From Acidobacteriaceae bacterium (GTDB lineage Bacteria > Acidobacteriota > Terriglobia > Terriglobales > Acidobacteriaceae): a stretch of 64,000 nt of DNA. Shown here piece after piece: positions 1 through 64,000 of the stretch. A program made the translations under genes and the position numbers. Under the pieces are notes generated by a model, which was given only the letters and a program-made list of their open reading frames with translations, was not told where the DNA came from and searched no databases. The DNA is taken from contig JASHPJ010000118.1 of NCBI GenBank assembly GCA_030038195.1, positions 1 through 64,000 of the forward strand, read 5' to 3'. How positions within the stretch are numbered: position 1 is the first letter of the stretch; the number at the start of each line of letters is the position of its first letter.

Positions 1-183
1 ACGACGGACGTGACGGGAGTGGCGGAGCTGCCGGAGGGCGTGGAGATGGTGATGCCTGGGGACAATGTGCAGTTGCAGGTGGAGCTGATCACGCCGGTGG
101 CGCTGGAGAAGGGATTGCGATTTGCGATCCGCGAAGGTGGGCGCACGGTGGGGGCGGGGACGATCTCGGAGATTATCAAGTAA
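1..183 (+). CDS. tuf: Elongation factor Tu, C-terminal 60 residues (partial)
   Basis: The window opens inside this gene; 60 codons and a TAA stop remain. The translation contains [13 protein letters not shown] and ends [14 protein letters not shown], the closing strands of EF-Tu domain 3. EF-Tu is the GTPase that delivers aminoacyl-tRNA to the ribosome. It lies 134 bases before rpsJ on the same strand, the usual junction between the str and S10 operons, so fusA and rpsG probably precede the window (inference). Confidence 0.95.
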
Positions 184-190
184 CAAGTAA

Positions 191-299
191 CAGGGAATAG
201 GGAATAGGGAATAGGGAATAGGGATCAGGGAAGTGGCTTGATGGGCAACACAAAGCCAGCCGGAGCACGAGCAAACTGATCCCCGACAACTGAAACCTG
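191..299. repeat. Family B heptad inverted repeat (tuf-rpsJ spacer)
   Basis: The left arm (191-233) is a clean tandem run of the 7-base unit AGGGAAT ending in AGGGATCAGGG. The right arm (about 275-299) is the degenerate complement, CTGATCCCCGACAACTGAAA. The loop has its own stem, TGGCTT pairing with AAGCCA. This is the purest tandem array of family B in the window and fills almost the whole spacer. Confidence 0.75.
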
Positions 300-317
300 C
301 GACCCGAAGGGGAACCA

Positions 318-635
318 ATGGTAGGACAGAGAATTCGCATCCGGTTGAAGGCGTACGACTATCGCGTACTGGATACCTCGACCGGCGAGATTGTGGATAC
401 GGCCAAGCGCACCGGGGCAACCGTTGCCGGGCCCATCCCGTTGCCGACGATCAAGAACAAGTACTGCGTGCTGCGTTCGCCGCACGTGGACAAGAAGTCG
501 CGCGAGGAGTTCGAGATTCGCACGCACAAGCGGCTGATCGACATCCTGGAGCCGACTCAGCAGACGGTCGATGCGCTGATGAAGCTCGATCTGCCTGCCG
601 GCGTCGATGTCGAGATCAAGGCCTTCGAAAAGTAG
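318..635 (+). CDS. rpsJ: 30S ribosomal protein S10
   Basis: A 105-residue S10, full length, opening [15 protein letters not shown] and carrying [20 protein letters not shown], the conserved S10 core. S10 sits in the 30S head and, as NusE, also joins NusB in transcription antitermination. An AAGGGG Shine-Dalgarno lies just before the ATG. It opens the S10 block; I do not see an E. coli-like L4-regulated S10 leader, because the spacer before it is taken up by a family B repeat. Confidence 0.98.
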
Positions 636-651
636 CGTGGCTGCTTATTCG

Positions 652-780
652 AGCTGCTAGCTTCTAGCTCCTGGCTTGATCGGGGCGGAGCAAGTGGTAG
701 TTGATGAAGGTTTTTCAGTAGGGTGGGTTGAAATCCTGCAAACCGGCAGGAAAAAGCTAGGGGCTGGAAGCTAGCAGCTA
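652..780. repeat. Family A heptad inverted repeat (rpsJ-rplC)
   Basis: Left arm 652-677 (AGCTGCTAGCTTCTAGCTCC) and right arm 754-780 (AAGCTAGGGGCTGGAAGCTA) are near-perfect reverse complements built from AGCTAGA-like units. The loop is about 76 bases. Confidence 0.8.
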
Positions 781-905
781 GTGTGGTGAATCAGAAGTTC
801 GTTGAAGAACAACCGCAGGTCTTTCGACTCATTTTGGCGCAAAACGCGCCAAAATTCGCTCAGGATGACAGCGTATTTGTGATGTGAACTTCTGACTCGG
901 GACAC
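781..905. repeat. Second inverted-repeat element (family C) abutting the family A copy
   Basis: Outer arms at 781-800 and 886-905 pair over about 17 of 20 positions (core ATCAGAAGTTC with GAACTTCTGA). Inside lies a perfect 9-bp hairpin, TTTTGGCGC at 832-840 and GCGCCAAAA at 846-854. The right half has the phrase CGCTCAGGATGACAGCG, which is like short dispersed palindromes seen in many acidobacterial spacers (recollection, not searched). A related phrase occurs near 57780-57812. Confidence 0.6.
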
Positions 906-971
906 TAGTGGCTCACCGAAGATTCCGGCAGTGCGAGTCAGTTCAAGCTTGCATGATGAGGCGAGGAAGAG

Positions 972-1697
972 ATGGCAGTTACAGGGATTCTGGGAAAAAA
1001 GATCGGTATGACGCAGGTCTTCGACGAGAAGGGCGACGTGCATCCGATTACGGTGCTGCAGGCCGGCCCCTGCGTGATTACGCAGCTCAAGACCGCGGCC
1101 AGGGATGGCTACGACGCCGCGCAGATCGGACTGGTCGAGTTCGTGAAGGCTTCGCGCATCACCAAGGCGCAGGCCGGTCATCTGGGCAAGACCGAAGCGC
1201 CCCCGGTGAAGTTCATCAAGGAAGTGGATATTGAAGCGGCTGTGGACGGCGCGGCGGAGTCCAAAGCCGGCGATCGCGTGCTGGTGGACATCTTTTCCGA
1301 CGCGAAGTTCGTAGACGTGATCGGCACCTCGAAGGGGCGTGGCTTTGCGGGCGTTGTGCGCCGGCACAAGTTCGGCGGCGGCCCCAAGTCGCACGGACAC
1401 ATGTTCCAAGTGCAGGGCTCGATCGGCGCATCGAGCTTTCCATCGCGCGTCTTCCCTGGCCAGCGCATGCCGGGGCACTTCGGGGTGGACCAGGTGACGG
1501 TGCGCAACCTGCGCATTCGCGGCGTCGATCTCGACGAGAACCTACTGATGGTGGAAGGCGCCGTGCCGGGCCCGCGCGATGGCTACGTGCTGATCTCCAA
1601 GGCCAAGGCTCCGCCGCGCGAGCGCCGTGGATTCGCCGGCTCGGGCACGGTCGATCCGCTGAAGGCTTCGAAGAAGGCGACGGCGAAGAGAAAGTAG
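972..1697 (+). CDS. rplC: 50S ribosomal protein L3
   Basis: A 241-residue L3, an early-assembly protein that contacts the peptidyl transferase region. The family core is visible around residues 135-170 (GGGPKSHGHMFQVQGS, then RVFPGQRMPGHFG). It is longer than E. coli L3 (209) because of a basic C-terminal tail ending KKATAKRK. The start is the ATG preceded by GAGGAAGAG. Its TAG stop is the first triplet of the following heptad repeat. Confidence 0.98.
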   Translation: MAVTGILGKKIGMTQVFDEKGDVHPITVLQAGPCVITQLKTAARDGYDAAQIGLVEFVKASRITKAQAGHLGKTEAPPVKFIKEVDIEAAVDGAAESKAGDRVLVDIFSDAKFVDVIGTSKGRGFAGVVRRHKFGGGPKSHGHMFQVQGSIGASSFPSRVFPGQRMPGHFGVDQVTVRNLRIRGVDLDENLLMVEGAVPGPRDGYVLISKAKAPPRERRGFAGSGTVDPLKASKKATAKRK

Positions 1698-1843
1698 CTT
1701 TTAGCCGCCAGCTTCCAGCCTCTAGCTTGTCTGAGGTGGAACGGGCAGGAATGGTGGAAACAGATTTTTTCGGAAGTGTGACGAGTTGATAGCGTAATTC
1801 TGGCACGCAATCGCTAGAGGCTGGTGGCTAGAAGCTAGAAGCT
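1696..1843. repeat. Family A heptad inverted repeat (rplC-rplD)
   Basis: Left arm about 1696-1728 begins in the rplC stop codon and runs as TAGC-type units; right arm 1813-1843 (GCTAGAGGCTGGTGGCTAGA and on) is the complement. The loop is about 84 bases and less like the other copies. Confidence 0.75.
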
Positions 1844-1858
1844 CGCAGGAAGAAGACG

Positions 1859-2542
1859 ATGGCAAACGTGGATGTTTTGAATCTGAACGGGGAGAAGGTG
1901 GGCTCGCTCGAGCTGGCCGACGCGGTGTTCGCGCCGGAGCAGGTGAACGAGGCTCTGCTGTGGGAGGCGGTGAAGCACTACCGCGCCTCGCTGCGCCAGG
2001 GCACGCACGCCACCAAGAACCGCAAGCTGGTGGCCGGCTCCGGCAAGAAGCTGTGGAAGCAGAAGGGCACGGGCCGCGCCCGCATCGGATCGGTGCGCTC
2101 GCCCCTGTGGCGTCATGGCGGCACGGTGCACGGACCCCAGCCGCGCAGCTACGAGTATCCCTTCCCGCGCAAGAAGCTGCTGGGCGCGCTACGCTCAGCG
2201 CTGGCGGCGAAGCTGGCCGACGGCAAGCTCACCGTGGTCGACTCGCTGGAGATCAAGGAAGGCAAGACCAGGCTCTACTTCAACGCGCTCGGCAAGCTGG
2301 GCGTCACCCGCACGGCGCTGCTGGTGGAGAACGGCAAGACCCTGACCCAGTCGCTGGTGCTCGGCGCGCGCAACCTTCAGGGCGTGGAGCTGGTGCTGAA
2401 CAACGAGGTTCACCCCTACGACCTGCTGCGCTACGACCGCGCCATCTTCTCGAAGGCAGCCATCGAGCAGTTGACCGAGGCCCTGGTGAAGTCGACCTCC
2501 AAGCGGTCGCCGCGGCGACCCGCCGAGAAGGAGGCCGCGTAA
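1859..2542 (+). CDS. rplD: 50S ribosomal protein L4
   Basis: A 227-residue L4, which binds 23S rRNA domain I and lines the exit tunnel; in E. coli it also represses the S10 operon. The signature GTGRARIGSVRSPLWRHGG is present at about residues 70-88, followed by PRSYEYPFPRKK. The start follows AGGAAGAAG. The stop TAA shares its last base with the rplW ATG, so the two are translationally coupled. Near the 3' end the codons for SPRRP are written by a 16-bp palindrome that recurs in two other spacers. Confidence 0.98.
   Translation: MANVDVLNLNGEKVGSLELADAVFAPEQVNEALLWEAVKHYRASLRQGTHATKNRKLVAGSGKKLWKQKGTGRARIGSVRSPLWRHGGTVHGPQPRSYEYPFPRKKLLGALRSALAAKLADGKLTVVDSLEIKEGKTRLYFNALGKLGVTRTALLVENGKTLTQSLVLGARNLQGVELVLNNEVHPYDLLRYDRAIFSKAAIEQLTEALVKSTSKRSPRRPAEKEAA
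2505..2520. repeat. 16-bp palindrome shared with the rplE and rplF leaders
   Basis: GGTCGCCGCGGCGACC is a perfect 16-bp palindrome inside the last codons of rplD. The same sequence is at 9483-9498, and a copy with one terminal change is at 7856-7871. Confidence 0.7.
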
Positions 2543-2835
2543 TGCCCACGATATATACCGTGATTCGCCGCCCGCTGATTACCGAAAAGGGGCTGGGCGT
2601 GAAGGAGACCGAAGGGACGCTGGTGTTCGACGTGGCGCCCGGGGCCACCAAGACTGAGGTCAAGCAGGCCGTCGAGGCGCTCTTCAAGGTGAAGGTCGCC
2701 GCGGTGCGCACGGCCAACGTGGCCGGCAAGGAGCGCCGCCGCGGACGTTACGCCGGCTTCCGGGCAGACTGGAAAAAGGCTTACGTCAAGCTGAAGGCAG
2801 GCGAAAAACTGCCGGAGTACGTGAGCAATCTGTAA
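2542..2835 (+). CDS. rplW: 50S ribosomal protein L23
   Basis: A 97-residue L23, which sits at the tunnel exit and docks trigger factor and SRP. It opens MPTIYTVIRRPLITEKG, the family N-terminus, and has the VEALFKVKVAAVRTANV core. The ATG overlaps the rplD stop by one base (TAATG), which fixes the start; longer upstream readings in this frame are a shadow of rplD. Confidence 0.97.
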   Translation: MPTIYTVIRRPLITEKGLGVKETEGTLVFDVAPGATKTEVKQAVEALFKVKVAAVRTANVAGKERRRGRYAGFRADWKKAYVKLKAGEKLPEYVSNL

Positions 2836-2837
2836 GA

Positions 2838-2962
2838 CAGCTTCTAGCCGCTATCTCCCAGCTTCTAGCTGGTTCGGTGGCAAGGCGGGCGTAGGATTTC
2901 GAAGCTGAAGTGGTTCGATGAGCAGGACGAGCTAGAGGCTAGGAGCTAGCAGCTAGAAGCTT
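2838..2962. repeat. Family A heptad inverted repeat (rplW-rplB)
   Basis: Left arm 2838-2870 and right arm 2930-2962, both made of TAGCTTC / AGCTAGA-type units, are reverse complements with a few mismatches. The loop is about 59 bases. The right arm ends 17 bases before the rplB start. Confidence 0.8.
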
Positions 2963-2979
2963 GTCAAGGACAAAAAACG

Positions 2980-3804
<825 letters not shown>

Positions 3805-3807
3805 AAG

Positions 3808-3933
3808 CAGCTTCTAGCTACTAGCTTCTAGCTACTAGCTAATGGCTGCCAATCGAGAGATTTGAGAGAATAGCCGGCCGATAGCACGGGCGATTCAAGG
3901 CTAGGAGCTAGAGGCTAGGAGCTAGGAGCTAAG
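3808..3933. repeat. Family A heptad inverted repeat (rplB-rpsS), right arm carries the rpsS Shine-Dalgarno
   Basis: Left arm about 3808-3841 and right arm 3898-3933. The right arm contains AGGAG at 3924-3928, nine bases before the rpsS ATG at 3938, and no other Shine-Dalgarno is visible. Pairing of the arms would therefore cover the ribosome binding site. Confidence 0.8.
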
Positions 3934-3937
3934 TTTT

Positions 3938-4231
3938 ATGGCACGTTCGACGAAGAAGGGTCCGTTTGTGGATGCGCACCTGTCAGTGAAGATCGAGGCG
4001 CTGAACCGGGCCAACGACAAGAAGGTTGTGAAGTCGTGGTCGCGCCGCTCCACGATCTTTCCCGAGTTCGTGGGCCACACCATCGCGGTGCACAACGGCA
4101 AGAAGTTCGTTCCGGTCTACGTGACCGAGAACATGGTGGGCCACAAGCTGGGCGAGTTTGCGCCCACGCGCACGTTCAAGGGCCACACCGGCGGCACCAA
4201 GGCGGCGGAGACTGCGGCCAAGGCGAAGTAA
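3938..4231 (+). CDS. rpsS: 30S ribosomal protein S19
   Basis: A 97-residue S19 of the 30S head, opening [15 protein letters not shown] and carrying the family core [20 protein letters not shown], then [16 protein letters not shown]. The only plausible Shine-Dalgarno, AGGAG at 3924-3928, is part of the preceding repeat arm. Confidence 0.98.
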
Positions 4232-4238
4232 GGATAAA

Positions 4239-4325
4239 GCAGCTTCTAGCCTCTAGCTCCTAGCTGGTTCGGGCTGAGGCAATGACGGTGGCGGAAGCGA
4301 GAGGAAGCTGGCAGCGAGTAGCCGG
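4239..4325. repeat. Family A heptad inverted repeat, degenerate (rpsS-rplV)
   Basis: The left arm (4239-4265) is typical (GCAGCTTCTAGCCTCTAGCT). The right arm (about 4297-4325) is decayed, keeping AGGAAGCTGGCAGC. The loop shares GGCTGAGGCAATGACGG with other family A loops. Confidence 0.6.
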
Positions 4326-4342
4326 CATTTTGAGGAAGAACT

Positions 4343-4834
4343 ATGGCAGTCGAGACAAAGGAGTACCGGGCCGAGGCAAGGTTTCAGCGCGTGTCGCCGC
4401 AGAAGGCGCGGCTGGTGCTGGATCTGATCAAGGGGCGCGGCGTCGAGGAGGCGCTCAACACGGCGGCCTTCACCAAGAAGAGAGTCGCCCCGGTCATTCA
4501 CAAGCTGCTGACCTCGGCGATGGACAACGCCAAGTACGTGGCCGGCGAGCAGGGCATCGACCTGGACGTGGACAACCTGTACGTGAAGCAGGCCCTGGCC
4601 AACGACGGTCCGCGCATGAAGCGCATCCGCCCGGCGCCGATGGGCCGCGCCTACCGCTATCAGCGCCGGCTCACGCACATCGTTCTTTCGCTGGCCGAGC
4701 GCCGGCCGGCCAACGGCGCAAGCCTGGTGACCAGGGTCGAGGAGCCGGTGGCCGAGGTCAGGCCGGCGAAGAAGAAGGCAGCCGCGCCCAGGAAGACGGC
4801 AGCTAAAAAGTCGACGAGCAAGAAGGCCGAGTAG
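4343..4834 (+). CDS. rplV: 50S ribosomal protein L22 with long basic tail
   Basis: A 163-residue L22, which lines the exit tunnel. The conserved part covers residues 1-117 or so ([34 protein letters not shown]). The remaining 45 residues are an extension ending in a lysine/alanine-rich tail ([19 protein letters not shown]), making it about 50 residues longer than E. coli L22. The start follows GAGGAAG. Only 28 bases separate it from rpsC, with no repeat between. Confidence 0.97.
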
Positions 4835-4862
4835 CAGGCCTGGAGAGTTTGAGGGAAATAGT

Positions 4863-5531
4863 ATGGGACAGAAAGTCCATCCTTACGGATTCCGGCTGGG
4901 AGTGAACAAGCCATGGCGTTCGCGCTGGTTCTCGGAGCGGGAGTATGACAAGCTCCTGGTCGAGGACGTGAAGCTCAAGGCCGAGCTGCGCGAGAAGCTG
5001 AAGGCGGCCGGCGTCAGCTCGGTTGAGATCGAGCGGCCCGGCAACAAGCTGCGCTTCCTCATCCGCACGGCGCGTCCGGGCATCGTCATCGGCCGCAAGG
5101 GCGCGGAGATCGAGAAGCTCAAGACCGAGCTGGGCAAGCGCACCAACCGCGACGTGTTCATCGACATCATCGAGGTGAACAAGCCGGAGCTCGATGCGCA
5201 GCTCGTCTCGGAGAACATCGCGCTGCAGCTCGAAAAGCGTGTCAGCTTCCGCCGCGCCATGCGCAAGAGTGTCGATTCGGCGCTGCGCTTCGGCTGCAAG
5301 GGAATCAAGGTGCGCGTCTCGGGCCGTCTGAACGGCAACGAGATCGCGCGCTCGGAGTGGTATCTGCAGGGCCGCCTGCCGCTGCACACGCTGCGCGCCG
5401 ATGTGGACTACGGCTTCACCGAGGCCAACACGACTTACGGCGTGATCGGCGTCAAGGTGTGGATCTACCGCGGCGACATCTACGAGCAGAAGCGCCGCCA
5501 GACGCCGGCAGTCGGCACCAGCGTGTTTTAA
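4863..5531 (+). CDS. rpsC: 30S ribosomal protein S3
   Basis: A 222-residue S3, part of the mRNA entry tunnel. It has the [19 protein letters not shown]-terminus, a KH-like motif [14 protein letters not shown] at about residues 78-91, and the C-terminal domain motif [22 protein letters not shown] precedes the ATG. Length is normal. Confidence 0.98.
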
Positions 5532-5532
5532 G

Positions 5533-5646
5533 AGCAGCTTCTAGCTCTCTGCTTCTAGCTTCTAGCTAAAAGTGCGGGAGTAAGGCGTAGAGGCTGGGAT
5601 GGGAAGAAGAAGCTTAGAGGCTAGCAGCTAGAAGCGGGTAGCTGCT
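5533..5646. repeat. Family A heptad inverted repeat (rpsC-rplP)
   Basis: Left arm 5533-5567 and right arm 5608-5646 pair over most of their length; both are TAGCTTC / AGAAGCT-type tandems. The loop is about 40 bases. The arm starts two bases after the rpsC stop. Confidence 0.8.
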
Positions 5647-5661
5647 TTCGAGGTTTTCGTT

Positions 5662-6099
<438 letters not shown>

Positions 6100-6101
6100 T
6101 C

Positions 6102-6203
6102 AAGCAGCGAATAGCCTCTGGCTCTCAGCCCGCATGCGCTCAGGCGAAGAGCAGCGCGGGACCCGGATGGAGCTGGAAGCTAGGAGCTGGAAGCTAGGAG
6201 CTT
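6102..6203. repeat. Family A heptad inverted repeat (rplP-rpmC)
   Basis: The right arm (6171-6203) is a strong AGCTGGA / AGCTAGG tandem; the left arm (6102-6130) is decayed. The right arm contains AGGAG at 6196-6200, ten bases before the rpmC ATG; an alternative Shine-Dalgarno, AAAGAAG, touches the start codon. Confidence 0.7.
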
Positions 6204-6210
6204 AAAGAAG

Positions 6211-6450
6211 ATGGAACTCGAAAAGATGCGCAACTTAAGCGACGAAGAGCTCAAGCACCAAGAGAAAACCACGGCGGAGCAGCTCTTCCGGCTGCGCTTC
6301 CAGGTGGCGCTGGGCCAGAACGACGGCGTGAAGAAGATCCGCCAACTGCGCAAGGAGATCGCGCAGATCAAGACCATCGCGCGGGAGCGCGAGCTGGGCA
6401 TCCGCGGCGAGTCCAGGACGGCTGCGGAAACCAAGAAGGGAGCGCGCTAA
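6211..6450 (+). CDS. rpmC: 50S ribosomal protein L29
   Basis: A 79-residue L29, a helical hairpin protein next to the tunnel exit. MELEKMRNLSDEELKHQ, then LFRLRFQVALGQ and IRQLRKEIAQIKTIAREREL are the family pattern. It is slightly longer than E. coli L29 (63) through a C-terminal extension. Its TAA stop is directly followed by the rpsQ ATG. Confidence 0.97.
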   Translation: MELEKMRNLSDEELKHQEKTTAEQLFRLRFQVALGQNDGVKKIRQLRKEIAQIKTIARERELGIRGESRTAAETKKGAR

Positions 6451-6780
6451 ATGGCGGCGACTCAGGATCAAGCGGAGGTGCCCGTTCGCCGCGGCGAACG
6501 GCGCAACGAGAAGGTCGGCCAGGTGGTCTCGACCAGGATGCAGAAGACGATCGTGGTCGCGGTCGAGATGCGCAAGGCGCACCCCAAGTACAAGCGCATC
6601 GTGCGTCAGACCAAGAAGTTCTACGCGCACGACGAGCAGAGCTCGGCGCGCCTGGGCGATGTGGTGCGCATCCGCGAGACCCGCCCCTTGAGCAAGCTCA
6701 AGCGGTGGTCGCTCGAAGAGATTGTGCGGCGCTCGACGCTGGCACAGATTGAAGACACGGCCCACGAAGCCGCCAACTGA
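6451..6780 (+). CDS. rpsQ: 30S ribosomal protein S17
   Basis: A 109-residue S17, an early 16S-binding OB-fold protein. The conserved part starts at about residue 20 ([19 protein letters not shown]), so there is a roughly 20-residue charged N-terminal extension. The start codon abuts the rpmC stop, and AAGGGAG in the rpmC 3' end can serve as its ribosome binding site, so the pair is probably coupled. Confidence 0.97.
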
Positions 6781-6782
6781 AA

Positions 6783-6886
6783 AGCAGCTTCTAGCTACTA
6801 GCTTCTAGCCAGCTCGTGGCGGGACGAGGGAATGGGACAGTCGGAAAACAAAGCTAGGAGCTAGCGGCTGGAAGCTGATAGCTGTT
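6783..6886. repeat. Family A heptad inverted repeat (rpsQ-rplN)
   Basis: Left arm 6783-6814 (AGCAGCTTCTAGCTACTAGC and on) and right arm 6850-6886 (AAAGCTAGGAGCTAGCGGCT and on). The loop is about 35 bases. The outermost bases AGCAGCT / AGCTGTT still pair. Confidence 0.8.
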
Positions 6887-6901
6887 TTTGGAGAAACAAC
6901 C

Positions 6902-7273
6902 ATGGCTGTGCAAATGAGAACCATGCTCGCAGTGGCCGACAACTCCGGCGCGCGCAAGCTGCAGGTGATTTTGCCGCTGGGCGGCGGACTGGGCGTCAAG
7001 GCCGGGCTGGGCGACATTGTGACCGCGGCGGTGAAGGAGGCTTCGCCGGACGGCACCGTGAAGAAGGGCAAGGTGGTCAAAGCGGTCATCGTGCGCACCC
7101 GCAAGGAGCATCGCCGCCGCGATGGCACCTACATCCGCTTCGACGAGAATGCGGCGGTGGTGATCGGCGACGACCATGAGCCGGTGGGCACGCGCGTCTT
7201 CGGGCCGGTGGCCCGCGAGCTGCGCGAGAAGAAGTTTTTGAAGATTGTTTCGCTGGCCCCGGAAGTGGTGTAA
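6902..7273 (+). CDS. rplN: 50S ribosomal protein L14
   Basis: A 123-residue L14 at the subunit interface. [20 protein letters not shown], the [15 protein letters not shown] stretch and [11 protein letters not shown] are family hallmarks. The start follows GGAG at an ordinary distance, outside the repeat. Length is normal. Confidence 0.98.
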
Positions 7274-7384
7274 AGCAGCTTCCGGCTTTCAGCCTCTAGC
7301 TTCTAGCCTGTTTGTGCTGAAGCGAAGGCAGTTGGCAGCAGCGAGATGAAGCTAGGAGCCAGCGGCTAGAGGCGGATAGCTGTT
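7274..7384. repeat. Family A heptad inverted repeat (rplN-rplX)
   Basis: Left arm 7274-7309 starts at the base after the rplN stop; right arm 7349-7384. The loop contains TGCTGAAGCGAAGGCAGT, which is almost identical to the loop of the next copy (rplX-rplE). Confidence 0.8.
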
Positions 7385-7396
7385 TTGGGGGAAGAG

Positions 7397-7723
7397 ATGC
7401 CAAGTTTGGATATTCATCGCAATGATACGGTCAAGGTGCTCACGGGCTCTGACCGCGGCAAGACGCAGCGCGTGCTGCGCGTCTTCCCGGACAAGGGCAC
7501 GCTGCTGGTGGAGCACGTGCGCGTGGTCAAGAAGACGGTTTCGAGCAAGACCGGGCAGAACACCCGCGGTGGCATCGCCGAGCAGGAGTCGCCCATCCAC
7601 ATCTCGAACGTGGCCTTGGTCTGTCCCAACTGCGGGCCCACGCGCATCGGTCACAAGCTGGAAGGCGACCGCCGCGTCCGCATCTGCAAAAAGTGCGGGC
7701 AGACGCTGCCGACGAAGAAGTAG
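7397..7723 (+). CDS. rplX: 50S ribosomal protein L24, zinc-ribbon form
   Basis: L24 initiates 50S assembly. From the ATG at 7397 it is 108 residues; an in-frame TTG at 7385 would add four (MGEE), but GGGGGAAGAG before the ATG makes the ATG better. The KOW motif VKVLTGSDRGKTQRVLRV is near the N-terminus. Two Cys pairs, CPNC and CKKC, lie in the C-terminal third, the zinc-binding type absent from E. coli L24. Confidence 0.96.
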   Translation: MPSLDIHRNDTVKVLTGSDRGKTQRVLRVFPDKGTLLVEHVRVVKKTVSSKTGQNTRGGIAEQESPIHISNVALVCPNCGPTRIGHKLEGDRRVRICKKCGQTLPTKK

Positions 7724-7726
7724 AAA

Positions 7727-7830
7727 GGCAGCTTTCAACTCCTAGCCTCTAGCCATTCGTGCTGGAGCGAAGGCAGTGGGCAGAAGTGGGATGAAGCTAG
7801 AAGCTAGCGGCTAGGAGCTGGTAGCTGATT
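7727..7830. repeat. Family A heptad inverted repeat (rplX-rplE)
   Basis: Left arm 7727-7755, right arm 7794-7830. The loop TGCTGGAGCGAAGGCAGTGG nearly duplicates the loop of the rplN-rplX copy, while the arms have diverged. Confidence 0.8.
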
Positions 7831-7855
7831 TTGAAGTCCTTCCGCAACGGTACAC

Positions 7856-7871
7856 GGTCGCCGCGGCGACT
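7856..7871. repeat. 16-bp palindrome, second copy (rplE leader)
   Basis: GGTCGCCGCGGCGACT, differing from the perfect form only in its last base. It lies between the family A repeat and the rplE Shine-Dalgarno (GAAGGG), within a stretch CCGCAACG...ACTCCG that recurs in loose form before rplO. Confidence 0.65.
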
Positions 7872-7905
7872 ACTCCGGGCGCCGGAAGAAAGAGAGTGAA
7901 GGGAA

Positions 7906-8454
7906 ATGGCTGCAAGGCTGAAAGAGAAGTACCACAAAGAGATCAAGCAGACGCTCCAGAAGGAGTTGGGCATCGAGAACCCGATGGCCGTGCCGAAAAT
8001 CGAGAAGATCGTCATCAACATGGGCCTGGGCGAAGCCACGCAGAACTCCAAGCTCCTTGACCCGCTGGTGGCCGATCTGGCCCAGATCGCCGGGCAGAAG
8101 CCGGTGACCACCAAGGCCAAGAAGTCGATCGCCGCTTTCAAGGTGCGCACCGGCATGTCGATCGGCGCCATGGTCACGCTGCGGTCTGACAAGGCCTACG
8201 AGTTTCTCGATCGCCTGATCTCCACGGCGCTGCCGCGCGTGCGCGACTTCCGCGGCGTGTCGACTAAAAGTTTCGATGGCCGCGGCAACTATACTCTCGG
8301 CCTGCGCGATCAGCTCATCTTCCCTGAGATTGACTACGCGAAGGTGGAAAAGCTGAAGGGCATGAACATCACCATCGTGACCACGGCCAGGGACGACAAC
8401 GGAGCCCGTGCGCTGCTGCGTCACTTCGGCATGCCGTTCCGCCAGGGAGCGTAA
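7906..8454 (+). CDS. rplE: 50S ribosomal protein L5
   Basis: A 182-residue L5, which carries 5S rRNA into the central protuberance. Family motifs include [14 protein letters not shown] at about residues 30-43, [19 protein letters not shown] and [25 protein letters not shown] precedes the ATG. Length is normal. Confidence 0.98.
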
Positions 8455-8455
8455 A

Positions 8456-8607
8456 GGCAGCTTCTAGCCGTCAGCTTTCAGCCTCGAGCTTCATTGAGGC
8501 GGATCGGGCGACGGAAGCAAAATGAGATTGTCTCTTTCCTGCGAGCATGACTGCCGGTTTGAGCGGGGAAGAGCTAGAGGCTAGTAGCTAGAAGCTAGTA
8601 GCTGCTT
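8456..8607. repeat. Family A heptad inverted repeat (rplE-rpsN)
   Basis: Left arm 8456-8491, right arm 8571-8607. Arms are long and well matched; the loop, about 79 bases, is longer than usual and poorly conserved. Confidence 0.78.
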
Positions 8608-8618
8608 TTGAGGGATTT

Positions 8619-8804
8619 ATGGCAACCACTGCAAAGAGAGTGAAGGACGCGCGGAAGCCGAAGTTCAGCAGCCGCAAGCACAACCGCTGCCAACTGTGCG
8701 GACGCCCGCGCGGCTTCCTGCGCAAGTTCGGCATCTGCCGTTTGTGCTTCCGGTCGCTGGCGCTCAAGGGCGAAATCCCCGGCGTCAACAAGTCGAGCTG
8801 GTAA
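8619..8804 (+). CDS. rpsN: 30S ribosomal protein S14, type Z (zinc)
   Basis: A 61-residue short S14 of the zinc-binding class, with CQLC and CRLC pairs spaced as in the family (residues about 24-27 and 40-43). It lies in the 30S head. It ends NKSSW, the conserved tail. E. coli has the longer zinc-free form, so this is the ancestral C+ version. Confidence 0.97.
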
Positions 8805-8808
8805 AAAA

Positions 8809-8915
8809 ACAGCTTCTAGCCGCTAGCTTCTAGCTGTCAGCTCATCGTGCTGAGTTGATGAGCAACGAATGAGCAAGAAAAAGCTAGAAGCTGACAGCTA
8901 GAGACTGGTAGCTGT
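8809..8915. repeat. Family A heptad inverted repeat (rpsN-rpsH), best-paired copy
   Basis: Left arm 8809-8842 (ACAGCTTCTAGCCGCTAGCT and on) and right arm 8881-8915 pair almost without gaps; the 19-base block 8824-8842 is nearly a perfect complement of 8881-8899. The 38-base loop begins CATCGTGCTGAGTTGATGAG, the family A loop consensus. Confidence 0.85.
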
Positions 8916-8972
8916 AGTAACCATTCCCGCTGGTTCCCGCCGCGCGGGCGAACGGGGGATGAAGGAGAAGGA

Positions 8973-9368
8973 ATGAGTCTGACCGACCCAGTAGCAGATT
9001 TTCTGGCGCGCATCCGGAATGCGATCCGCGCGCGTCACCAGAAGCTGGATGTGCCGGCTTCGAAGCTGAAGACCGAAATTGCCCGCATTCTCAAGGAAGA
9101 GGGCTACATCTCGAACTACAAGACTCAGGAAGAAGACGGCAAGCTGGTGCTGCGCGTGTACCTCAAGTACGGCGGCACGGAGGCGGCCATCCGCGATCTG
9201 GCCCGTGTCTCGCGTCCCGGCTGCCGCGTGTATGTCAGCCGCGACGAGATCAAGCGCGTCCAGGGCGGCCTGGGCATCTCGATTCTCACCACGCCCAAGG
9301 GCGTGATGACCGGCCGCCAGGCCCGCCGCGAAGGCGTAGGCGGCGAGCTGCTCTGCGAAGTGTGGTAA
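8973..9368 (+). CDS. rpsH: 30S ribosomal protein S8
   Basis: A 131-residue S8, a primary 16S-binding protein and, in E. coli, the spc-operon repressor. MSLTDPVADFLARIRNAI opens it and GISILTTPKGVMTGRQARR, then GGELLCEVW closes it, all family features. AAGGAGAAGG precedes the start. A small hairpin (CCCGCC / GGCGGG-like, about 8930-8955) lies just upstream. Confidence 0.98.
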   Translation: MSLTDPVADFLARIRNAIRARHQKLDVPASKLKTEIARILKEEGYISNYKTQEEDGKLVLRVYLKYGGTEAAIRDLARVSRPGCRVYVSRDEIKRVQGGLGISILTTPKGVMTGRQARREGVGGELLCEVW

Positions 9369-9371
9369 ATG

Positions 9372-9460
9372 CAGGGATCAGGTTGCAGAGATCAGGGGTC
9401 AGGAAAAGCGCTGAAGCGAGCAACATGAACTGACCCCTGAAACCTGGCCCCTGAATCCTG
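9372..9460. repeat. Family B heptad inverted repeat (rpsH-rplF)
   Basis: Left arm 9372-9403 (GATCAGGGGTCAGG type) and right arm 9430-9460 (CTGACCCCTGAAACCTGG type) are reverse complements. The loop carries GCTGAAGCGAGCAACATGAA, a variant of the family B loop. Confidence 0.75.
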
Positions 9461-9482
9461 TTTTTCGGGCTGCAAGTGGAAC

Positions 9483-9498
9483 GGTCGCCGCGGCGACC
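9483..9498. repeat. 16-bp palindrome, third copy (rplF leader)
   Basis: A perfect copy of GGTCGCCGCGGCGACC, 33 bases before the rplF start. Identical to the copy inside rplD. Confidence 0.7.
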
Positions 9499-9530
9499 GG
9501 GACTCGCAAGCCAGCAAAGGATTGGAAGCA

Positions 9531-10070
9531 ATGTCGCGTATTGGAAAGAAGCCGATCCCGCTCCCGCCGGGAGTGAAGTACAAGGTGGAAGGCAACACCG
9601 TTCTGGTCGAAGGACCCAGGGGCAAGGTTTCGGCGCTGGTGGCCGAGGGCATCACGCTCAAGGCCTCTGACGGTCATCTGCTGGTCGAGCGCGAGAGCGA
9701 CAGGTATGCCGCCGTGCACGGCCTCACCCGCGCGCTGGTGCACAACGCCGTGCACGGCGTCACCCAGGGCTGGGCCAGGGAACTGGACATCGTCGGCATC
9801 GGCTACCGCGCCGAGATGAAGGGCAAGGGCACGGTGGTGTTTACGCTGGGCTACTCGCACCCCATCGAGTTCCCGCTGCCCACCGGGATCGAGGTGGCGA
9901 TCGATCCCAAGCAGACGCACCTGACGGTGAGCGGCATCGACCGCCAGAAGGTGGGCCAGGTGGCTGCCGATATGCGCGCGCTGCGCAAGCCGGACCCCTA
10001 CAAGAACAAGGGCATCCGCTACACCAACGAGCGCCTGAAGAAGAAGGCCGGCAAGACGGGCGCCAAGTAA
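9531..10070 (+). CDS. rplF: 50S ribosomal protein L6
   Basis: A 179-residue L6 near the sarcin-ricin loop. The ATG gives [15 protein letters not shown], the invariant start; an in-frame TTG three codons upstream (9522) is unlikely. The C-terminal signature [13 protein letters not shown] and the [10 protein letters not shown] motif are present. Length is normal. Confidence 0.98.
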
Positions 10071-10072
10071 GG

Positions 10073-10164
10073 CAGAGATCAGGGAATAGGGGTTAGGGAC
10101 TAGGGAATAGTTGAAGCCGCTTGTAAGCGCAGAATGAAACTGACTCCTGACCCCTGAAACCTGG
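10073..10164. repeat. Family B heptad inverted repeat (rplF-rplR)
   Basis: Left arm 10073-10110 (AGGGAATAGGGGTTAGGGAC and on), right arm 10139-10164. The loop reads GTTGAAGC...ATGAAACTGA and has an inner stem CGCTT (10118-10122) with AAGCG (10125-10129). Confidence 0.8.
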
Positions 10165-10216
10165 AAAAATCCGAACGAAGCCGCCGGGCGGCTCCGCTGA
10201 TAGGTGAGAGAAACCG

Positions 10217-10573
10217 ATGATTACGCAGACCAGGAGAAACGAGATTCGCAAGCGCATCCATGCGCGCATCCGCGAGAGGCTTTCGGGCACCGCCGAGCGG
10301 CCGCGCCTGAACGTCTACCGCTCGCTGAACCACATCTACGCCCAGGTCGTCGATGACCAGAAGGGCGAGACGCTGGCGGCAGCTTCGTCGCTGCAGTTGA
10401 AGCTCAAGACCGGCGGCAACGTGGCGACGGCCAGGGAGATCGGCAAGGCCGTGGCCGAGAAGGCCGTGGCCAGGGGCATCAGGCAGGTGGTCTTCGACCG
10501 CGGCGGCTACCTCTATCACGGCCGCATCAAGGCCCTGGCCGATGCCGCGCGCGAAGCGGGACTGGAATTTTAA
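10217..10573 (+). CDS. rplR: 50S ribosomal protein L18
   Basis: A 118-residue L18, which binds 5S r[21 protein letters not shown] and the C-terminal [20 protein letters not shown] are family signatures. Length is normal. The start follows GGTGAGAG. Confidence 0.98.
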
Positions 10574-10575
10574 CT

Positions 10576-10683
10576 GCAGCTACTAGCTGCTAGCCTCCAG
10601 CCTCTAGCTCATTGTGCTGAGACAACAAATTGCGCGTGAGCGGGATTGGCTGGAAGCTAGGAGCTAGAGGCTAGAAGCTCAGC
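10576..10683. repeat. Family A heptad inverted repeat (rplR-rpsE)
   Basis: Left arm 10576-10610 and right arm 10648-10683 are well matched. The loop begins ATTGTGCTGAGACAACAAAT, like other family A loops. Confidence 0.8.
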
Positions 10684-10697
10684 AGGACGAGAAAATT

Positions 10698-11207
10698 ATG
10701 ACGACTGTGAAGAAGAAACTCGACGCCAACCAGTACAACCTGAAGGACCAGGTGGTAGCCATCAATCGCGTCACCAAGGTGGTCAAGGGTGGCAAGAACA
10801 TGTCCTTTGCCGCGCTGGTGGTGGTGGGCGACGCTGCTTCGGGCGTGGTGGGCTACGGTTCGGGCAAGGCCAAGGAAGTTCCGCAGGCCATCCGCAAGGG
10901 AATCGAGTCGGCCAAGAAGAATCTGGTCAAGGTCAACCTGACCGAGACCTCGATCCCGCACCAGGTGCTGGGCCGCTTCGGCTCGGGCCAGGTGCTGCTC
11001 AAGCCGGCTCCCGAAGGCACCGGCGTCATCGCCGGCGGCGCGGTGCGCGCGGTCATGACCTCGGCCGGCGTGCAGAACGTGCTTACCAAGAGCATCGGCT
11101 CGCCCAACCCGCACAACGTGGTCAAGGCTACCTTTGACGCCCTCGTGCAGTTGCGCGACCGGGCTGAAGTGGCTTCGACCCGCGGCAAGCAGGTGGAGGA
11201 ACTCTGA
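10698..11207 (+). CDS. rpsE: 30S ribosomal protein S5
   Basis: A 169-residue S5, a decoding-fidelity protein. The N-terminal double-stranded-RNA-like domain shows [19 protein letters not shown] and [17 protein letters not shown]; the C-terminal half has [17 protein letters not shown]. Its TGA stop shares one base with the rpmD ATG. Confidence 0.98.
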
Positions 11208-11401
11208 TGGCGGCTTCCAAAAAAATTCGCATTCAGTACTACCGCTCGGCCATCGCCACGCCCACCAGGCACAAGCTGGTGATCAAGGGCCTGGGCTTCA
11301 CGCGCCTCAACCAGATCGTCGAGCGCGAAGATACTGAATCGATCCGCGGCATGGTCAAGGCGGTGCCGCACCTGGTTCGGATTCTGGAGACTAGGGGCTA
11401 G
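11207..11401 (+). CDS. rpmD: 50S ribosomal protein L30
   Basis: A 64-residue L30 with the family core IRIQYYRSAIATPTRHK and GLGFTRLNQIVEREDTESIR, ending HLVRILETRG. The last three residues (TRG) and the TAG stop are encoded by the left arm of a family B repeat, so the repeat has reshaped the C-terminus. The start overlaps the rpsE stop (TGATG). Confidence 0.96.
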   Translation: MAASKKIRIQYYRSAIATPTRHKLVIKGLGFTRLNQIVEREDTESIRGMVKAVPHLVRILETRG

Positions 11402-11462
11402 GGAATAGGTTGAAACTGCTGGTATCAGCAGGATGAAACCGACCCCTGATCTCTGACCCCTG
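11390..11462. repeat. Family B heptad inverted repeat overlapping the rpmD 3' end
   Basis: Left arm 11390-11409 (ACTAGGGGCTAGGGAATAGG) lies partly inside rpmD; right arm 11439-11462 is CCGACCCCTGATCTCTGACC and on. The loop carries a perfect 6-bp inner stem, CTGCTG (11416-11421) with CAGCAG (11426-11431), then GATGAAAC. Confidence 0.8.
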
Positions 11463-11515
11463 TCCGCAACGCGAGTCGGCGGTGCTTACTCCGCCGGCGT
11501 TCTAGCGAGGAGAAT

Positions 11516-11977
11516 ATGGCAAGGAATCTTTCAAATCTGCGCGCGCCCAGGAAGGCCAACACCGGGCGCAAGCGCGTGGGCCGGGGCATGGGCTCCGGCA
11601 TGGGCAAAACCTCGACCCGCGGCCACAAAGGTCAGGGATCGCGCTCCGGCTCCAGCCTGATGCGCGGTTTCGAGGGCGGCCAGATGCCGCTGCACCGCCG
11701 TCTGCCCAAGCGCGGCTTCACCAACATCTTCCGCACCGAGTACACCATCGTGAACCTCGACCGGATCGCCGAGTTGGATGTCGCCGAAATCGGCCTGGAC
11801 GACTACCGCAAGCTGGGCCTGGCCTCCAGCAAGAAGGCGCTCATCAAGATTCTCGGTTCCGGCGAGCTGACCAGGGCCGTCACCATCCACGCGCACAAGT
11901 TCTCCAAGTCCGCCGCCGAAAAGATCCAGAAGGCCGGCGGCAGGGCCGTGGTAGCCGGGGTCCCGGCAGCCGCTTGA
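11516..11977 (+). CDS. rplO: 50S ribosomal protein L15
   Basis: A 153-residue L15 with the glycine-rich N-terminus GRKRVGRGMGSGMGKTSTRG and the GFEGGQMPLHRRLPKRGF signature. It is a late 50S assembly protein. AGCGAGGAG precedes the ATG. The next gene is secY, as in the spc operon. Confidence 0.98.
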   Translation: MARNLSNLRAPRKANTGRKRVGRGMGSGMGKTSTRGHKGQGSRSGSSLMRGFEGGQMPLHRRLPKRGFTNIFRTEYTIVNLDRIAELDVAEIGLDDYRKLGLASSKKALIKILGSGELTRAVTIHAHKFSKSAAEKIQKAGGRAVVAGVPAAA

Positions 11978-12009
11978 TCGTTGTTGCCTTTTTGTGAGAT
12001 AAGCAGGGT

Positions 12010-12040
12010 TGCCCAGGTTTCCAGTTCTGGAGCCTGGGCA
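12010..12040. repeat. Imperfect palindrome in the rplO-secY spacer
   Basis: TGCCCAGG at 12010-12017 pairs with CCTGGGCA at 12033-12040, and CCAG with CTGG inside. This 210-base spacer has no family A or B repeat; it has this unrelated hairpin instead. The rest of the spacer shows nothing I can name. Confidence 0.6.
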
Positions 12041-12187
12041 CTCGCATCTTGAATCGCCCGTGTGTGATGGCACGCACAGGCAGGCTTTCCCGGCTCCAGT
12101 ACCCTGATCGTCAACCGGGAGATGCTCTAAGATGGAGTGAGCAAAAGCTCAAAAATGGCGCCTGTCGCCTGAAGCGGATACATCATC

Positions 12188-13572
<1,385 letters not shown>

Positions 13573-13573
<1 letters not shown>

Positions 13574-14292
13574 TGTCGTCCATTGCAACATCCGTGCAGA
13601 CGGCCGGCCGGGCGGTGGGTTCGAAAACCACGCCCGGCCCGATTCTTTTGATGGGTCCTCCGGGGGCCGGTAAAGGCACCCAGGCCAAGGAATTGATCAA
13701 GCTGTGGGGGGTTCCGCAGATTTCCACCGGCGACCTGCTCCGCGCCAACGTAGCCCAGGGCACGCCCCTGGGCCGCATCGCCAAGGAAATTATCGGGCGC
13801 GGCGAGCTGGTGCCTGACACCCTGGTCAACGACATGGTCGCCGTCCGGCTGCTCAAGCCGGACACGATCAACGGGTACATTCTGGATGGTTTCCCGCGCA
13901 CCATCGGCCAGGCTGACTGGCTCGACGACCGCCTGGCTGCCCAGCCCGAGGCGCTGCCGGTGGTTGCTGTCAGCATCAAGGTGAACTATAATCAGTTATT
14001 GCGCCGCATTACCGGGCGCCGGAATTGTCCTGTCTGCCATACCATCTATAACGTCTACGTGAATCCTCCTAAAGTCGAAGGATTCTGCGATATAGAAGGC
14101 GCAGCTCTCATCCAGAGAGACGATGACACGGAAGTGGTTTTCAAGGAGCGCATGCGCGCTTACGAGGCTCTTACCGCGCCTGTGATGGAGCACTACCGGG
14201 CCTTGGGGCGATTCGCTGAAGTGGATGGAGACCGGCCGATCGATAAAATCGCGGCCGAAATTGTCGTCGCCGTTGAGCGGTTGCGCCGTTAA
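13573..14292 (+). CDS. adk: Adenylate kinase, zinc-lid form
   Basis: A 239-residue kinase interconverting AMP, ADP and ATP. The P-loop GPPGAGKGTQAK is at about residues 29-40, after a 25-residue N-terminal extension not usual for the family. DGFPRTIGQADWL follows. The long lid has CPVC, then C-D-I-E sixteen residues later, the place of the structural zinc ligands Cys4 or Cys3Asp; the fourth ligand here would be Glu or a neighbouring Asp. The start overlaps the secY stop (TAATG), so translation is coupled. Confidence 0.96.
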
Positions 14293-14325
14293 GGGCAGCC
14301 AAACGGTGGGTTTGTGCGTAAAGGA

Positions 14326-14493
14326 CAGGATCAGGGATCAGTTTGGATGTAGCCGGAACGATCGGTATCGACGATCCTGAAGTCTGAAAGGGCAACTGGA
14401 AAATAATTGGGATCTGGAGAGTCGGTTGAAGCCGTGAGCAGCGGCAGGATGGAACTAACCCCTGATCCCTGACAACTGACCCCTGAAAGCTGG
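14326..14493. repeat. Family B heptad inverted repeat, long-loop copy (adk-map)
   Basis: Left arm 14326-14346 (AGGATCAGGGATCAG), right arm 14455-14493 (CCTGATCCCTGACAACTGAC and on). The loop of about 108 bases ends with GTTGAAGCCG...CGGCAGGATGGAACT, holding an inner stem GCCG (14431-14434) with CGGC (14442-14445). Confidence 0.72.
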
Positions 14494-14497
14494 TTTC

Positions 14498-15247
14498 GTG
14501 GCTGTTGTATTGAAGTCCTCGCAGGAGATCGAAAAGATGCGCCGTGCCGGTCAGGTGGTCCGCGAGGTGCTTGAATTGGTGTGCGCCCGGGTCAGGCCCG
14601 GCGCCACGACCTACGATCTCGAAAAAGCCGCTGAGACGCGGCTGGCCGAACTGGGCGTGAAAGCGGCCTTCAAGGGCTATCACGGCTATCCCTGTGTGCT
14701 CTGTACTTCGGTCAACAGCGAGGTGGTCCACGGCATCCCCTCGCCCCGGCGGGTCCTCAAGGAAGGTGACATCGTCTCGGTGGACTTCGGCGTCGTAGTC
14801 GACGGCTACTATGGCGATGCGGCCATCACGGTTCCGGTAGGCGCCATCGACGCGAAGGCGGCGCGGCTGCTCAAGGTCACCGAGGAGTCGCTCAAGGCCG
14901 GCATTGCGGCGGTCCGGCCGGGCGCCACGCTGGGTGATGTGGGCGCAGCGGTGCAAACGGTGGTCGAGAACGAAGGTTTTTCGGTAGTACGCGATTTTGT
15001 GGGCCATGGCATCGGCATGAACATGCACGAGGACCCGCAGGTGCCGAACTTTGGCGAAGCGGGCCGCGGCATGAAGCTCAAGCCGGGTATGGTCATCGCC
15101 ATCGAGCCCATGGTCAACGCCGGCGGGCCCGACGTGAAGGTGCTCGACGACGGCTGGACTGCGGTGGCCAAGGATGGAAGCATGAGTGCTCACTTCGAGC
15201 ACACGGTAGCCGTAACCGCTACCGGGGCGAGAATCTTGACTGAGTAA
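14498..15247 (+). CDS. map: Methionine aminopeptidase, type I
   Basis: A 249-residue enzyme that removes the initiator Met from new proteins. The metal ligands are in VSVDFGVVVDGYYGDAA (two Asp), GHGIGMNMHEDPQVPN (His), AIEPMV (Glu) and the final HFEHTVAV (Glu); the substrate-binding His is in HGYPCVLCTSVNSEVVHG. The start is GTG (MAVVLKSSQEIEKMR), directly after the repeat arm, with no strong Shine-Dalgarno. The order adk-map-infA is the usual one. Confidence 0.96.
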   Translation: MAVVLKSSQEIEKMRRAGQVVREVLELVCARVRPGATTYDLEKAAETRLAELGVKAAFKGYHGYPCVLCTSVNSEVVHGIPSPRRVLKEGDIVSVDFGVVVDGYYGDAAITVPVGAIDAKAARLLKVTEESLKAGIAAVRPGATLGDVGAAVQTVVENEGFSVVRDFVGHGIGMNMHEDPQVPNFGEAGRGMKLKPGMVIAIEPMVNAGGPDVKVLDDGWTAVAKDGSMSAHFEHTVAVTATGARILTE

Positions 15248-15307
15248 GAAATACTCGGTCCAAAGGCTGGCGGCGCGGGAGCGCCGGCCGGCGGAAATGG
15301 ACACGGT

Positions 15308-15526
15308 TTGTCGAAGGAAGATGCGATTGAGGTGATGGCGACGGTAGTGGAAACGTTGCCGAACGCCATGTTCAAGGTCAAACTCGAGACCAATCACGAG
15401 GTGCTGGCCCATGTCTCCGGCAGAATGCGCAAGAACTTTATCCGCATTCTGCCCGGTGACCGCGTAGCGGTGGAGCTGAGCCCCTACGACCTGAATCGCG
15501 GACGCATCGTGTACCGGTATAAATAG
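15308..15526 (+). CDS. infA: Translation initiation factor IF-1
   Basis: A 72-residue OB-fold factor that occupies the A site during initiation. The reading [20 protein letters not shown] requires a TTG start at 15308; the nearby ATG at 15297 is out of frame. [19 protein letters not shown] is the conserved core. The TAG stop is the first triplet of the following heptad arm. Confidence 0.96.
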
Positions 15527-15614
15527 CTGCTAGCTCCTAGCTGCTAGCTTGTCTGCGCTGAGTCGATGTACTCAACGTTGGCGCAATGAGCTAGAAGCTG
15601 GAGGCTGGAAGCTT
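15524..15614. repeat. Family A heptad inverted repeat (infA-rpmJ)
   Basis: Left arm 15524-15550 starts on the infA stop codon (TAGCTGCTAGCTCCTAGCTG and on); right arm 15589-15614. The loop GCGCTGAGTCGATGTACTCA contains GAGT / ACTC and GCGC / GCGC inner pairs and ends CAATGAG. Confidence 0.82.
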
Positions 15615-15629
15615 TCAAAAGGGGCAGCC

Positions 15630-15743
15630 ATGAAGGTTCGGGCATCGGTCAAGAAGATTTGCGTCAAGTGCAAGGTCATCACCCGCCGCGGTGTGGTGCG
15701 TGTAATCTGCGAAAACGCAAAGCACAAACAGCGCCAGGGATAA
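15630..15743 (+). CDS. rpmJ: 50S ribosomal protein L36
   Basis: A 37-residue protein, [20 protein letters not shown] and ending KHKQRQG, with the CxxC, Cys and His zinc ligands of the C+ form. AAGGGG precedes the ATG. It stabilises 23S rRNA in the large subunit. Confidence 0.97.
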
Positions 15744-15788
15744 GAGACTGGCGTAAGGAGGAAGTTTCCGGCGTAGGGGAACATGGAA

Positions 15789-15873
15789 CAGAGAATAGGG
15801 AACAGGGAATGGTTGAAGCGGTGCATTGCAGCACGATGAAACTGATTCCTAATCTCTGATCTCTGACTCCTGG
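15789..15873. repeat. Family B heptad inverted repeat (rpmJ-rpsM)
   Basis: Left arm 15789-15812 (AGAATAGGGAACAGGGAATG), right arm 15841-15873 (ACTGATTCCTAATCTCTGAT and on). The loop GTTGAAGCGGTGC...GCACGATGAA holds an inner stem GTGC (15821-15824) with GCAC (15831-15834). The remaining spacer before and after holds nothing recognisable. Confidence 0.78.
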
Positions 15874-15992
15874 CAAGAGGCTAGTTAGCTGGAGTCAAGG
15901 CTTGCGATGAACCTCTGGAAGTCTTCCTGGTAACCCGTGCGAACCGGTTAAGGCCGGATGGCACATAACCCGCAAGCAGCAAAGGAATTCAG

Positions 15993-16379
15993 ATGGCACG
16001 TATTGCTGGCGTCGATCTGCCGCGCAACAAGCAGGCACGCATCGCGCTCACTTACATCTTTGGCATCGGCAATCCCCGCGCGCTCAAGATTCTGGACAAG
16101 GCGAACGTCGACGCGTTCAAGAAGGTCCAGGACCTGGGCGAGGAAGAGGTCAACCGCATCCGCCAGGTGATCGAGGACGAAGGTGATGTCGAAGGCGATC
16201 TCCGCAAGGACGTCGCGATGCACATCAAGCGCCTCATCGACATTCAGAGCTACCGCGGCACGCGTCACCGGCGCTCGCTGCCCGTGCGCGGCCAGCGGAC
16301 CCACACCAACGCCCGCACCCGCAAGGGACCCCGCAAGGGCACGATTGCAGGCAAGAAGAAAGCGACGGCGAAGACCTAA
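15993..16379 (+). CDS. rpsM: 30S ribosomal protein S13
   Basis: A 128-residue S13 at the subunit bridge of the 30S head. [19 protein letters not shown] and the C-terminal [17 protein letters not shown] are family marks. The TAA stop overlaps the rpsK ATG by one base. Confidence 0.98.
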
Positions 16380-16798
16380 TGGCGAAACCACAGCAGGGCG
16401 GAGCCGGAAAGGCCGGCAAGAACAAGAAGTTCAAGAAGCGCGAGCGCAAGAATGTGCCTTACGGCATTGCGCACATTCAGGCCTCGTTCAACAACACCAT
16501 CGTCACCATCACTGACCAGGTGGGCAACACGCTGAGCTGGAAGAGCGCCGGTTCGCTCGGCTTCCGCGGCTCGCGCAAGGGCACACCCTTCGCGGCCCAG
16601 CAGGCCGCCTCGAACGCCGCCGGCATGGCCCGCGATCACGGCCTTCGCACCGTCGATGTCCGCGTCGCCGGTCCGGGATCGGGCCGCGAGTCGGCCATCC
16701 GCGCTCTGGCCGCCGCCGGCATTGAAGTGAAGTCCATCCGCGACGTAACCCCGGTGCCGCACAACGGCTGCCGGCCGCCGAAGAGACGGAGAGTCTAA
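16379..16798 (+). CDS. rpsK: 30S ribosomal protein S11
   Basis: A 139-residue S11 on the 30S platform. The core [18 protein letters not shown] and [19 protein letters not shown], then [17 protein letters not shown] are conserved. A 20-residue basic N-terminal stretch precedes it. It is coupled to rpsM through TAATG. Confidence 0.98.
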
Positions 16799-16799
16799 A

Positions 16800-16914
16800 G
16801 GCAGCTATTAGCCACTAGCTTCTAGCGGCTAGCTCATAAGTGCCGGCGGTTCACGCTGTCGGCTTCCAGATGGAGCACAAAAAGCTAGAAGCTGAAGGCT
16901 GGGAGCTAGAAGCT
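16800..16914. repeat. Family A heptad inverted repeat (rpsK-rpsD)
   Basis: Left arm 16800-16834, right arm 16880-16914. The loop GTGCCGGCGGTTCACGCTGT... ends GGAGCAC and closely resembles the rpoA-rplQ loop; GTGC pairs with GCAC and an inner GCCG with CGGC. Confidence 0.8.
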
Positions 16915-16984
16915 AAAAAATGGGCCGGGACGAAGTCCGCCGTGTCGGACGTAAACCGGCCGTCATCCGCAGTCAGGAGAAGAA

Positions 16985-17614
16985 ATGGCACGTTATACCG
17001 GAGCAGTCTGTCGCCTTTGCCGTCGCGAAGGCACCAAGCTCTTTCTGAAGGGCGCCAAATGCACATCCGATCGCTGCCCGATCGAGAAGCGCAACTTTCC
17101 GCCGGGGCAGCACGGCAAAGACCGCAAGGCCAAGATCGTCGGCTACGGCCTGCAACTGCATGAGAAGCAGAAGGCCAAGCGCATGTATTTCACCCTCGAG
17201 GGCCAGTTCCGCGAGTACTACGAGAAGGCCAGCCGTTCCACCGGCATCACCGGCGAGCTGCTTATCCAGCAGCTTGAGCGCCGTCTCGACAACGTGGCTT
17301 TCCGTCTCGGCTTTGCCATCTCGCGGCGCCAGGCCCGCCAGGTTGTGCGCCACGGCCACGTCACGGTGAACGGCAAAAAGGTCAACATCCCGTCGTACCA
17401 GGTGAATGCCGGCGACGAGATCGCGATCCGCGACAGCGCCAGGAAGCTGGCCATCGTCGAGCAGGCTGCGCAGTACGCCGCGCAGAACCCGGTTCCGGCA
17501 TGGCTCGAAGCCAACTTCGAGAACCTGTCCGGCCGTGTTCTCACGCTGCCCAAGCGCAAGGACGTCAACATGCCCATCAATGAGCAGTTGATCGTCGAGT
17601 TGTACTCGAAGTAA
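16985..17614 (+). CDS. rpsD: 30S ribosomal protein S4, zinc-binding form
   Basis: A 209-residue S4, a primary 16S binder and fidelity protein. Four cysteines in CRLC (residues 9-12), [14 protein letters not shown] mark the zinc-containing form. The S4 RNA-binding domain is visible ([33 protein letters not shown]). AGGAGAAG precedes the ATG. Confidence 0.98.
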
Positions 17615-17718
17615 CAGCCACTAGCTGCTAGCCGCTGGCTTCTAGCTTTTCGTGCTGAGTTGATGTGTTCAATTCTGGTGCGATGAGCTAGAGGCTGAAA
17701 GCTAGAAGCTGGAAGCTG
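17615..17718. repeat. Family A heptad inverted repeat (rpsD-rpoA)
   Basis: Left arm 17615-17648, right arm 17686-17718. The loop CGTGCTGAGTTGATGTGTTC ... GGTGCGATGAG can pair TTGA with TCAA and GTGC with GTGC through G-U wobbles, matching the GCGC/GCGC pair of the infA-rpmJ copy. Confidence 0.82.
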
Positions 17719-17799
17719 CATTTCAACCCAAGGAGAACTTGCGCGGCCGCCGCAAAATGCATCGCGACGCACTCGCCGCGCGGGAAACGAGAGACGAAT

Positions 17800-18894
<1,095 letters not shown>

Positions 18895-18898
18895 GGAC

Positions 18899-19014
18899 GA
18901 GCTTCTAGCTTTTTTAGCCTCTAGCTTCTAGCTCGATCGTGCCGACGGGCTTAGTCCGCGGCTTTCAGATAGAGCACGAAAGAGCTGGAAGCTGAGAGCT
19001 AGAAGCTGAAAGCT
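18899..19014. repeat. Family A heptad inverted repeat (rpoA-rplQ)
   Basis: Left arm 18899-18934, right arm 18982-19014. The loop CGTGCCGACGGGCTTAGTCC ... AGAGCACG keeps the CGTGC / GCACG closing stem found in the rpsK-rpsD copy. This is the last family A copy in the window. Confidence 0.8.
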
Positions 19015-19036
19015 GTTTTTTGGAGAGTTTCTAGTT

Positions 19037-19525
19037 ATGCGCCATCGTAATGCAGGATTCAAGCTCGGACGCAACACCAGCCATCGTCGCGCTCTTCTGC
19101 GCAACCTGGTCACGTCCGTGCTCGTGGAAGATCGCGTGGAGACCACCGTGGCCAAGGCCAAGGCCGTCCGTCCGCACGTGGAAAAGATGATTACCCTGGG
19201 CAAGCGGGGCGATCTGCACGCGCGCCGCCAGGCGCTCAGCTTCCTCCAGACCGACAAGGCCGTCAAGCGGCTCTTTGACACCGTGGCTCCACGCTACGGC
19301 GACCGCCAGGGCGGCTATCTGCGCATCGTGCGCACCGGCTTCCAGCAGGGCGACGGCGCGGAGAAGGCGTTCATTGAGCTCCTGGGCGCCGAAAAGCAGC
19401 TCGACGAGAAGCGCCAGAAGCGCGCCGACATCAAGGCCAAGAAGCGCGCCGAGCTCGAAGAGCAGCTCAAGCAGCAGAACGAGCAGGCCGAGGCCGAAGG
19501 CAAAGACGGCGAAGAAGCCGCCTGA
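19037..19525 (+). CDS. rplQ: 50S ribosomal protein L17
   Basis: A 162-residue L17 near the tunnel exit. [20 protein letters not shown] and [20 protein letters not shown] are conserved. After residue 120 a charged, coiled-coil-like tail rich in Glu, Lys and Gln is added, making it longer than E. coli L17 (127). It ends the alpha operon and converges on the VanZ-like gene. The 66-base spacer has no convincing terminator. Confidence 0.97.
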
Positions 19526-19591
19526 GCTGCAGCGTTTTCGATTGAGCATTCTCAAGACCGAAGAACATGCGGGTACGGAAGGGCAATGGCG

Positions 19592-20071
19592 CTATGCGGC
19601 CCGCCTCAGGCGTCCCGGCGCTTTCCTGCGGAGAATCCAATAGGCCATGCAGGTCATCACCAGCGCGCCGGAGCAGTCAAGAAGCACGTCGCGCACGGAT
19701 GAAGTGCGGTTCGGCAGAAAGGACTGATGGAACTCATCGGTGCAGGCGATGAGCGCCGTGCCCAGAAGCGCCAGCAGGACGTCCACCAGGTAGCGCGCGC
19801 GTGGCAGCGTCATCCACCACGCGCGCAGCCAAGCGAGCCCCAGCAGCCCATAGCCAATAAAATGGCCCGATTTGCGGATGGCGTGGTGGATGGTTTCCCA
19901 GCGCGCATCGCTCACCACGCCGAAGAGAGTTTCATAGATCCGGCGCAGCGGGCCGGAGGTGTAGTCGGAGCCGAGGTACGTTGTCGACTCGATTGCGATC
20001 ACCACGATTCCGATGACCACGGGCAGCCAGGCGCGGAACCAGAACCTCCACCCTCTCTGCTTACTCGACAT
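19592..20071 (-). CDS. VanZ-like membrane protein
   Basis: A 159-residue protein from the ATG at 20071 ([20 protein letters not shown]). It has about four hydrophobic segments and the VanZ-family motifs [20 protein letters not shown] and [20 protein letters not shown], with the conserved HF and DE-HQ residues. VanZ confers low-level teicoplanin resistance in enterococci, but most family members have no known role. Its start lies inside the last codons of guaB (ATG and the guaB TAA are interleaved over 11 bases), so the two are probably translationally coupled. Longer upstream readings in this frame are a guaB shadow. Confidence 0.85.
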
Positions 20072-21584
20072 GGTAGTTGGGCGCCTCGCGGGTGATGATG
20101 ACGTCGTGCACGTGGCTCTCGCGCAGGCCCGCGCCAGAGATGCGCACAAACTGCGCGCTCTCCTGCAATTCCTTGATCGTTCCGCAGCCCAGGTAGCCCA
20201 TGCCTGAGCGCAGCCCGCCCACGAGCTGGAAGACCATCGCTTCGAGCGGCCCGCGATACGGCACGCGGCCCTCGATGCCCTCGGGAACAAACTTGGCCAG
20301 CCGGTTCTGGTTGGCACGCTCCCGCTGCACCACGCCCTCCGCCGCCGTTTCTGCCTCGGCCAGGTCGGTGTTGGACTGGAAGTAGCGCTCGCCCGATCCC
20401 TGGCTCATCGCGCTCAGCGAGCCCATGCCGCGATAGGTCTTGAAGCTGCGCCCCTGGTAGAGAATCGTCTCGCCGGGGCTCTCGTCCACGCCGGCAAACA
20501 GCGAGCCGATCATCACCGAGCTGGCGCCGGCCGCAATGGCCTTCGTAATCTCGCCCGAGTACTTGATGCCGCCGTCGGCAATCACCGGAATCCCATGCTG
20601 GCGGGCCGCCCGGTACGCCTCGGCAATCGCCGTAATCTGCGGCATGCCCGCGCCGGTCACCATGCGCGTGGTGCAGATCGATCCCGGCCCGATACCCACC
20701 TTGATGGCGTCCGCGCCCGCGTCGATCAGCGCCATCGCACCCTCATACGTGGCCACGTTGCCGGCCAGCAGCGCCACGCCGGGGAAACGCTGCTTTACTT
20801 CGCGCACCGCTTCAAGCACGCGCGAAGAATGCCCGTGCGCCGAGTCAATGGCCAGCACGTCTGCGCGCGCGCGGACAAGTTCGGCAGCGCGCTCCAGAAA
20901 ATCTCCCGTGGCCCCAATCGCCCCGCCCACGCGCAGCCGTCCCTGGTTGTCCTTGCTGGCGTTCGGGTATTTCAACTTCTTCTGGATGTCTTTAACGGTA
21001 ATCAGCCCCTTGAGCTCGTACTGATCGTTCACCACCAGCAGTTTTTCCACGCGGTGCTTGTGCAGGATCAGCTCGGCCTCTTCGAGCGTGGTGCCCACCG
21101 GCACGGTGATCAGGTTATCCCTGGTCATCACCTGGCCCACGGGAATATCGGTGCGGGTTTCGAAGCGCAGGTCGCGATTGGTGAGAATGCCCACCAGCCG
21201 CTTGCCCTGCGTCACCGGCACGCCGGAGATCTTGTACCGCCGCATCACCTCGAGCGCATCGGAGATCAGTTGATCCGGCCCGATGGTCACCGGATCGACG
21301 ATCATCCCGCTCTCCGACCGCTTGACCTTGTCGATCTCGCCCGCCTGCGCAGTTATAGTGAGATTGCGGTGCACGATGCCGATGCCGCCCTGCTGCGCCA
21401 TGGCAATGGCCATGCGCGACTCGGTCACCGTATCCATGGCCGAGGAGATGAGCGGCGTGTTGAGCGTAATTGCGCGGGTCAGTTGTGTCTGCGTGCTCAC
21501 CAGCGCGGGCACCACTTCACTGTACGCAGGCACCAGCAGAACGTCGTCAAACGTAAGGGCTTCCGGTAAATTTTGAGTCAGCAT
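20061..21584 (-). CDS. guaB: Inosine-5'-monophosphate dehydrogenase
   Basis: Converts IMP to XMP with NAD, the first committed step to GMP. From [20 protein letters not shown] it is 507 residues; an ATG nine codons upstream (21611) is also in frame, but the shorter form matches family N-termini and neither has a clear Shine-Dalgarno. A CBS pair sits at about residues 95-215. The catalytic Cys loop [15 protein letters not shown] and the flap QGSGERYFQ are present. Confidence 0.96.
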
Positions 21585-21647
21585 GATAGTCTGACGCGCC
21601 TGCGGACGCATGGATTCTGATCATCGAGTCGGCAGGCGCTTCGTTCT

Positions 21648-21653
21648 ATTGTA
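21648..21653 (-). promoter_or_regulatory. Possible -10 box of guaB
   Basis: On the minus strand this reads TACAAT, 64 bases before the guaB start. No good -35 is seen at the right distance, so this is a weak call. Confidence 0.3.
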
Positions 21654-21801
21654 GCGGAGCGGGCAAGAGAGGTTCGTCCGGCAGGACCGCAGCTTTCCGA
21701 TCCGGCGATGGACCGGGACTCAATTTACGGCGAACGTGGAATGTAAATGGCGGTCCTGCTCGACACCCAAATGGTTTGTGGCAGGAGTTGTCTCTCCAGG
21801 C

Positions 21802-22038
21802 TTACGCTGCTGACGCCACTTTTTTTGTGGTTTTGCGGGCGGCCTTGATGAGAACGCGGAGGGCTTCATTCACGGCTTCCGCGTCAGGAAAGGCAGCGGC
21901 AACGTCAGGGGCGAGGGTGACCATGGTTGTGTCGGGTCGGAAGCGATTAGCATATTTGCCGCGAACGGCGTTGGAAAAATCGTATTCCGGTAGCATATCG
22001 TCGTTTTTTTTCACGGGTTGCTTAGATGTTTTGCTCAT
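21802..22038 (-). CDS. Antitoxin of a BrnT-type module (BrnA-like)
   Basis: A 78-residue protein from the ATG at 22038 (MSKTSKQPVKKNDDMLPEYD). It has the YDFSNAVRGKYANRF region and a ribbon-helix-helix-like end, VTLAPDVAAAFPDAEAVNEA, as seen in small DNA-binding antitoxins encoded after BrnT toxins (family knowledge; assignment by position and pattern). The start overlaps the toxin 3' end by 17 bases. The first reading frame upstream (to 22098) is a shadow of the toxin. Confidence 0.75.
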   Translation of the reverse strand: MSKTSKQPVKKNDDMLPEYDFSNAVRGKYANRFRPDTTMVTLAPDVAAAFPDAEAVNEALRVLIKAARKTTKKVASAA

Positions 22039-22306
22039 ATTGCCTCTTTGCCCGTGGCTCCGCTTTGCGCGCGCTGATGATGCGGATTGTCCGGTCATCG
22101 TCTGTGTGTGCTACGACCAGCAGGAACTGGCGTACTGATCTGCCGAGGGCAATCAAACGCTCTTTCTCCTGAGAATGCCTCAAATCAGGGATGACGAGCA
22201 AGAGGGGGTTGCGAAAAACCGTTGCCGCTTCCTCGAAATCAATGCCGTGTTTTTCCCGGTTGATGCGTGCCTTGACAGGGTCCCAGACGATCGATTGAGG
22301 TACCAC
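22022..22306 (-). CDS. brnT: BrnT-family ribonuclease toxin
   Basis: A 94-residue protein with the BrnT pattern: WDPVKARINREKHGIDFEEA near the N-terminus, RLIALGRS in the middle and IRIISARKAEPRAKRQYE at the end. BrnT toxins cut RNA and are neutralised by the downstream antitoxin. The start is GTG at 22306, immediately after the TAG of the glycosyltransferase gene and in the same reading frame, with zero spacing. The toxin may be translated by re-initiation. Confidence 0.85.
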   Translation of the reverse strand: MVPQSIVWDPVKARINREKHGIDFEEAATVFRNPLLLVIPDLRHSQEKERLIALGRSVRQFLLVVAHTDDDRTIRIISARKAEPRAKRQYEQNI

Positions 22307-24037
22307 CTACACCCCCACCGGGAACGGCTTCGGGCTCGACTCCTCGGTATTCGTTCTACCCGAGCGCCAGCGCTCGAAGCGGCCTTGCAGCAGGCTCATC
22401 AGTCCCGTATACCAGTAGCCGACGACAAAGAGAATCAGGAACGGCGCGGTGAAGTAGTTCTTGTTGGTGAACGTGTAGTAGATGGCTGCGGCAAAGTAGC
22501 AACCCAGCAGCAGCTCGATCCACGGAGCCAGCTTCAGCCGCTTGCGATACTTCGCCGCCTGCGACCTTTCGCCTTTCACCGCCACGCGATACTTGGGCGT
22601 GCGCACAAACGCGCTCTTGATGCCCAGCAGCGCTTCCATCACCGCCTTGGTGTTGGTCACGGTGAGCCCGATGCCCAGCGCCATCAGGAACGGCAGGTAA
22701 TAGAAGGTTTTCTTCCACGTCTTCGGAAAAAGCTCGCGCTGGCTCATCACGTAAAACACGGCGATGGAAAAGCTCGACGCCGTAAACAGCGGTACGTCGA
22801 TAAGCAGCATCTGGAACCATCCCTGGTAAAACCGGCAGATCATGGCCGGAATCAGCAACGCCGACATGATAACCATCAGCGGATAGCTCATGTTGGCCGT
22901 CAGGTGATAGACCGCCTCAATCTTGTTCTGCCGCGAGATGTTCGAGCGGAAGACCATCGGCAGCACCTTGATGCTGGTTTGGATGAGTCCCTTGGCCCAG
23001 CGCGCCTGCTGCGTCTTGAACGCGGTCATCTCGATGGGCAGCTCGGACGGGCACTCCACGTCGGGCAGATACTTAAACTTCCAGCCGGCCATCTGCGAGC
23101 GGTAGCTCAGGTCGGTGTCTTCGGTGAGCGTGTCGTGCTGCCAGCCGCCGCCGTCAAAGATGGCCTGCCGCCGCCACATGCCCGCCGTGCCGTTGAAGTT
23201 GAAGAACTCGCCTGAGCGGAAACGCGCCCCGTGCTCCAGCACAAAGTGCCCATCCAGCAGGATCGCCTCGATCTGGGTCAGCATGCTGTAGTCGCGATTC
23301 AGGTGTGTCCATCGCGTCTGCACCATGCCGATCTCCGGCTCCGCGAAGTGGTGAATCACCTTCATCAGCCAGTCCGATGGCGGCACAAAATCCGCATCGA
23401 AGATGGCCACGAACTCGCCCTTGGCTACTTTCAGCCCCGCGTCCAGCGCCCCGGCCTTGAAGCCGTGGCGGTTGGTGCGGTGAATGCAGATGATCGGGTG
23501 TCCCAGCGCCGCGTAGCGCTCCACAATGCCGGCCGCCACTTCCTGTGTCTCGTCGGTCGAGTCGTCCAGTACCTGGATCTCCAGCTTTTCCCGCGGGTAC
23601 TCCATGGCGCACACCGCCTCGATCAGCCGGTCGATCACGAACTGCTCGTTGAAGATAGGCAGTTGTACGGTCACCGTGGGCAGCTCGTCAAAGCGCCGCG
23701 GAGGATCGGGATTGTAATTGCGCCGGTGCTTGAAGTACTGGTAGCACAGCGTGTAACGGTGAACGCCGTAGATCGACAGCACGATCATCACCGCGAAATA
23801 TGGGATGAGCATCAGCGCGTCGAACAGGTTCCAGTGGTAGAGCCCCTTGAATGTTTGGTCGGCGTACTGCATCTTCAGGTAGTGCCGCCAGCCGCTCTGT
23901 GGCGCAAAGATCAGCAGCGCGGCCAGTTCGTCCAGCAGAGCGGGAACGGAATTCAAACAGGTCACAAGCGCAGTGAGCAGGGCACGCCTCCACCATGGGG
24001 CTAGGAAAATTGTACGCGAACCCATCCATTGCGTCAT
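22307..24037 (-). CDS. Processive family 2 glycosyltransferase, membrane-bound
   Basis: A 576-residue enzyme of the cellulose-synthase/CslA type. Two N-terminal hydrophobic segments are followed by a GT-A domain with LDDSTDET, FDADFVPP, TEDTDLSYR and QQARW, the D, D, D, QxxRW set of processive beta-glycan synthases. Four or more membrane segments follow at the C-terminus. It likely makes an exported polysaccharide; which one cannot be told. No BcsB or partner gene is adjacent. The TAG stop abuts the GTG of brnT in the same frame. Confidence 0.88.
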   Translation of the reverse strand: MTQWMGSRTIFLAPWWRRALLTALVTCLNSVPALLDELAALLIFAPQSGWRHYLKMQYADQTFKGLYHWNLFDALMLIPYFAVMIVLSIYGVHRYTLCYQYFKHRRNYNPDPPRRFDELPTVTVQLPIFNEQFVIDRLIEAVCAMEYPREKLEIQVLDDSTDETQEVAAGIVERYAALGHPIICIHRTNRHGFKAGALDAGLKVAKGEFVAIFDADFVPPSDWLMKVIHHFAEPEIGMVQTRWTHLNRDYSMLTQIEAILLDGHFVLEHGARFRSGEFFNFNGTAGMWRRQAIFDGGGWQHDTLTEDTDLSYRSQMAGWKFKYLPDVECPSELPIEMTAFKTQQARWAKGLIQTSIKVLPMVFRSNISRQNKIEAVYHLTANMSYPLMVIMSALLIPAMICRFYQGWFQMLLIDVPLFTASSFSIAVFYVMSQRELFPKTWKKTFYYLPFLMALGIGLTVTNTKAVMEALLGIKSAFVRTPKYRVAVKGERSQAAKYRKRLKLAPWIELLLGCYFAAAIYYTFTNKNYFTAPFLILFVVGYWYTGLMSLLQGRFERWRSGRTNTEESSPKPFPVGV

Positions 24038-24127
24038 GCCAGTGATTTAATTGGGGTTGACCGGCCGGGTTGCCCGCTGGACTCCGGCTGGCGTACCTTG
24101 ACTCGCAGTGGGAGAAGATTCCTTTTT

Positions 24128-25906
24128 ATGTCCACAGTCCCCGCATCCCCCGTCCTTGCGCCTTCCGGCGGCAGTTTTCTTCTCGAAGACCGGACCCCAG
24201 CCGCAATCTTCACACCTGAAGATGTGAACGAGGAACAGCTCCAGATCGCAGCCACGGCGGCGCGCTTCGGCCGCGAAGAGATTCTGCCCGCGCTGGACAT
24301 CCTTGAGGCCAAGGAGCCGGGCGCGATGGAGTCGGTTCTGCGTAAAGCCGCCGCGCTTGGTTTCACCGCCGTCGATATCCCTGAAGAATACGGCGGCATG
24401 GGCATGGATGAAATCACTTCCACCCTGGTCACCGACCACCTCTCCGTGCTCGCCAGTTTCTCAACCGCTTTCGGAGCGCACGTCGGCATTGGCACGCTGC
24501 CGCTCGTCTGGTACGGCACTGAGGCGCAGAAACAGCGTTACCTGCCCCGGCTGGCCACCTGCGAGTGGATCGCCGCCTATGGTCTATCGGAGGCAAGCTC
24601 CGGCTCAGACGCCATGAACATCCGCACCCGCGCCGTGCTCTCGCCCGACGGCGCCCACTATATCCTCAACGGCGAAAAGCAGTGGATCACCAACTGTGGC
24701 ATAGCCGGCCTCTACACCGTCTTCGCCAAAATCGACGGCGAAAAGTTCTCCGCCTTCCTCATCGAGCGCGGCGCACCCGGCCTCAGCATTGGTGCCGAAG
24801 AGCACAAGCTCGGCATCCGTGGCTCATCCACCTGCCCGCTCATTCTCGCTGACTGCAAGGTGCCGAAGGAAAATCTTCTCGGCGAACCTGGCAAGGGCCA
24901 TCACATCGCGTTCAACGTCCTCAATGTGGGCCGGCTCAAGCTTGGCGTGGCCTGCATCGGCGGCGCGCGTCATGTGCTGGCGCACATGATCCGCTACGCC
25001 AAGGAGCGCCACGCCTTCGGCGCTCCGATTGCGGAAAAGGGCCTGATCCGGCAAAAGATTTCGTCCAGCGCGGCCCGGCTCTACGCCGCCGAGAGCATGG
25101 CCTACCGCACTGCTGGCATGATCGACGCCCGCCTGGCGGATGCTGCTGCTGACGTTCCACGCGCCATCGGCGACTACGCCGTCGAGTGCTCTATCCTCAA
25201 GGTTTATGGATCGGAGATGCTCTCCCACGTCTCCGACGAGCTGCTGGCCACCATGGGCGGCTACGGTTACGTCGAAGAGTATCCCGCCGAGCGCTACTAT
25301 CGCGACGCGCGCATCAACCGCGTCTTCGAAGGCACCAACGAGATCAACCGTCTCCTCATTACCGGATGGCTCATCAAGCAGGCCATGGCCGGCAAGCTGC
25401 CGCTGCTGGCATCCATCCGGCGCATCATGGACGAAGTCACCGAGCCGCCGTCGTTCGACTCCGGCAGTGACGGTGGCGCGCCGCTCGCGCGCGAGGCTGC
25501 CGTGCTCGCCTCGGTCCGCAAGATCGTGCTCTTCGCCGCCGGTGTGGCCAGCCAGCGTTACATGACCGCGCTCGAAGAGCAGCAGGAGATTATGGCCGAC
25601 CTGGCCGACCTGATCAGCCAGGTCTACGCGCTCGAGTCCTCGCTGCTGCGCGCGCGCAAGCTCGCCACCGCTGGCCGCAGCTCGGTGCAGGCGGCAGCCG
25701 CCATGACCGGGCTCATCGCAGAAGATGCCATGGCCCTCGCCGAGCCCGCCGCCCGCCGCGTGCTTGCAGCCTGCGCTGAAGGCGACGCACTGCGCACGCA
25801 GCTTGCCATCCTGCGCCGCCTGGCGCGCTTCACACCCGCAGACGCAGCCGCACTCAGCCGCAGCGTGGCGCGGCAGTGCATCGCGCTCGATCGCTATCCG
25901 ATGTAA
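24128..25906 (+). CDS. Acyl-CoA dehydrogenase (FadE-like, extended form)
   Basis: A flavoenzyme of fatty-acid beta-oxidation, 592 residues from the ATG at 24128 (MSTVPASPVLAPSGGSFL). The N-terminal and middle domains show GFTAVDIPEEYGGMGMD and AYGLSEASSGSDAMNIRT; the C-terminal domain has YPAERYYRDARINRVFEGTN with the catalytic Glu position. About 170 residues follow the usual C-terminal domain, as in very-long-chain-type and bacterial FadE proteins. An in-frame ATG 33 codons upstream is less likely, because that stretch is not protein-like. Divergent from the glycosyltransferase. Confidence 0.93.
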   Translation: MSTVPASPVLAPSGGSFLLEDRTPAAIFTPEDVNEEQLQIAATAARFGREEILPALDILEAKEPGAMESVLRKAAALGFTAVDIPEEYGGMGMDEITSTLVTDHLSVLASFSTAFGAHVGIGTLPLVWYGTEAQKQRYLPRLATCEWIAAYGLSEASSGSDAMNIRTRAVLSPDGAHYILNGEKQWITNCGIAGLYTVFAKIDGEKFSAFLIERGAPGLSIGAEEHKLGIRGSSTCPLILADCKVPKENLLGEPGKGHHIAFNVLNVGRLKLGVACIGGARHVLAHMIRYAKERHAFGAPIAEKGLIRQKISSSAARLYAAESMAYRTAGMIDARLADAAADVPRAIGDYAVECSILKVYGSEMLSHVSDELLATMGGYGYVEEYPAERYYRDARINRVFEGTNEINRLLITGWLIKQAMAGKLPLLASIRRIMDEVTEPPSFDSGSDGGAPLAREAAVLASVRKIVLFAAGVASQRYMTALEEQQEIMADLADLISQVYALESSLLRARKLATAGRSSVQAAAAMTGLIAEDAMALAEPAARRVLAACAEGDALRTQLAILRRLARFTPADAAALSRSVARQCIALDRYPM

Positions 25907-25964
25907 TGCGGGAGCGGAGCATCCATCGCGTGAAAAGGCTGCGATCGTCCGCAGCGGCGCCGTT

Positions 25965-27041
25965 TCAAAACGGCGTGCCGTTCGTGAAGTCCTTCGTAAT
26001 CGCCGTGTAGACGCCGGTCATGCACGCCGCGTCAGAGAAGATCAGCCCCAGCTCGCGGTTCTCCGTCAGTGAGGCAGTTGTGAAGTTCTCCGAGCCAAGA
26101 AACAGCTCCGCGCCGGCCGTGCCGTAGTCGGCCAGCACCGCCTTGGCATGAATGTAGTAACCCTTGTTCGACGTGTAGACAGCAATCTTCGCCCCTGCGC
26201 TCTTCAGTGCGTTCAGCGTCGCCGTGTATTTGCTCTCGATATCTTCCTGCACCAGCGTTACGGACACGCCGCGCTTGAGCGCCGCCAGCAGCGCTGACTC
26301 GATCGTGCTCTCGGAGAACTCCTCCTGCGCAATCAGCAGCGACTGCGTTGCGCCGTTGATCAGTGCTTCGAGCGAGCTGAGCGAGTTCGTCGGACTCCAC
26401 ACCAGGTTGTCGCCCATCGGCGGCGTAATGGCGGCGTCGGTGAAGTCGGCGCTGAAGGTCGTCTCGATCGCCGCTACGTCTGCAGCGTTGTTGGTGATCA
26501 CTGCGAAATCCCGCGAGGTCGCGTAGTAGTTCGGCGTCAGGTTCAGCGTCAGGATTGCCGACGTTGCCTGGTCCACCGTGATGGTCTTCTGGTGAGTCAC
26601 CGCATAGGCGGGATTGGCCCAGTGCACGGCTACCTTGTTCTGCTCGAGATAGTTGTACGCGGGCGTATTGGCCGTCTTCTCGCTGTTCTGATCCAGGATC
26701 ACGCGCACCGTCAGCCCGTTCGCCGCCGCCTTGGCCAGCGCATCGGTCACCGTCACATCTGTCAGCTCATACATCGTCATGTCGATGGACTTTTGCGCCA
26801 ACGCGATGAGGTTATAGATAGTTGTCAGCCCATCGTCGGGCTCGGTCACCAGCGTGTACGTCGTGTCGTGTGGAGTGGGTGGTGATGGTGGAGTGGGTGG
26901 TGCCGGCGGCTTATGCGGATGGTGCGAGGAGTGGCTGTCTTCCATGGTCAACCCCGTGATGCGCAGTGGCGCCTGGAGCAGGAATGGAAAGATTGTAGTC
27001 CCGGCGCAGAAGCCGAGCGGGAAAAATGCATCAAGGAGCAA
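25965..27041 (-). CDS. Phospholipase D-like (HKD) protein
   Basis: A 358-residue protein with two HKD motifs, HQKTITVD (His150, Lys152) and HAKAVLAD (His298, Lys300), each followed by the expected Asn- and Glu-bearing loops (GSENFTTASLTENRE). The superfamily covers phospholipases, nucleases and cardiolipin synthases; which activity applies is unknown. A proline/His-rich linker lies at residues 35-60. The start is TTG at 27041; an ATG at 26945 (MEDSHSS) is a strong alternative that would omit a weakly hydrophobic N-terminus. Confidence 0.8.
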   Translation of the reverse strand: MLLDAFFPLGFCAGTTIFPFLLQAPLRITGLTMEDSHSSHHPHKPPAPPTPPSPPTPHDTTYTLVTEPDDGLTTIYNLIALAQKSIDMTMYELTDVTVTDALAKAAANGLTVRVILDQNSEKTANTPAYNYLEQNKVAVHWANPAYAVTHQKTITVDQATSAILTLNLTPNYYATSRDFAVITNNAADVAAIETTFSADFTDAAITPPMGDNLVWSPTNSLSSLEALINGATQSLLIAQEEFSESTIESALLAALKRGVSVTLVQEDIESKYTATLNALKSAGAKIAVYTSNKGYYIHAKAVLADYGTAGAELFLGSENFTTASLTENRELGLIFSDAACMTGVYTAITKDFTNGTPF

Positions 27042-27101
27042 TGAATTCTTATAGCTCCGGCAGAAGCGCGCGCGAACAATACAAAGCCATCAGTCCAAGA
27101 C

Positions 27102-27139
27102 AAAAAATCCCGCTCTTCACAATGAGCCGCGGGATTTTT
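27102..27139 (-). terminator. Intrinsic terminator after infB
   Basis: AAAAATCCCGC (27103-27113) pairs perfectly with GCGGGATTTTT (27129-27139). Read on the minus strand it ends in a T-run, 18 bases after the infB stop. The A-run on the other side makes it potentially bidirectional. Confidence 0.9.
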
Positions 27140-27156
27140 CTATTCCTGGTCGAGAG

Positions 27157-30100
27157 TTACACCTTGGCTGAAGTCAGCGCGCCCAGGTCGGCGGCAATCT
27201 TCTCCGTCGAGAAGGCCTCGATCAGATCGCCTTCCTTGATATCGCCAAAGTTGGCGATGCCGATGCCGCACTCCATGCCGTTGGTCACTTCGCGCGCGTC
27301 GTCCTTGAACCGCTTGAGCGAGCCGATCTTGCCCTTGAAGATCTGCTCGCCGTCGCGCAGCACCTTCACCTCGGCGTCGCGCCGGATCACGCCGTCCTGC
27401 ACGCGGCAGCCGGCGATGGTGCCCACCTTCGGAATCTTGAAGATGTTCAGCACCTCCGCGCGGCCCAGGTAGCTCTCTTTGAACATCGGCTCCAGCAGAC
27501 CCATCATGGCCAGGCGAATCTCGTCCTGCAGCTCGTAGATGATCGAGTGCAGGCGAATCTCCACGTTCTCCTGTTGCGCCAGCTCCGCGGCTTTGCGCTC
27601 CGGCCGCACGTTGAAGCCGATAATGATGGTGTTGGAAGCCGTCGCCAGCAGCACATCGCTCTCGGTGATCGAGCCTACGCCCGAGTGGATTACCTTGATG
27701 CGCACCTTCTCGGTGGACATCTTCACCAGCGAGTCGGCCAGTACTTCTACCGAGCCGGTCACGTCGCCCTTGATGATCAGCGGCAGGTCTTTCACGCCGG
27801 CCTGGCGAATCTGCTCCGCCAGCCCCTCGAGCGAAACGCGCGAGCTCTTGGCAAGCTGCGCCTCGCGCTCCTTCATCTTGCGGTACTGCGCAATGCTCTT
27901 GGCCTTGTCGCGATCGGCAACCACCAGGAAGGTATCGCCCGAGTCAGGCATCGATTCGAGACCGAGCACCTCCACCGGCGTCGATGGTCCGGCTTCTTCA
28001 AGCGCGCGCCCGCGGTCGTCGAACATGGCGCGCACCTTGCCGAAGGTGTTGCCCACAATGTAGCTGTCGTTCAGCTTGAGCGTTCCATCCTGCACCAGCA
28101 CCGTGGCCACGGCGCCGCGTCCACGATCGAGCTTGGCTTCCAGCACCGAGCCAACCGCCTTGCGTCCCGGCGTGGCCTTGGGTGCCTTGATGTCGGAGAC
28201 AAGGCAGATCATCTCCAGCAGCAGATCGAGGTTGAGATGCTTCTTGGCTGAAACCTCGACAAACACCGTCGAGCCTTCGCCGCCGCCGGCCCACTCCTCG
28301 GGAATCAGTCCGCGATCAGCAAGCTGCTTCTTCACGCGGTCTGGATTCGCCTCCGGCTTGTCGATCTTGTTCACCGCCACGATGATCGGCACTTCGGCAG
28401 CCTTGGCATGGTCGATAGCTTCGAGCGTCTGCGGCATCACGCCGTCGTCGGCCGCCACCACGATGACCACGATGTCCGTCACCTTGGCGCCGCGCGCGCG
28501 CATTCTGGTGAACGCCTCGTGACCCGGCGTATCGAGGAACACGATCTCGCGCCCCGATGCCGGCGAGCCTTCCTTGGCAAACTTCACCTTGTAGGCGCCG
28601 ATGTGCTGCGTAATGCCGCCCGCTTCGCCGGCCGCCACGTCGGTCTCGCGAATCGCGTCCAGCAGCGAGGTCTTGCCGTGATCCACGTGGCCCATCACAG
28701 TGACAACGGGCGCGCGCGGAACCTCCAGCTCGTCGGAGTTTTCGGCCTCGAGCACTTCTTCGAGCGCCTGGTTCTCCAGCTCCTCTTCGTAGCTGATCAC
28801 GGTTGCTGCCGCGCCGAACTTGGCAGCTACGTCCTTCACCATCTCCGCGTCGAGCGACTGGTTCACGGTGACGAAGACGCCGCTCATCAGCAGGGTCGCA
28901 ATCAGGTCCTTGGCGCGCACTTCCAGTTTCTCGGCCAGATCTTTCACGCTGATGCCTTCTGTGACCGTGATCTCGCGCGTGATGGGAAGAGGCCCGGTGC
29001 CGTACTGTGGTCCCGCATAGCGTGGCGGCGGCACAAAGCCCTTCATCGGGCCTTCCTTGGTCTTGGGATACTGCTGCTGCCCGCGCCCGCGTCCGCGCGA
29101 CGCGGTGCGCTGCGCGCGCGGAGCCTCGCCCGGAGGTGGAATCGCACCCGGTCCGCCAGGACGTGGTCCGCCAAACCCGCCGCCAGGGCGCGGTCCGCCA
29201 AATCCGGGACGCGGTCCAAACCCAGGCCGTCCGCCCGGTGCGCCACCCGGAGCAAAGCTCCCCGGCGCTATGCGTGTTGGATGCTTGGGCCGCGGACCGC
29301 CCTGGAACTGGCTCGGCGCTCCGGGACCACTGGGACGTGGTCCGCTGAATCCTCCGGGACCGCCGGCAGGCCGGCGATCGAAGATTGGTTTGCCGCGCTG
29401 GATTCCGGTGCCGGACGCAGCCGCTGGAGCCGTGGGCGGCACAACGGTTGCCTTGTACACAGGCCGTGGGCCGGTCTGCGGCATCACCATGCGGCGAGCC
29501 GGAGTCGCAGGCGCCGCCGCAGGTTGAGGAGCCGGAGTCGCAGCCAGCGCAGGCTCTGCCGCGGAGCTGACTGCCGGAGTCGCTGCTTCTACCGCAGGCT
29601 GTACCACCGGCGCAGCCGCAGCGGAAGCTGCTTCCACGCTGGCCGGCGCAACCGCCAGCGGGGCCGGAGCTTCTGCCACAGGCAGCACAGCCGGAGCCGG
29701 CGCAACCGCAGGACGCTCCACAACCGGAGCCGCGGGAGCCGGAGGCTTGACCGCGACGACCGGCTTTTCCGCCGTGCGCGGCTGTTCCTCGCGCGCGGCC
29801 GGCTTGGCTACCGTGCCCGCAGGCGATGAGACCACAACGACCGGCCGCGGGGGAGCTGTCGCGACGACCGGAGCCTTGGCAATCACCGGTCCAGCCGGCG
29901 GACGCGAAGCGATGGCGGGAGCGGCCGGCTTGGCCGGCGGCGCAGCCACAATGGGCGGCGCAGACCGCGGCTGCGGAACAATCCGGCGCGGCTCAGGACG
30001 CGCGGCCGGGGCCGGCGCAGTGGCTGCGGGAGCAGCCGGCTTGACTGGCGGCGTGGCCACGGCGGGCTTGGCCGGCGCGTGAGCGTGCCGCGCCTCCTCT

Positions 30101-30396
30101 TCCGCCTCTTTCTTCTTGGCCAGGATCGCCTTCATCACATCGCCAGGCTTGGAGATGTGCGACAGGTCGATCTTCGGGGTAATCGTCTGCTGCGTGCGCG
30201 AGGATGCGCTGCTTGCCTGCGCGGCTGGCCGGTCTGTGCGCGCAAAATGCGCGCGCACCTTGTCTGCTTCCTCGGCTTCGAGAGAGCTCGAGTGCGTCTT
30301 GCCGGCGTCCAGGCCAAGCTCCGCCAGCACGTCAAGAATCTGACGGCTCTTGACTTCCATCTCGCGTGCGAGATCGTTGATTCGAACCTTGCTCAT
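27157..30396 (-). CDS. infB: Translation initiation factor IF-2
   Basis: A 1079-residue GTPase that brings initiator tRNA to the ribosome. An IF2-N domain is at residues 1-55 ([20 protein letters not shown]) and a second near 470-545. Between them are about 400 residues of Pro/Ala/Gly/Arg-rich low complexity. The G domain shows [17 protein letters not shown] and NKIDKPEA from about residue 565, then the C1 and C2 domains. E. coli IF-2 has 890 residues. It is the last gene of rimP-nusA-infB; the 118-base spacer to nusA holds no YlxR or L7Ae-type gene, which is unusual compared with Gram-positive bacteria. Confidence 0.97.
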
Positions 30397-30514
30397 CCGC
30401 CTCTTTTCAACGCGCCGCCAAACCGCCCCTCAGTCGCTCATAGCTACTCCGTGGCAATGGCCGCTTTTTGGTCTTGCGTTAGGTTGCGTACAGCTTGTCC
30501 AGGTCGCGCGCATC

Positions 30515-32077
<1,563 letters not shown>

Positions 32078-32116
32078 ACTGTCGATAACTCTCTTCTTCG
32101 CGAATGTGTTGAAGTA

Positions 32117-32210
32117 CAGGGAATAGGGAGCAGGGAATAGAAAGAATCCCTGCAATGCAACTGCCGTTTTACTGATCCCTTATTCCCTATTCCCTGGCCC
32201 CTATTCCCTG
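32117..32210. repeat. Family B heptad inverted repeat (rimP-nusA)
   Basis: Arms at 32117-32140 (AGGGAATAGGGAGCAGGGAA) and 32171-32210 (GATCCCTTATTCCCTATTCC and on). Same 7-base unit as in the ribosomal block but here in a minus-strand operon. The loop has TGCAATGCA. Confidence 0.8.
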
Positions 32211-32215
32211 TCTTT

Positions 32216-32815
32216 TCAAATCTCCGGCACCAGTTGCGCCTTTTCGATATTTCCCAAGGCGATCTCCACCTGGCTTACGCCGGTCTTCCGGCTCTTGCTG
32301 TTCTGCCGCACCGCGGCAAGGTCGATTGCGATGGTGTCTCCGTCAGCCGCCGTCAGCCGCCCCTGCCAGTGCCGGTTGTTGCGGATCGGCTCAAAGGTCT
32401 GTACCTTGACCAGGCATCCTTTGAACCGCTCGAAATCCTCCCGCCGGCTCAGCTTGCGGTCCAGCCCCGGAGAACTGGCCTCCAGCGTGTACCCCTCGCC
32501 GGGAACCAGGTCCTCCACGTCCAGCAGCACCCCAAAATCGCGGCTGAAAGCTGTACAATCCTCGTGGGTCACGCCCGACAACTGCTCCACGCTCAACCCG
32601 CCCTCGACCAGCCGTTCCGGCAGCCTCTCGAGACCCTTGGCTCTGCTGGCCAGTTCCTCCTTCAGCCGGGCGCGACCCTCGGCATTTTTCTCGAGGAAAA
32701 CCCGCAGCGTCCTGTCCCTGGCCGGGCCGGTGAACTCCACGTCCACCACATCCAGCCCATGCGAAGCGGCCACCCGCTCCGCCGCCGATCGGATTACGTC
32801 CAGCCTCACTGCCAT
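32216..32815 (-). CDS. rimP: Ribosome maturation factor RimP
   Basis: A 199-residue 30S assembly factor. GLDVVDVEFTGPARDRTLRV, then GYTLEASSPGLDRKLSRREDFERF is the family core. It is somewhat longer than E. coli RimP because of an insertion (about residues 45-75). It opens the rimP-nusA-infB operon. Confidence 0.95.
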   Translation of the reverse strand: MAVRLDVIRSAAERVAASHGLDVVDVEFTGPARDRTLRVFLEKNAEGRARLKEELASRAKGLERLPERLVEGGLSVEQLSGVTHEDCTAFSRDFGVLLDVEDLVPGEGYTLEASSPGLDRKLSRREDFERFKGCLVKVQTFEPIRNNRHWQGRLTAADGDTIAIDLAAVRQNSKSRKTGVSQVEIALGNIEKAQLVPEI

Positions 32816-32894
32816 CCATTCCTGCGCGGCGTCCCCGCAACTCGTTTCAGGACCCGTTTCAGGCTCGATTGCCAGCCTTTACCGGGCCCAAAAA

Positions 32895-32930
32895 ATTGCC
32901 GCAAATAAAAAGTGGGCTATGAGCCCACTC
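32895..32930 (-). terminator. Terminator-like hairpin in the rimP leader
   Basis: AGTGGGCT (32911-32918), loop ATG, AGCCCACT (32922-32929) is a perfect 8-bp stem. On the minus strand it is followed by TTTTTATTT, so it looks like an intrinsic terminator about 95 bases before rimP. No minus-strand gene lies upstream that it could end, so it may be an attenuator. Confidence 0.65.
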
Positions 32931-33111
32931 ATCTCTCCGCCAGCCGGTGCGCACGCGGTGAAAGTCCGGCGGACAAACTCGTCTGCATCTTTAGAATACT
33001 GCGAAATGCAAGGAAATTCAACCGGCTGGCAGTGTGCTGCCAACAAAAGCAAGAAGATTCTCAAGCAGCAGAGCTTGCACGAATCCACGCCGCCGGTCTA
33101 ACAGAGTAGAT

Positions 33112-34086
33112 ATGCCTCTGAGCGCGGATCGGCCGGTTTACGTTTCGCCCACCGACATGGAATCCCTCCTCGCCTCCATCGCCGCAACCGTCTCCGATCC
33201 CAACGCCGGCCTCTTCGGTCCCGGCTCCATCACTTGGCGCGTCAACCGCGAGTCCGCCGTTTTTCTGGGCGCGGGCCGCGCAGCTCTGCTTCAACTCGCG
33301 CATCCCTGGGTGATGGCCGCGCTCGCTGACCACTCCAGCGTCCTCCACCAGCCCATTGCCCGCTTTCATAACACCTTCCGCATCGTCTTTACCATGGTCT
33401 TCGGATCGCTCGGCCAGGCCACGGCCGCCGCCCGTTTTTTGCACGAGCTGCACACGCGCATCCGCGGCGATCTCAGGGAACCTGCCGGCCGCTGGCCGCG
33501 CGGTACGCGTTACCAAGCCAACGAGATCGGCGCGCTGCGCTGGGTCTACGCCACGCTGGTCGAGAGCGCCGTCATGGGCTACGAGTGCGCCGTCGGCCCG
33601 CTCACCGGCACCGAGTGCGAGCAGTACTACGCAGAAAGCCGCGCCTTCGCCGCGCTCTTCGGCATTCCTGCTTCAGCGCTGCCCGCAGACTGGGCTGCCT
33701 TCGCCGAATACAACCGCCAGATGCACGCCTCCAACGAACTGGCCGTGACCGGCGCCGCGCGCGACTACGCAGCCAGACTCATGGCCGGCGCAGGCTCCTG
33801 GCTGCGCCCGCCCGCATGGTTTCGCGCGCTCACCGCTGCCTGGCTGCCCGCACCGCTCCGCACCGGATTTTTCCCGGAGTTCGGCATGGCAGACCAGCAT
33901 GCAGCCGAGGTTGCCACACGCCGTCTGCCGCATATCTATCGTCACATTCCAGCGTCGTTCCGTTCCGTTGGCCCCTGGCAGGAAGCCTGCGCCCGGCTCA
34001 TCCACCGCCAGCCAGGCGCGCTGACGCGCATCAACAACCGCTTCTGGATCGGCGAGCCATTTCTGCCCTTCGCAGAGGACAAGTAG
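33112..34086 (+). CDS. DUF2236 (MpaB-like) protein
   Basis: A 324-residue protein from the ATG at 33112 (MPLSADRPVYVSPTDMESLL). It matches the DUF2236 pattern: GPGSITWRVNRESAVFLGAG, LLQLAHPWVMAALADHS, and conserved His residues typical of this haem-binding oxygenase-like fold (latex-clearing protein and mycophenolate MpaB families). The substrate is unknown. It is divergent from rimP and followed 80 bases later by the peptidase gene. Confidence 0.85.
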   Translation: MPLSADRPVYVSPTDMESLLASIAATVSDPNAGLFGPGSITWRVNRESAVFLGAGRAALLQLAHPWVMAALADHSSVLHQPIARFHNTFRIVFTMVFGSLGQATAAARFLHELHTRIRGDLREPAGRWPRGTRYQANEIGALRWVYATLVESAVMGYECAVGPLTGTECEQYYAESRAFAALFGIPASALPADWAAFAEYNRQMHASNELAVTGAARDYAARLMAGAGSWLRPPAWFRALTAAWLPAPLRTGFFPEFGMADQHAAEVATRRLPHIYRHIPASFRSVGPWQEACARLIHRQPGALTRINNRFWIGEPFLPFAEDK

Positions 34087-34166
34087 AAATGCGTCCAGCC
34101 GGGGAAAAGCAATTCAATTTTGCTCACCACTTTGCTTACTGCGCCCCGAAGAACGACAATGGCGGA

Positions 34167-35513
34167 ATGAAATTTTTCCTCTCGTTGTCGGTTGCCATGC
34201 TTACTGCGCTCGCGCCGATGCCCTCACTCCACGCGCTCGAAAAGCAGTCCGCCGACGTCTACCATACCCGCCGCGCCGCGCTGGGCCAGCGGCTGCGCGG
34301 AGGCGTCGCCGTGCTCTTTGCGGCGGAGGAGCCGCTGCTCGACTTCATGCCCTATCGCCAGGACTCCGACTTCTACTACCTCACCGGCTGGACCGAGCCC
34401 GGCGCAGCGCTGATGATCGTGGGCGACGCGCCTGAGGCCGCATCACCGCGCGCCTATCGCGAAGTCCTCTTTCTGCCCACGCGCAACCTGCGCATGGAAA
34501 AGTACACCGGCGTCAAGCTCGACGCGGCCACGCCCAACGCCGCAGAGATCGCGGGCGTAGACGCCGTTGAGCCCATGACCGAGCTGCCTGCCGAGTTGAA
34601 CAAGCTTATCGGCGCCGACCGGCGGCTGCTCGACAATCTCTGGGTGCAGCCGCTCGCGCCGCAGTCCAGGCCACTGCTCGCATTCACCGCAACCATGCTC
34701 GGCACGGACGCCATCCCGCAGGGCCGCGACGTGACCGACCTCACCGCCCAGCTTCGCGTCGAAAAAGACCCCGGCGAGATCGATCTGCTCAAGAAAGCCT
34801 CCGCCGCATCCATCGCCGCGCAGTTGGCCATGATGCACGCCGTCAAGCCGGGCATGACCGAGCGCGCCATCGCCGGCCTCATGACCGCCGCGTGGATGGA
34901 GCACGGCTGCGAGCGGCCCAGCTATGCGCCCATCGTTGGCTCCGGCATCAACTCCACCGTGCTGCATTATTCGGCCAACGACCGCACCCTGCAGGACGGC
35001 GACCTGCTGCTCGTCGACGCCGCCTGCGAGTACTCGATGTACGCCTCTGACATCACCCGCACCGTGCCCGTCAACGGCCGCTTCACCCCGCGCCAGCGCG
35101 AGATCTACAACATCGTCCTCGGCGCACAGCAGGCGGCCATCGACGCCTTCGTCGCCGGCAAATCCACCATCAACGACCGCGACCGCCAGGATCCCAACTC
35201 GCTCGACACCGCCGCCTACAACTACATCAACACCCACGGCAAAGACCTGCACGGCCAGCCGCTCGGCAAATACTGGCTGCACGGCCTCGGCCACATGATT
35301 GGCATCGACGTGCACGATCCCGCCGAGTATCCGGCCGTGCTCAAGCCCGGCATGGTCTTCACCATCGAGCCCGGCATCTATATTCCTGAAGAAAAGATCG
35401 GCGTGCGCATCGAGTGCGATTTTCTGGTCGGCCAGGACGGCAAGCTCATCGACCTCGACGCGGCCCTGCCGCACACGGCCGACGAAGTGGAAGCGGCCAT
35501 GCGCGCAAGATGA
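34167..35513 (+). CDS. Exported Xaa-Pro aminopeptidase (M24B)
   Basis: Removes N-terminal residues before proline. From the ATG at 34167 it is 448 residues with a signal peptide (MKFFLSLSVAMLTALAPMPS, then LHALE). An aminopeptidase P N-terminal domain (YRQDSDFYYLTGWTEPGAA) is followed by the M24 domain with metal ligands in LLVDAACEYSMYASDITRT, LHGLGHMIGIDVHD, FTIEPGIYI and GVRIECDFLV. An in-frame ATG at 34089 would add 26 unlikely residues ahead of the signal. The stop overlaps the next start (ATGA). Confidence 0.92.
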   Translation: MKFFLSLSVAMLTALAPMPSLHALEKQSADVYHTRRAALGQRLRGGVAVLFAAEEPLLDFMPYRQDSDFYYLTGWTEPGAALMIVGDAPEAASPRAYREVLFLPTRNLRMEKYTGVKLDAATPNAAEIAGVDAVEPMTELPAELNKLIGADRRLLDNLWVQPLAPQSRPLLAFTATMLGTDAIPQGRDVTDLTAQLRVEKDPGEIDLLKKASAASIAAQLAMMHAVKPGMTERAIAGLMTAAWMEHGCERPSYAPIVGSGINSTVLHYSANDRTLQDGDLLLVDAACEYSMYASDITRTVPVNGRFTPRQREIYNIVLGAQQAAIDAFVAGKSTINDRDRQDPNSLDTAAYNYINTHGKDLHGQPLGKYWLHGLGHMIGIDVHDPAEYPAVLKPGMVFTIEPGIYIPEEKIGVRIECDFLVGQDGKLIDLDAALPHTADEVEAAMRAR

Positions 35514-35929
35514 GCGACAATCAAATCGAAGCGACAATCAATCGGATGGTTGAGGTTGATACGATGGACCCCCGCGATCAAATCGGTCCCGGCCAGCTTG
35601 ACGCCCTCAGCCGCGCCTTCAGCGAGCAGTTGCTCGCGTGTCTCGACGAGTGCGCCCGCGGCCGGAATGGCCTGTTCTCCGAATCCATCGATCAGGAAGA
35701 AGGGCAGTCCTGGCCCGCGGCTGCGCGGCTGCGCCAGCTCGCCATTGCGCTGCAGGCTGTCTTCGCGCAGCAGGACGAGCGCAACGCGCTCTGCGACGAG
35801 TTCCTCGATCTCTGCTCGATGCACGGCGAGTGCCACCCCGGCGAGCGCCGCCTTGCGCGCGCATTCCTTGAGCGCATCGAGCGCGGCGAAGTCGGCTCGC
35901 AATCCGAGGACGAACGAAAGCCATGGTGA
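35510..35929 (+). CDS. Small conserved protein of unknown function
   Basis: A 139-residue acidic, soluble, probably helical protein (MSDNQIEATINRMVEVDTMD). I do not recognise it. The start overlaps the peptidase stop (ATGA) and its end overlaps the next gene by seven bases, so the three are one translational unit. It has no signal peptide or membrane segment; two cysteines lie at DLCSMHGEC. Confidence 0.75.
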   Translation: MSDNQIEATINRMVEVDTMDPRDQIGPGQLDALSRAFSEQLLACLDECARGRNGLFSESIDQEEGQSWPAAARLRQLAIALQAVFAQQDERNALCDEFLDLCSMHGECHPGERRLARAFLERIERGEVGSQSEDERKPW

Positions 35930-36312
35930 CCCTGCGCGCCTTTCTGGCGCTGCTTACCGGATTCGTCACCATGATCGTGCTGGTGGCCGCCGCAACCGCT
36001 GTGCTCAGGCGCTTCACGCCCGGTTGGGCGGGCGAGCCGGGCAGGCCGGGCCCAGGCTATGTGGTTGTGAATCTTGGCTGCTCGTTTCTGGCGGCGGCTG
36101 CGGGCGGATACGTCACGGCAATCGTGGCTGACGGCAATCCGCTCTATCACGTGCTGGTGCTGGGAATCATCGTGCTGGTGCTTGCCGCGCTCAGCGCGCT
36201 GCAGTCGCGCGGCAGGCAGCCTATCTGGTATCAGCTTGCTCTGGTGGCCGCCGCTCCGCTCGGCGTCCTGGCGGGGGGACTCGTAAGGCTTCAAATACTG
36301 GGTATCTTATAA
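35923..36312 (+). CDS. Small membrane protein of unknown function
   Basis: A 129-residue protein with four hydrophobic stretches (about residues 5-27, 46-66, 74-91, 103-122) joined by short polar loops. No family recognised. It overlaps the preceding gene by seven bases and is probably expressed with it. Confidence 0.75.
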   Translation: MVTLRAFLALLTGFVTMIVLVAAATAVLRRFTPGWAGEPGRPGPGYVVVNLGCSFLAAAAGGYVTAIVADGNPLYHVLVLGIIVLVLAALSALQSRGRQPIWYQLALVAAAPLGVLAGGLVRLQILGIL

Positions 36313-36330
36313 ATCCGCAAAAATGCTACG

Positions 36331-36366
36331 CCCCTCTCTGCGCGTTGTGCTGCGCACAGAGAGGGG
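36331..36366. terminator. Terminator-like hairpin between convergent genes
   Basis: CCCCTCTCTG (36331-36340) pairs perfectly with CAGAGAGGGG (36357-36366). No T-run follows on either strand, so it may be a stem that blocks convergent transcription rather than a classic terminator. Confidence 0.55.
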
Positions 36367-36385
36367 TCGCATGTGAGGAATTCAA

Positions 36386-37258
36386 TTAAAAGCGGACACC
36401 TACTGTTACCGGAATTATCTTCGTATCAGCCTGAACGGTAGTGATAAGGCCCGAGCCGTTGGGACTGAGGCCGGTGACTGCCGGGCTCAGTACATCCAGA
36501 AAGCGAGCTTCGACAAACAGCTTCGTTTTGCTGTCACCATACATGCCGCCCAGGCGGTGCTGATAACCTGCGCCAATATTCCATCCACCCTGATTGGAAG
36601 AGAAGTGGGCGACGACTACGTTCTGTTCGTAGACTTCACAGAAGTAATAGCAAACCTCCTCTTCTTCAGGATCGGTAAAGCTGGTCACCTTGCGATAGAA
36701 GCCACCGCCACCGGTGATGTAAATGTCGTTCGTGGCCTTGGGGAACAGGTCGATCACTGGATCCAGCGTGAACGACCAGATGTGGGCATGGCCACCCTGC
36801 GCATCTGCTTCGGCAATCAACCCGCCCGGCAGCTTGTCGTCGATGAACTGGTACTCGGCCAGCACTGCTAGGTGTTTGTTGAGATTCACGCCGCCGCCCA
36901 CGGTGAAGTTGCCACCGAAGGTAATCGAGTTGCTCTGCGGCGCGCTGAAGCCGCCGCCGGCCTCAAAGGCAAAGTTGCTCTTGGCCTTGCTCCACAGGCC
37001 TCCGCCGCCGTACTGCTGACCGGCGGCTGCGCTGCCGCCTCCTCCTGCCGCCGGTTCGGCTGGCTCGGCAAACGGATTGGCCGGGGCCATGCTGTCGGCA
37101 ACCTGCAGCGAGCTCGACTCGCCGGGTGACAGGGCCGGTGCGCCAGACTGGTTGAGAGCCACATTGGACTGCGCACTCGCCAGAGAAGCGGCGAGAAAAG
37201 CCGCAGCCCCAAGGACACTGACACGCCGCAGCGGCGATATCCAGCAGGGGAATGACAT
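36386..37258 (-). CDS. Outer-membrane beta-barrel protein
   Basis: A 290-residue protein with a signal peptide (VSVLGAAAFLAASLASAQS). A proline/glycine-rich stretch (residues 55-85) leads into alternating beta strands (FAFEAGGGFSAPQ, FTVGGGVNLNKHLAVLAEYQ, LFVEARFLDV) and the terminal aromatic VTVGVRF, the hallmark for outer-membrane insertion. A Cys pair in EEVCYYFCEVY could form a disulphide. Function unknown. Monocistronic, convergent with the preceding gene cluster. Confidence 0.8.
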   Translation of the reverse strand: MSFPCWISPLRRVSVLGAAAFLAASLASAQSNVALNQSGAPALSPGESSSLQVADSMAPANPFAEPAEPAAGGGGSAAAGQQYGGGGLWSKAKSNFAFEAGGGFSAPQSNSITFGGNFTVGGGVNLNKHLAVLAEYQFIDDKLPGGLIAEADAQGGHAHIWSFTLDPVIDLFPKATNDIYITGGGGFYRKVTSFTDPEEEEVCYYFCEVYEQNVVVAHFSSNQGGWNIGAGYQHRLGGMYGDSKTKLFVEARFLDVLSPAVTGLSPNGSGLITTVQADTKIIPVTVGVRF

Positions 37259-37403
37259 GTCTGAACCTCAAGTATCGAATTGTCTTAAGTGCATCCGGGA
37301 ATTACCCTCCCGGTACTTGAGTTAGACACGAAATCTGGCAATAGGTTGCAAGGGGGAGCTATTTTCGCAGAGAGGATTGGCTTGATCGTTGCGCGGAATA
37401 AAG

Positions 37404-37455
37404 CATGCAAAATGCCAGGGCCGGACACGCTGGTTCGGCCCTGGAGGATTTGCAA
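37404..37455 (-). terminator. Terminator after the Rne/Rng gene
   Basis: CCAGGGCCG (37415-37423) and CGGCCCTGG (37436-37444) form a perfect 9-bp stem, extended outward by TGCAAA / TTTGCA. On the minus strand it follows the stop by 25 bases; the T-tract is weak (ATTTTGC). Confidence 0.7.
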
Positions 37456-37469
37456 GCTGTGAGACCCCT

Positions 37470-40457
37470 TCAGCCCTGAATATCGAACTGCTCCGGGTGC
37501 AGCGTGGGATCGCTCTTGAGCAGAACGTTCTTGCCGATCAGCTCTTCAAATTCGTTCAGCCAGCGCGCATTGTTGGCCTTGAGAATCTTCACTGTCTCCG
37601 GGTGCACGCGGATCATCACGTCCGCGCCCTCGAAGTGCCGGCGCATCTTGCGCAGCTCGATGTAAATCTCGTTGCACACCGTGGTCGGGCTCTTCACCAT
37701 GCCGGTCGCTTGGCAGGTGGGGCAGGGGACACTCAGCGTGCGCTCCAGGGACTGCTTCACGCGCTTGCGCGTAATCGCCACCAGGCCAAAGTCGTTAAAC
37801 TGCAGAACCTTGGTCGGTGCGCGGTCGCTCTTCAGCGCCTCTTCGAGCGCGGCCATCACCTTGAAGCGGTTCTTGCGCTCGTCCATGTCGATGAAGTCGA
37901 TGACGATGATGCCGCCCAGGTCGCGCAGGCGAATCTGGCGCACAATCTCCGGCACCGCGTCGAGATTGGTCTTCAGGATCGTGTCTTCGAGCCGCGCCGA
38001 CTTGCCCACGTACTTGCCGGTGTTGATGTCGATGGCCACCAGCGCCTCGGTCTGGTTGATCACGATCGATCCACCGCTCTTGAGCCACACCTTCGAGCGC
38101 AGAGCCTTGGAAATCTCGTCCTGGATACCGAAGTGCTCGAACAGCGGCGTCTCCTTGGTGTACAGCTTGACGCGCCGCACCAGCGAGGGCGAGAAGCGGT
38201 TGAGGAAGCGCACGATGCGCTCGTAGTCGGCCTCAGAGTCGACCCAGATGTTGGAGAAGTTGGCGCTCACCTGGTCGCGCAGGATGCGCTCGATGAGCGA
38301 GAGATCGTGATAGATCAGCGCCGGCGACTTGGACGACTCCGAGCGCTGCTTGATGTCGTTCCACAGGTTCATCAGGAAGCGCAGGTCGGCGCGCAGCTCG
38401 TCTTCCGATGCCCCCTCAGCCGCCGTGCGCACAATGAATCCGCCCGAGGACTCGCCGCGCTCGTTGGTCAGAATCCGCTTCAGCCGGTGGCGCTCCTCGT
38501 CCGATGCAATCTTGCGGCTCACGCCCACGTGCGTCACCGTGGGCATGAAGACCAGGAACCGGCCCGGCAGCGCGATGTGGCTGGTGATGCGCGCACCCTT
38601 CTTGGCGATGGGCTCCTTGGCAATCTGCACCAGGATCTCCTGGCCCGGCTTCAGCAGATCGCTGATCACCGGCAGGTCGGTGGCTTGCATGGAGCGGCGC
38701 GAAGGTCCGCGGCGGTCGCCACGCCGGTCGCCGCGGACGTGGCGGCCGCGTCCATTGCGGTCGCGGCGCGGTTGGCCGGGCGCCGCAGCCTGCGCCTCGG
38801 CCGGCTCCTCTTCGCCGGCTTCCTCAATGTCGAATCCCTCTTCCTCGTCGCCGTTGCCGCCCTCGAAGTCCAACTGGATCTTGTGATCGAGGTGCGCTTC
38901 CTGCAACATCTCGCCCAGTTCGCCGGAGCGAATCTGCGCGCGCAGCGTCTCTTCCTCGTAGTCGTCCAGGTCGTGCTCCTCCGCGCCACGCCGATGCGGA
39001 ACGGCCTCGAACTCATCGCCCTCGATGACTTCTTCCTCGATCAATCCTTTGCCGGGAGCGTAACTGGAAACCGCAGTTGCGCTTGCCGGTGGAGTCTGCG
39101 GAGCTTCCGCAGCCGGCGCGTGTTCTTCCCCGGCCTTCTTCTTGCCGCCGAATCCGAACAGCCGGAATCCGGAAGGTGGGGCAGGATCGATGCGGTGCGA
39201 AGCCGAAGCATCGGTCTCCGGCTCGTCTTCAGCCGGCGCCGATAGCTCGTATCCCGCAGCGCCATGGCCCGACAGCAGTTCCTCTTCAAAAACCTCTTCG
39301 TCGGCAAACGGCTCCTCTTCCGGGCGCGGCGCCAGGATCGCCGCAGCTGCCGTGTTTTCCTCCACCGGCGCCGGTGCGCCCGGCGCAGTTTCAATCTCAT
39401 GCAAAGCCGGCGGCGCCGACTCCTCGGCCGGAATGGCGAGCTCTTCCTCGAGAAGCCCGTCCTCAAGCCCCTCATCGAGGAGCCCGCTCTGCGCGCCGCT
39501 AGCTTCTCCCGGACCCGCGTGCGACTCCCATAGCACGTCAGAGCCGCCGTTGCCGGCAGTCTCGGCCGCCCCAGTCTGGCGGTCGCGATGGCGCGCCAGG
39601 GACTCACCGGGCAGGAGCCCGCTGCCGTCCCACTCAATGGGAGCCTCAATCAGCGTGGACGGCTTCGAAGTATAAGCCGGGCGCGGCGGAGCTGCCGTTT
39701 CACTTGCTGTTTTCCGGGCTTCGTCCGCTGCCGTGCCACCATATTTCGAGAGCGATTCGCCGGGAAGCAGGAACGCTCCAGGAGCCGCGGCTGCGCGATG
39801 CGCAGAGGCCGGCGTATACGGCTCCGCAGCCTGCATCTCCTCGGCGAGCTCGGCCTCCGCCTTGGCTTCTGCCACCGGCTCGTCTGCCGGAGCCCCGGCC
39901 GCTTCCATCGTGGGGTGCGCGTCGCGTCCGCGGCCCCGGCGATGCCGCCGTCCGCGCCAGCGTTTTGCTCCCGCGGCGCCAGCCGTCTCCTGGTCAGCCT
40001 CTGCAGGCTCGGCAGCAGGGGCCGGTTCGGCGGCTGCGGCGCTTTCCGATTCCGGCATGGCTTCGTCGCTGGAGCGGCGCTCGCGCTGGCGATCCTGACG
40101 GTCTGGGCGGCTGGGTCGTCCGCCGCGCGTGGTCGGCTCGGCATCGCCGTTGTGACGCACCTCGCGCGGAGCCAGGTTCGCCCCGGTCGCAGCAGCCCGC
40201 TCGATTTCGTCCGTGTCTTCTTGGTCTTCGAGCTCGACAAAGTCGGTTACGTAAAGAAATGCGTCGCGCTCCAGTCCAAGGTCCACAAAAGCCGACTGCA
40301 TGCCCGGCAGCACGCGTGTAACCCGGCCGTTATAGATGGAGCCCGCAAGGGTGTACTCGTTTTCGCGTTCGTAGTAGATTTCCGCGAGCTGATCGTCTTC
40401 AAGAATCGCAAGCCGCGTCTCATGCGGCGTGCTGGAAATGCAAATTTCCTTTGCCAT
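37470..40457 (-). CDS. rng: Ribonuclease E/G with S1 domain split by a long insertion
   Basis: A 995-residue endoribonuclease of mRNA decay and rRNA maturation. The S1 domain starts normally (YNGRVTRVLPGMQSAFVDLG, residues 42-61) but breaks at about residue 77 and resumes near 598 (LKPGQEILVQIAKEPIAKKG). The roughly 520-residue insertion is low-complexity, rich in Glu, Ala, Pro and Arg. The catalytic half has GGIIVIDFIDMDERKNR, FNDFGLVAITRKR and the zinc-link CPTCQATG. It ends shortly after the catalytic core without the C-terminal scaffold of E. coli RNase E. It follows rodA but is separated from it by a terminator-like hairpin. Confidence 0.93.
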   Translation of the reverse strand: MAKEICISSTPHETRLAILEDDQLAEIYYERENEYTLAGSIYNGRVTRVLPGMQSAFVDLGLERDAFLYVTDFVELEDQEDTDEIERAAATGANLAPREVRHNGDAEPTTRGGRPSRPDRQDRQRERRSSDEAMPESESAAAAEPAPAAEPAEADQETAGAAGAKRWRGRRHRRGRGRDAHPTMEAAGAPADEPVAEAKAEAELAEEMQAAEPYTPASAHRAAAAPGAFLLPGESLSKYGGTAADEARKTASETAAPPRPAYTSKPSTLIEAPIEWDGSGLLPGESLARHRDRQTGAAETAGNGGSDVLWESHAGPGEASGAQSGLLDEGLEDGLLEEELAIPAEESAPPALHEIETAPGAPAPVEENTAAAAILAPRPEEEPFADEEVFEEELLSGHGAAGYELSAPAEDEPETDASASHRIDPAPPSGFRLFGFGGKKKAGEEHAPAAEAPQTPPASATAVSSYAPGKGLIEEEVIEGDEFEAVPHRRGAEEHDLDDYEEETLRAQIRSGELGEMLQEAHLDHKIQLDFEGGNGDEEEGFDIEEAGEEEPAEAQAAAPGQPRRDRNGRGRHVRGDRRGDRRGPSRRSMQATDLPVISDLLKPGQEILVQIAKEPIAKKGARITSHIALPGRFLVFMPTVTHVGVSRKIASDEERHRLKRILTNERGESSGGFIVRTAAEGASEDELRADLRFLMNLWNDIKQRSESSKSPALIYHDLSLIERILRDQVSANFSNIWVDSEADYERIVRFLNRFSPSLVRRVKLYTKETPLFEHFGIQDEISKALRSKVWLKSGGSIVINQTEALVAIDINTGKYVGKSARLEDTILKTNLDAVPEIVRQIRLRDLGGIIVIDFIDMDERKNRFKVMAALEEALKSDRAPTKVLQFNDFGLVAITRKRVKQSLERTLSVPCPTCQATGMVKSPTTVCNEIYIELRKMRRHFEGADVMIRVHPETVKILKANNARWLNEFEELIGKNVLLKSDPTLHPEQFDIQG

Positions 40458-40893
40458 CGTACCTTTCCGTCCGGCAGCTCATGGCTGCCGGTGCCTGCGG
40501 CAAAGCTGGGTGGAGACGCGAAAGACCGGAAGGTGAGGCGATGGGCGGATAGGACGACCCGACTGCCCTGCTGCTGCGACTTCCGAGCGGTGGGCTGGCC
40601 CACGGCGAAAAACTGGAAGCGCGAGACGAACAAGCCTGGGGGTACTGCGATCCGTATGCAGAGAGTTGTGGCCAACCTGCCTGGGGTGGCGAGGCCGTTC
40701 GGTCCCCGGCGGCGCGTCGCGGCTGCTCGAAAGACCGGTTTTCCCGTCTCTGCGTGCTCATGTGCTCAATCCTGCCGGGCGCGATCCACCTGAACCTGGC
40801 CGGCGTAAATTCTGAAAATGTTCTTTTGCGGCCCCGGAACCCTCCGGGCGGCGCAAAAGGGGAACTTGCCTTGCAACCGCGTCCCAAGACGCT
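40458..40893. other. 436-base spacer between rodA and rng
   Basis: No open frame here looks like a gene. The rodA-proximal end holds the hairpin at 40823-40859. The rest is GC-rich and probably contains the rng promoter and leader; GGAAAGG lies just before the rng ATG. No heptad repeat is present. Confidence 0.6.
40823..40859 (-). terminator. Terminator-like hairpin after rodA
   Basis: CTTTTGC (40823-40829) pairs with GCAAAAG (40853-40859), with an inner CCCGGA / TCCGGG stem. It follows the rodA stop by 34 bases on the minus strand, so rng may be transcribed separately. Confidence 0.65.
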
Positions 40894-41991
40894 TCAGTTA
40901 ACGAAACGGCGCATGCGGACATTCATGGCCACGCCCAGCGCCAGAAACGCGAACAACACCGACGATCCACCATAACTCATTAACGGTAAAGGGATTCCGG
41001 TGACTGGCATAAACCCGATGACCATGCCCACGTTGACCGCAATCTGGAAGGTCAACACAGCCACGATTCCCATGATAATGAGGGAGCCGGGCAGGTCTGC
41101 GGCTGTTTGAGCGTTCTGTATCAAACGCATCAATATGAAAAAGTATAGCAGCAGCACGAAAACTGCGCCCACAAAGCCGTGCTCTTCGCTGAACGCGGCA
41201 AAGATGAAGTCCGTATAGGGGATAGGCAAAAAGTACCCCTGCGTCTGGCTGCCCTTGGACTGCCCCTTGCCCCAGATGCCGCCGTCGCCCACGGCGATCA
41301 GCGACTGGCGAATCTGGTAGCCCGAGCCGCGGGGGTCGTTGTCCGGGTTGATAAAGCTGGTAAGCCTCGCCTTTTGATAAGGCTTGAGCACCTTCCCGCT
41401 CGACCAGACGCCGGCAATCAGCGCCGTTCCGCACACGATGAGAATCGCCGCCTGGCGGAAGCTGATGCCGCCCAGGAACAATCCCGCCACCAGGATCGGC
41501 GCGTAGGTGAGCGTGGTGCCCAGGTCGGGCTGGATGAGCACCAGCGCCATCGGCGCGCCCACCAGCGTGAACGCCTTGAAGATCTCCTTCCAGGTCAGGT
41601 TGCGCCCGCCCAGGTTGGCGAAGTACCGCGCCACCACCAGCACCAGCACCAGCTTCACCCACTCCGAGGGCTGGAACTGGACGGGGCCCACGGCGATCCA
41701 GCGCCTGGCTCCCAGCGCCTTGTGTCCCACCGCCTTGACCGCTACCAGCGACAGCAAAAAGAACCCGTACATCCACGGCGACCAGTCGAGCAGCCGGTGG
41801 TAGTCAACCTTGGCCAGCACAAACATGCCCACCAGCCCGGCGGCGATGAAGATCATCTGCTTGGACTCGAAGCTGGCAAACCGGGTGTGCACGGTGGTTG
41901 AGTAAATCTCCAGCACGGAGACGACGCACAGCACCAGCACCATGCCCAGCAGCGCCCAGTCAAAGTCGCGAAAACTGAGTAAGCGGCGCAT
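40894..41991 (-). CDS. rodA: Rod-shape SEDS glycosyltransferase RodA
   Basis: A 365-residue protein with about ten membrane segments, the peptidoglycan polymerase of the elongasome. QPDLGTTLTYAPILVAGLFL carries the catalytic-region Asp, and NVGMVIGFMPVTGIPLPLMS, YGGSS is the SEDS signature. It starts four bases after the mrdA stop. Confidence 0.97.
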   Translation of the reverse strand: MRRLLSFRDFDWALLGMVLVLCVVSVLEIYSTTVHTRFASFESKQMIFIAAGLVGMFVLAKVDYHRLLDWSPWMYGFFLLSLVAVKAVGHKALGARRWIAVGPVQFQPSEWVKLVLVLVVARYFANLGGRNLTWKEIFKAFTLVGAPMALVLIQPDLGTTLTYAPILVAGLFLGGISFRQAAILIVCGTALIAGVWSSGKVLKPYQKARLTSFINPDNDPRGSGYQIRQSLIAVGDGGIWGKGQSKGSQTQGYFLPIPYTDFIFAAFSEEHGFVGAVFVLLLYFFILMRLIQNAQTAADLPGSLIIMGIVAVLTFQIAVNVGMVIGFMPVTGIPLPLMSYGGSSVLFAFLALGVAMNVRMRRFVN

Positions 41992-41995
41992 GGCG

Positions 41996-44101
41996 TTATG
42001 GAACCTTTCCCGTGGAGGACTGGGTTTGCGCCATCAGGGCCGATCTTCCGGAGCGCCCGGCAGCGGCTGGCTGCCGTGATGCGGCTTCCTGTTTCTGAGA
42101 CGCCTGGCTCCGGGTCTTCAGCCCGCCTTCGGCCGCAAGCTGGCCGTTGGCCACCAGGAAGCTGCCGCCCTGGAGCTTTGCGCCGGAACCGTCGCCTGGG
42201 CCGCCGTGCGCGTCAGGCTCGGACCATACCGCGCCCATCTCCACGGGAGCAGGTGCCTTTTCCGGCGGCAGGTTCTTGGCCAGGCGGCGCTGCTTGTTCA
42301 CGTAGGCCTCCACCACCTTTGCGCCAATCCGCGCCGGATAAAAGCTGAACTCGCCATTCTGCCAGAGCACGGCCACCACCAGCTCCGGGTCGCGGCGCGG
42401 CGTAACGCCTACAAACCACGTGTTCGGGTAGCTCGACCGGCCCTTTTCCGCGTGGCTCAGCGCCTCGTGGCTCATCACCTGGGCCGTGCCGGTCTTGCCG
42501 GCAAAATCGATGCCCTCCAGGTGAGCTGAGCCGGCGGTATGAAACATGCCCGGCTCGGTCACCTGCGCCATGCCGTCGGTAATGGTGATCCAGTTCTGTG
42601 GATCGATGGGAACGTACGCCGTGCCCGAGCCGGGAAAGCTGTCGATCAGCGCCTTGCGGAAATCGGGCGGCAGCTCATCCGGAAATACCACGTGCGGTCG
42701 CACCAGGTGCCCTCCCGACGCGATGCCGCTGATGGCGCGCGCCAGTTGAATCGGCGTAACCTCGATCGCTCCCTGTCCGATCGCGACATCCAGCGTCTCG
42801 TCCGGATACCAGCGGTGATGGAAGTTCTTGAGCAGCCAGTCCGGCGAGGGCATCAGCCCCGCCTGTTCCCCCGGCAGGTCGATTCCGGTCTTTTGCCCGA
42901 AGCCGAACTCGGTGGCGTACTTCACAATGCGGTCGATGCCCAGCTTGTCGCCCAGCATGTAGTAAAACGTATCGCAGGAGTACGGGATCGCGTTGTGAAT
43001 GTCCACCGGACCGTGCTTTTCATCGCAATGGTGGAAGAATCCGTAGGGTCCCCATCCGCCGTTGCAGACGATGTGCATGTTCTGCGCAATGCCTTCCTGC
43101 AGTCCGGCCACCGACATGAGAATCTTGAACGTCGATCCCGGAGCAAGCTGCGCCTGGATGGCCTTGTTCATCAGCGGATGGTCAGGATCGGTGACCAGCT
43201 TGTTCCACTCCGCGCGGTTGATCTTCACCGCAAACTCATTGGGATCGAAACTGGGCCGGGATACCATGGCCAGAATCTCCCCGTTGCGCGGGTCCATGGC
43301 CACGATGGCGCCGTTGCGGTCGCCCAGCGCCAGCTCGGCCGCGCGCTGCAGATCGTTGTCGATCGTCAGCCGCAGATCCTGCCCCGGAATCGCGTGTTGC
43401 GTGCGCAGGTAGCCCACCTCGCGCCCATGGCTGTCCACGATCACGTCGCGGCTGCCGTCCTGGCCGCGCAGCAGCGCGTCGTAGGTCTCCTCCACGCCGG
43501 CCTTGCCCACCACGTCGCCCGGTTCGTAAAAGGCAAACCGTGGATTGTTCAGGTCGTCCTCACTCACCTCGCCCACGTAGCCAATCAGGTGCGCCGCAAA
43601 CCCATCACGCGGATACAGCCGGCGCTCCACATCGATGGTTTCCAGCTCCGGCAGCTCGTTGCGGTGTGCCGCGATAAAGGCCTGCTCGTCGGCCGTGATG
43701 TCCTGCTTGATGGGGATGGGCTGGTAGCCCGGCGAAGACTGATAGCGCTTCAGCGTCGCGCGCAACTGGTCCAGGTCGAGGTTCAACCCCCGCGCAATCA
43801 GCGGCAGATCGGCGTCCACGTTGTGGCTCTGCTCGCGGACCAGGAAGCAGGTAACCGAGGGGTAGTTATCGACGATCAGCCGGTTTTCGCGGTCGAACAG
43901 CTTGCCGCGCGGAGCCATGATCGGCTCCTTGCGAATGCGGTTGGCCTCGGCAAGCTGGCGGAAATTTTCCGCGCCCAGCACCTGCAGCCGCCACAGCCCA
44001 CCAGCCAGCGCGAGCACCATCAGCAGGATGCCGTACTGCACCACGGCCAACTTGACACTGGAGAGCTTTTCCTGGCGATTGCTGCTGTTGCTCGTTGACA
44101 T
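41996..44101 (-). CDS. mrdA: Penicillin-binding protein 2 (transpeptidase)
   Basis: A 701-residue monofunctional class B PBP that cross-links peptidoglycan during elongation with RodA. One N-terminal membrane anchor (VVQYGILLMVLALAGGLWRL), a dimerisation/pedestal domain, then SxxK as STFK (LAPGSTFKILMSVAG), SCD in PYSCDTFYYMLG and KTG in FAGKTGTAQV. A 75-residue Ala/Gln/Gly-rich tail follows the domain, longer than usual. Confidence 0.96.
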   Translation of the reverse strand: MSTSNSSNRQEKLSSVKLAVVQYGILLMVLALAGGLWRLQVLGAENFRQLAEANRIRKEPIMAPRGKLFDRENRLIVDNYPSVTCFLVREQSHNVDADLPLIARGLNLDLDQLRATLKRYQSSPGYQPIPIKQDITADEQAFIAAHRNELPELETIDVERRLYPRDGFAAHLIGYVGEVSEDDLNNPRFAFYEPGDVVGKAGVEETYDALLRGQDGSRDVIVDSHGREVGYLRTQHAIPGQDLRLTIDNDLQRAAELALGDRNGAIVAMDPRNGEILAMVSRPSFDPNEFAVKINRAEWNKLVTDPDHPLMNKAIQAQLAPGSTFKILMSVAGLQEGIAQNMHIVCNGGWGPYGFFHHCDEKHGPVDIHNAIPYSCDTFYYMLGDKLGIDRIVKYATEFGFGQKTGIDLPGEQAGLMPSPDWLLKNFHHRWYPDETLDVAIGQGAIEVTPIQLARAISGIASGGHLVRPHVVFPDELPPDFRKALIDSFPGSGTAYVPIDPQNWITITDGMAQVTEPGMFHTAGSAHLEGIDFAGKTGTAQVMSHEALSHAEKGRSSYPNTWFVGVTPRRDPELVVAVLWQNGEFSFYPARIGAKVVEAYVNKQRRLAKNLPPEKAPAPVEMGAVWSEPDAHGGPGDGSGAKLQGGSFLVANGQLAAEGGLKTRSQASQKQEAASRQPAAAGRSGRSALMAQTQSSTGKVP

Positions 44102-44208
44102 CCGATTTTGCCTGAAAAATCAGACCTTTCTTAGCATAGCGCGTATTGCGGTTTCTGCGCAGAACGTGGTCCATGAGACGGTTGCCTCAATAGAAACGAG
44201 GGGGCAGT

Positions 44209-44730
44209 TCAGTCCTTCAACTGCAGCCGGTCCAGCAGCGGAAACACGATGAGCGCAATCACCGAATTGCCAATGGCAATATAAAGCTGCGTCAGCCAGC
44301 TCCATTCCAGATCGAGTCCCAGCAGCACGCGGTAGACGAAGAAATAAATCGCGCTCGACAGCAGCGACAGCAGAAAATTCAGCATCAGCCGGATGGTGAA
44401 GTTCTCCACGTCGATGCGGATGCCCACCGACGCCGCCAGGAACCCCACCGCCGTCTTCGCAATCCCGTTCATGCCGATGGCGTGCCGCGACAGCGCATCC
44501 TCAAAGATGCCCATCACCGCGCCCATCAGCGTGCCTTGAATCGGACTCCGCCGGCCCAGCGCGAAGTAAACCGTCACCACCAGTGGCAGGTCGAACCACG
44601 CGTAGCGCCCCAGCGGACGCGGCAGCCAGGCCTGCAGCACCAGCGCCAGCAGTGGAACCAGCCCGTAGACGATCAGCGGGTAGCGGTGAATCTCCATATC
44701 GCGCCGGGCGTCGGCGCCGAGCAAGGACAT
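44209..44730 (-). CDS. mreD: Rod-shape protein MreD
   Basis: A 173-residue protein with about five hydrophobic segments and the family pattern YFALGRRSPIQGTLMGAVMG, IFEDAL. It is the integral membrane member of the MreBCD complex. It starts three bases after the mreC stop; 107 bases without recognisable features separate it from mrdA. Confidence 0.92.
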   Translation of the reverse strand: MSLLGADARRDMEIHRYPLIVYGLVPLLALVLQAWLPRPLGRYAWFDLPLVVTVYFALGRRSPIQGTLMGAVMGIFEDALSRHAIGMNGIAKTAVGFLAASVGIRIDVENFTIRLMLNFLLSLLSSAIYFFVYRVLLGLDLEWSWLTQLYIAIGNSVIALIVFPLLDRLQLKD

Positions 44731-44733
44731 GGC

Positions 44734-45945
44734 TTACGGATTCCTCCCCGGTCCTTTTTGCGCGCCGCTTTGCGGCTCGGCCGGCGATTCCGGCTTCGGC
44801 GCAGTCCCCGGCGCGGATTGCGAGTCCGTACCCACGTCCGGCGTGGGTGCGGCGCCCGGCGAAAAGCGGTCAGGATGCAGCGGCTGCGGCGGAGGCGTCA
44901 TGGGATTGGGCGGCGTGTCGTCGTTGAGCGGCTGCTGATCCGCGGGCACGTTCGGCTCGATCAGGCCCGGCAGGTGCTCGGCCATGATCTGCGAGGCCTT
45001 CAACTGGTCCTTGATGGCCTGCGCCTCGGCGCCTTTCACCTCTTCGCTGGTTTCGATGTCCTTCTGCTCCTGGTCAGAGAACCGCGGCTGCATGGAGGTG
45101 ATCACCAGCACCTCGTCGAGCTGGTCCAGGTGCGCCGCCGACTTCACCATCACGTCGATAAACGCGTCGCGCTCCGGGTCGCGCACCACCTTTTCGACCA
45201 CTCCCACCGGCAGCCCGCGCGGAAAGATCAGGTCGCCGCCCGCCGTCAGCACCGTTTCGCCCGGCTTGATGCGCTCGTCGGCCAGGATGCCCACGATCAT
45301 CAACTGCCCGTCCACGTCGCCGCGCAGAATGCCGCGGATGCGCGTCGTCTCCAGGATCACCCCGGCCCCGCTGGTCTGGTCGTTGATGGCCAGCACCTGC
45401 GCGGTGTGCGGAAACACGTCGCGCACCTTGCCCACGATGCCGTCCGGCGTGATCACCGCCATATCCGGCTTGAGCCCGTTCTGCGAGCCCTTGTCGATAT
45501 AAAAAACGTGCGACTGCGAGCTGCCGCTGGAGCCGATGGCCTGCGCCGCCACCGTCGAGTAGATGTACTTCTCCTGGAATCCAAGCAGCCCCTGCAGCCG
45601 CTGCCCCTGCCGCGCGTCTTCCAGCAGTTGCGCCTGCTCGAGGCGCAGCCGGTCGATGGTCCGCTGCAGCTCCTGGTTCTGGTGACGCACATTGCGCAGG
45701 TCGAAGTAGTCGCTCCACACGTACTGCACGCCGAGCTTCGAGCCGTGAATCGCACGCTCAAACGGAGAAACAATCGCCTCCGCCCACAGCCGGATCAGCC
45801 GCACGCCCGGTCCGTCGTTCGGGTCCAGGCTTGCTCTTCCCGTGCTGTTGACGCGTCGCACCTGCACGGCAAGCCCCACGATCTGCGCCACCAGGATGGC
45901 CAGCAGCACCAGCAGGTTGCGGTAGCGGACGAAGAAGGATTCCAT
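44734..45945 (-). CDS. mreC: Rod-shape protein MreC
   Basis: A 403-residue periplasmic scaffold. One N-terminal membrane segment (LLVLLAILVAQIVGLAVQV), a coiled coil (about residues 80-115, LRNVRHQNQELQRTIDRLRL) and the beta domain (VITPDGIVGKVRDVFPHTAQ, GILRGDVDGQLMIVGI, GLPVGVVEKV). The last 120 residues are a Pro/Gln/Ala-rich tail not found in E. coli MreC. Confidence 0.96.
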   Translation of the reverse strand: MESFFVRYRNLLVLLAILVAQIVGLAVQVRRVNSTGRASLDPNDGPGVRLIRLWAEAIVSPFERAIHGSKLGVQYVWSDYFDLRNVRHQNQELQRTIDRLRLEQAQLLEDARQGQRLQGLLGFQEKYIYSTVAAQAIGSSGSSQSHVFYIDKGSQNGLKPDMAVITPDGIVGKVRDVFPHTAQVLAINDQTSGAGVILETTRIRGILRGDVDGQLMIVGILADERIKPGETVLTAGGDLIFPRGLPVGVVEKVVRDPERDAFIDVMVKSAAHLDQLDEVLVITSMQPRFSDQEQKDIETSEEVKGAEAQAIKDQLKASQIMAEHLPGLIEPNVPADQQPLNDDTPPNPMTPPPQPLHPDRFSPGAAPTPDVGTDSQSAPGTAPKPESPAEPQSGAQKGPGRNP

Positions 45946-45951
45946 GGTCGC

Positions 45952-46047
45952 CAGGGACTAGGGACCAGGAACTAGGGAATAAGGAGTGGAGATGAGCCTT
46001 GGGCGGTCAAGTTTTTCTAGTCCCTATTCCCTGGTCCCTAGTCCCTG
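45952..46047. repeat. Family B heptad inverted repeat (mreB-mreC)
   Basis: Left arm 45952-45982, right arm 46017-46047. Eighteen bases at the outer ends (CAGGGACTAGGGACCAGG and complement) pair perfectly. The loop is 34 bases. This copy fills nearly the whole spacer between the two genes. Confidence 0.85.
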
Positions 46048-46053
46048 CTTTTA

Positions 46054-47124
<1,071 letters not shown>

Positions 47125-47126
47125 CT

Positions 47127-47152
47127 AGATTTCTACCTCGAAATCTATTGTA
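47127..47152 (-). promoter_or_regulatory. mreB promoter -10 and adjacent dyad
   Basis: On the minus strand TACAAT occupies 47147-47152. Between it and the start, AGATTTC (47127-47133) and GAAATCT (47140-47146) form a perfect 7-bp dyad with a 6-base centre. It could be an operator or a 5' stem on the mreB mRNA. No clear -35 is seen. Confidence 0.4.
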
Positions 47153-47389
47153 CGGCCAACCAGCGGGCCCACGCAGCGTAGGAAAAGCCCGCGGAATACA
47201 AGGTGAAACCATGGTTTCCCGAATTGGATATCACAATTGGAAAGAGCCGCCCGCACCCCATCCTTGCGTCCGCCACGGCGGATTTCTGTCGCAGGAGCAG
47301 GTCGCCACCTGCCCGGCTTGACCGATCCGGTCGAACCCCGTCTTCTTCCCGCCCGCGTTACCATGAACAACGTCAACGCACGAGGATCT

Positions 47390-48877
47390 ATGAGCCATCC
47401 CGTCTACCACAACCTCATCGGCGGCGCATGGGTTCCGGCTGCCAGCGGCAAGACCTTTCTGAACCTGAATCCCGCAGACAGCGCCGACGTCATCGGCGCA
47501 TTCCCTTCGTCCGACGCCGAAGACGTAAACCGCGCCGTCGCCGCCGCAAAGAAAGCCTTCATCACCTGGCGTCTGGTTCCCGCCCCCAAGCGCGCGGAGA
47601 TTCTGGTTCGCGCCGGCAATCTCCTGGTCCAGAACAAGGAGAAATACGCGCGCGCGATGACCCGCGAGATGGGCAAGGTGCTGGCCGAAACCCGCGGCGA
47701 CGTGCAGGAGGCCATTGACGAAGCCTTCTACGTGGCTGGCGAAGGCCGCCGGCTCTTCGGCGTCACCACGCCTTCCGAGCTGCAGAACAAATTCGCCATG
47801 AGCATGCGCATGCCGCTCGGCGTCGTGGGCCTCATCACACCGTGGAACTTCCCCATGGCCATCCCAAGCTGGAAGCTCTTCCCCGCGCTGGTGGCCGGCA
47901 ACACCTGCGTCATCAAGCCGGCGGAAGACACGCCGCTCTCCACCTACAACCTGATGCAGACGCTCATCGAAGCCGGCCTGCCGCCGGGCGTGGTCAATAT
48001 CGTCTCTGGCTTTGGCCCGCACGCCGGCGCGCCGCTCGTCGAGCATCGCGACGTGCGCGCCATCAGCTTTACCGGATCGAGCGAAGTGGGCTCGCTGGTA
48101 GGCCAGCGCGCCGCGGCCAGCTTCAAGCCGGTCTCACTGGAAATGGGCGGCAAGAATGCCATGATCGTCCTCGACGACGCCAACCTCGATCTCGCGCTCG
48201 ACGGCGCGCTGTGGGGCGCGTTCGGCACCACCGGCCAGCGCTGCACCGCCACCAGCCGCATCCTGCTGCAGAAGGGAATTGCCGCCGAGTTCACCGAAAA
48301 GCTCGTCGCCCGCGCCAGAAAGCTCAAAGTCGGCAACGGACTCGACGCTGGCATCGAAGTCGGCCCGCAGGTGAACCGGCAGCAGATCGAGACCTCGCAG
48401 AAGTACGTCGAGATTGCGCTCGCCGAAGGAGCAAAGCTGCTCACCGGTGGCCGCGCGCTGACCGAAGGGCCTTACGCACACGGAAACTTCTTTGAGCCAA
48501 CGGTCTTCGGCAGCGTTTCACCAGCCATGCGCATCGCCCGCGAAGAGGTCTTCGGCCCGGTTGTCTCACTCATCGAGTTCGACACCTTCGAGCAGGCCAT
48601 CGAGATCGCCAACTCCATCGACTACGGCCTCTCCACCGCGCTCTACACGAAGAATGTGAACCGCGCCTTCGCCGCCATTCGCGACCTCGAAGCCGGCATC
48701 ACCTACATCAATGCGCCCACCATCGGCGCGGAGGTGCACTTGCCCTTCGGCGGCGTCAAGCAAACCGGCAACGGCCACCGCGAAGGCCTGAGCGCCATCG
48801 ACTTCTTCACCACGTGGAAGGCGGTCTACGTCGATTACTCTGACAAGCTGCAACGGGCGCAGATCGATAACCAGTAG
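47390..48877 (+). CDS. NAD(P)-dependent aldehyde dehydrogenase
   Basis: A 495-residue oxidoreductase from the ATG at 47390 ([20 protein letters not shown]), chosen because GAGGATCT lies directly before it; an in-frame ATG at 47363 has no such site. The catalytic Cys is about residue 285 in [12 protein letters not shown] and the general-base Glu about 251 in [27 protein letters not shown] and GSSEVG line the cofactor site. The sequence style is close to alpha-ketoglutarate semialdehyde or related semialdehyde dehydrogenases; the exact substrate cannot be read. Confidence 0.9.
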
Positions 48878-48880
48878 CAA

Positions 48881-49168
48881 TCATGTTCTGCGCATTTTTC
48901 GGGACATTCCTGGTCTTTCGGGAATCTCTCGAATTGCCTCCTCGACAAGCTTGTCCAGCGGCTGCATTCCCATCTGTTCGAGGATGTACTGCATTCGTTC
49001 ATGCAATATCTGGTTGCGGCTGTTCGGATGAAACGAATTGACTGTTTCGCAGTAGTCGCTGAACTGATCGGGTGTATTGTGAAAATGATGAAGGTGTGAT
49101 TCAAACACGCTGTCAGAGTTGGGACTTCTTAGACTTTTCAGTAGCTTGATCGTGTCCTCTTTTGACAT
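48881..49168 (-). CDS. Small protein of unknown function, lower-GC
   Basis: A 95-residue soluble protein from the ATG at 49168 (MSKEDTIKLLKSLRSPNSDS), with GAAGAAGGTG as Shine-Dalgarno. Not recognised. It is His- and Asn-containing in the middle (SHLHHFHNTPDQFSDY) and ends basic. Base composition is visibly less GC-rich than its neighbours, which suggests acquisition. It is divergent from the addiction module 60 bases away and convergent with the aldehyde dehydrogenase gene. Confidence 0.7.
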   Translation of the reverse strand: MSKEDTIKLLKSLRSPNSDSVFESHLHHFHNTPDQFSDYCETVNSFHPNSRNQILHERMQYILEQMGMQPLDKLVEEAIREIPERPGMSRKMRRT

Positions 49169-49216
49169 AGCACCTTCTTCTGAAAACTGCACCTTCTGCT
49201 TGTTGATATTTCGCGC

Positions 49217-49222
49217 TACAAT
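49217..49222 (+). promoter_or_regulatory. -10-like TACAAT six bases before a start codon
   Basis: TACAAT ends six bases before the antitoxin ATG, with no Shine-Dalgarno between, which would give a leaderless transcript. Confidence 0.35.
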
Positions 49223-49228
49223 TCTGCC

Positions 49229-49498
49229 ATGCCGTACTCCTTCGAGGAAGTCCGACAATTCGCGCAGCAACTCCCGGCGGACCAGCAAATCCTGCTGGCC
49301 GAGTCACTTCTGGGCGGCATCGGCCCAGCGGACGAGCAACTCTCCGCGGCTGAAGTCGATGCAGCCTGGGGTGACGAGATCAAGCGCCGCCTCGATGAGA
49401 TCGACTCGGGCAAAGTGAAGATGATCCCCGGCGAGGAAGTCATGGCGAGCATGCTCGACCGGCTCTCGCCTGAGGTGCGCGCGCGACTGGGAAAGTGA
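49229..49498 (+). CDS. Addiction-module antitoxin (unstable antitoxin family)
   Basis: An 89-residue protein of the putative addiction-module component family: FEEVRQFAQQLPADQQILLA, LLGG, then AWGDEIKRRLDEIDSGKVKM and GEEVMA. Family members precede ParE/RelE-type toxins. The stop overlaps the toxin GTG by four bases (GTGA). Confidence 0.85.
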   Translation: MPYSFEEVRQFAQQLPADQQILLAESLLGGIGPADEQLSAAEVDAAWGDEIKRRLDEIDSGKVKMIPGEEVMASMLDRLSPEVRARLGK

Positions 49499-49795
49499 AG
49501 CCGCTCGAGTATCACCCCGAAGCCCAATCCGAAATCGATTCGGCGCACGACTGGTACCGTCGCCAGAGTCTTCCTGCGGGAGACGGTTTTTTCGAAGAGC
49601 TGATCCCGGTTCTCGACCGCATCACCGGCCATCCGAGCCTGTATCCACACTACCTGCATGGATACGCAGCGTGCCGTCCTCTCCCGCTATCCTTATTCTG
49701 TTGTCTTCCGCGAACGCCTTCACGATATTCAGATTGTCGCTGTCGCCCATGCCAAGCGCCGCCCTGGCTATTGGACGAAGAGACTGAAGCAATAA
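49495..49795 (+). pseudogene. ParE/RelE-type toxin, frameshifted
   Basis: From the GTG it reads MKPLEYHPEAQSEIDSAHDW ... PHYLHGY, a ParE-type N-terminus. After GGATAC (to 49665) the frame runs into junk, but skipping one G at 49666 restores QRAVLSRYPYSVVFRERLHD and AHAKRRPGYWTKRLKQ, the canonical end with R, Y and W. The stop in the restored frame is at 49793-49795, giving about 99 residues. Either a pseudogene, a sequencing error or, less likely, programmed frameshifting. Confidence 0.85.
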
Positions 49796-49805
49796 CAGGA
49801 GCCTT

Positions 49806-50846
49806 ATGGAAACTGCCTATCTTCCTGATCCAAACCGCTATGACCACGCCACTTTCCGCCGCTGCGGCAACTCCGGCCTTGTCCTGCCGGCAATCACGCT
49901 CGGCCTGTGGCAGAACTTCGGCGGTGCCGATGTCTTTGAGACCGGCCGCGCCATGATCCGCCGCGCCTTCGACCGCGGCGTGACGCACTTTGATCTCGCC
50001 AACAACTACGGCCCTCCCTACGGCTCGGCGGAAGAAAACTTCGGCGCCATCCTGCGCAAAGACTTCCGCGGCCTGCGCAACGAGCTTCTTATCTCCACCA
50101 AGGCCGGATGGGACATGTGGCCCGGCCCTTACGGCATCGGCGGGTCGCGCAAGTATCTGCTCGCCTCGCTCGACGACAGCCTCAAGCGCATGGGTCTCGA
50201 CTACGTCGATATCTTCTACGCGCACCGCCCCTGGGACAACGCGCCGCTCGAAGAGACCATGGGCGCGCTGGTGACCGCCGTGCAGCGGGGCAAGGCGCTT
50301 TACGCGGGCATCTCTTCCTACAGTCCCGAGCGCACGCGCCAGGCTGCACAGATTCTCAGGAGCAGCGGTGTTCCGCTCCTCATTCATCAGCCTTCGTATT
50401 CCATGCTCAATCGCTGGATCGAAAAAGAGCTGCTCGCCACGCTCGACGAGCTCGGCGCCGGCTGCATCGCCTTCTCGCCGCTGGCGCAGGGCCTGCTCAC
50501 CGGCAAATATCTCAAGGGCGTTCCGGCTGACTCCCGCGCCACTGCGCAGAACTCATCCCTGCTGAGCGAGTTCCTGAGCGAAGCAAATCTCAAGCGTGTG
50601 CGCGCGCTCAACGACATTGCCGCCAGCCGCGGCCAGACCCTCGCCCAGATGGCCATCGCCTGGGTGCTGCGCGACCGCCGCGTGACCTCCGCGCTCATCG
50701 GCGCGCGCAACGTGCAGCAGCTTGATGACTCGCTCGACGCGGTCAAGAAGCTCGGCTTCACAGCCGCCGAGCTGGCCGAGATCGACCGCCACGCGCAGGA
50801 GAGCGGCATCGATCTATGGCGCGAGGCGCGCGAGGCCATGGCTTGA
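49806..50846 (+). CDS. Aldo/keto reductase, YghZ-like
   Basis: A 346-residue NADPH-dependent reductase. The catalytic tetrad is visible: Asp and Tyr in HFDLANNYGPPYGSAEENF, Lys in ISTKAGWDMWPGPYG and His in IFYAHRPWDN. The YGPPYGSAE and GPYG spacing matches the YghZ/Gpr subgroup that reduces L-glyceraldehyde 3-phosphate and methylglyoxal. It starts ten bases after the broken toxin gene. Confidence 0.9.
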   Translation: METAYLPDPNRYDHATFRRCGNSGLVLPAITLGLWQNFGGADVFETGRAMIRRAFDRGVTHFDLANNYGPPYGSAEENFGAILRKDFRGLRNELLISTKAGWDMWPGPYGIGGSRKYLLASLDDSLKRMGLDYVDIFYAHRPWDNAPLEETMGALVTAVQRGKALYAGISSYSPERTRQAAQILRSSGVPLLIHQPSYSMLNRWIEKELLATLDELGAGCIAFSPLAQGLLTGKYLKGVPADSRATAQNSSLLSEFLSEANLKRVRALNDIAASRGQTLAQMAIAWVLRDRRVTSALIGARNVQQLDDSLDAVKKLGFTAAELAEIDRHAQESGIDLWREAREAMA

Positions 50847-50930
50847 AGCTTCCTACGTCGCCGCGACTTGTTTTGAGTCGCGCCCAGTCGGCGCGCATCC
50901 AAACCAGACGGGATCACGAAGGAGCAGGCA

Positions 50931-52046
50931 ATGGTTATCGGCGTTCCCAAGGAGATCAAGGACAACGAAGCCCGCGTGGGCGTAACGCCTGCCGGCGTAA
51001 AGGCACTCGCCGAGGCCGGCCACGATGTGCTCGTCGAAACCCAGGCCGGCGCGGAGTCCGGATTCCCCGACGAGGAGTATCAAAACGCCGGCGCGGAGAT
51101 GGTGGGCGACGCCGGCCATGTCTGGGGCAAGTCCGACATGGTGGTCAAGGTCAAGGAGCCCGTCGAGAGCGAGTACGTCTACTTCCGCGAAGGACTGGTT
51201 CTCTTCACCTATCTTCACCTCGCCCCGCTGCGCACACTCACCGACAAGCTGCTCGAGTCGAAGGTGATCGGCATCGCCTATGAAACCGTGCGCGACAAGC
51301 ACGGCACTCTGCCGCTGCTCATGCCCATGAGCGAAGTGGCCGGCCGCATGAGCGTGCAGGTGGGCGCAACCTATCTTGAAAAAGAGTGTGGCGGACGGGG
51401 CATTCTGCTGGGCGGTGTTCCCGGCGTGCCGCCCGCGCATGTCACCATCCTCGGCGGCGGCATTGTCGGCACCAACGCGGCGCGCATCGCGCTCGGCTTC
51501 GGCGCCAAGACCACGCTGATCGATATGAATCTGAATCGCCTGCGCGAGCTCGAAGACATCTTCGGCGGCCGTCTCTACACGCTTGCCTCGAACAGCTACA
51601 ACATCGCGCAAGCCACGCGCGAAGCCGACCTCGTCATCGGCGGCGTGCTCATCCCCGGAGCCACCGCGCCCAAGCTCGTCACCCGCGAGATGGTCTCACG
51701 CATGAAGCCCGGCGCGGTGATCGTCGATGTGGCCATTGATCAGGGTGGATGCGTTGAAACCGCGCGACCCACCTCGCACTCCAATCCCAGCTACAAGGTC
51801 GATGGCGTGGTGCACTATTGCGTCACCAACATGCCGGGCGCTGTGCCGCACACCTCCACACTCGCGCTCACCAACTCGACCTTCCCCTACGTGCTGCGTC
51901 TCGCCAACCTCGGCGCGCGTGAAGCGCTGCGCCAGGATGCGGGCCTTGCGGAGGGCCTCAATACGTGGCATGGAGCGCTCACCCATCGCGGCGTGGCCGA
52001 AAGCCAGAAGCGCGCGTGGACCGCGGCTTCGCAGGTGATTGCGTAG
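50931..52046 (+). CDS. ald: Alanine dehydrogenase
   Basis: A 371-residue NAD-dependent enzyme that deaminates L-alanine to pyruvate. [20 protein letters not shown] is the family start; [20 protein letters not shown] and the Rossmann motif [20 protein letters not shown] follow. [20 protein letters not shown] and [11 protein letters not shown] are diagnostic. GGAGCAGG precedes the ATG. Confidence 0.96.
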
Positions 52047-52075
52047 AGGCCGTCGTGGAGCGAGGTTCGTGGTTT

Positions 52076-52119
52076 CCCACCCTTGCGGCATCCGCCGCGG
52101 TGGACGCTGCAAGGATGGG
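52076..52119. repeat. Imperfect palindrome (family D) after ald
   Basis: CCCACCCTTGCGGC (52076-52089) pairs over 12 of 14 bases with GCTGCAAGGATGGG (52106-52119). A half copy (CCCCATCCTTGCGTCCGCC) lies near 47256-47274. It may also end ald transcription. Confidence 0.55.
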
Positions 52120-52195
52120 GCACCCGACCGTGATCGGCTGCAGTCATTCGCCTTCGTTCGCTGCCTTACAATAGTCCTGCCATGGGGAGGGTTCT

Positions 52196-52990
52196 TTGCA
52201 TCGTCGCCAGTTTCTTGCCGCATCGCTTGCCACTTCTGTTCTCACGCTCGCCAGTGAATCTTCTGCGCAGCCGGCCGCAGACCGCGCCCGCGAGTTCTAC
52301 CAGGTTCGCCGCTACAACCTCGTCAGCGGCCCGCAGCTCAAGCTCACCGAGAATTATTTTTCCAACGCGCTGATCCCCGCGTTGGGCCGCATGGGCATAG
52401 GTCCGGTAGGCGCGCTCAAGCTCGACGTGGGCGAACAGACGCCGGCCTACTATCTCGTTGTTCCCAGCCCATCCGTTGAGGCGCTGGCCACGCTCGACCT
52501 CAAGCTGGCTGAAGACCAGGCATTCCTCGGCACCGCCGCGCCCTTCTGGAACGCCACCGCAACTGCGCCGGCATTTCAGCGCGTGGAAATCTCGTTGCTC
52601 GCGGCCTTCGCCGGCTGGCCCAGGCTCACTTCGCCGCCTGCCACGGCCACCAAGAGCAAGCGCATCTTTCAACTGCGCACGTACGAGAGCCCTTCCAACG
52701 GCGACCACGTGCGCAAAGTCGAGATGTTCCACTCCGGCGAGTTTGCAATCTTTCTCAACGCCGGTTTCCATCCCGTCTTCTTCGGTGACACGCTCATCGG
52801 CGCGCGCATGCCCAGCCTCACGTACATGCTCAGCTTTACTGACTCCGCCGAGCTGGACGCCAAATGGGATGTCTTCCGCAACGATCCGGCGTGGAAGAAG
52901 CTTTCCGCGAGCCCGCGCTTCGCCTTCGACCAGATCGTGACTAACATCACCAACATCCTGCTCAGCCCGCTCGACTGCTCGCAGATCTGA
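52196..52990 (+). CDS. NIPSNAP-family protein with Tat-like signal
   Basis: A 264-residue protein with TTG start and GGGGAGGG eight bases upstream. MHRRQFLAASLATSVLTLAS looks like a twin-arginine signal. Two ferredoxin-like NIPSNAP halves follow (REFYQVRRYNLVSGPQLKLT and KRIFQLRTYESPSNGDHVRK), each with the F-x-LR-Y pattern. Function unknown; acidobacterial genomes often encode such exported NIPSNAP proteins. Confidence 0.85.
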   Translation: MHRRQFLAASLATSVLTLASESSAQPAADRAREFYQVRRYNLVSGPQLKLTENYFSNALIPALGRMGIGPVGALKLDVGEQTPAYYLVVPSPSVEALATLDLKLAEDQAFLGTAAPFWNATATAPAFQRVEISLLAAFAGWPRLTSPPATATKSKRIFQLRTYESPSNGDHVRKVEMFHSGEFAIFLNAGFHPVFFGDTLIGARMPSLTYMLSFTDSAELDAKWDVFRNDPAWKKLSASPRFAFDQIVTNITNILLSPLDCSQI

Positions 52991-53170
52991 CGATGCTGCC
53001 AGGTTGGCTTTCCCTGCGCGTAAACCGCGCCGTTTGTCCCCGCGCGGAGCTGCAATGGCCCGCCAAGAGGTATAGACCGGCGCTACCGGGGCGTTTCATT
53101 TATGGAATAAGCTCCTGAGAAAACGCGCCTTGCACGTCTCCCACAGAACGCACCCGCTCTGGTTTCGCTC

Positions 53171-53176
53171 TATAAT
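53171..53176 (+). promoter_or_regulatory. Consensus TATAAT six bases before the ntrY start
   Basis: A perfect -10 hexamer with only six bases to the ATG at 53183 and no Shine-Dalgarno between, consistent with a leaderless mRNA. No good -35 was found at 16-18 bases. Confidence 0.4.
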
Positions 53177-53182
53177 CGCGGC

Positions 53183-55464
53183 ATGTCGTTGCTGAGCGAA
53201 CCACGGCGCCGCACGGTAGCATTCCTCTCCGTTGGAGTCCTGCTGTTCCTCGGCCTGCTGGGCGCTCTGCAGGCGTTCAATACCTCGAACGTCCCGTTTC
53301 TAAATCCCGAAACCTCCGGTGAAACCCTGGCCTTCACCGCGTTCATCTCGCTGTGGTTCGTGCTGCTGCTGCTCATGCTGCTGCTTCTGCTCCGCAGCAT
53401 CCTCAAGCTCTACGCGGACCAGACCAGGAGCGCGCTCGGCGCCCGCCTGCAAACCCGGCTCGTCGTCGGCGCGGGACTCATCGCGCTCACCCCCGCGGTC
53501 TTCATGTTCCTGTTCAGCTTTCAGCTCATGAACCGGTCCATCGACCGCTGGTTTTCCCCCAATACCTCGCAGCTCCACGACGACTCGACGCGCGTGGTGC
53601 AGCAACTGGCCCAATATGTCACCAGCAATGCACGCGTAGAGGCCGAGTCCATCGCCGCTGCGAGCGCGCTCGACCAGGGTCCGCCTGCCGTGCAGGATCT
53701 GCTCATCTCGCATCGCATCACGCTGGCCGGCGGGTTCGCCATGGTCTACGGCAAGGACGCGCGCCTCAAGGCCAGCTTCCAGTCCCCGCCCGAGTCGAGT
53801 CCCGCAAACCTTGTCCCTTGGCTCGATGAAGCCGGCCATGGCGTCCCCGTTGCCCTGCACGGGCAGCTCTCGGAGGCTGTGCTTCTGGCTTCGCAACGCA
53901 ACGATCAGCCGATGATTCAGGTAGCCGGCCAGGAGTATGCGCTGGGCATGGCGATCAACTCGTCGGGCAAAACCGTCGTCGCGGCGCTGCCCATGCCGCA
54001 GGGCCTGAGCCAGACCGCGTCGCAGATTCGCTCCAGTGCCGCCGAATACTGGCAGCTCTTTCGCACGCGCAATCGTCTCCGCACCAACTTCTTTCTCGTT
54101 CTGCTGCTCATCACCGCGGTCGTTTTCTTCTCGATCGTCTGGATCGCGCAGCTCATATCCAAGCAGATCACCCGGCCCGTGGAAGCGCTGGCCAACGCCA
54201 TGGACGCGATCGCCGCCGGAAGATACGAGCAGCGCGTCGCTTCTAACGCCGCTGGCGAGATGGGCGACCTGGTGCGCTCGTTCAACCACATGGCCTCCGA
54301 TCTCGAAGCCAGCCGTCTGCTGGCGGAGAGCTCCTCGGCGCAGTTGACCGCGGCCAACCAGGCCATCGAAGAGCGCCGCCGCGAGCTGGAGACAATCGTT
54401 GAAACCATTCCGTCGGGAGTGGTCACGCTGGACGGCTTCGGCATCGTGCTGCAGTCGAACCGGGCCTTCGCGGCGCTGCTGGGCCTGCGTGAAGATACGG
54501 ATTTCAAGGGTGAAAAGATTGAGGCGCTCATGCCGGCCGAGTGCATTGACGACCTGGCCAGCGTGATCCGGCGCGGCCACCGCATGGGCGCGGCGTCCAT
54601 CGAGACCGAGTTTCGCGCCCGCGGACGCGCCAGCCACCTGGCCATTACCAGCGCAAGGCTCGATCTGGCCAACGGGCAGACGGGCAGCGTGCTGGTGCTC
54701 GAAGACACCACCGAGCTGCTGCGCGCCCAGCGCCAGCTTGCGTGGAAGGAAGTGGCCCAGCGCGTGGCCCATGAGATCAAGAATCCGCTCACCCCCATTG
54801 CGCTCTCAGCCGAGCGCATCGCGCGCCATCTCGATCGCGGCCAGTCCGACTCGCCCAACATTATCCGCAAGTGCAGCGAGATTATTCTGGGATGCGTAGG
54901 CACGCTGCGCACGCTCGTCGATCAGTTTTCTGCGCTGGCGCAGTTTCCCGCTCCCCAGCCGCGCGCCTGCGACCTGAACCAGGTGGCCGAGCAGGCTCTG
55001 GCGCTCTTTGCCGGCCGGCTCGAAGGCATTACCGTGCAGCGCGATCTGGAGCCGGGCCTGCCGCTGGTCATGGCCGACCCTGAAGCCATCCGGCGCGCGC
55101 TGGCCAACCTCATCGACAACGCGGCCGAGGCTATGCAGGGCAGCCTGCTGCGGCTGCTCGGCGTTCACACCACCCTGAGTGAAGACGGCGCGGCGGTGGA
55201 GATCGGCGTCTCCGACACCGGTCACGGCCTCACCGATGAGATTCGCGAGCGGCTTTTCCTGCCGTTCTATTCCACCAAGCACCGCGGCACGGGCCTTGGC
55301 CTCTCCATCGCCGCCAAGATCGTGCAGGAGCACGGCGGCTCGATCCGTGCCGAGGCCAACAGCCCCAAAGGCGCTGTCTTTCTGCTGCGCCTGCCGCTTA
55401 TGGAGCCTGGCGCGTCCGTGGCTCTTGAGTCCAATACCGAGGCAGTCGTCAAGGGGCTGCCTTC

Positions 55465-55468
<4 letters not shown>
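53183..55468 (+). CDS. ntrY: NtrY-like sensor histidine kinase
   Basis: A 761-residue membrane kinase. Three N-terminal hydrophobic segments (within residues 10-115), an extracytoplasmic region to about 300, a fourth segment (NFFLVLLLITAVVFFSIVWI), HAMP (RPVEALANAMDAIAAGRYEQ), PAS (about 395-510), the H-box VAHEIKNPLTPIALSAERIA with His about residue 530, and HATPase boxes (NLIDNAAEAM, DTGHGL, GTGLGLSIAAKIV). It overlaps ntrX by four bases (ATGA). Confidence 0.92.
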
Positions 55469-56820
<1,352 letters not shown>

Positions 56821-56943
56821 GGATTCTCTGGCATAACCGGAGGCTTCATGGTTTGTGGCGCCTCAAATTGGCCAATAGCGTTGTGCACTTTTGCAGCACC
56901 GGCCTCCACGCTACAGGCTATATACGTGAACTGGAAGATTGCC

Positions 56944-57699
56944 CTAATCCGTCGCCCGCCGTCCTCTTGGATTCACCCGCCGGTCGGGCGCATTTTCGCG
57001 GCGGTCCAGCGTGTCCACAGCCGTATCCACGGCCACCTCGGCCGTGCCCAGCAGGCGGTCCTTGCTGCTGATCCGCCGTTCCACCGCGTGCTCCATCCGC
57101 GACGGCAGAACGATGGGCGTGCTGGATTGGCGCTGCGGCGGCACGGTCTCCGGCTCGGCTAAGCCTGTGCCGCAGGTGAGCATCTTATTCAGGACGGGCA
57201 GGTGGGCACGCTGCGTCTCCACAAAATCCACGCCGTCTGCGGTCAGCGTGAACTCCGCGTTGTCCGCGCGGGTGACGTAACCCTTCCTGACCAGGTACCA
57301 GGTGGTAAAGTCCAGGTAGTCGCGCGGAAAGCCCATGCGCATCTCGATCTCCGCCAGCGGCACCTCCGGCATGTGCGGATTGGTGCGGCGCCGGTAGTAA
57401 AGCACGGCCAGAACCGCCAGGCGACGGTTCAGCTCGCCTTCCAGGGTGTCCATAAAGTCAACTGAGCTGGAAAGCGGCACCGGCTCCGCGGGCTCCCGGT
57501 TGCGCGCAGCGTCGTAATCGGACCGCCGCTCGGGATTCGAGAGCACGTCATAGGCGGTCTTGAGAAGATGAAACTTCTCTGCATCGCCCGATTCCGGATT
57601 GTCCGGATGCAGGCGGGTAGCTAGAAATCGATAGACGCGATGGATCGTATCGGTGTCGGCATTGGGACTGATCTGGAGAAACTCATAGTAATCTACCAT
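56944..57699 (-). CDS. J-domain protein
   Basis: A 251-residue protein from the ATG at 57699 (MVDYYEFLQISPNADTDTIH). The J domain covers residues 3-65 with HPD in LHPDNPESGDAEKF. The rest has no DnaJ zinc or substrate domain; it has a winged-helix-like stretch (MGFPRDYLDFTTWYLVRKGY) and a basic tail ending RRVNPRGRRATD. It likely works with a DnaK on a specific client (inference). Confidence 0.88.
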   Translation of the reverse strand: MVDYYEFLQISPNADTDTIHRVYRFLATRLHPDNPESGDAEKFHLLKTAYDVLSNPERRSDYDAARNREPAEPVPLSSSVDFMDTLEGELNRRLAVLAVLYYRRRTNPHMPEVPLAEIEMRMGFPRDYLDFTTWYLVRKGYVTRADNAEFTLTADGVDFVETQRAHLPVLNKMLTCGTGLAEPETVPPQRQSSTPIVLPSRMEHAVERRISSKDRLLGTAEVAVDTAVDTLDRRENAPDRRVNPRGRRATD

Positions 57700-58231
57700 C
57701 TGTGTCCTAGGGTCCTGTATCGATCTCAATCGCTATAGAAAAGCTCTGATTCAGTCGCCGTCTTGAAAGGGCGCGGTTTCAACCCTGTCCTGAGCTCGCC
57801 GAAGGGCGCCGTAAATACTATACGGTGAACGAGGCTTTAGCCCCTGCGGGATGCGTGAGCGACTGAAGCAGTGCTTCCATAGGCGTGATTGTATCTCCTT
57901 CTTTTACAACATTGAAATCCCACATCGGAGCGGCCGGAAGGATTACCTTCGTGCGCGGGACGCAGATCGCTGTCTGCGGAGACGCAGCATGGCTCCGCCA
58001 TCGGCCTGTGTGCTCCTCAGGCCGGTCCCGCCGGTGCTGACAGATTCGCCCTGGATCGAGCCATTCGGCGCTGTCCGGAACCGGACGCGCCGTTGCGAAA
58101 CCGGACAACCGGCGCCGGAGAAGGCCAGGGCACGCCACGGTTAGAGCGTTGTGCTGCCGCGGTTTGACGGCTTGACCGCAGCCGCGTGCAATGGCAGCGC
58201 GATTGCGCCGGGAGCCACGTGGAGGCTTTCC
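57700..58231. other. 532-base spacer, mostly without genes
   Basis: Between the J-domain gene and the recombinase-like gene. 57759-57845 holds fragments of dispersed palindromes (CCTGTCCTGAGCTCGCCGAA, then GGCTTTAGCCCC). A minus-strand reading ending at 57818 contains the protein-like MWDFNVVKEGDTITPMEALL but has no Shine-Dalgarno and no credible longer frame; I do not call it. Confidence 0.5.
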
Positions 58232-58711
58232 ATGGCCCACTTCGAGCGGATGCGCGATGTAGTTTCCGGACCCTTCGGTCCGGAAGTGATCCGGCAGCGC
58301 ACGGCGGCCGGCTGGCAGATGGTTGCAATCGAGTGGCGGCGCGAGCTGCCCGATTCCGAGATTCCCCCGGAGCCTGTCTTCGACGAGGAGATTCCCTATG
58401 GCCTGCGCATCTCGGATGACTGCGCGCGGCTGGAAGTGGATCCGGTGGAACACCGGGTGCTGATGGAGATGATGGAGATGCTGGCGCAGGACTTCTCCTA
58501 CTCGGCCATTGTGAGCAGTCTGAACGAGAAAGGCCGCAGGATGCGCGATGGCCGGCCGTGGAACCGGGTAGCGGTCTTCAAGATGATTCCCCGGCTCATT
58601 GAAGTAGGTCCGCAGTTTTTCGCCTCCAGCGAGTGGGAGCAGCGCCGCGCGCGTTTCGGGCAGGTGAAGCCGCCGGCATCGTATCCGCCGCGGCGGATGG
58701 CTTTTTCTTGA
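58232..58711 (+). CDS. Recombinase-like small protein
   Basis: A 159-residue protein from the ATG at 58232 (MAHFERMRDVVSGPFGPEVI), with GGAGG eight bases upstream. Residues about 85-150 (DPVEHRVLMEMMEMLAQDFS, SAIVSSLNEKGRRMRDGRPW, NRVAVFKMIPRLIEVGP) resemble the helical recombinase domain that follows the serine-recombinase catalytic domain, but the catalytic domain itself is absent. I believe similar proteins occur widely in acidobacteria; role unknown. Confidence 0.7.
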   Translation: MAHFERMRDVVSGPFGPEVIRQRTAAGWQMVAIEWRRELPDSEIPPEPVFDEEIPYGLRISDDCARLEVDPVEHRVLMEMMEMLAQDFSYSAIVSSLNEKGRRMRDGRPWNRVAVFKMIPRLIEVGPQFFASSEWEQRRARFGQVKPPASYPPRRMAFS

Positions 58712-59033
58712 GGAAAAAGCTACTCGGCGACATCGACTCTGTAAAGGCTTGCACCGAAAACGCTGTAGTCCATCCATGGCAACAGGCTGTTCAGGTGTCC
58801 CTGTGCGTGTGTACAATGCAGAGCGGCAGAAGACAACGCGTACTGGTTCCCCCTCTCTTCGTATGCCGGACGCGATTCCAGAGACCGCCGGCGCGGTTTC
58901 CCCCGCTGGAAGATTTTCTTAGCTGCTCCGGCAAACGAACTGATCCGAGAATGGCGCAGGTATTTTGCGGCCGTGCCAATTCATGCGATGCTCACGTGTT
59001 CATTACATCCATGTAACAGGAGGCGGCTAAGCT
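58712..59033. promoter_or_regulatory. Leader and likely promoter of the Oar-like gene
   Basis: A 322-base spacer without genes. TGTACAAT at 58810-58817 is an extended -10 with TTCAGG 16 bases upstream. A dyad TTACAT-CC-ATGTAA is at 59003-59016, directly before the AGGAGG at 59018-59023. Confidence 0.45.
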
Positions 59034-62000
59034 TTGTTTATGCGCATAATCAGGTGGACCCCATTGTTTTCTCTTGGGGCGGGCATTCTGCTGCTCGTCT
59101 TTGGCCAGACTCAACTGCACGCACAATATGATTCCGGCAGCCTCGTCGGCGTCATCCAGGACTCGACCGGCGCCGTCATTCCCGGCGCAACCGTAACGGT
59201 CGTCAACAAGAGCACGGGAGCGGTTTTTACCACCACCTCCGGCGCGGCCGGCCAGTATGAAGCGCCATCGCTGCACACCGGCACGTACAAGATCACCGCC
59301 GAGCGCTCGGGCTTCAATACCGCCGTTGCAGACAACATCCTCGTCTCCGTCGGTGTCCGCCAGCACATTGATCTCACGCTCGCCGTGGGCCAGACCGCCA
59401 CTACGGTGGAAGTCAGCGACGTGGCCCTCCAGATCGAAACCGAGAGCAGCGAGCGCGAACAGACCGTCTCCGGCTACCAGACTGAGGCGCTGCCGCTGGT
59501 CAGCCGCAACTTCTCCGATCTTCTGGCGCTGGTCACCGGCTCGCGCCAAGCGCCCACCCAGGCTACCACCAGCTCCATCTCCAGCCTGGTGCGCGAGGGC
59601 GCCTACAACGTCAACGGCCAGCGCAGCATGTTCAACAACTACCTGCTCGATGGCATGGACAACAACGCCTACGGCGAGAGCAACCAGGGCTTCGACAACC
59701 AGATCATCGCCATCGCCCCCGATTCGGTTGCCCAGTTCAACGTGGTCACCAACAACGAGAGCGCGGAGTATGGCCGCTCTTCCGGTGCCACCATCAACGT
59801 GGCCTCGGCCAGCGGCACCAACGCCTTCCACGGCATCGTGTATGACTTTTTCCGCAACACCGACCTGAATGCCGCCGGCTTCTTCAAGCCCACGCTGGTT
59901 TCGAGCGCCGGCATCAGCGTTCCTTTCCAGAAGCCCGTCTTCCGCCGCAACCAGTTCGGCATGAACTTCGGCGGTCCGATCAAAAAAGACAAGCTCTTCT
60001 TCTTTCTCGACTATGAAGGCTTCCGCCAGGACCTGAGCCCGCTTTACGTCCTCACGCTGCCCACGCAGAACGAAATCAACGGCATCCTCGTGGTTCCGGT
60101 GACGAACCCGCTCACCGGCGTGACCTATCCGGCCGGAACCGCCATCCCATCTGGCGCCATCAACCCACTTTCGGCGCAGATTCTCAACTATTACAAGCCG
60201 TTTGAGAGCGAGTTGCCGGCGGCAGGCCTAGCCGCCACCGGCCTCTTCCAGGACGACTACGCCAAGGAAGTGCCGTTCACCGACAACTCCGACAAGGGCG
60301 ACCTGCGCCTCGATTATCAGCAGTCGCCGAACACCTCGTGGTTTGTGCGCGTGAGCGACCGCAAGGAGACGGGCGTCAACCATCCCACGATTCCGCTGCC
60401 GCTCGACGGTCAGGCCAACGGAACCATCCGCATTCTCGACCAGCAGCTTGCCCTCGGCTACACCCACCTGTTCGGCGCCAACCGGATCGTGGACGCGCGG
60501 CTCGGCCTCTCGCGCACCAAGGCCGGCAAGTACACGCTCTCCATCGGCCAGAACGACTTCACCATCCCCGGCCTGCAGGACGTGCCCAGCTTCATCGAGG
60601 GTGGTCTGCCGTCCATCTCCATCTCCGGTGGATTCACCGCCTTCGGCCGCCAGAGCACCAACCCGCAGTGGCAGAATCCCGCACTGCTCGATCCCAAGGT
60701 CAACTACACCTGGGTCAAGGGCAAGCACTCGCTCAAGTTCGGCTACGAGTACGAGCACATCTGGATGGCCGTGAATGACAACAACCCGCTCTACGGCTCC
60801 TGGACCTACGGCGGCGGCTACAGCGGCGGCACCACGGCCGATAACTACTGGGCCGACTTCCTATTCGGCCTCACCAGCAGCTATCAGCTCGCCAACTACT
60901 TCGTAGTCCACCTGCGCCAGGCCATGGACAGCGCCTACGCGCAGGATGACTGGAGAGTGGCTCCGAACCTGACGCTGAACCTGGGCCTGCGCTGGGAGTA
61001 CGGCTCGCCCTACTCGGAGTGGAAAAACTACATCTCCAACTTCGATCCCGTAAACCAGGTCGTGGACACCATCAGCCCCGGAGCGGTTGCCGGCAACGGC
61101 ATTGTGCCGGTAACCGCGGGCGGCGTCTACGGCAAGACGCTCATGAATCCCGCGCTGCGCGACTTTGCGCCGCGCATCGGCTTCGCCTTTGCCGCAACGC
61201 CCAGGACGGCGGTGCGCGGCGGCTTCGGCACCGGCTATGTCCACTACACACGCGCCGGCTCGGGAGACATCCTGGGCATCAACGCGCCCCAGGCCCAGTT
61301 CGCCGTGGTGGCCCAGATCAAGCCGAGCGCCACTGACCAGTGCAGCACTCCGCTTCCGGCCGAGATCATCGCCGTGGGCACCACCACGCCAAGCTGCTAC
61401 GCCACCGCCGATCAGGGTTTCCCCTCCGGCCTGGTGACCACCTTCAACCCAGCCACGGACAACATCACCTGGGTTCCGAAGAATACGCCCGACAGCTACG
61501 TGGAAAACTGGTTCCTGAGTGTTCAGCGGCAGCTCGCCAAGAACACGCTGCTCGATGTGGCCTACGTAGGCAACCACGGACTCAAGCTGCAGGGCTTCCT
61601 CAACGCCAACCAGAGGATTCCGTCTACTCTCGGCACCAGCAACGTCCAGCGGGAGTATGCCAACTGGCCCAGCGACATTACCGCGGCCCTGAACGAGTTC
61701 TGGTCCAACTTCAACGCTCTCCAGGTCCGCTACGAGCAGCGTTTCGTGGCCGGCCTCACGCTGCTGAACTCCTTCACCTGGGAGCACTCGCTCGACAACG
61801 CCTCCGCCTCGCTCGAAGGCAACACGCCTTCGCCGCAGGACGGCACCAACATCAAGGCCGACTATGCGCAGTCTGACTACAACCTGCCCGTGGCCAACGT
61901 CACCAGCCTGGTCTACGAGCTGCCCTTCGGCCACGGACAGCACTTCGTCCCGAATGCCAACGGACTGCTGAACAGCGTCATCGGCGGCTGGCAGTTGAGC

Positions 62001-62567
62001 GCCATCAACACCGCGCAGGCAGGCACGCCCTTCAACCTCACCTACACGCCCAACTCCGCGCAGCAGGTGTCGCAGCAGATCTCGGCCACCTACCGCGGGG
62101 CCAACGAATATCGCCCTGACTGGGTGCCGGGCGTCAAGGTGACGCAGGGCAAGTCCAACCGTGCGGCCAACACCGGCTATGTGAATTACATCAATCTGGC
62201 GGCATTCAAGCTGCCGCCCTTCAAAGACGCCGCCGGCAATGTGCTCAGCCCCTTCGGCACGGCCTCGCGCAACCCCGGCCGCAGCCCGGCCTTCAACGAA
62301 ACCGACCTCGATCTCAACAAGCGGTTCGACACGCCGATCGAAAACCTGAAACTCGAGTTCCGCGCCGAGGCCTACAACGTGTTCAACCATACGAACATGT
62401 ATCTGCCCGGCAACATAAGCGGCTCGCAGGGCACCACCACTGCCACCACCGCGGGACCGGGAAGCAGCGTTCCTGTCTCGGAAGTGACGGGAACCGTCGG
62501 CGGCGGCCAGATCACCTCCACCTTTGAGCCACGCATCATTCAGTTCGCGCTCAAGATCATTTACTAG
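59034..62567 (+). CDS. Oar-like TonB-dependent receptor
   Basis: A 1177-residue outer-membrane protein. A signal peptide (FSLGAGILLLVFGQTQLHAQ) is followed by a carboxypeptidase-regulatory domain (GSLVGVIQDSTGAVIPGATV, residues 35-115), a plug (NVNGQRSMFNNYLLDGMDNN) and a large beta-barrel ending RIIQFALKIIY, with the terminal aromatic. Such receptors are abundant in acidobacteria and probably import or export large ligands. The TTG at 59034 has AGGAGG ten bases upstream; an ATG at 59040 gives MRIIRWTPLF and is a near-equal choice. Confidence 0.92.
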   Translation: MFMRIIRWTPLFSLGAGILLLVFGQTQLHAQYDSGSLVGVIQDSTGAVIPGATVTVVNKSTGAVFTTTSGAAGQYEAPSLHTGTYKITAERSGFNTAVADNILVSVGVRQHIDLTLAVGQTATTVEVSDVALQIETESSEREQTVSGYQTEALPLVSRNFSDLLALVTGSRQAPTQATTSSISSLVREGAYNVNGQRSMFNNYLLDGMDNNAYGESNQGFDNQIIAIAPDSVAQFNVVTNNESAEYGRSSGATINVASASGTNAFHGIVYDFFRNTDLNAAGFFKPTLVSSAGISVPFQKPVFRRNQFGMNFGGPIKKDKLFFFLDYEGFRQDLSPLYVLTLPTQNEINGILVVPVTNPLTGVTYPAGTAIPSGAINPLSAQILNYYKPFESELPAAGLAATGLFQDDYAKEVPFTDNSDKGDLRLDYQQSPNTSWFVRVSDRKETGVNHPTIPLPLDGQANGTIRILDQQLALGYTHLFGANRIVDARLGLSRTKAGKYTLSIGQNDFTIPGLQDVPSFIEGGLPSISISGGFTAFGRQSTNPQWQNPALLDPKVNYTWVKGKHSLKFGYEYEHIWMAVNDNNPLYGSWTYGGGYSGGTTADNYWADFLFGLTSSYQLANYFVVHLRQAMDSAYAQDDWRVAPNLTLNLGLRWEYGSPYSEWKNYISNFDPVNQVVDTISPGAVAGNGIVPVTAGGVYGKTLMNPALRDFAPRIGFAFAATPRTAVRGGFGTGYVHYTRAGSGDILGINAPQAQFAVVAQIKPSATDQCSTPLPAEIIAVGTTTPSCYATADQGFPSGLVTTFNPATDNITWVPKNTPDSYVENWFLSVQRQLAKNTLLDVAYVGNHGLKLQGFLNANQRIPSTLGTSNVQREYANWPSDITAALNEFWSNFNALQVRYEQRFVAGLTLLNSFTWEHSLDNASASLEGNTPSPQDGTNIKADYAQSDYNLPVANVTSLVYELPFGHGQHFVPNANGLLNSVIGGWQLSAINTAQAGTPFNLTYTPNSAQQVSQQISATYRGANEYRPDWVPGVKVTQGKSNRAANTGYVNYINLAAFKLPPFKDAAGNVLSPFGTASRNPGRSPAFNETDLDLNKRFDTPIENLKLEFRAEAYNVFNHTNMYLPGNISGSQGTTTATTAGPGSSVPVSEVTGTVGGGQITSTFEPRIIQFALKIIY

Positions 62568-62568
62568 C

Positions 62569-62622
62569 AGCCACAGCAGCCCGGATCCCTGAGCGGGATC
62601 CGGGCCGTTGTGGCTGGCTTTT
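62569..62622. terminator. Bidirectional terminator between convergent genes
   Basis: GCCCGGATCCC (62579-62589) and GGGATCCGGGC (62595-62605) form a perfect 11-bp stem with a TGAGC loop, flanked by AGCCACA / TGTGGCT. A TTTT follows on the plus strand. It lies between the Oar-like gene and the next, minus-strand gene. Confidence 0.8.
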
Positions 62623-63700
62623 ACGGCGCGTTGGACGGCGCCAGGATCGGCGTCAGCGATCCCTGGTTGTCGCCCTCTGTCGGGTCCACGCGAAAATCCC
62701 ACACCGTATCGCTGATGTCGCTGGGCGAAAGAATCTCCACCAGCGCGTACTCGCCGCCAATCACCAGCTTCTGCGTGGGCTCGATCCGCAGCCAGTGCTT
62801 GCCCGGCAGCATCTCCACGGATGCAGGAATCACATCTTCATCCTGCGTCACTTTTCCGCTGGGACTGATGTGAATCGCGCCCACCAGGCGCATGGCGTTG
62901 CGCTCGTCCACCTTGACGATGGCAAAGCCCGACTGCGCCGAGTGCGCGCCGCGGCGGGTCTCCTGCGCCGCCTTGGCGTTGGCCGTGTCTACCGTGAACG
63001 GATGCGACAAAACCGGCTCCTTCGTATCCTCGATACCCAGCGAGAGATAGATTGCCGGATCGTTCACGTGCAGATGCACCTTGGCATGCGCGCCTTCAAT
63101 CTCCAGCCCCGCCTTCTGCCCGGCCAGCGGATTCAGCACGCCCAGCCCGTGCCGCGTCTTCGCGTCCATGCGCAGTTCCTGCGGCGTCAGCTCCACCAGC
63201 TCCGGCGTGCCCTGGTAGGTGTCTAGCACAAACACGCTGTCCTCGTCCGGCAATTCCAGGCCCTTGGCCACCTCCGGCATGCGCGCTTTTTCGTCGCTGC
63301 GTTCGTCAGCCTCTTCCTTGTCGATCGCCGCCGCTTCTTGCATGGCCGGCGAGGAACCCTCGTTGTCGATGCCGGCGTGGTCCTGCTCCCACTTGCGCGT
63401 CGCGTCCCAGTCCACCAGTTCCACCGGCAGATCTTCCCAATCTCCGCGCTCCTGCGAGAAGTAATGCACGCGGTCGCCGTTGATCTGGTACTCGCGCACC
63501 ACTTGGTAGGAGCCATCTTTCAGAATCAGGCGATGATTCTTGCCCAGTCCCGGCAGCTCCGGCTTGAGCGGCACCGGCTTCGCGTTGTCCGCCTGCGTGC
63601 TTTGGCTCGTCTGCGCCACGCCCGGTGCTGGAATACCCAGCACGACTGCCAGAGCGGCTCCGGCCGCAAAAACTGAGCGCCAATGCACCATCCCTGCCAT
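62621..63700 (-). CDS. Exported protein of unknown function
   Basis: A 359-residue protein with a signal peptide (VFAAGAALAVVLGIPAPGVA, then QTSQ). The middle is charged (EADERSDEKARMPE) and an early part KNHRLILKDGSYQVVREYQI looks like a short beta domain seen in acidobacterial exported proteins. The C-terminal half has beta-rich stretches (GEYALVEILSPSDISDTVWD). Family not recognised. Its stop overlaps the bidirectional terminator region. Confidence 0.82.
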   Translation of the reverse strand: MAGMVHWRSVFAAGAALAVVLGIPAPGVAQTSQSTQADNAKPVPLKPELPGLGKNHRLILKDGSYQVVREYQINGDRVHYFSQERGDWEDLPVELVDWDATRKWEQDHAGIDNEGSSPAMQEAAAIDKEEADERSDEKARMPEVAKGLELPDEDSVFVLDTYQGTPELVELTPQELRMDAKTRHGLGVLNPLAGQKAGLEIEGAHAKVHLHVNDPAIYLSLGIEDTKEPVLSHPFTVDTANAKAAQETRRGAHSAQSGFAIVKVDERNAMRLVGAIHISPSGKVTQDEDVIPASVEMLPGKHWLRIEPTQKLVIGGEYALVEILSPSDISDTVWDFRVDPTEGDNQGSLTPILAPSNAP

Positions 63701-63825
63701 GGGAACCTAGTTTAGACGAAGTCAGAGCGCCGGTGTGGGCAGCCGAATTCCTCATCCCGTGAAACCTTTACGGCAAGCGAGGCGTCCAAAAGAGCGTGTA
63801 TGCTGAGAAGGAAGGGATTCGTGTC

Positions 63826-64000
63826 TTGATCGGACGGAAGACAGATTTTCGCCGCGCCTGGGCTGGCCTGCATGTGCCGGTGGCCTTGGCATGCGTGGCG
63901 CTGCTGGTGCTTCTGGCCTTCGTTCAAGTCACGCATCTCCACTCCAATCAGACAGATGCAGACCAGTGCCCGCTCTGCGTCGTCATGCACTCCGCCGCGC
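63826..64000 (+). CDS. Small membrane protein, 5' part (cut by window end)
   Basis: A reading from TTG at 63826 (LIGRKTDFRRAWAGLHVPVA) with AAGGAAGG nine bases upstream and no stop before the window edge. One hydrophobic segment (ALACVALLVLLAFVQV) is followed by THLHSNQTDADQCPLCVVMH, where HxH and CxxC-H suggest metal binding. I have seen similar short acidobacterial proteins but cannot name the family. Confidence 0.6.
   Translation, partial: MIGRKTDFRRAWAGLHVPVALACVALLVLLAFVQVTHLHSNQTDADQCPLCVVMHSAA

Follow-up and report, generated by a model that had tools for sequence, protein, structure and literature searches.

The rimP-nusA-infB operon of an Acidobacteriaceae bacterium is preceded by a conserved, predicted transcription terminator that, by the sequence features tested, is of the rimP-leader attenuator kind. 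The fraction of RNA polymerases reading through it is probably set by NusA, the product of the second gene of the same operon, with an additional hairpin domain (P1/P2) that would tune the terminator or sense something in this genus and its relatives. The central concept, in which NusA acts back on its own operon by way of a terminator in the leader, has been published before; the domain ahead of the terminator seems to be new. The element lies in a stretch of 64,000 nucleotides, hereafter the window, and its parts are listed in Table 1.

The terminator hairpin and a promoter-like sequence ahead of it

On the minus strand of the window, the genes follow each other in the order rimP, nusA, infB, and the hairpin sits between rimP and a divergent mpaB/Lcp-type gene. 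The initial annotation had described a hairpin with a T-run on the minus strand about 95 bases ahead of rimP, with no upstream minus-strand gene that it could terminate. Both points are borne out: 95 nt separate the end of the hairpin (32911) from the rimP ATG (32815), and the neighbour is a plus-strand gene. The RimP protein encoded in the window shows an apparent insertion of about 30 residues within its N-terminal domain, and distant relatives align separately to about residues 5-45 and 76-167.

Table 1. Coordinates of the leader element and the neighbouring genes in the window
Feature	Position	Strand	Evidence
-35-like hexamer TTGAAT	33016-33021	minus	block mean column identity 0.88, 30 same-genus loci
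-10-like hexamer TATTCT, 17-nt spacer	32993-32998	minus	block identity 0.86, 30 same-genus loci
Conserved 5' leader end GCAGACGnrTTTG	32974-32986	minus	alignments
Upstream hairpin domain	32936-32973	minus	consensus fold, MFE fold, arm-swap test
P1, UCCGCC paired with GGCGGA, enclosing P2	32973-32968 with 32941-32936	minus	
P2, small hairpin	32958-32944	minus	weaker support than P1
Linker GAGATG, P1 to terminator stem	32930-32935	minus	24/30 same-genus loci, 18/26 family rows
Terminator stem-loop AGTGGGC TCATA GCCCACT	32911-32929	minus	sequence, terminator scan, fold; 55/55 RimP loci; compensatory changes
U-tract UUUUUAUUU, interrupted	32903-32911	minus	TTTTTATTTG in 30/30 same-genus loci
rimP	32216-32815	minus	Pfam PF02576 and PF17384
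nusA	30515-32077	minus	Pfam NusA_N, S1, KH_5; 34% identity to E. coli NusA
infB	27157-30396	minus	Pfam IF-2 domains
mpaB/Lcp-type oxygenase gene, divergent	33112-34086 (start taken as 33112)	plus	Pfam PF09995; outside the leader element

The arms of the stem (AGTGGGC/GCCCACT) occupy 32929-32923 and 32917-32911 and are followed by TTTTTATTT; the whole minus-strand string from 32929 to 32902 reads AGTGGGC TCATA GCCCACT TTTTATTTG and is preceded by a G. When only the window sequence is considered, the hairpin can be drawn as a CAT loop closed by eight Watson-Crick pairs and one additional G-U pair, and the terminator scan of the window listed it with nine pairs, five of them G-C. Its earlier description as a "perfect 8-bp GC stem" is fair, though the G-C pairs number only five. 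The stem kept in evolution comprises 7 bp, with a variable loop of 4-5 nt.

The rimP hairpin is no chance terminator. With up to three mismatches allowed, the pattern was found in the window only at this site and as its own complement (0.14 expected), and the exact core is present in one copy in the 4.17-Mb genome. A folding energy of -13.5 kcal/mol was calculated for the bare hairpin (1 of 200 shuffles was as good), and of -33.7 kcal/mol for the 84-nt leader (0 of 200 shuffles, z -3.2). Judged from the sequence, the 3' end of a terminated leader RNA is expected at about 32902-32905.

The conserved leader is larger than the hairpin noted at the outset and spans about 32993-32902. A promoter-like TTGAAT-17-TATTCT extends from 33021 to 32993, and the conserved leader follows immediately, opening with GCAGACG. 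Mean column identity among the aligned same-genus loci was 0.29-0.45 far upstream and 0.86-0.88 in the -35/-10 blocks; it was 0.35-0.89 in the part of the leader that precedes the linker, 0.89-0.97 over the linker and the terminator, and beyond these 0.65 and then 0.42. Since the mpaB/Lcp-type neighbour was found in only 4 of the 30 same-genus stretches fetched (the window's own included; some stretches are short), general synteny is probably not what keeps this block conserved. The best-scoring promoter-like pair ended 61-65 nt ahead of the hairpin in 25 of the 30 same-genus loci, a different pair being chosen in the other five rows, including that of the window. As the score threshold was reached by 23% of shuffles, the case for a promoter rests on positional conservation. 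Transcription is predicted to start near 32986, and the polymerase would probably reach the hairpin after about 57 nt. In a strict scan, which also misses TTGAAT/TATTCT, no promoter-like site was found on the minus strand between the hairpin and rimP. A transcription start in that interval had been considered incompatible with attenuation in the initial annotation; the conserved promoter-like sequence upstream argues against such a start, although one may still exist there.

Conservation of the hairpin in relatives and across Acidobacteriota

Of 60 related genomes, 55 yielded a RimP match, the exceptions being G007, G014, G028, G048 and G051, one of which is 100% complete. In all 55 loci the hairpin with its T-run occurred once per fetched stretch, upstream of rimP and on the same strand. 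The string AGTGGGC-loop-GCCCACTTTTTATTTG was present once before rimP in each of the 30 same-genus loci, and GTGGGC-loop-GCCCACTTTTTnnTT once each on the rimP strand in the remaining 25, which comprise 3 further loci of the genus and 22 from other families. Conservation in relatives, proposed initially as a check, was thus observed, and the reading of the element as a terminator leader ahead of rimP-nusA-infB is supported. All 33 same-genus loci seen share the position at which the distal U-tract is interrupted; the interrupting base is A in 31 of them and G and C in one each (L053 and L054, respectively).

For the phylum, 297 Acidobacteriota genomes with a completeness of at least 90% were sampled. 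The exact core was found in 93 of them and a reversed control pattern in 2; RimP_N was detected in 245. We compared coordinates for 75 of the 101 exact-core matches. Three had no listed RimP place, which left 72 matches from 64 of the 93 genomes, 8 of these matches being opposite-strand images of the same hairpins. Among the matches listed, the distance from the hairpin to the RimP domain downstream of it was 30-308 nt (median 69), with both on the same strand, in 64 of 64 genomes compared. In eight genomes (G120, G133, G158, G166, G174, G198, G206 and G222), T-runs flank the hairpin on both strands, and to judge by this arrangement it could stop transcription from both directions.

Variants were inspected in a sample of the 204 genomes without the exact core. 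Among 30 RimP loci fetched from the phylum, those lacking the exact string usually carry a variant stem, such as AGCGGGC/GCCCGCT, AGTGAGG/CCTCACT or AGCGGCC/GGCCGCT. A terminator-like hairpin scoring at least 22 was found in 29 of these 30 loci; the opposite strand gave one in only 1 of 30, and none of 150 shuffles had one. Covariation was assessed in 24 of the 30 hairpins, leaving out the near-duplicates L091, L094, L104 and L113 and the divergent L100 and L102. Position 2 of the stem is T-A in 20, T-G in 2 and C-G in 2, position 4 is G-C in 23 and A-T in 1, and position 5 is G-C in 23 and C-G in 1; position 6 is variable, two hairpins having no pair there. The changes in the stem preserve pairing, and most of the Acidobacteriota loci examined have either the hairpin of the window or a compensated variant of it ahead of rimP. 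In three loci of other Acidobacteriota (L089, L090 and L111), a 16S rRNA gene (Rfam RF00177) lies divergent to rimP about 225-240 bases upstream of the hairpin; in some lineages of the phylum, an rRNA operon adjoins rimP-nusA-infB.

Named genomes were surveyed through 55 hand-picked loci out of 80, those left out having little upstream sequence or being further Hyphomicrobiales; no upstream sequence was available for L147, one of the 55. A GGG...CCC hairpin with a T-run precedes nusA in 25 of 26 acidobacterial-type loci, two of which are MAG records labelled Actinomycetes and Bifidobacterium. A similar hairpin was seen in 6 of 28 non-acidobacterial NusA loci (three from the Bdellovibrio group, one each from Nitrospinaceae, Nitrospirae and a Proteobacteria MAG) and in none of 13 from Alphaproteobacteria, as judged with a loose pattern that carries no chance control, indicating that the leader circuit is not universal. 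In E. coli, TGGGCTTTAGGCCCTTTTTTT with GGG lies 37 nt before rimP.

An additional hairpin domain in the genus and related genera

In the genus and related genera, the sequence GCAGACGnrTTTGTCCGCC...CCGTGnnCGCACCGG...GGCGGAGAGATG lies ahead of the terminator, with P1 ending about 6 nt before the terminator stem. A model built from 30 leaders matched 72 of 80 genomes of the genus and 39 of the 42 of good quality, with one copy per genome except for two genomes with two; in the genome studied here it is single-copy. Within the phylum sample, 30 of 297 genomes matched, namely 26 of the 36 of the family and 4 with weak matches elsewhere, and one of the 26 carries two extra weak matches. RimP starts downstream of the hairpin in all 23 strongly matching further loci (L118, L121-L142), and also in five more contigs, including those of Edaphobacter lichenicola and Granulicella mallensis, whose leaders scored 48-85 bits. 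Candidatus Sulfotelmatobacter and four others gave 18-21 bits, and 1 of the 11 searched had no match. After the U-tract, many of the loci L122-L140 have a GCUCU complementary to an AGAG before the terminator stem (by eye), which is absent in the window.

Relatives carry P1 as UUCCGUC/GACGGAA and in other matched versions. When the arms were swapped among 14 distinct 3' arms, native combinations paired better (-11.4 kcal/mol) than swapped ones (-9.5 kcal/mol), and 3 of 20000 permutations were as good; this test and the shuffles for P2 ignore relatedness. The consensus fold of the same-genus leaders alone contained no pair with a two-sided change. For P2, 89% of the cells are paired, the window's own sequence lacks one of the pairs, and covariation is modest. 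The family alignment comprised 26 of 58 matches and left out most same-genus rows, the near-identical L123-L125, L141 with its long insertion, and the weak L143 and L145.

The P1/P2 domain was absent from the loci examined in other families of the class. In these 22 loci, the hairpin and the best -10-like hexamer are 10-60 nt apart, and the terminator may therefore act when the polymerase has barely left the promoter. In three of these loci (L049, L050 and L052), the hexamer ends only 10-13 nt before the hairpin, and the predicted terminated RNA would be only about 30-35 nt long, unusually near promoter escape. A TGGCG box was seen 25 nt ahead of the hairpin in 7 of 20 distinct sequences from L031-L052 (0.7 in shuffles, relatedness uncorrected); the 3' arm of P1 in the window also contains TGGCG.

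An Rfam search of the window returned no known RNA, and a permissive search gave five sub-threshold matches, none of them rimP. Other readings of the leader were considered and rejected. A leader peptide was suggested by an ATG before AGTGGG in 24 of the 30 same-genus loci, but six lack it; moreover, loop length varies by genus (5 vs 4 nt) and loop changes alter codons (by eye). As for mimicry of rRNA, the linker/terminator motif had no match in an E. coli rRNA operon, and the P2 motif had four with three mismatches (1.85 expected). A classical antiterminator could be drawn by eye between GUCCGC and GUGGGC, with six pairs, two of them G-U, but P1 and the terminator form side by side in the predicted fold.

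Comparison with known leaders and the likely mechanism

The passages of Naville & Gautheret (2010; PMC2965389) on this element describe the rimP-leader as a terminator before rimP-nusA-infB, with a highly conserved GGGc...gCCC stem and a U-stretch and with no visible antiterminator, and name NusA as the best candidate regulator; almost no predicted attenuator in phyla such as Acidobacteria is said there to have an associated function. The initial annotation had referred to such proposals for other bacteria, and the element indeed matches the one described in these passages (PMC2965389). It agrees with it in its site 5' of the operon, in the stem and the U-stretch directly after it, in the absence of a visible antiterminator (P1 and the terminator are compatible in predicted folds) and in NusA as the favoured regulator. 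The distance given there is 4-130 nt; in the window, 86 nt separate the end of the motif from the ATG. The element differs from the one described in that source in that the distance ranges from 48 to 166 nt in the 30 same-genus loci, four of which exceed 130, in that the constant string, AGTGGGC...GCCCACTTTTT, is longer, and in that the window's family has P1/P2 upstream. In a search of open-access literature, judged by titles and term counts, the 2010 survey was the only paper found on this leader in Acidobacteriota. The gammaproteobacterial form, Rfam RF01770 (rimP), shares the operon and the terminator in the leader; it stayed below its gathering score in the window and in two further loci (L118 and L148), while the E. 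coli control scored 102 bits.

The primary report of the B. subtilis NusA leader attenuator is said to be that of Mondal et al. 2016. A 2025 review (PMC12288461), in the part that concerns this system, states that B. subtilis NusA autoregulates via NusA-stimulated termination in its own 5' leader. The leader studied here likewise holds a predicted intrinsic terminator 5' of a NusA-encoding operon; NusA dependence was reported for the B. subtilis leader and is proposed for the present one. Two further papers report, respectively, higher transcript levels of the E. coli operon in mutants in which NusA termination is reduced (PMC6511841) and a tendency towards distal U-tract interruptions in NusA- and NusG-dependent terminators of B. 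subtilis (PMC8060035).

The course of events that we infer is as follows. RNA polymerase would start at a sigma-70-type promoter near 32986 and, some 57 nt later, produce the AGUGGGC/GCCCACU hairpin and then the interrupted U-tract. Part of the polymerases would stop at about 32903, releasing an RNA of about 84 nt, and the rest would continue into rimP-nusA-infB. NusA would most likely set the stopping fraction by stimulating intrinsic termination, so that high NusA would turn its own operon down and low NusA would turn it up. The P1/P2 domain lies, with its linker, directly against the terminator and probably either tunes it or acts as a sensor of some kind. NusA feedback by attenuation is the most likely reading because of the match to the rimP-leader, the literature on B. 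subtilis and E. coli, the U-tract interruptions and the position of nusA as second gene in the same operon. Against it stands the fair stability of the hairpin (-13.5 kcal/mol), which need not depend on NusA.

It is unlikely that the attenuator answers to a regulator other than NusA, that is, to a protein or small molecule bound by P1/P2 (RimP, NusG or a ribosomal protein, for example). P1/P2 is conserved in sequence beyond the needs of a terminator, P1 covaries, and the TTATTT of the U-tract fits TTNTTT, given as the motif of B. subtilis NusG pausing in the relevant passage of PMC8060035. However, P1/P2 is confined to related genera and matches no Rfam family, whereas the terminator is far more widespread and is kept where P1/P2 is missing, which suggests that the ancestral signal acts on the terminator itself. 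Still less probable is a constitutive, unregulated partial terminator that merely lowers expression of the operon, or a 5' hairpin protecting the mRNA. The predicted folds of the leader, in which P1 and the terminator coexist and no antiterminator was found, would suit this explanation, but a stem that is almost constant in sequence, while its loop and surroundings vary freely, suggests that it is recognized rather than kept for stability alone.

The predicted product of about 84 nt, with two hairpins and a U tail, also resembles a small RNA, and the terminator could then be the 3' end of an independent gene, with rimP transcribed from its own promoter downstream of the hairpin. We consider this highly improbable: the element precedes rimP in every locus checked, though the divergent neighbour is there in only 4 of 30, conservation falls after TTTG, and the interval between the hairpin and rimP yielded no promoter-like site on the minus strand.

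Within the preferred reading, NusA feedback on the terminator, a more specific version is possible, though we would not call it likely. In the genus and related genera, the rimP-leader would be a two-part regulatory RNA: P1/P2 and the linker, most often GAGAUG, would make up a sequence-specific platform, with the S1-KH region of NusA or RimP as its possible reader, and this platform would control how efficiently an ancestral NusA-responsive terminator works. Where the terminator lies a few to some tens of nt past the predicted start, as in other families of the class, it may gauge how NusA is loaded as soon as the polymerase has left the promoter.

These findings extend a proposed, little-tested circuit, by which a near-universal transcription factor would regulate its own synthesis, to a phylum where the signature of the circuit is unusually constant. 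The natural series found here, from the bare terminator to the terminator with an extra domain, could help to dissect how NusA is sensed.
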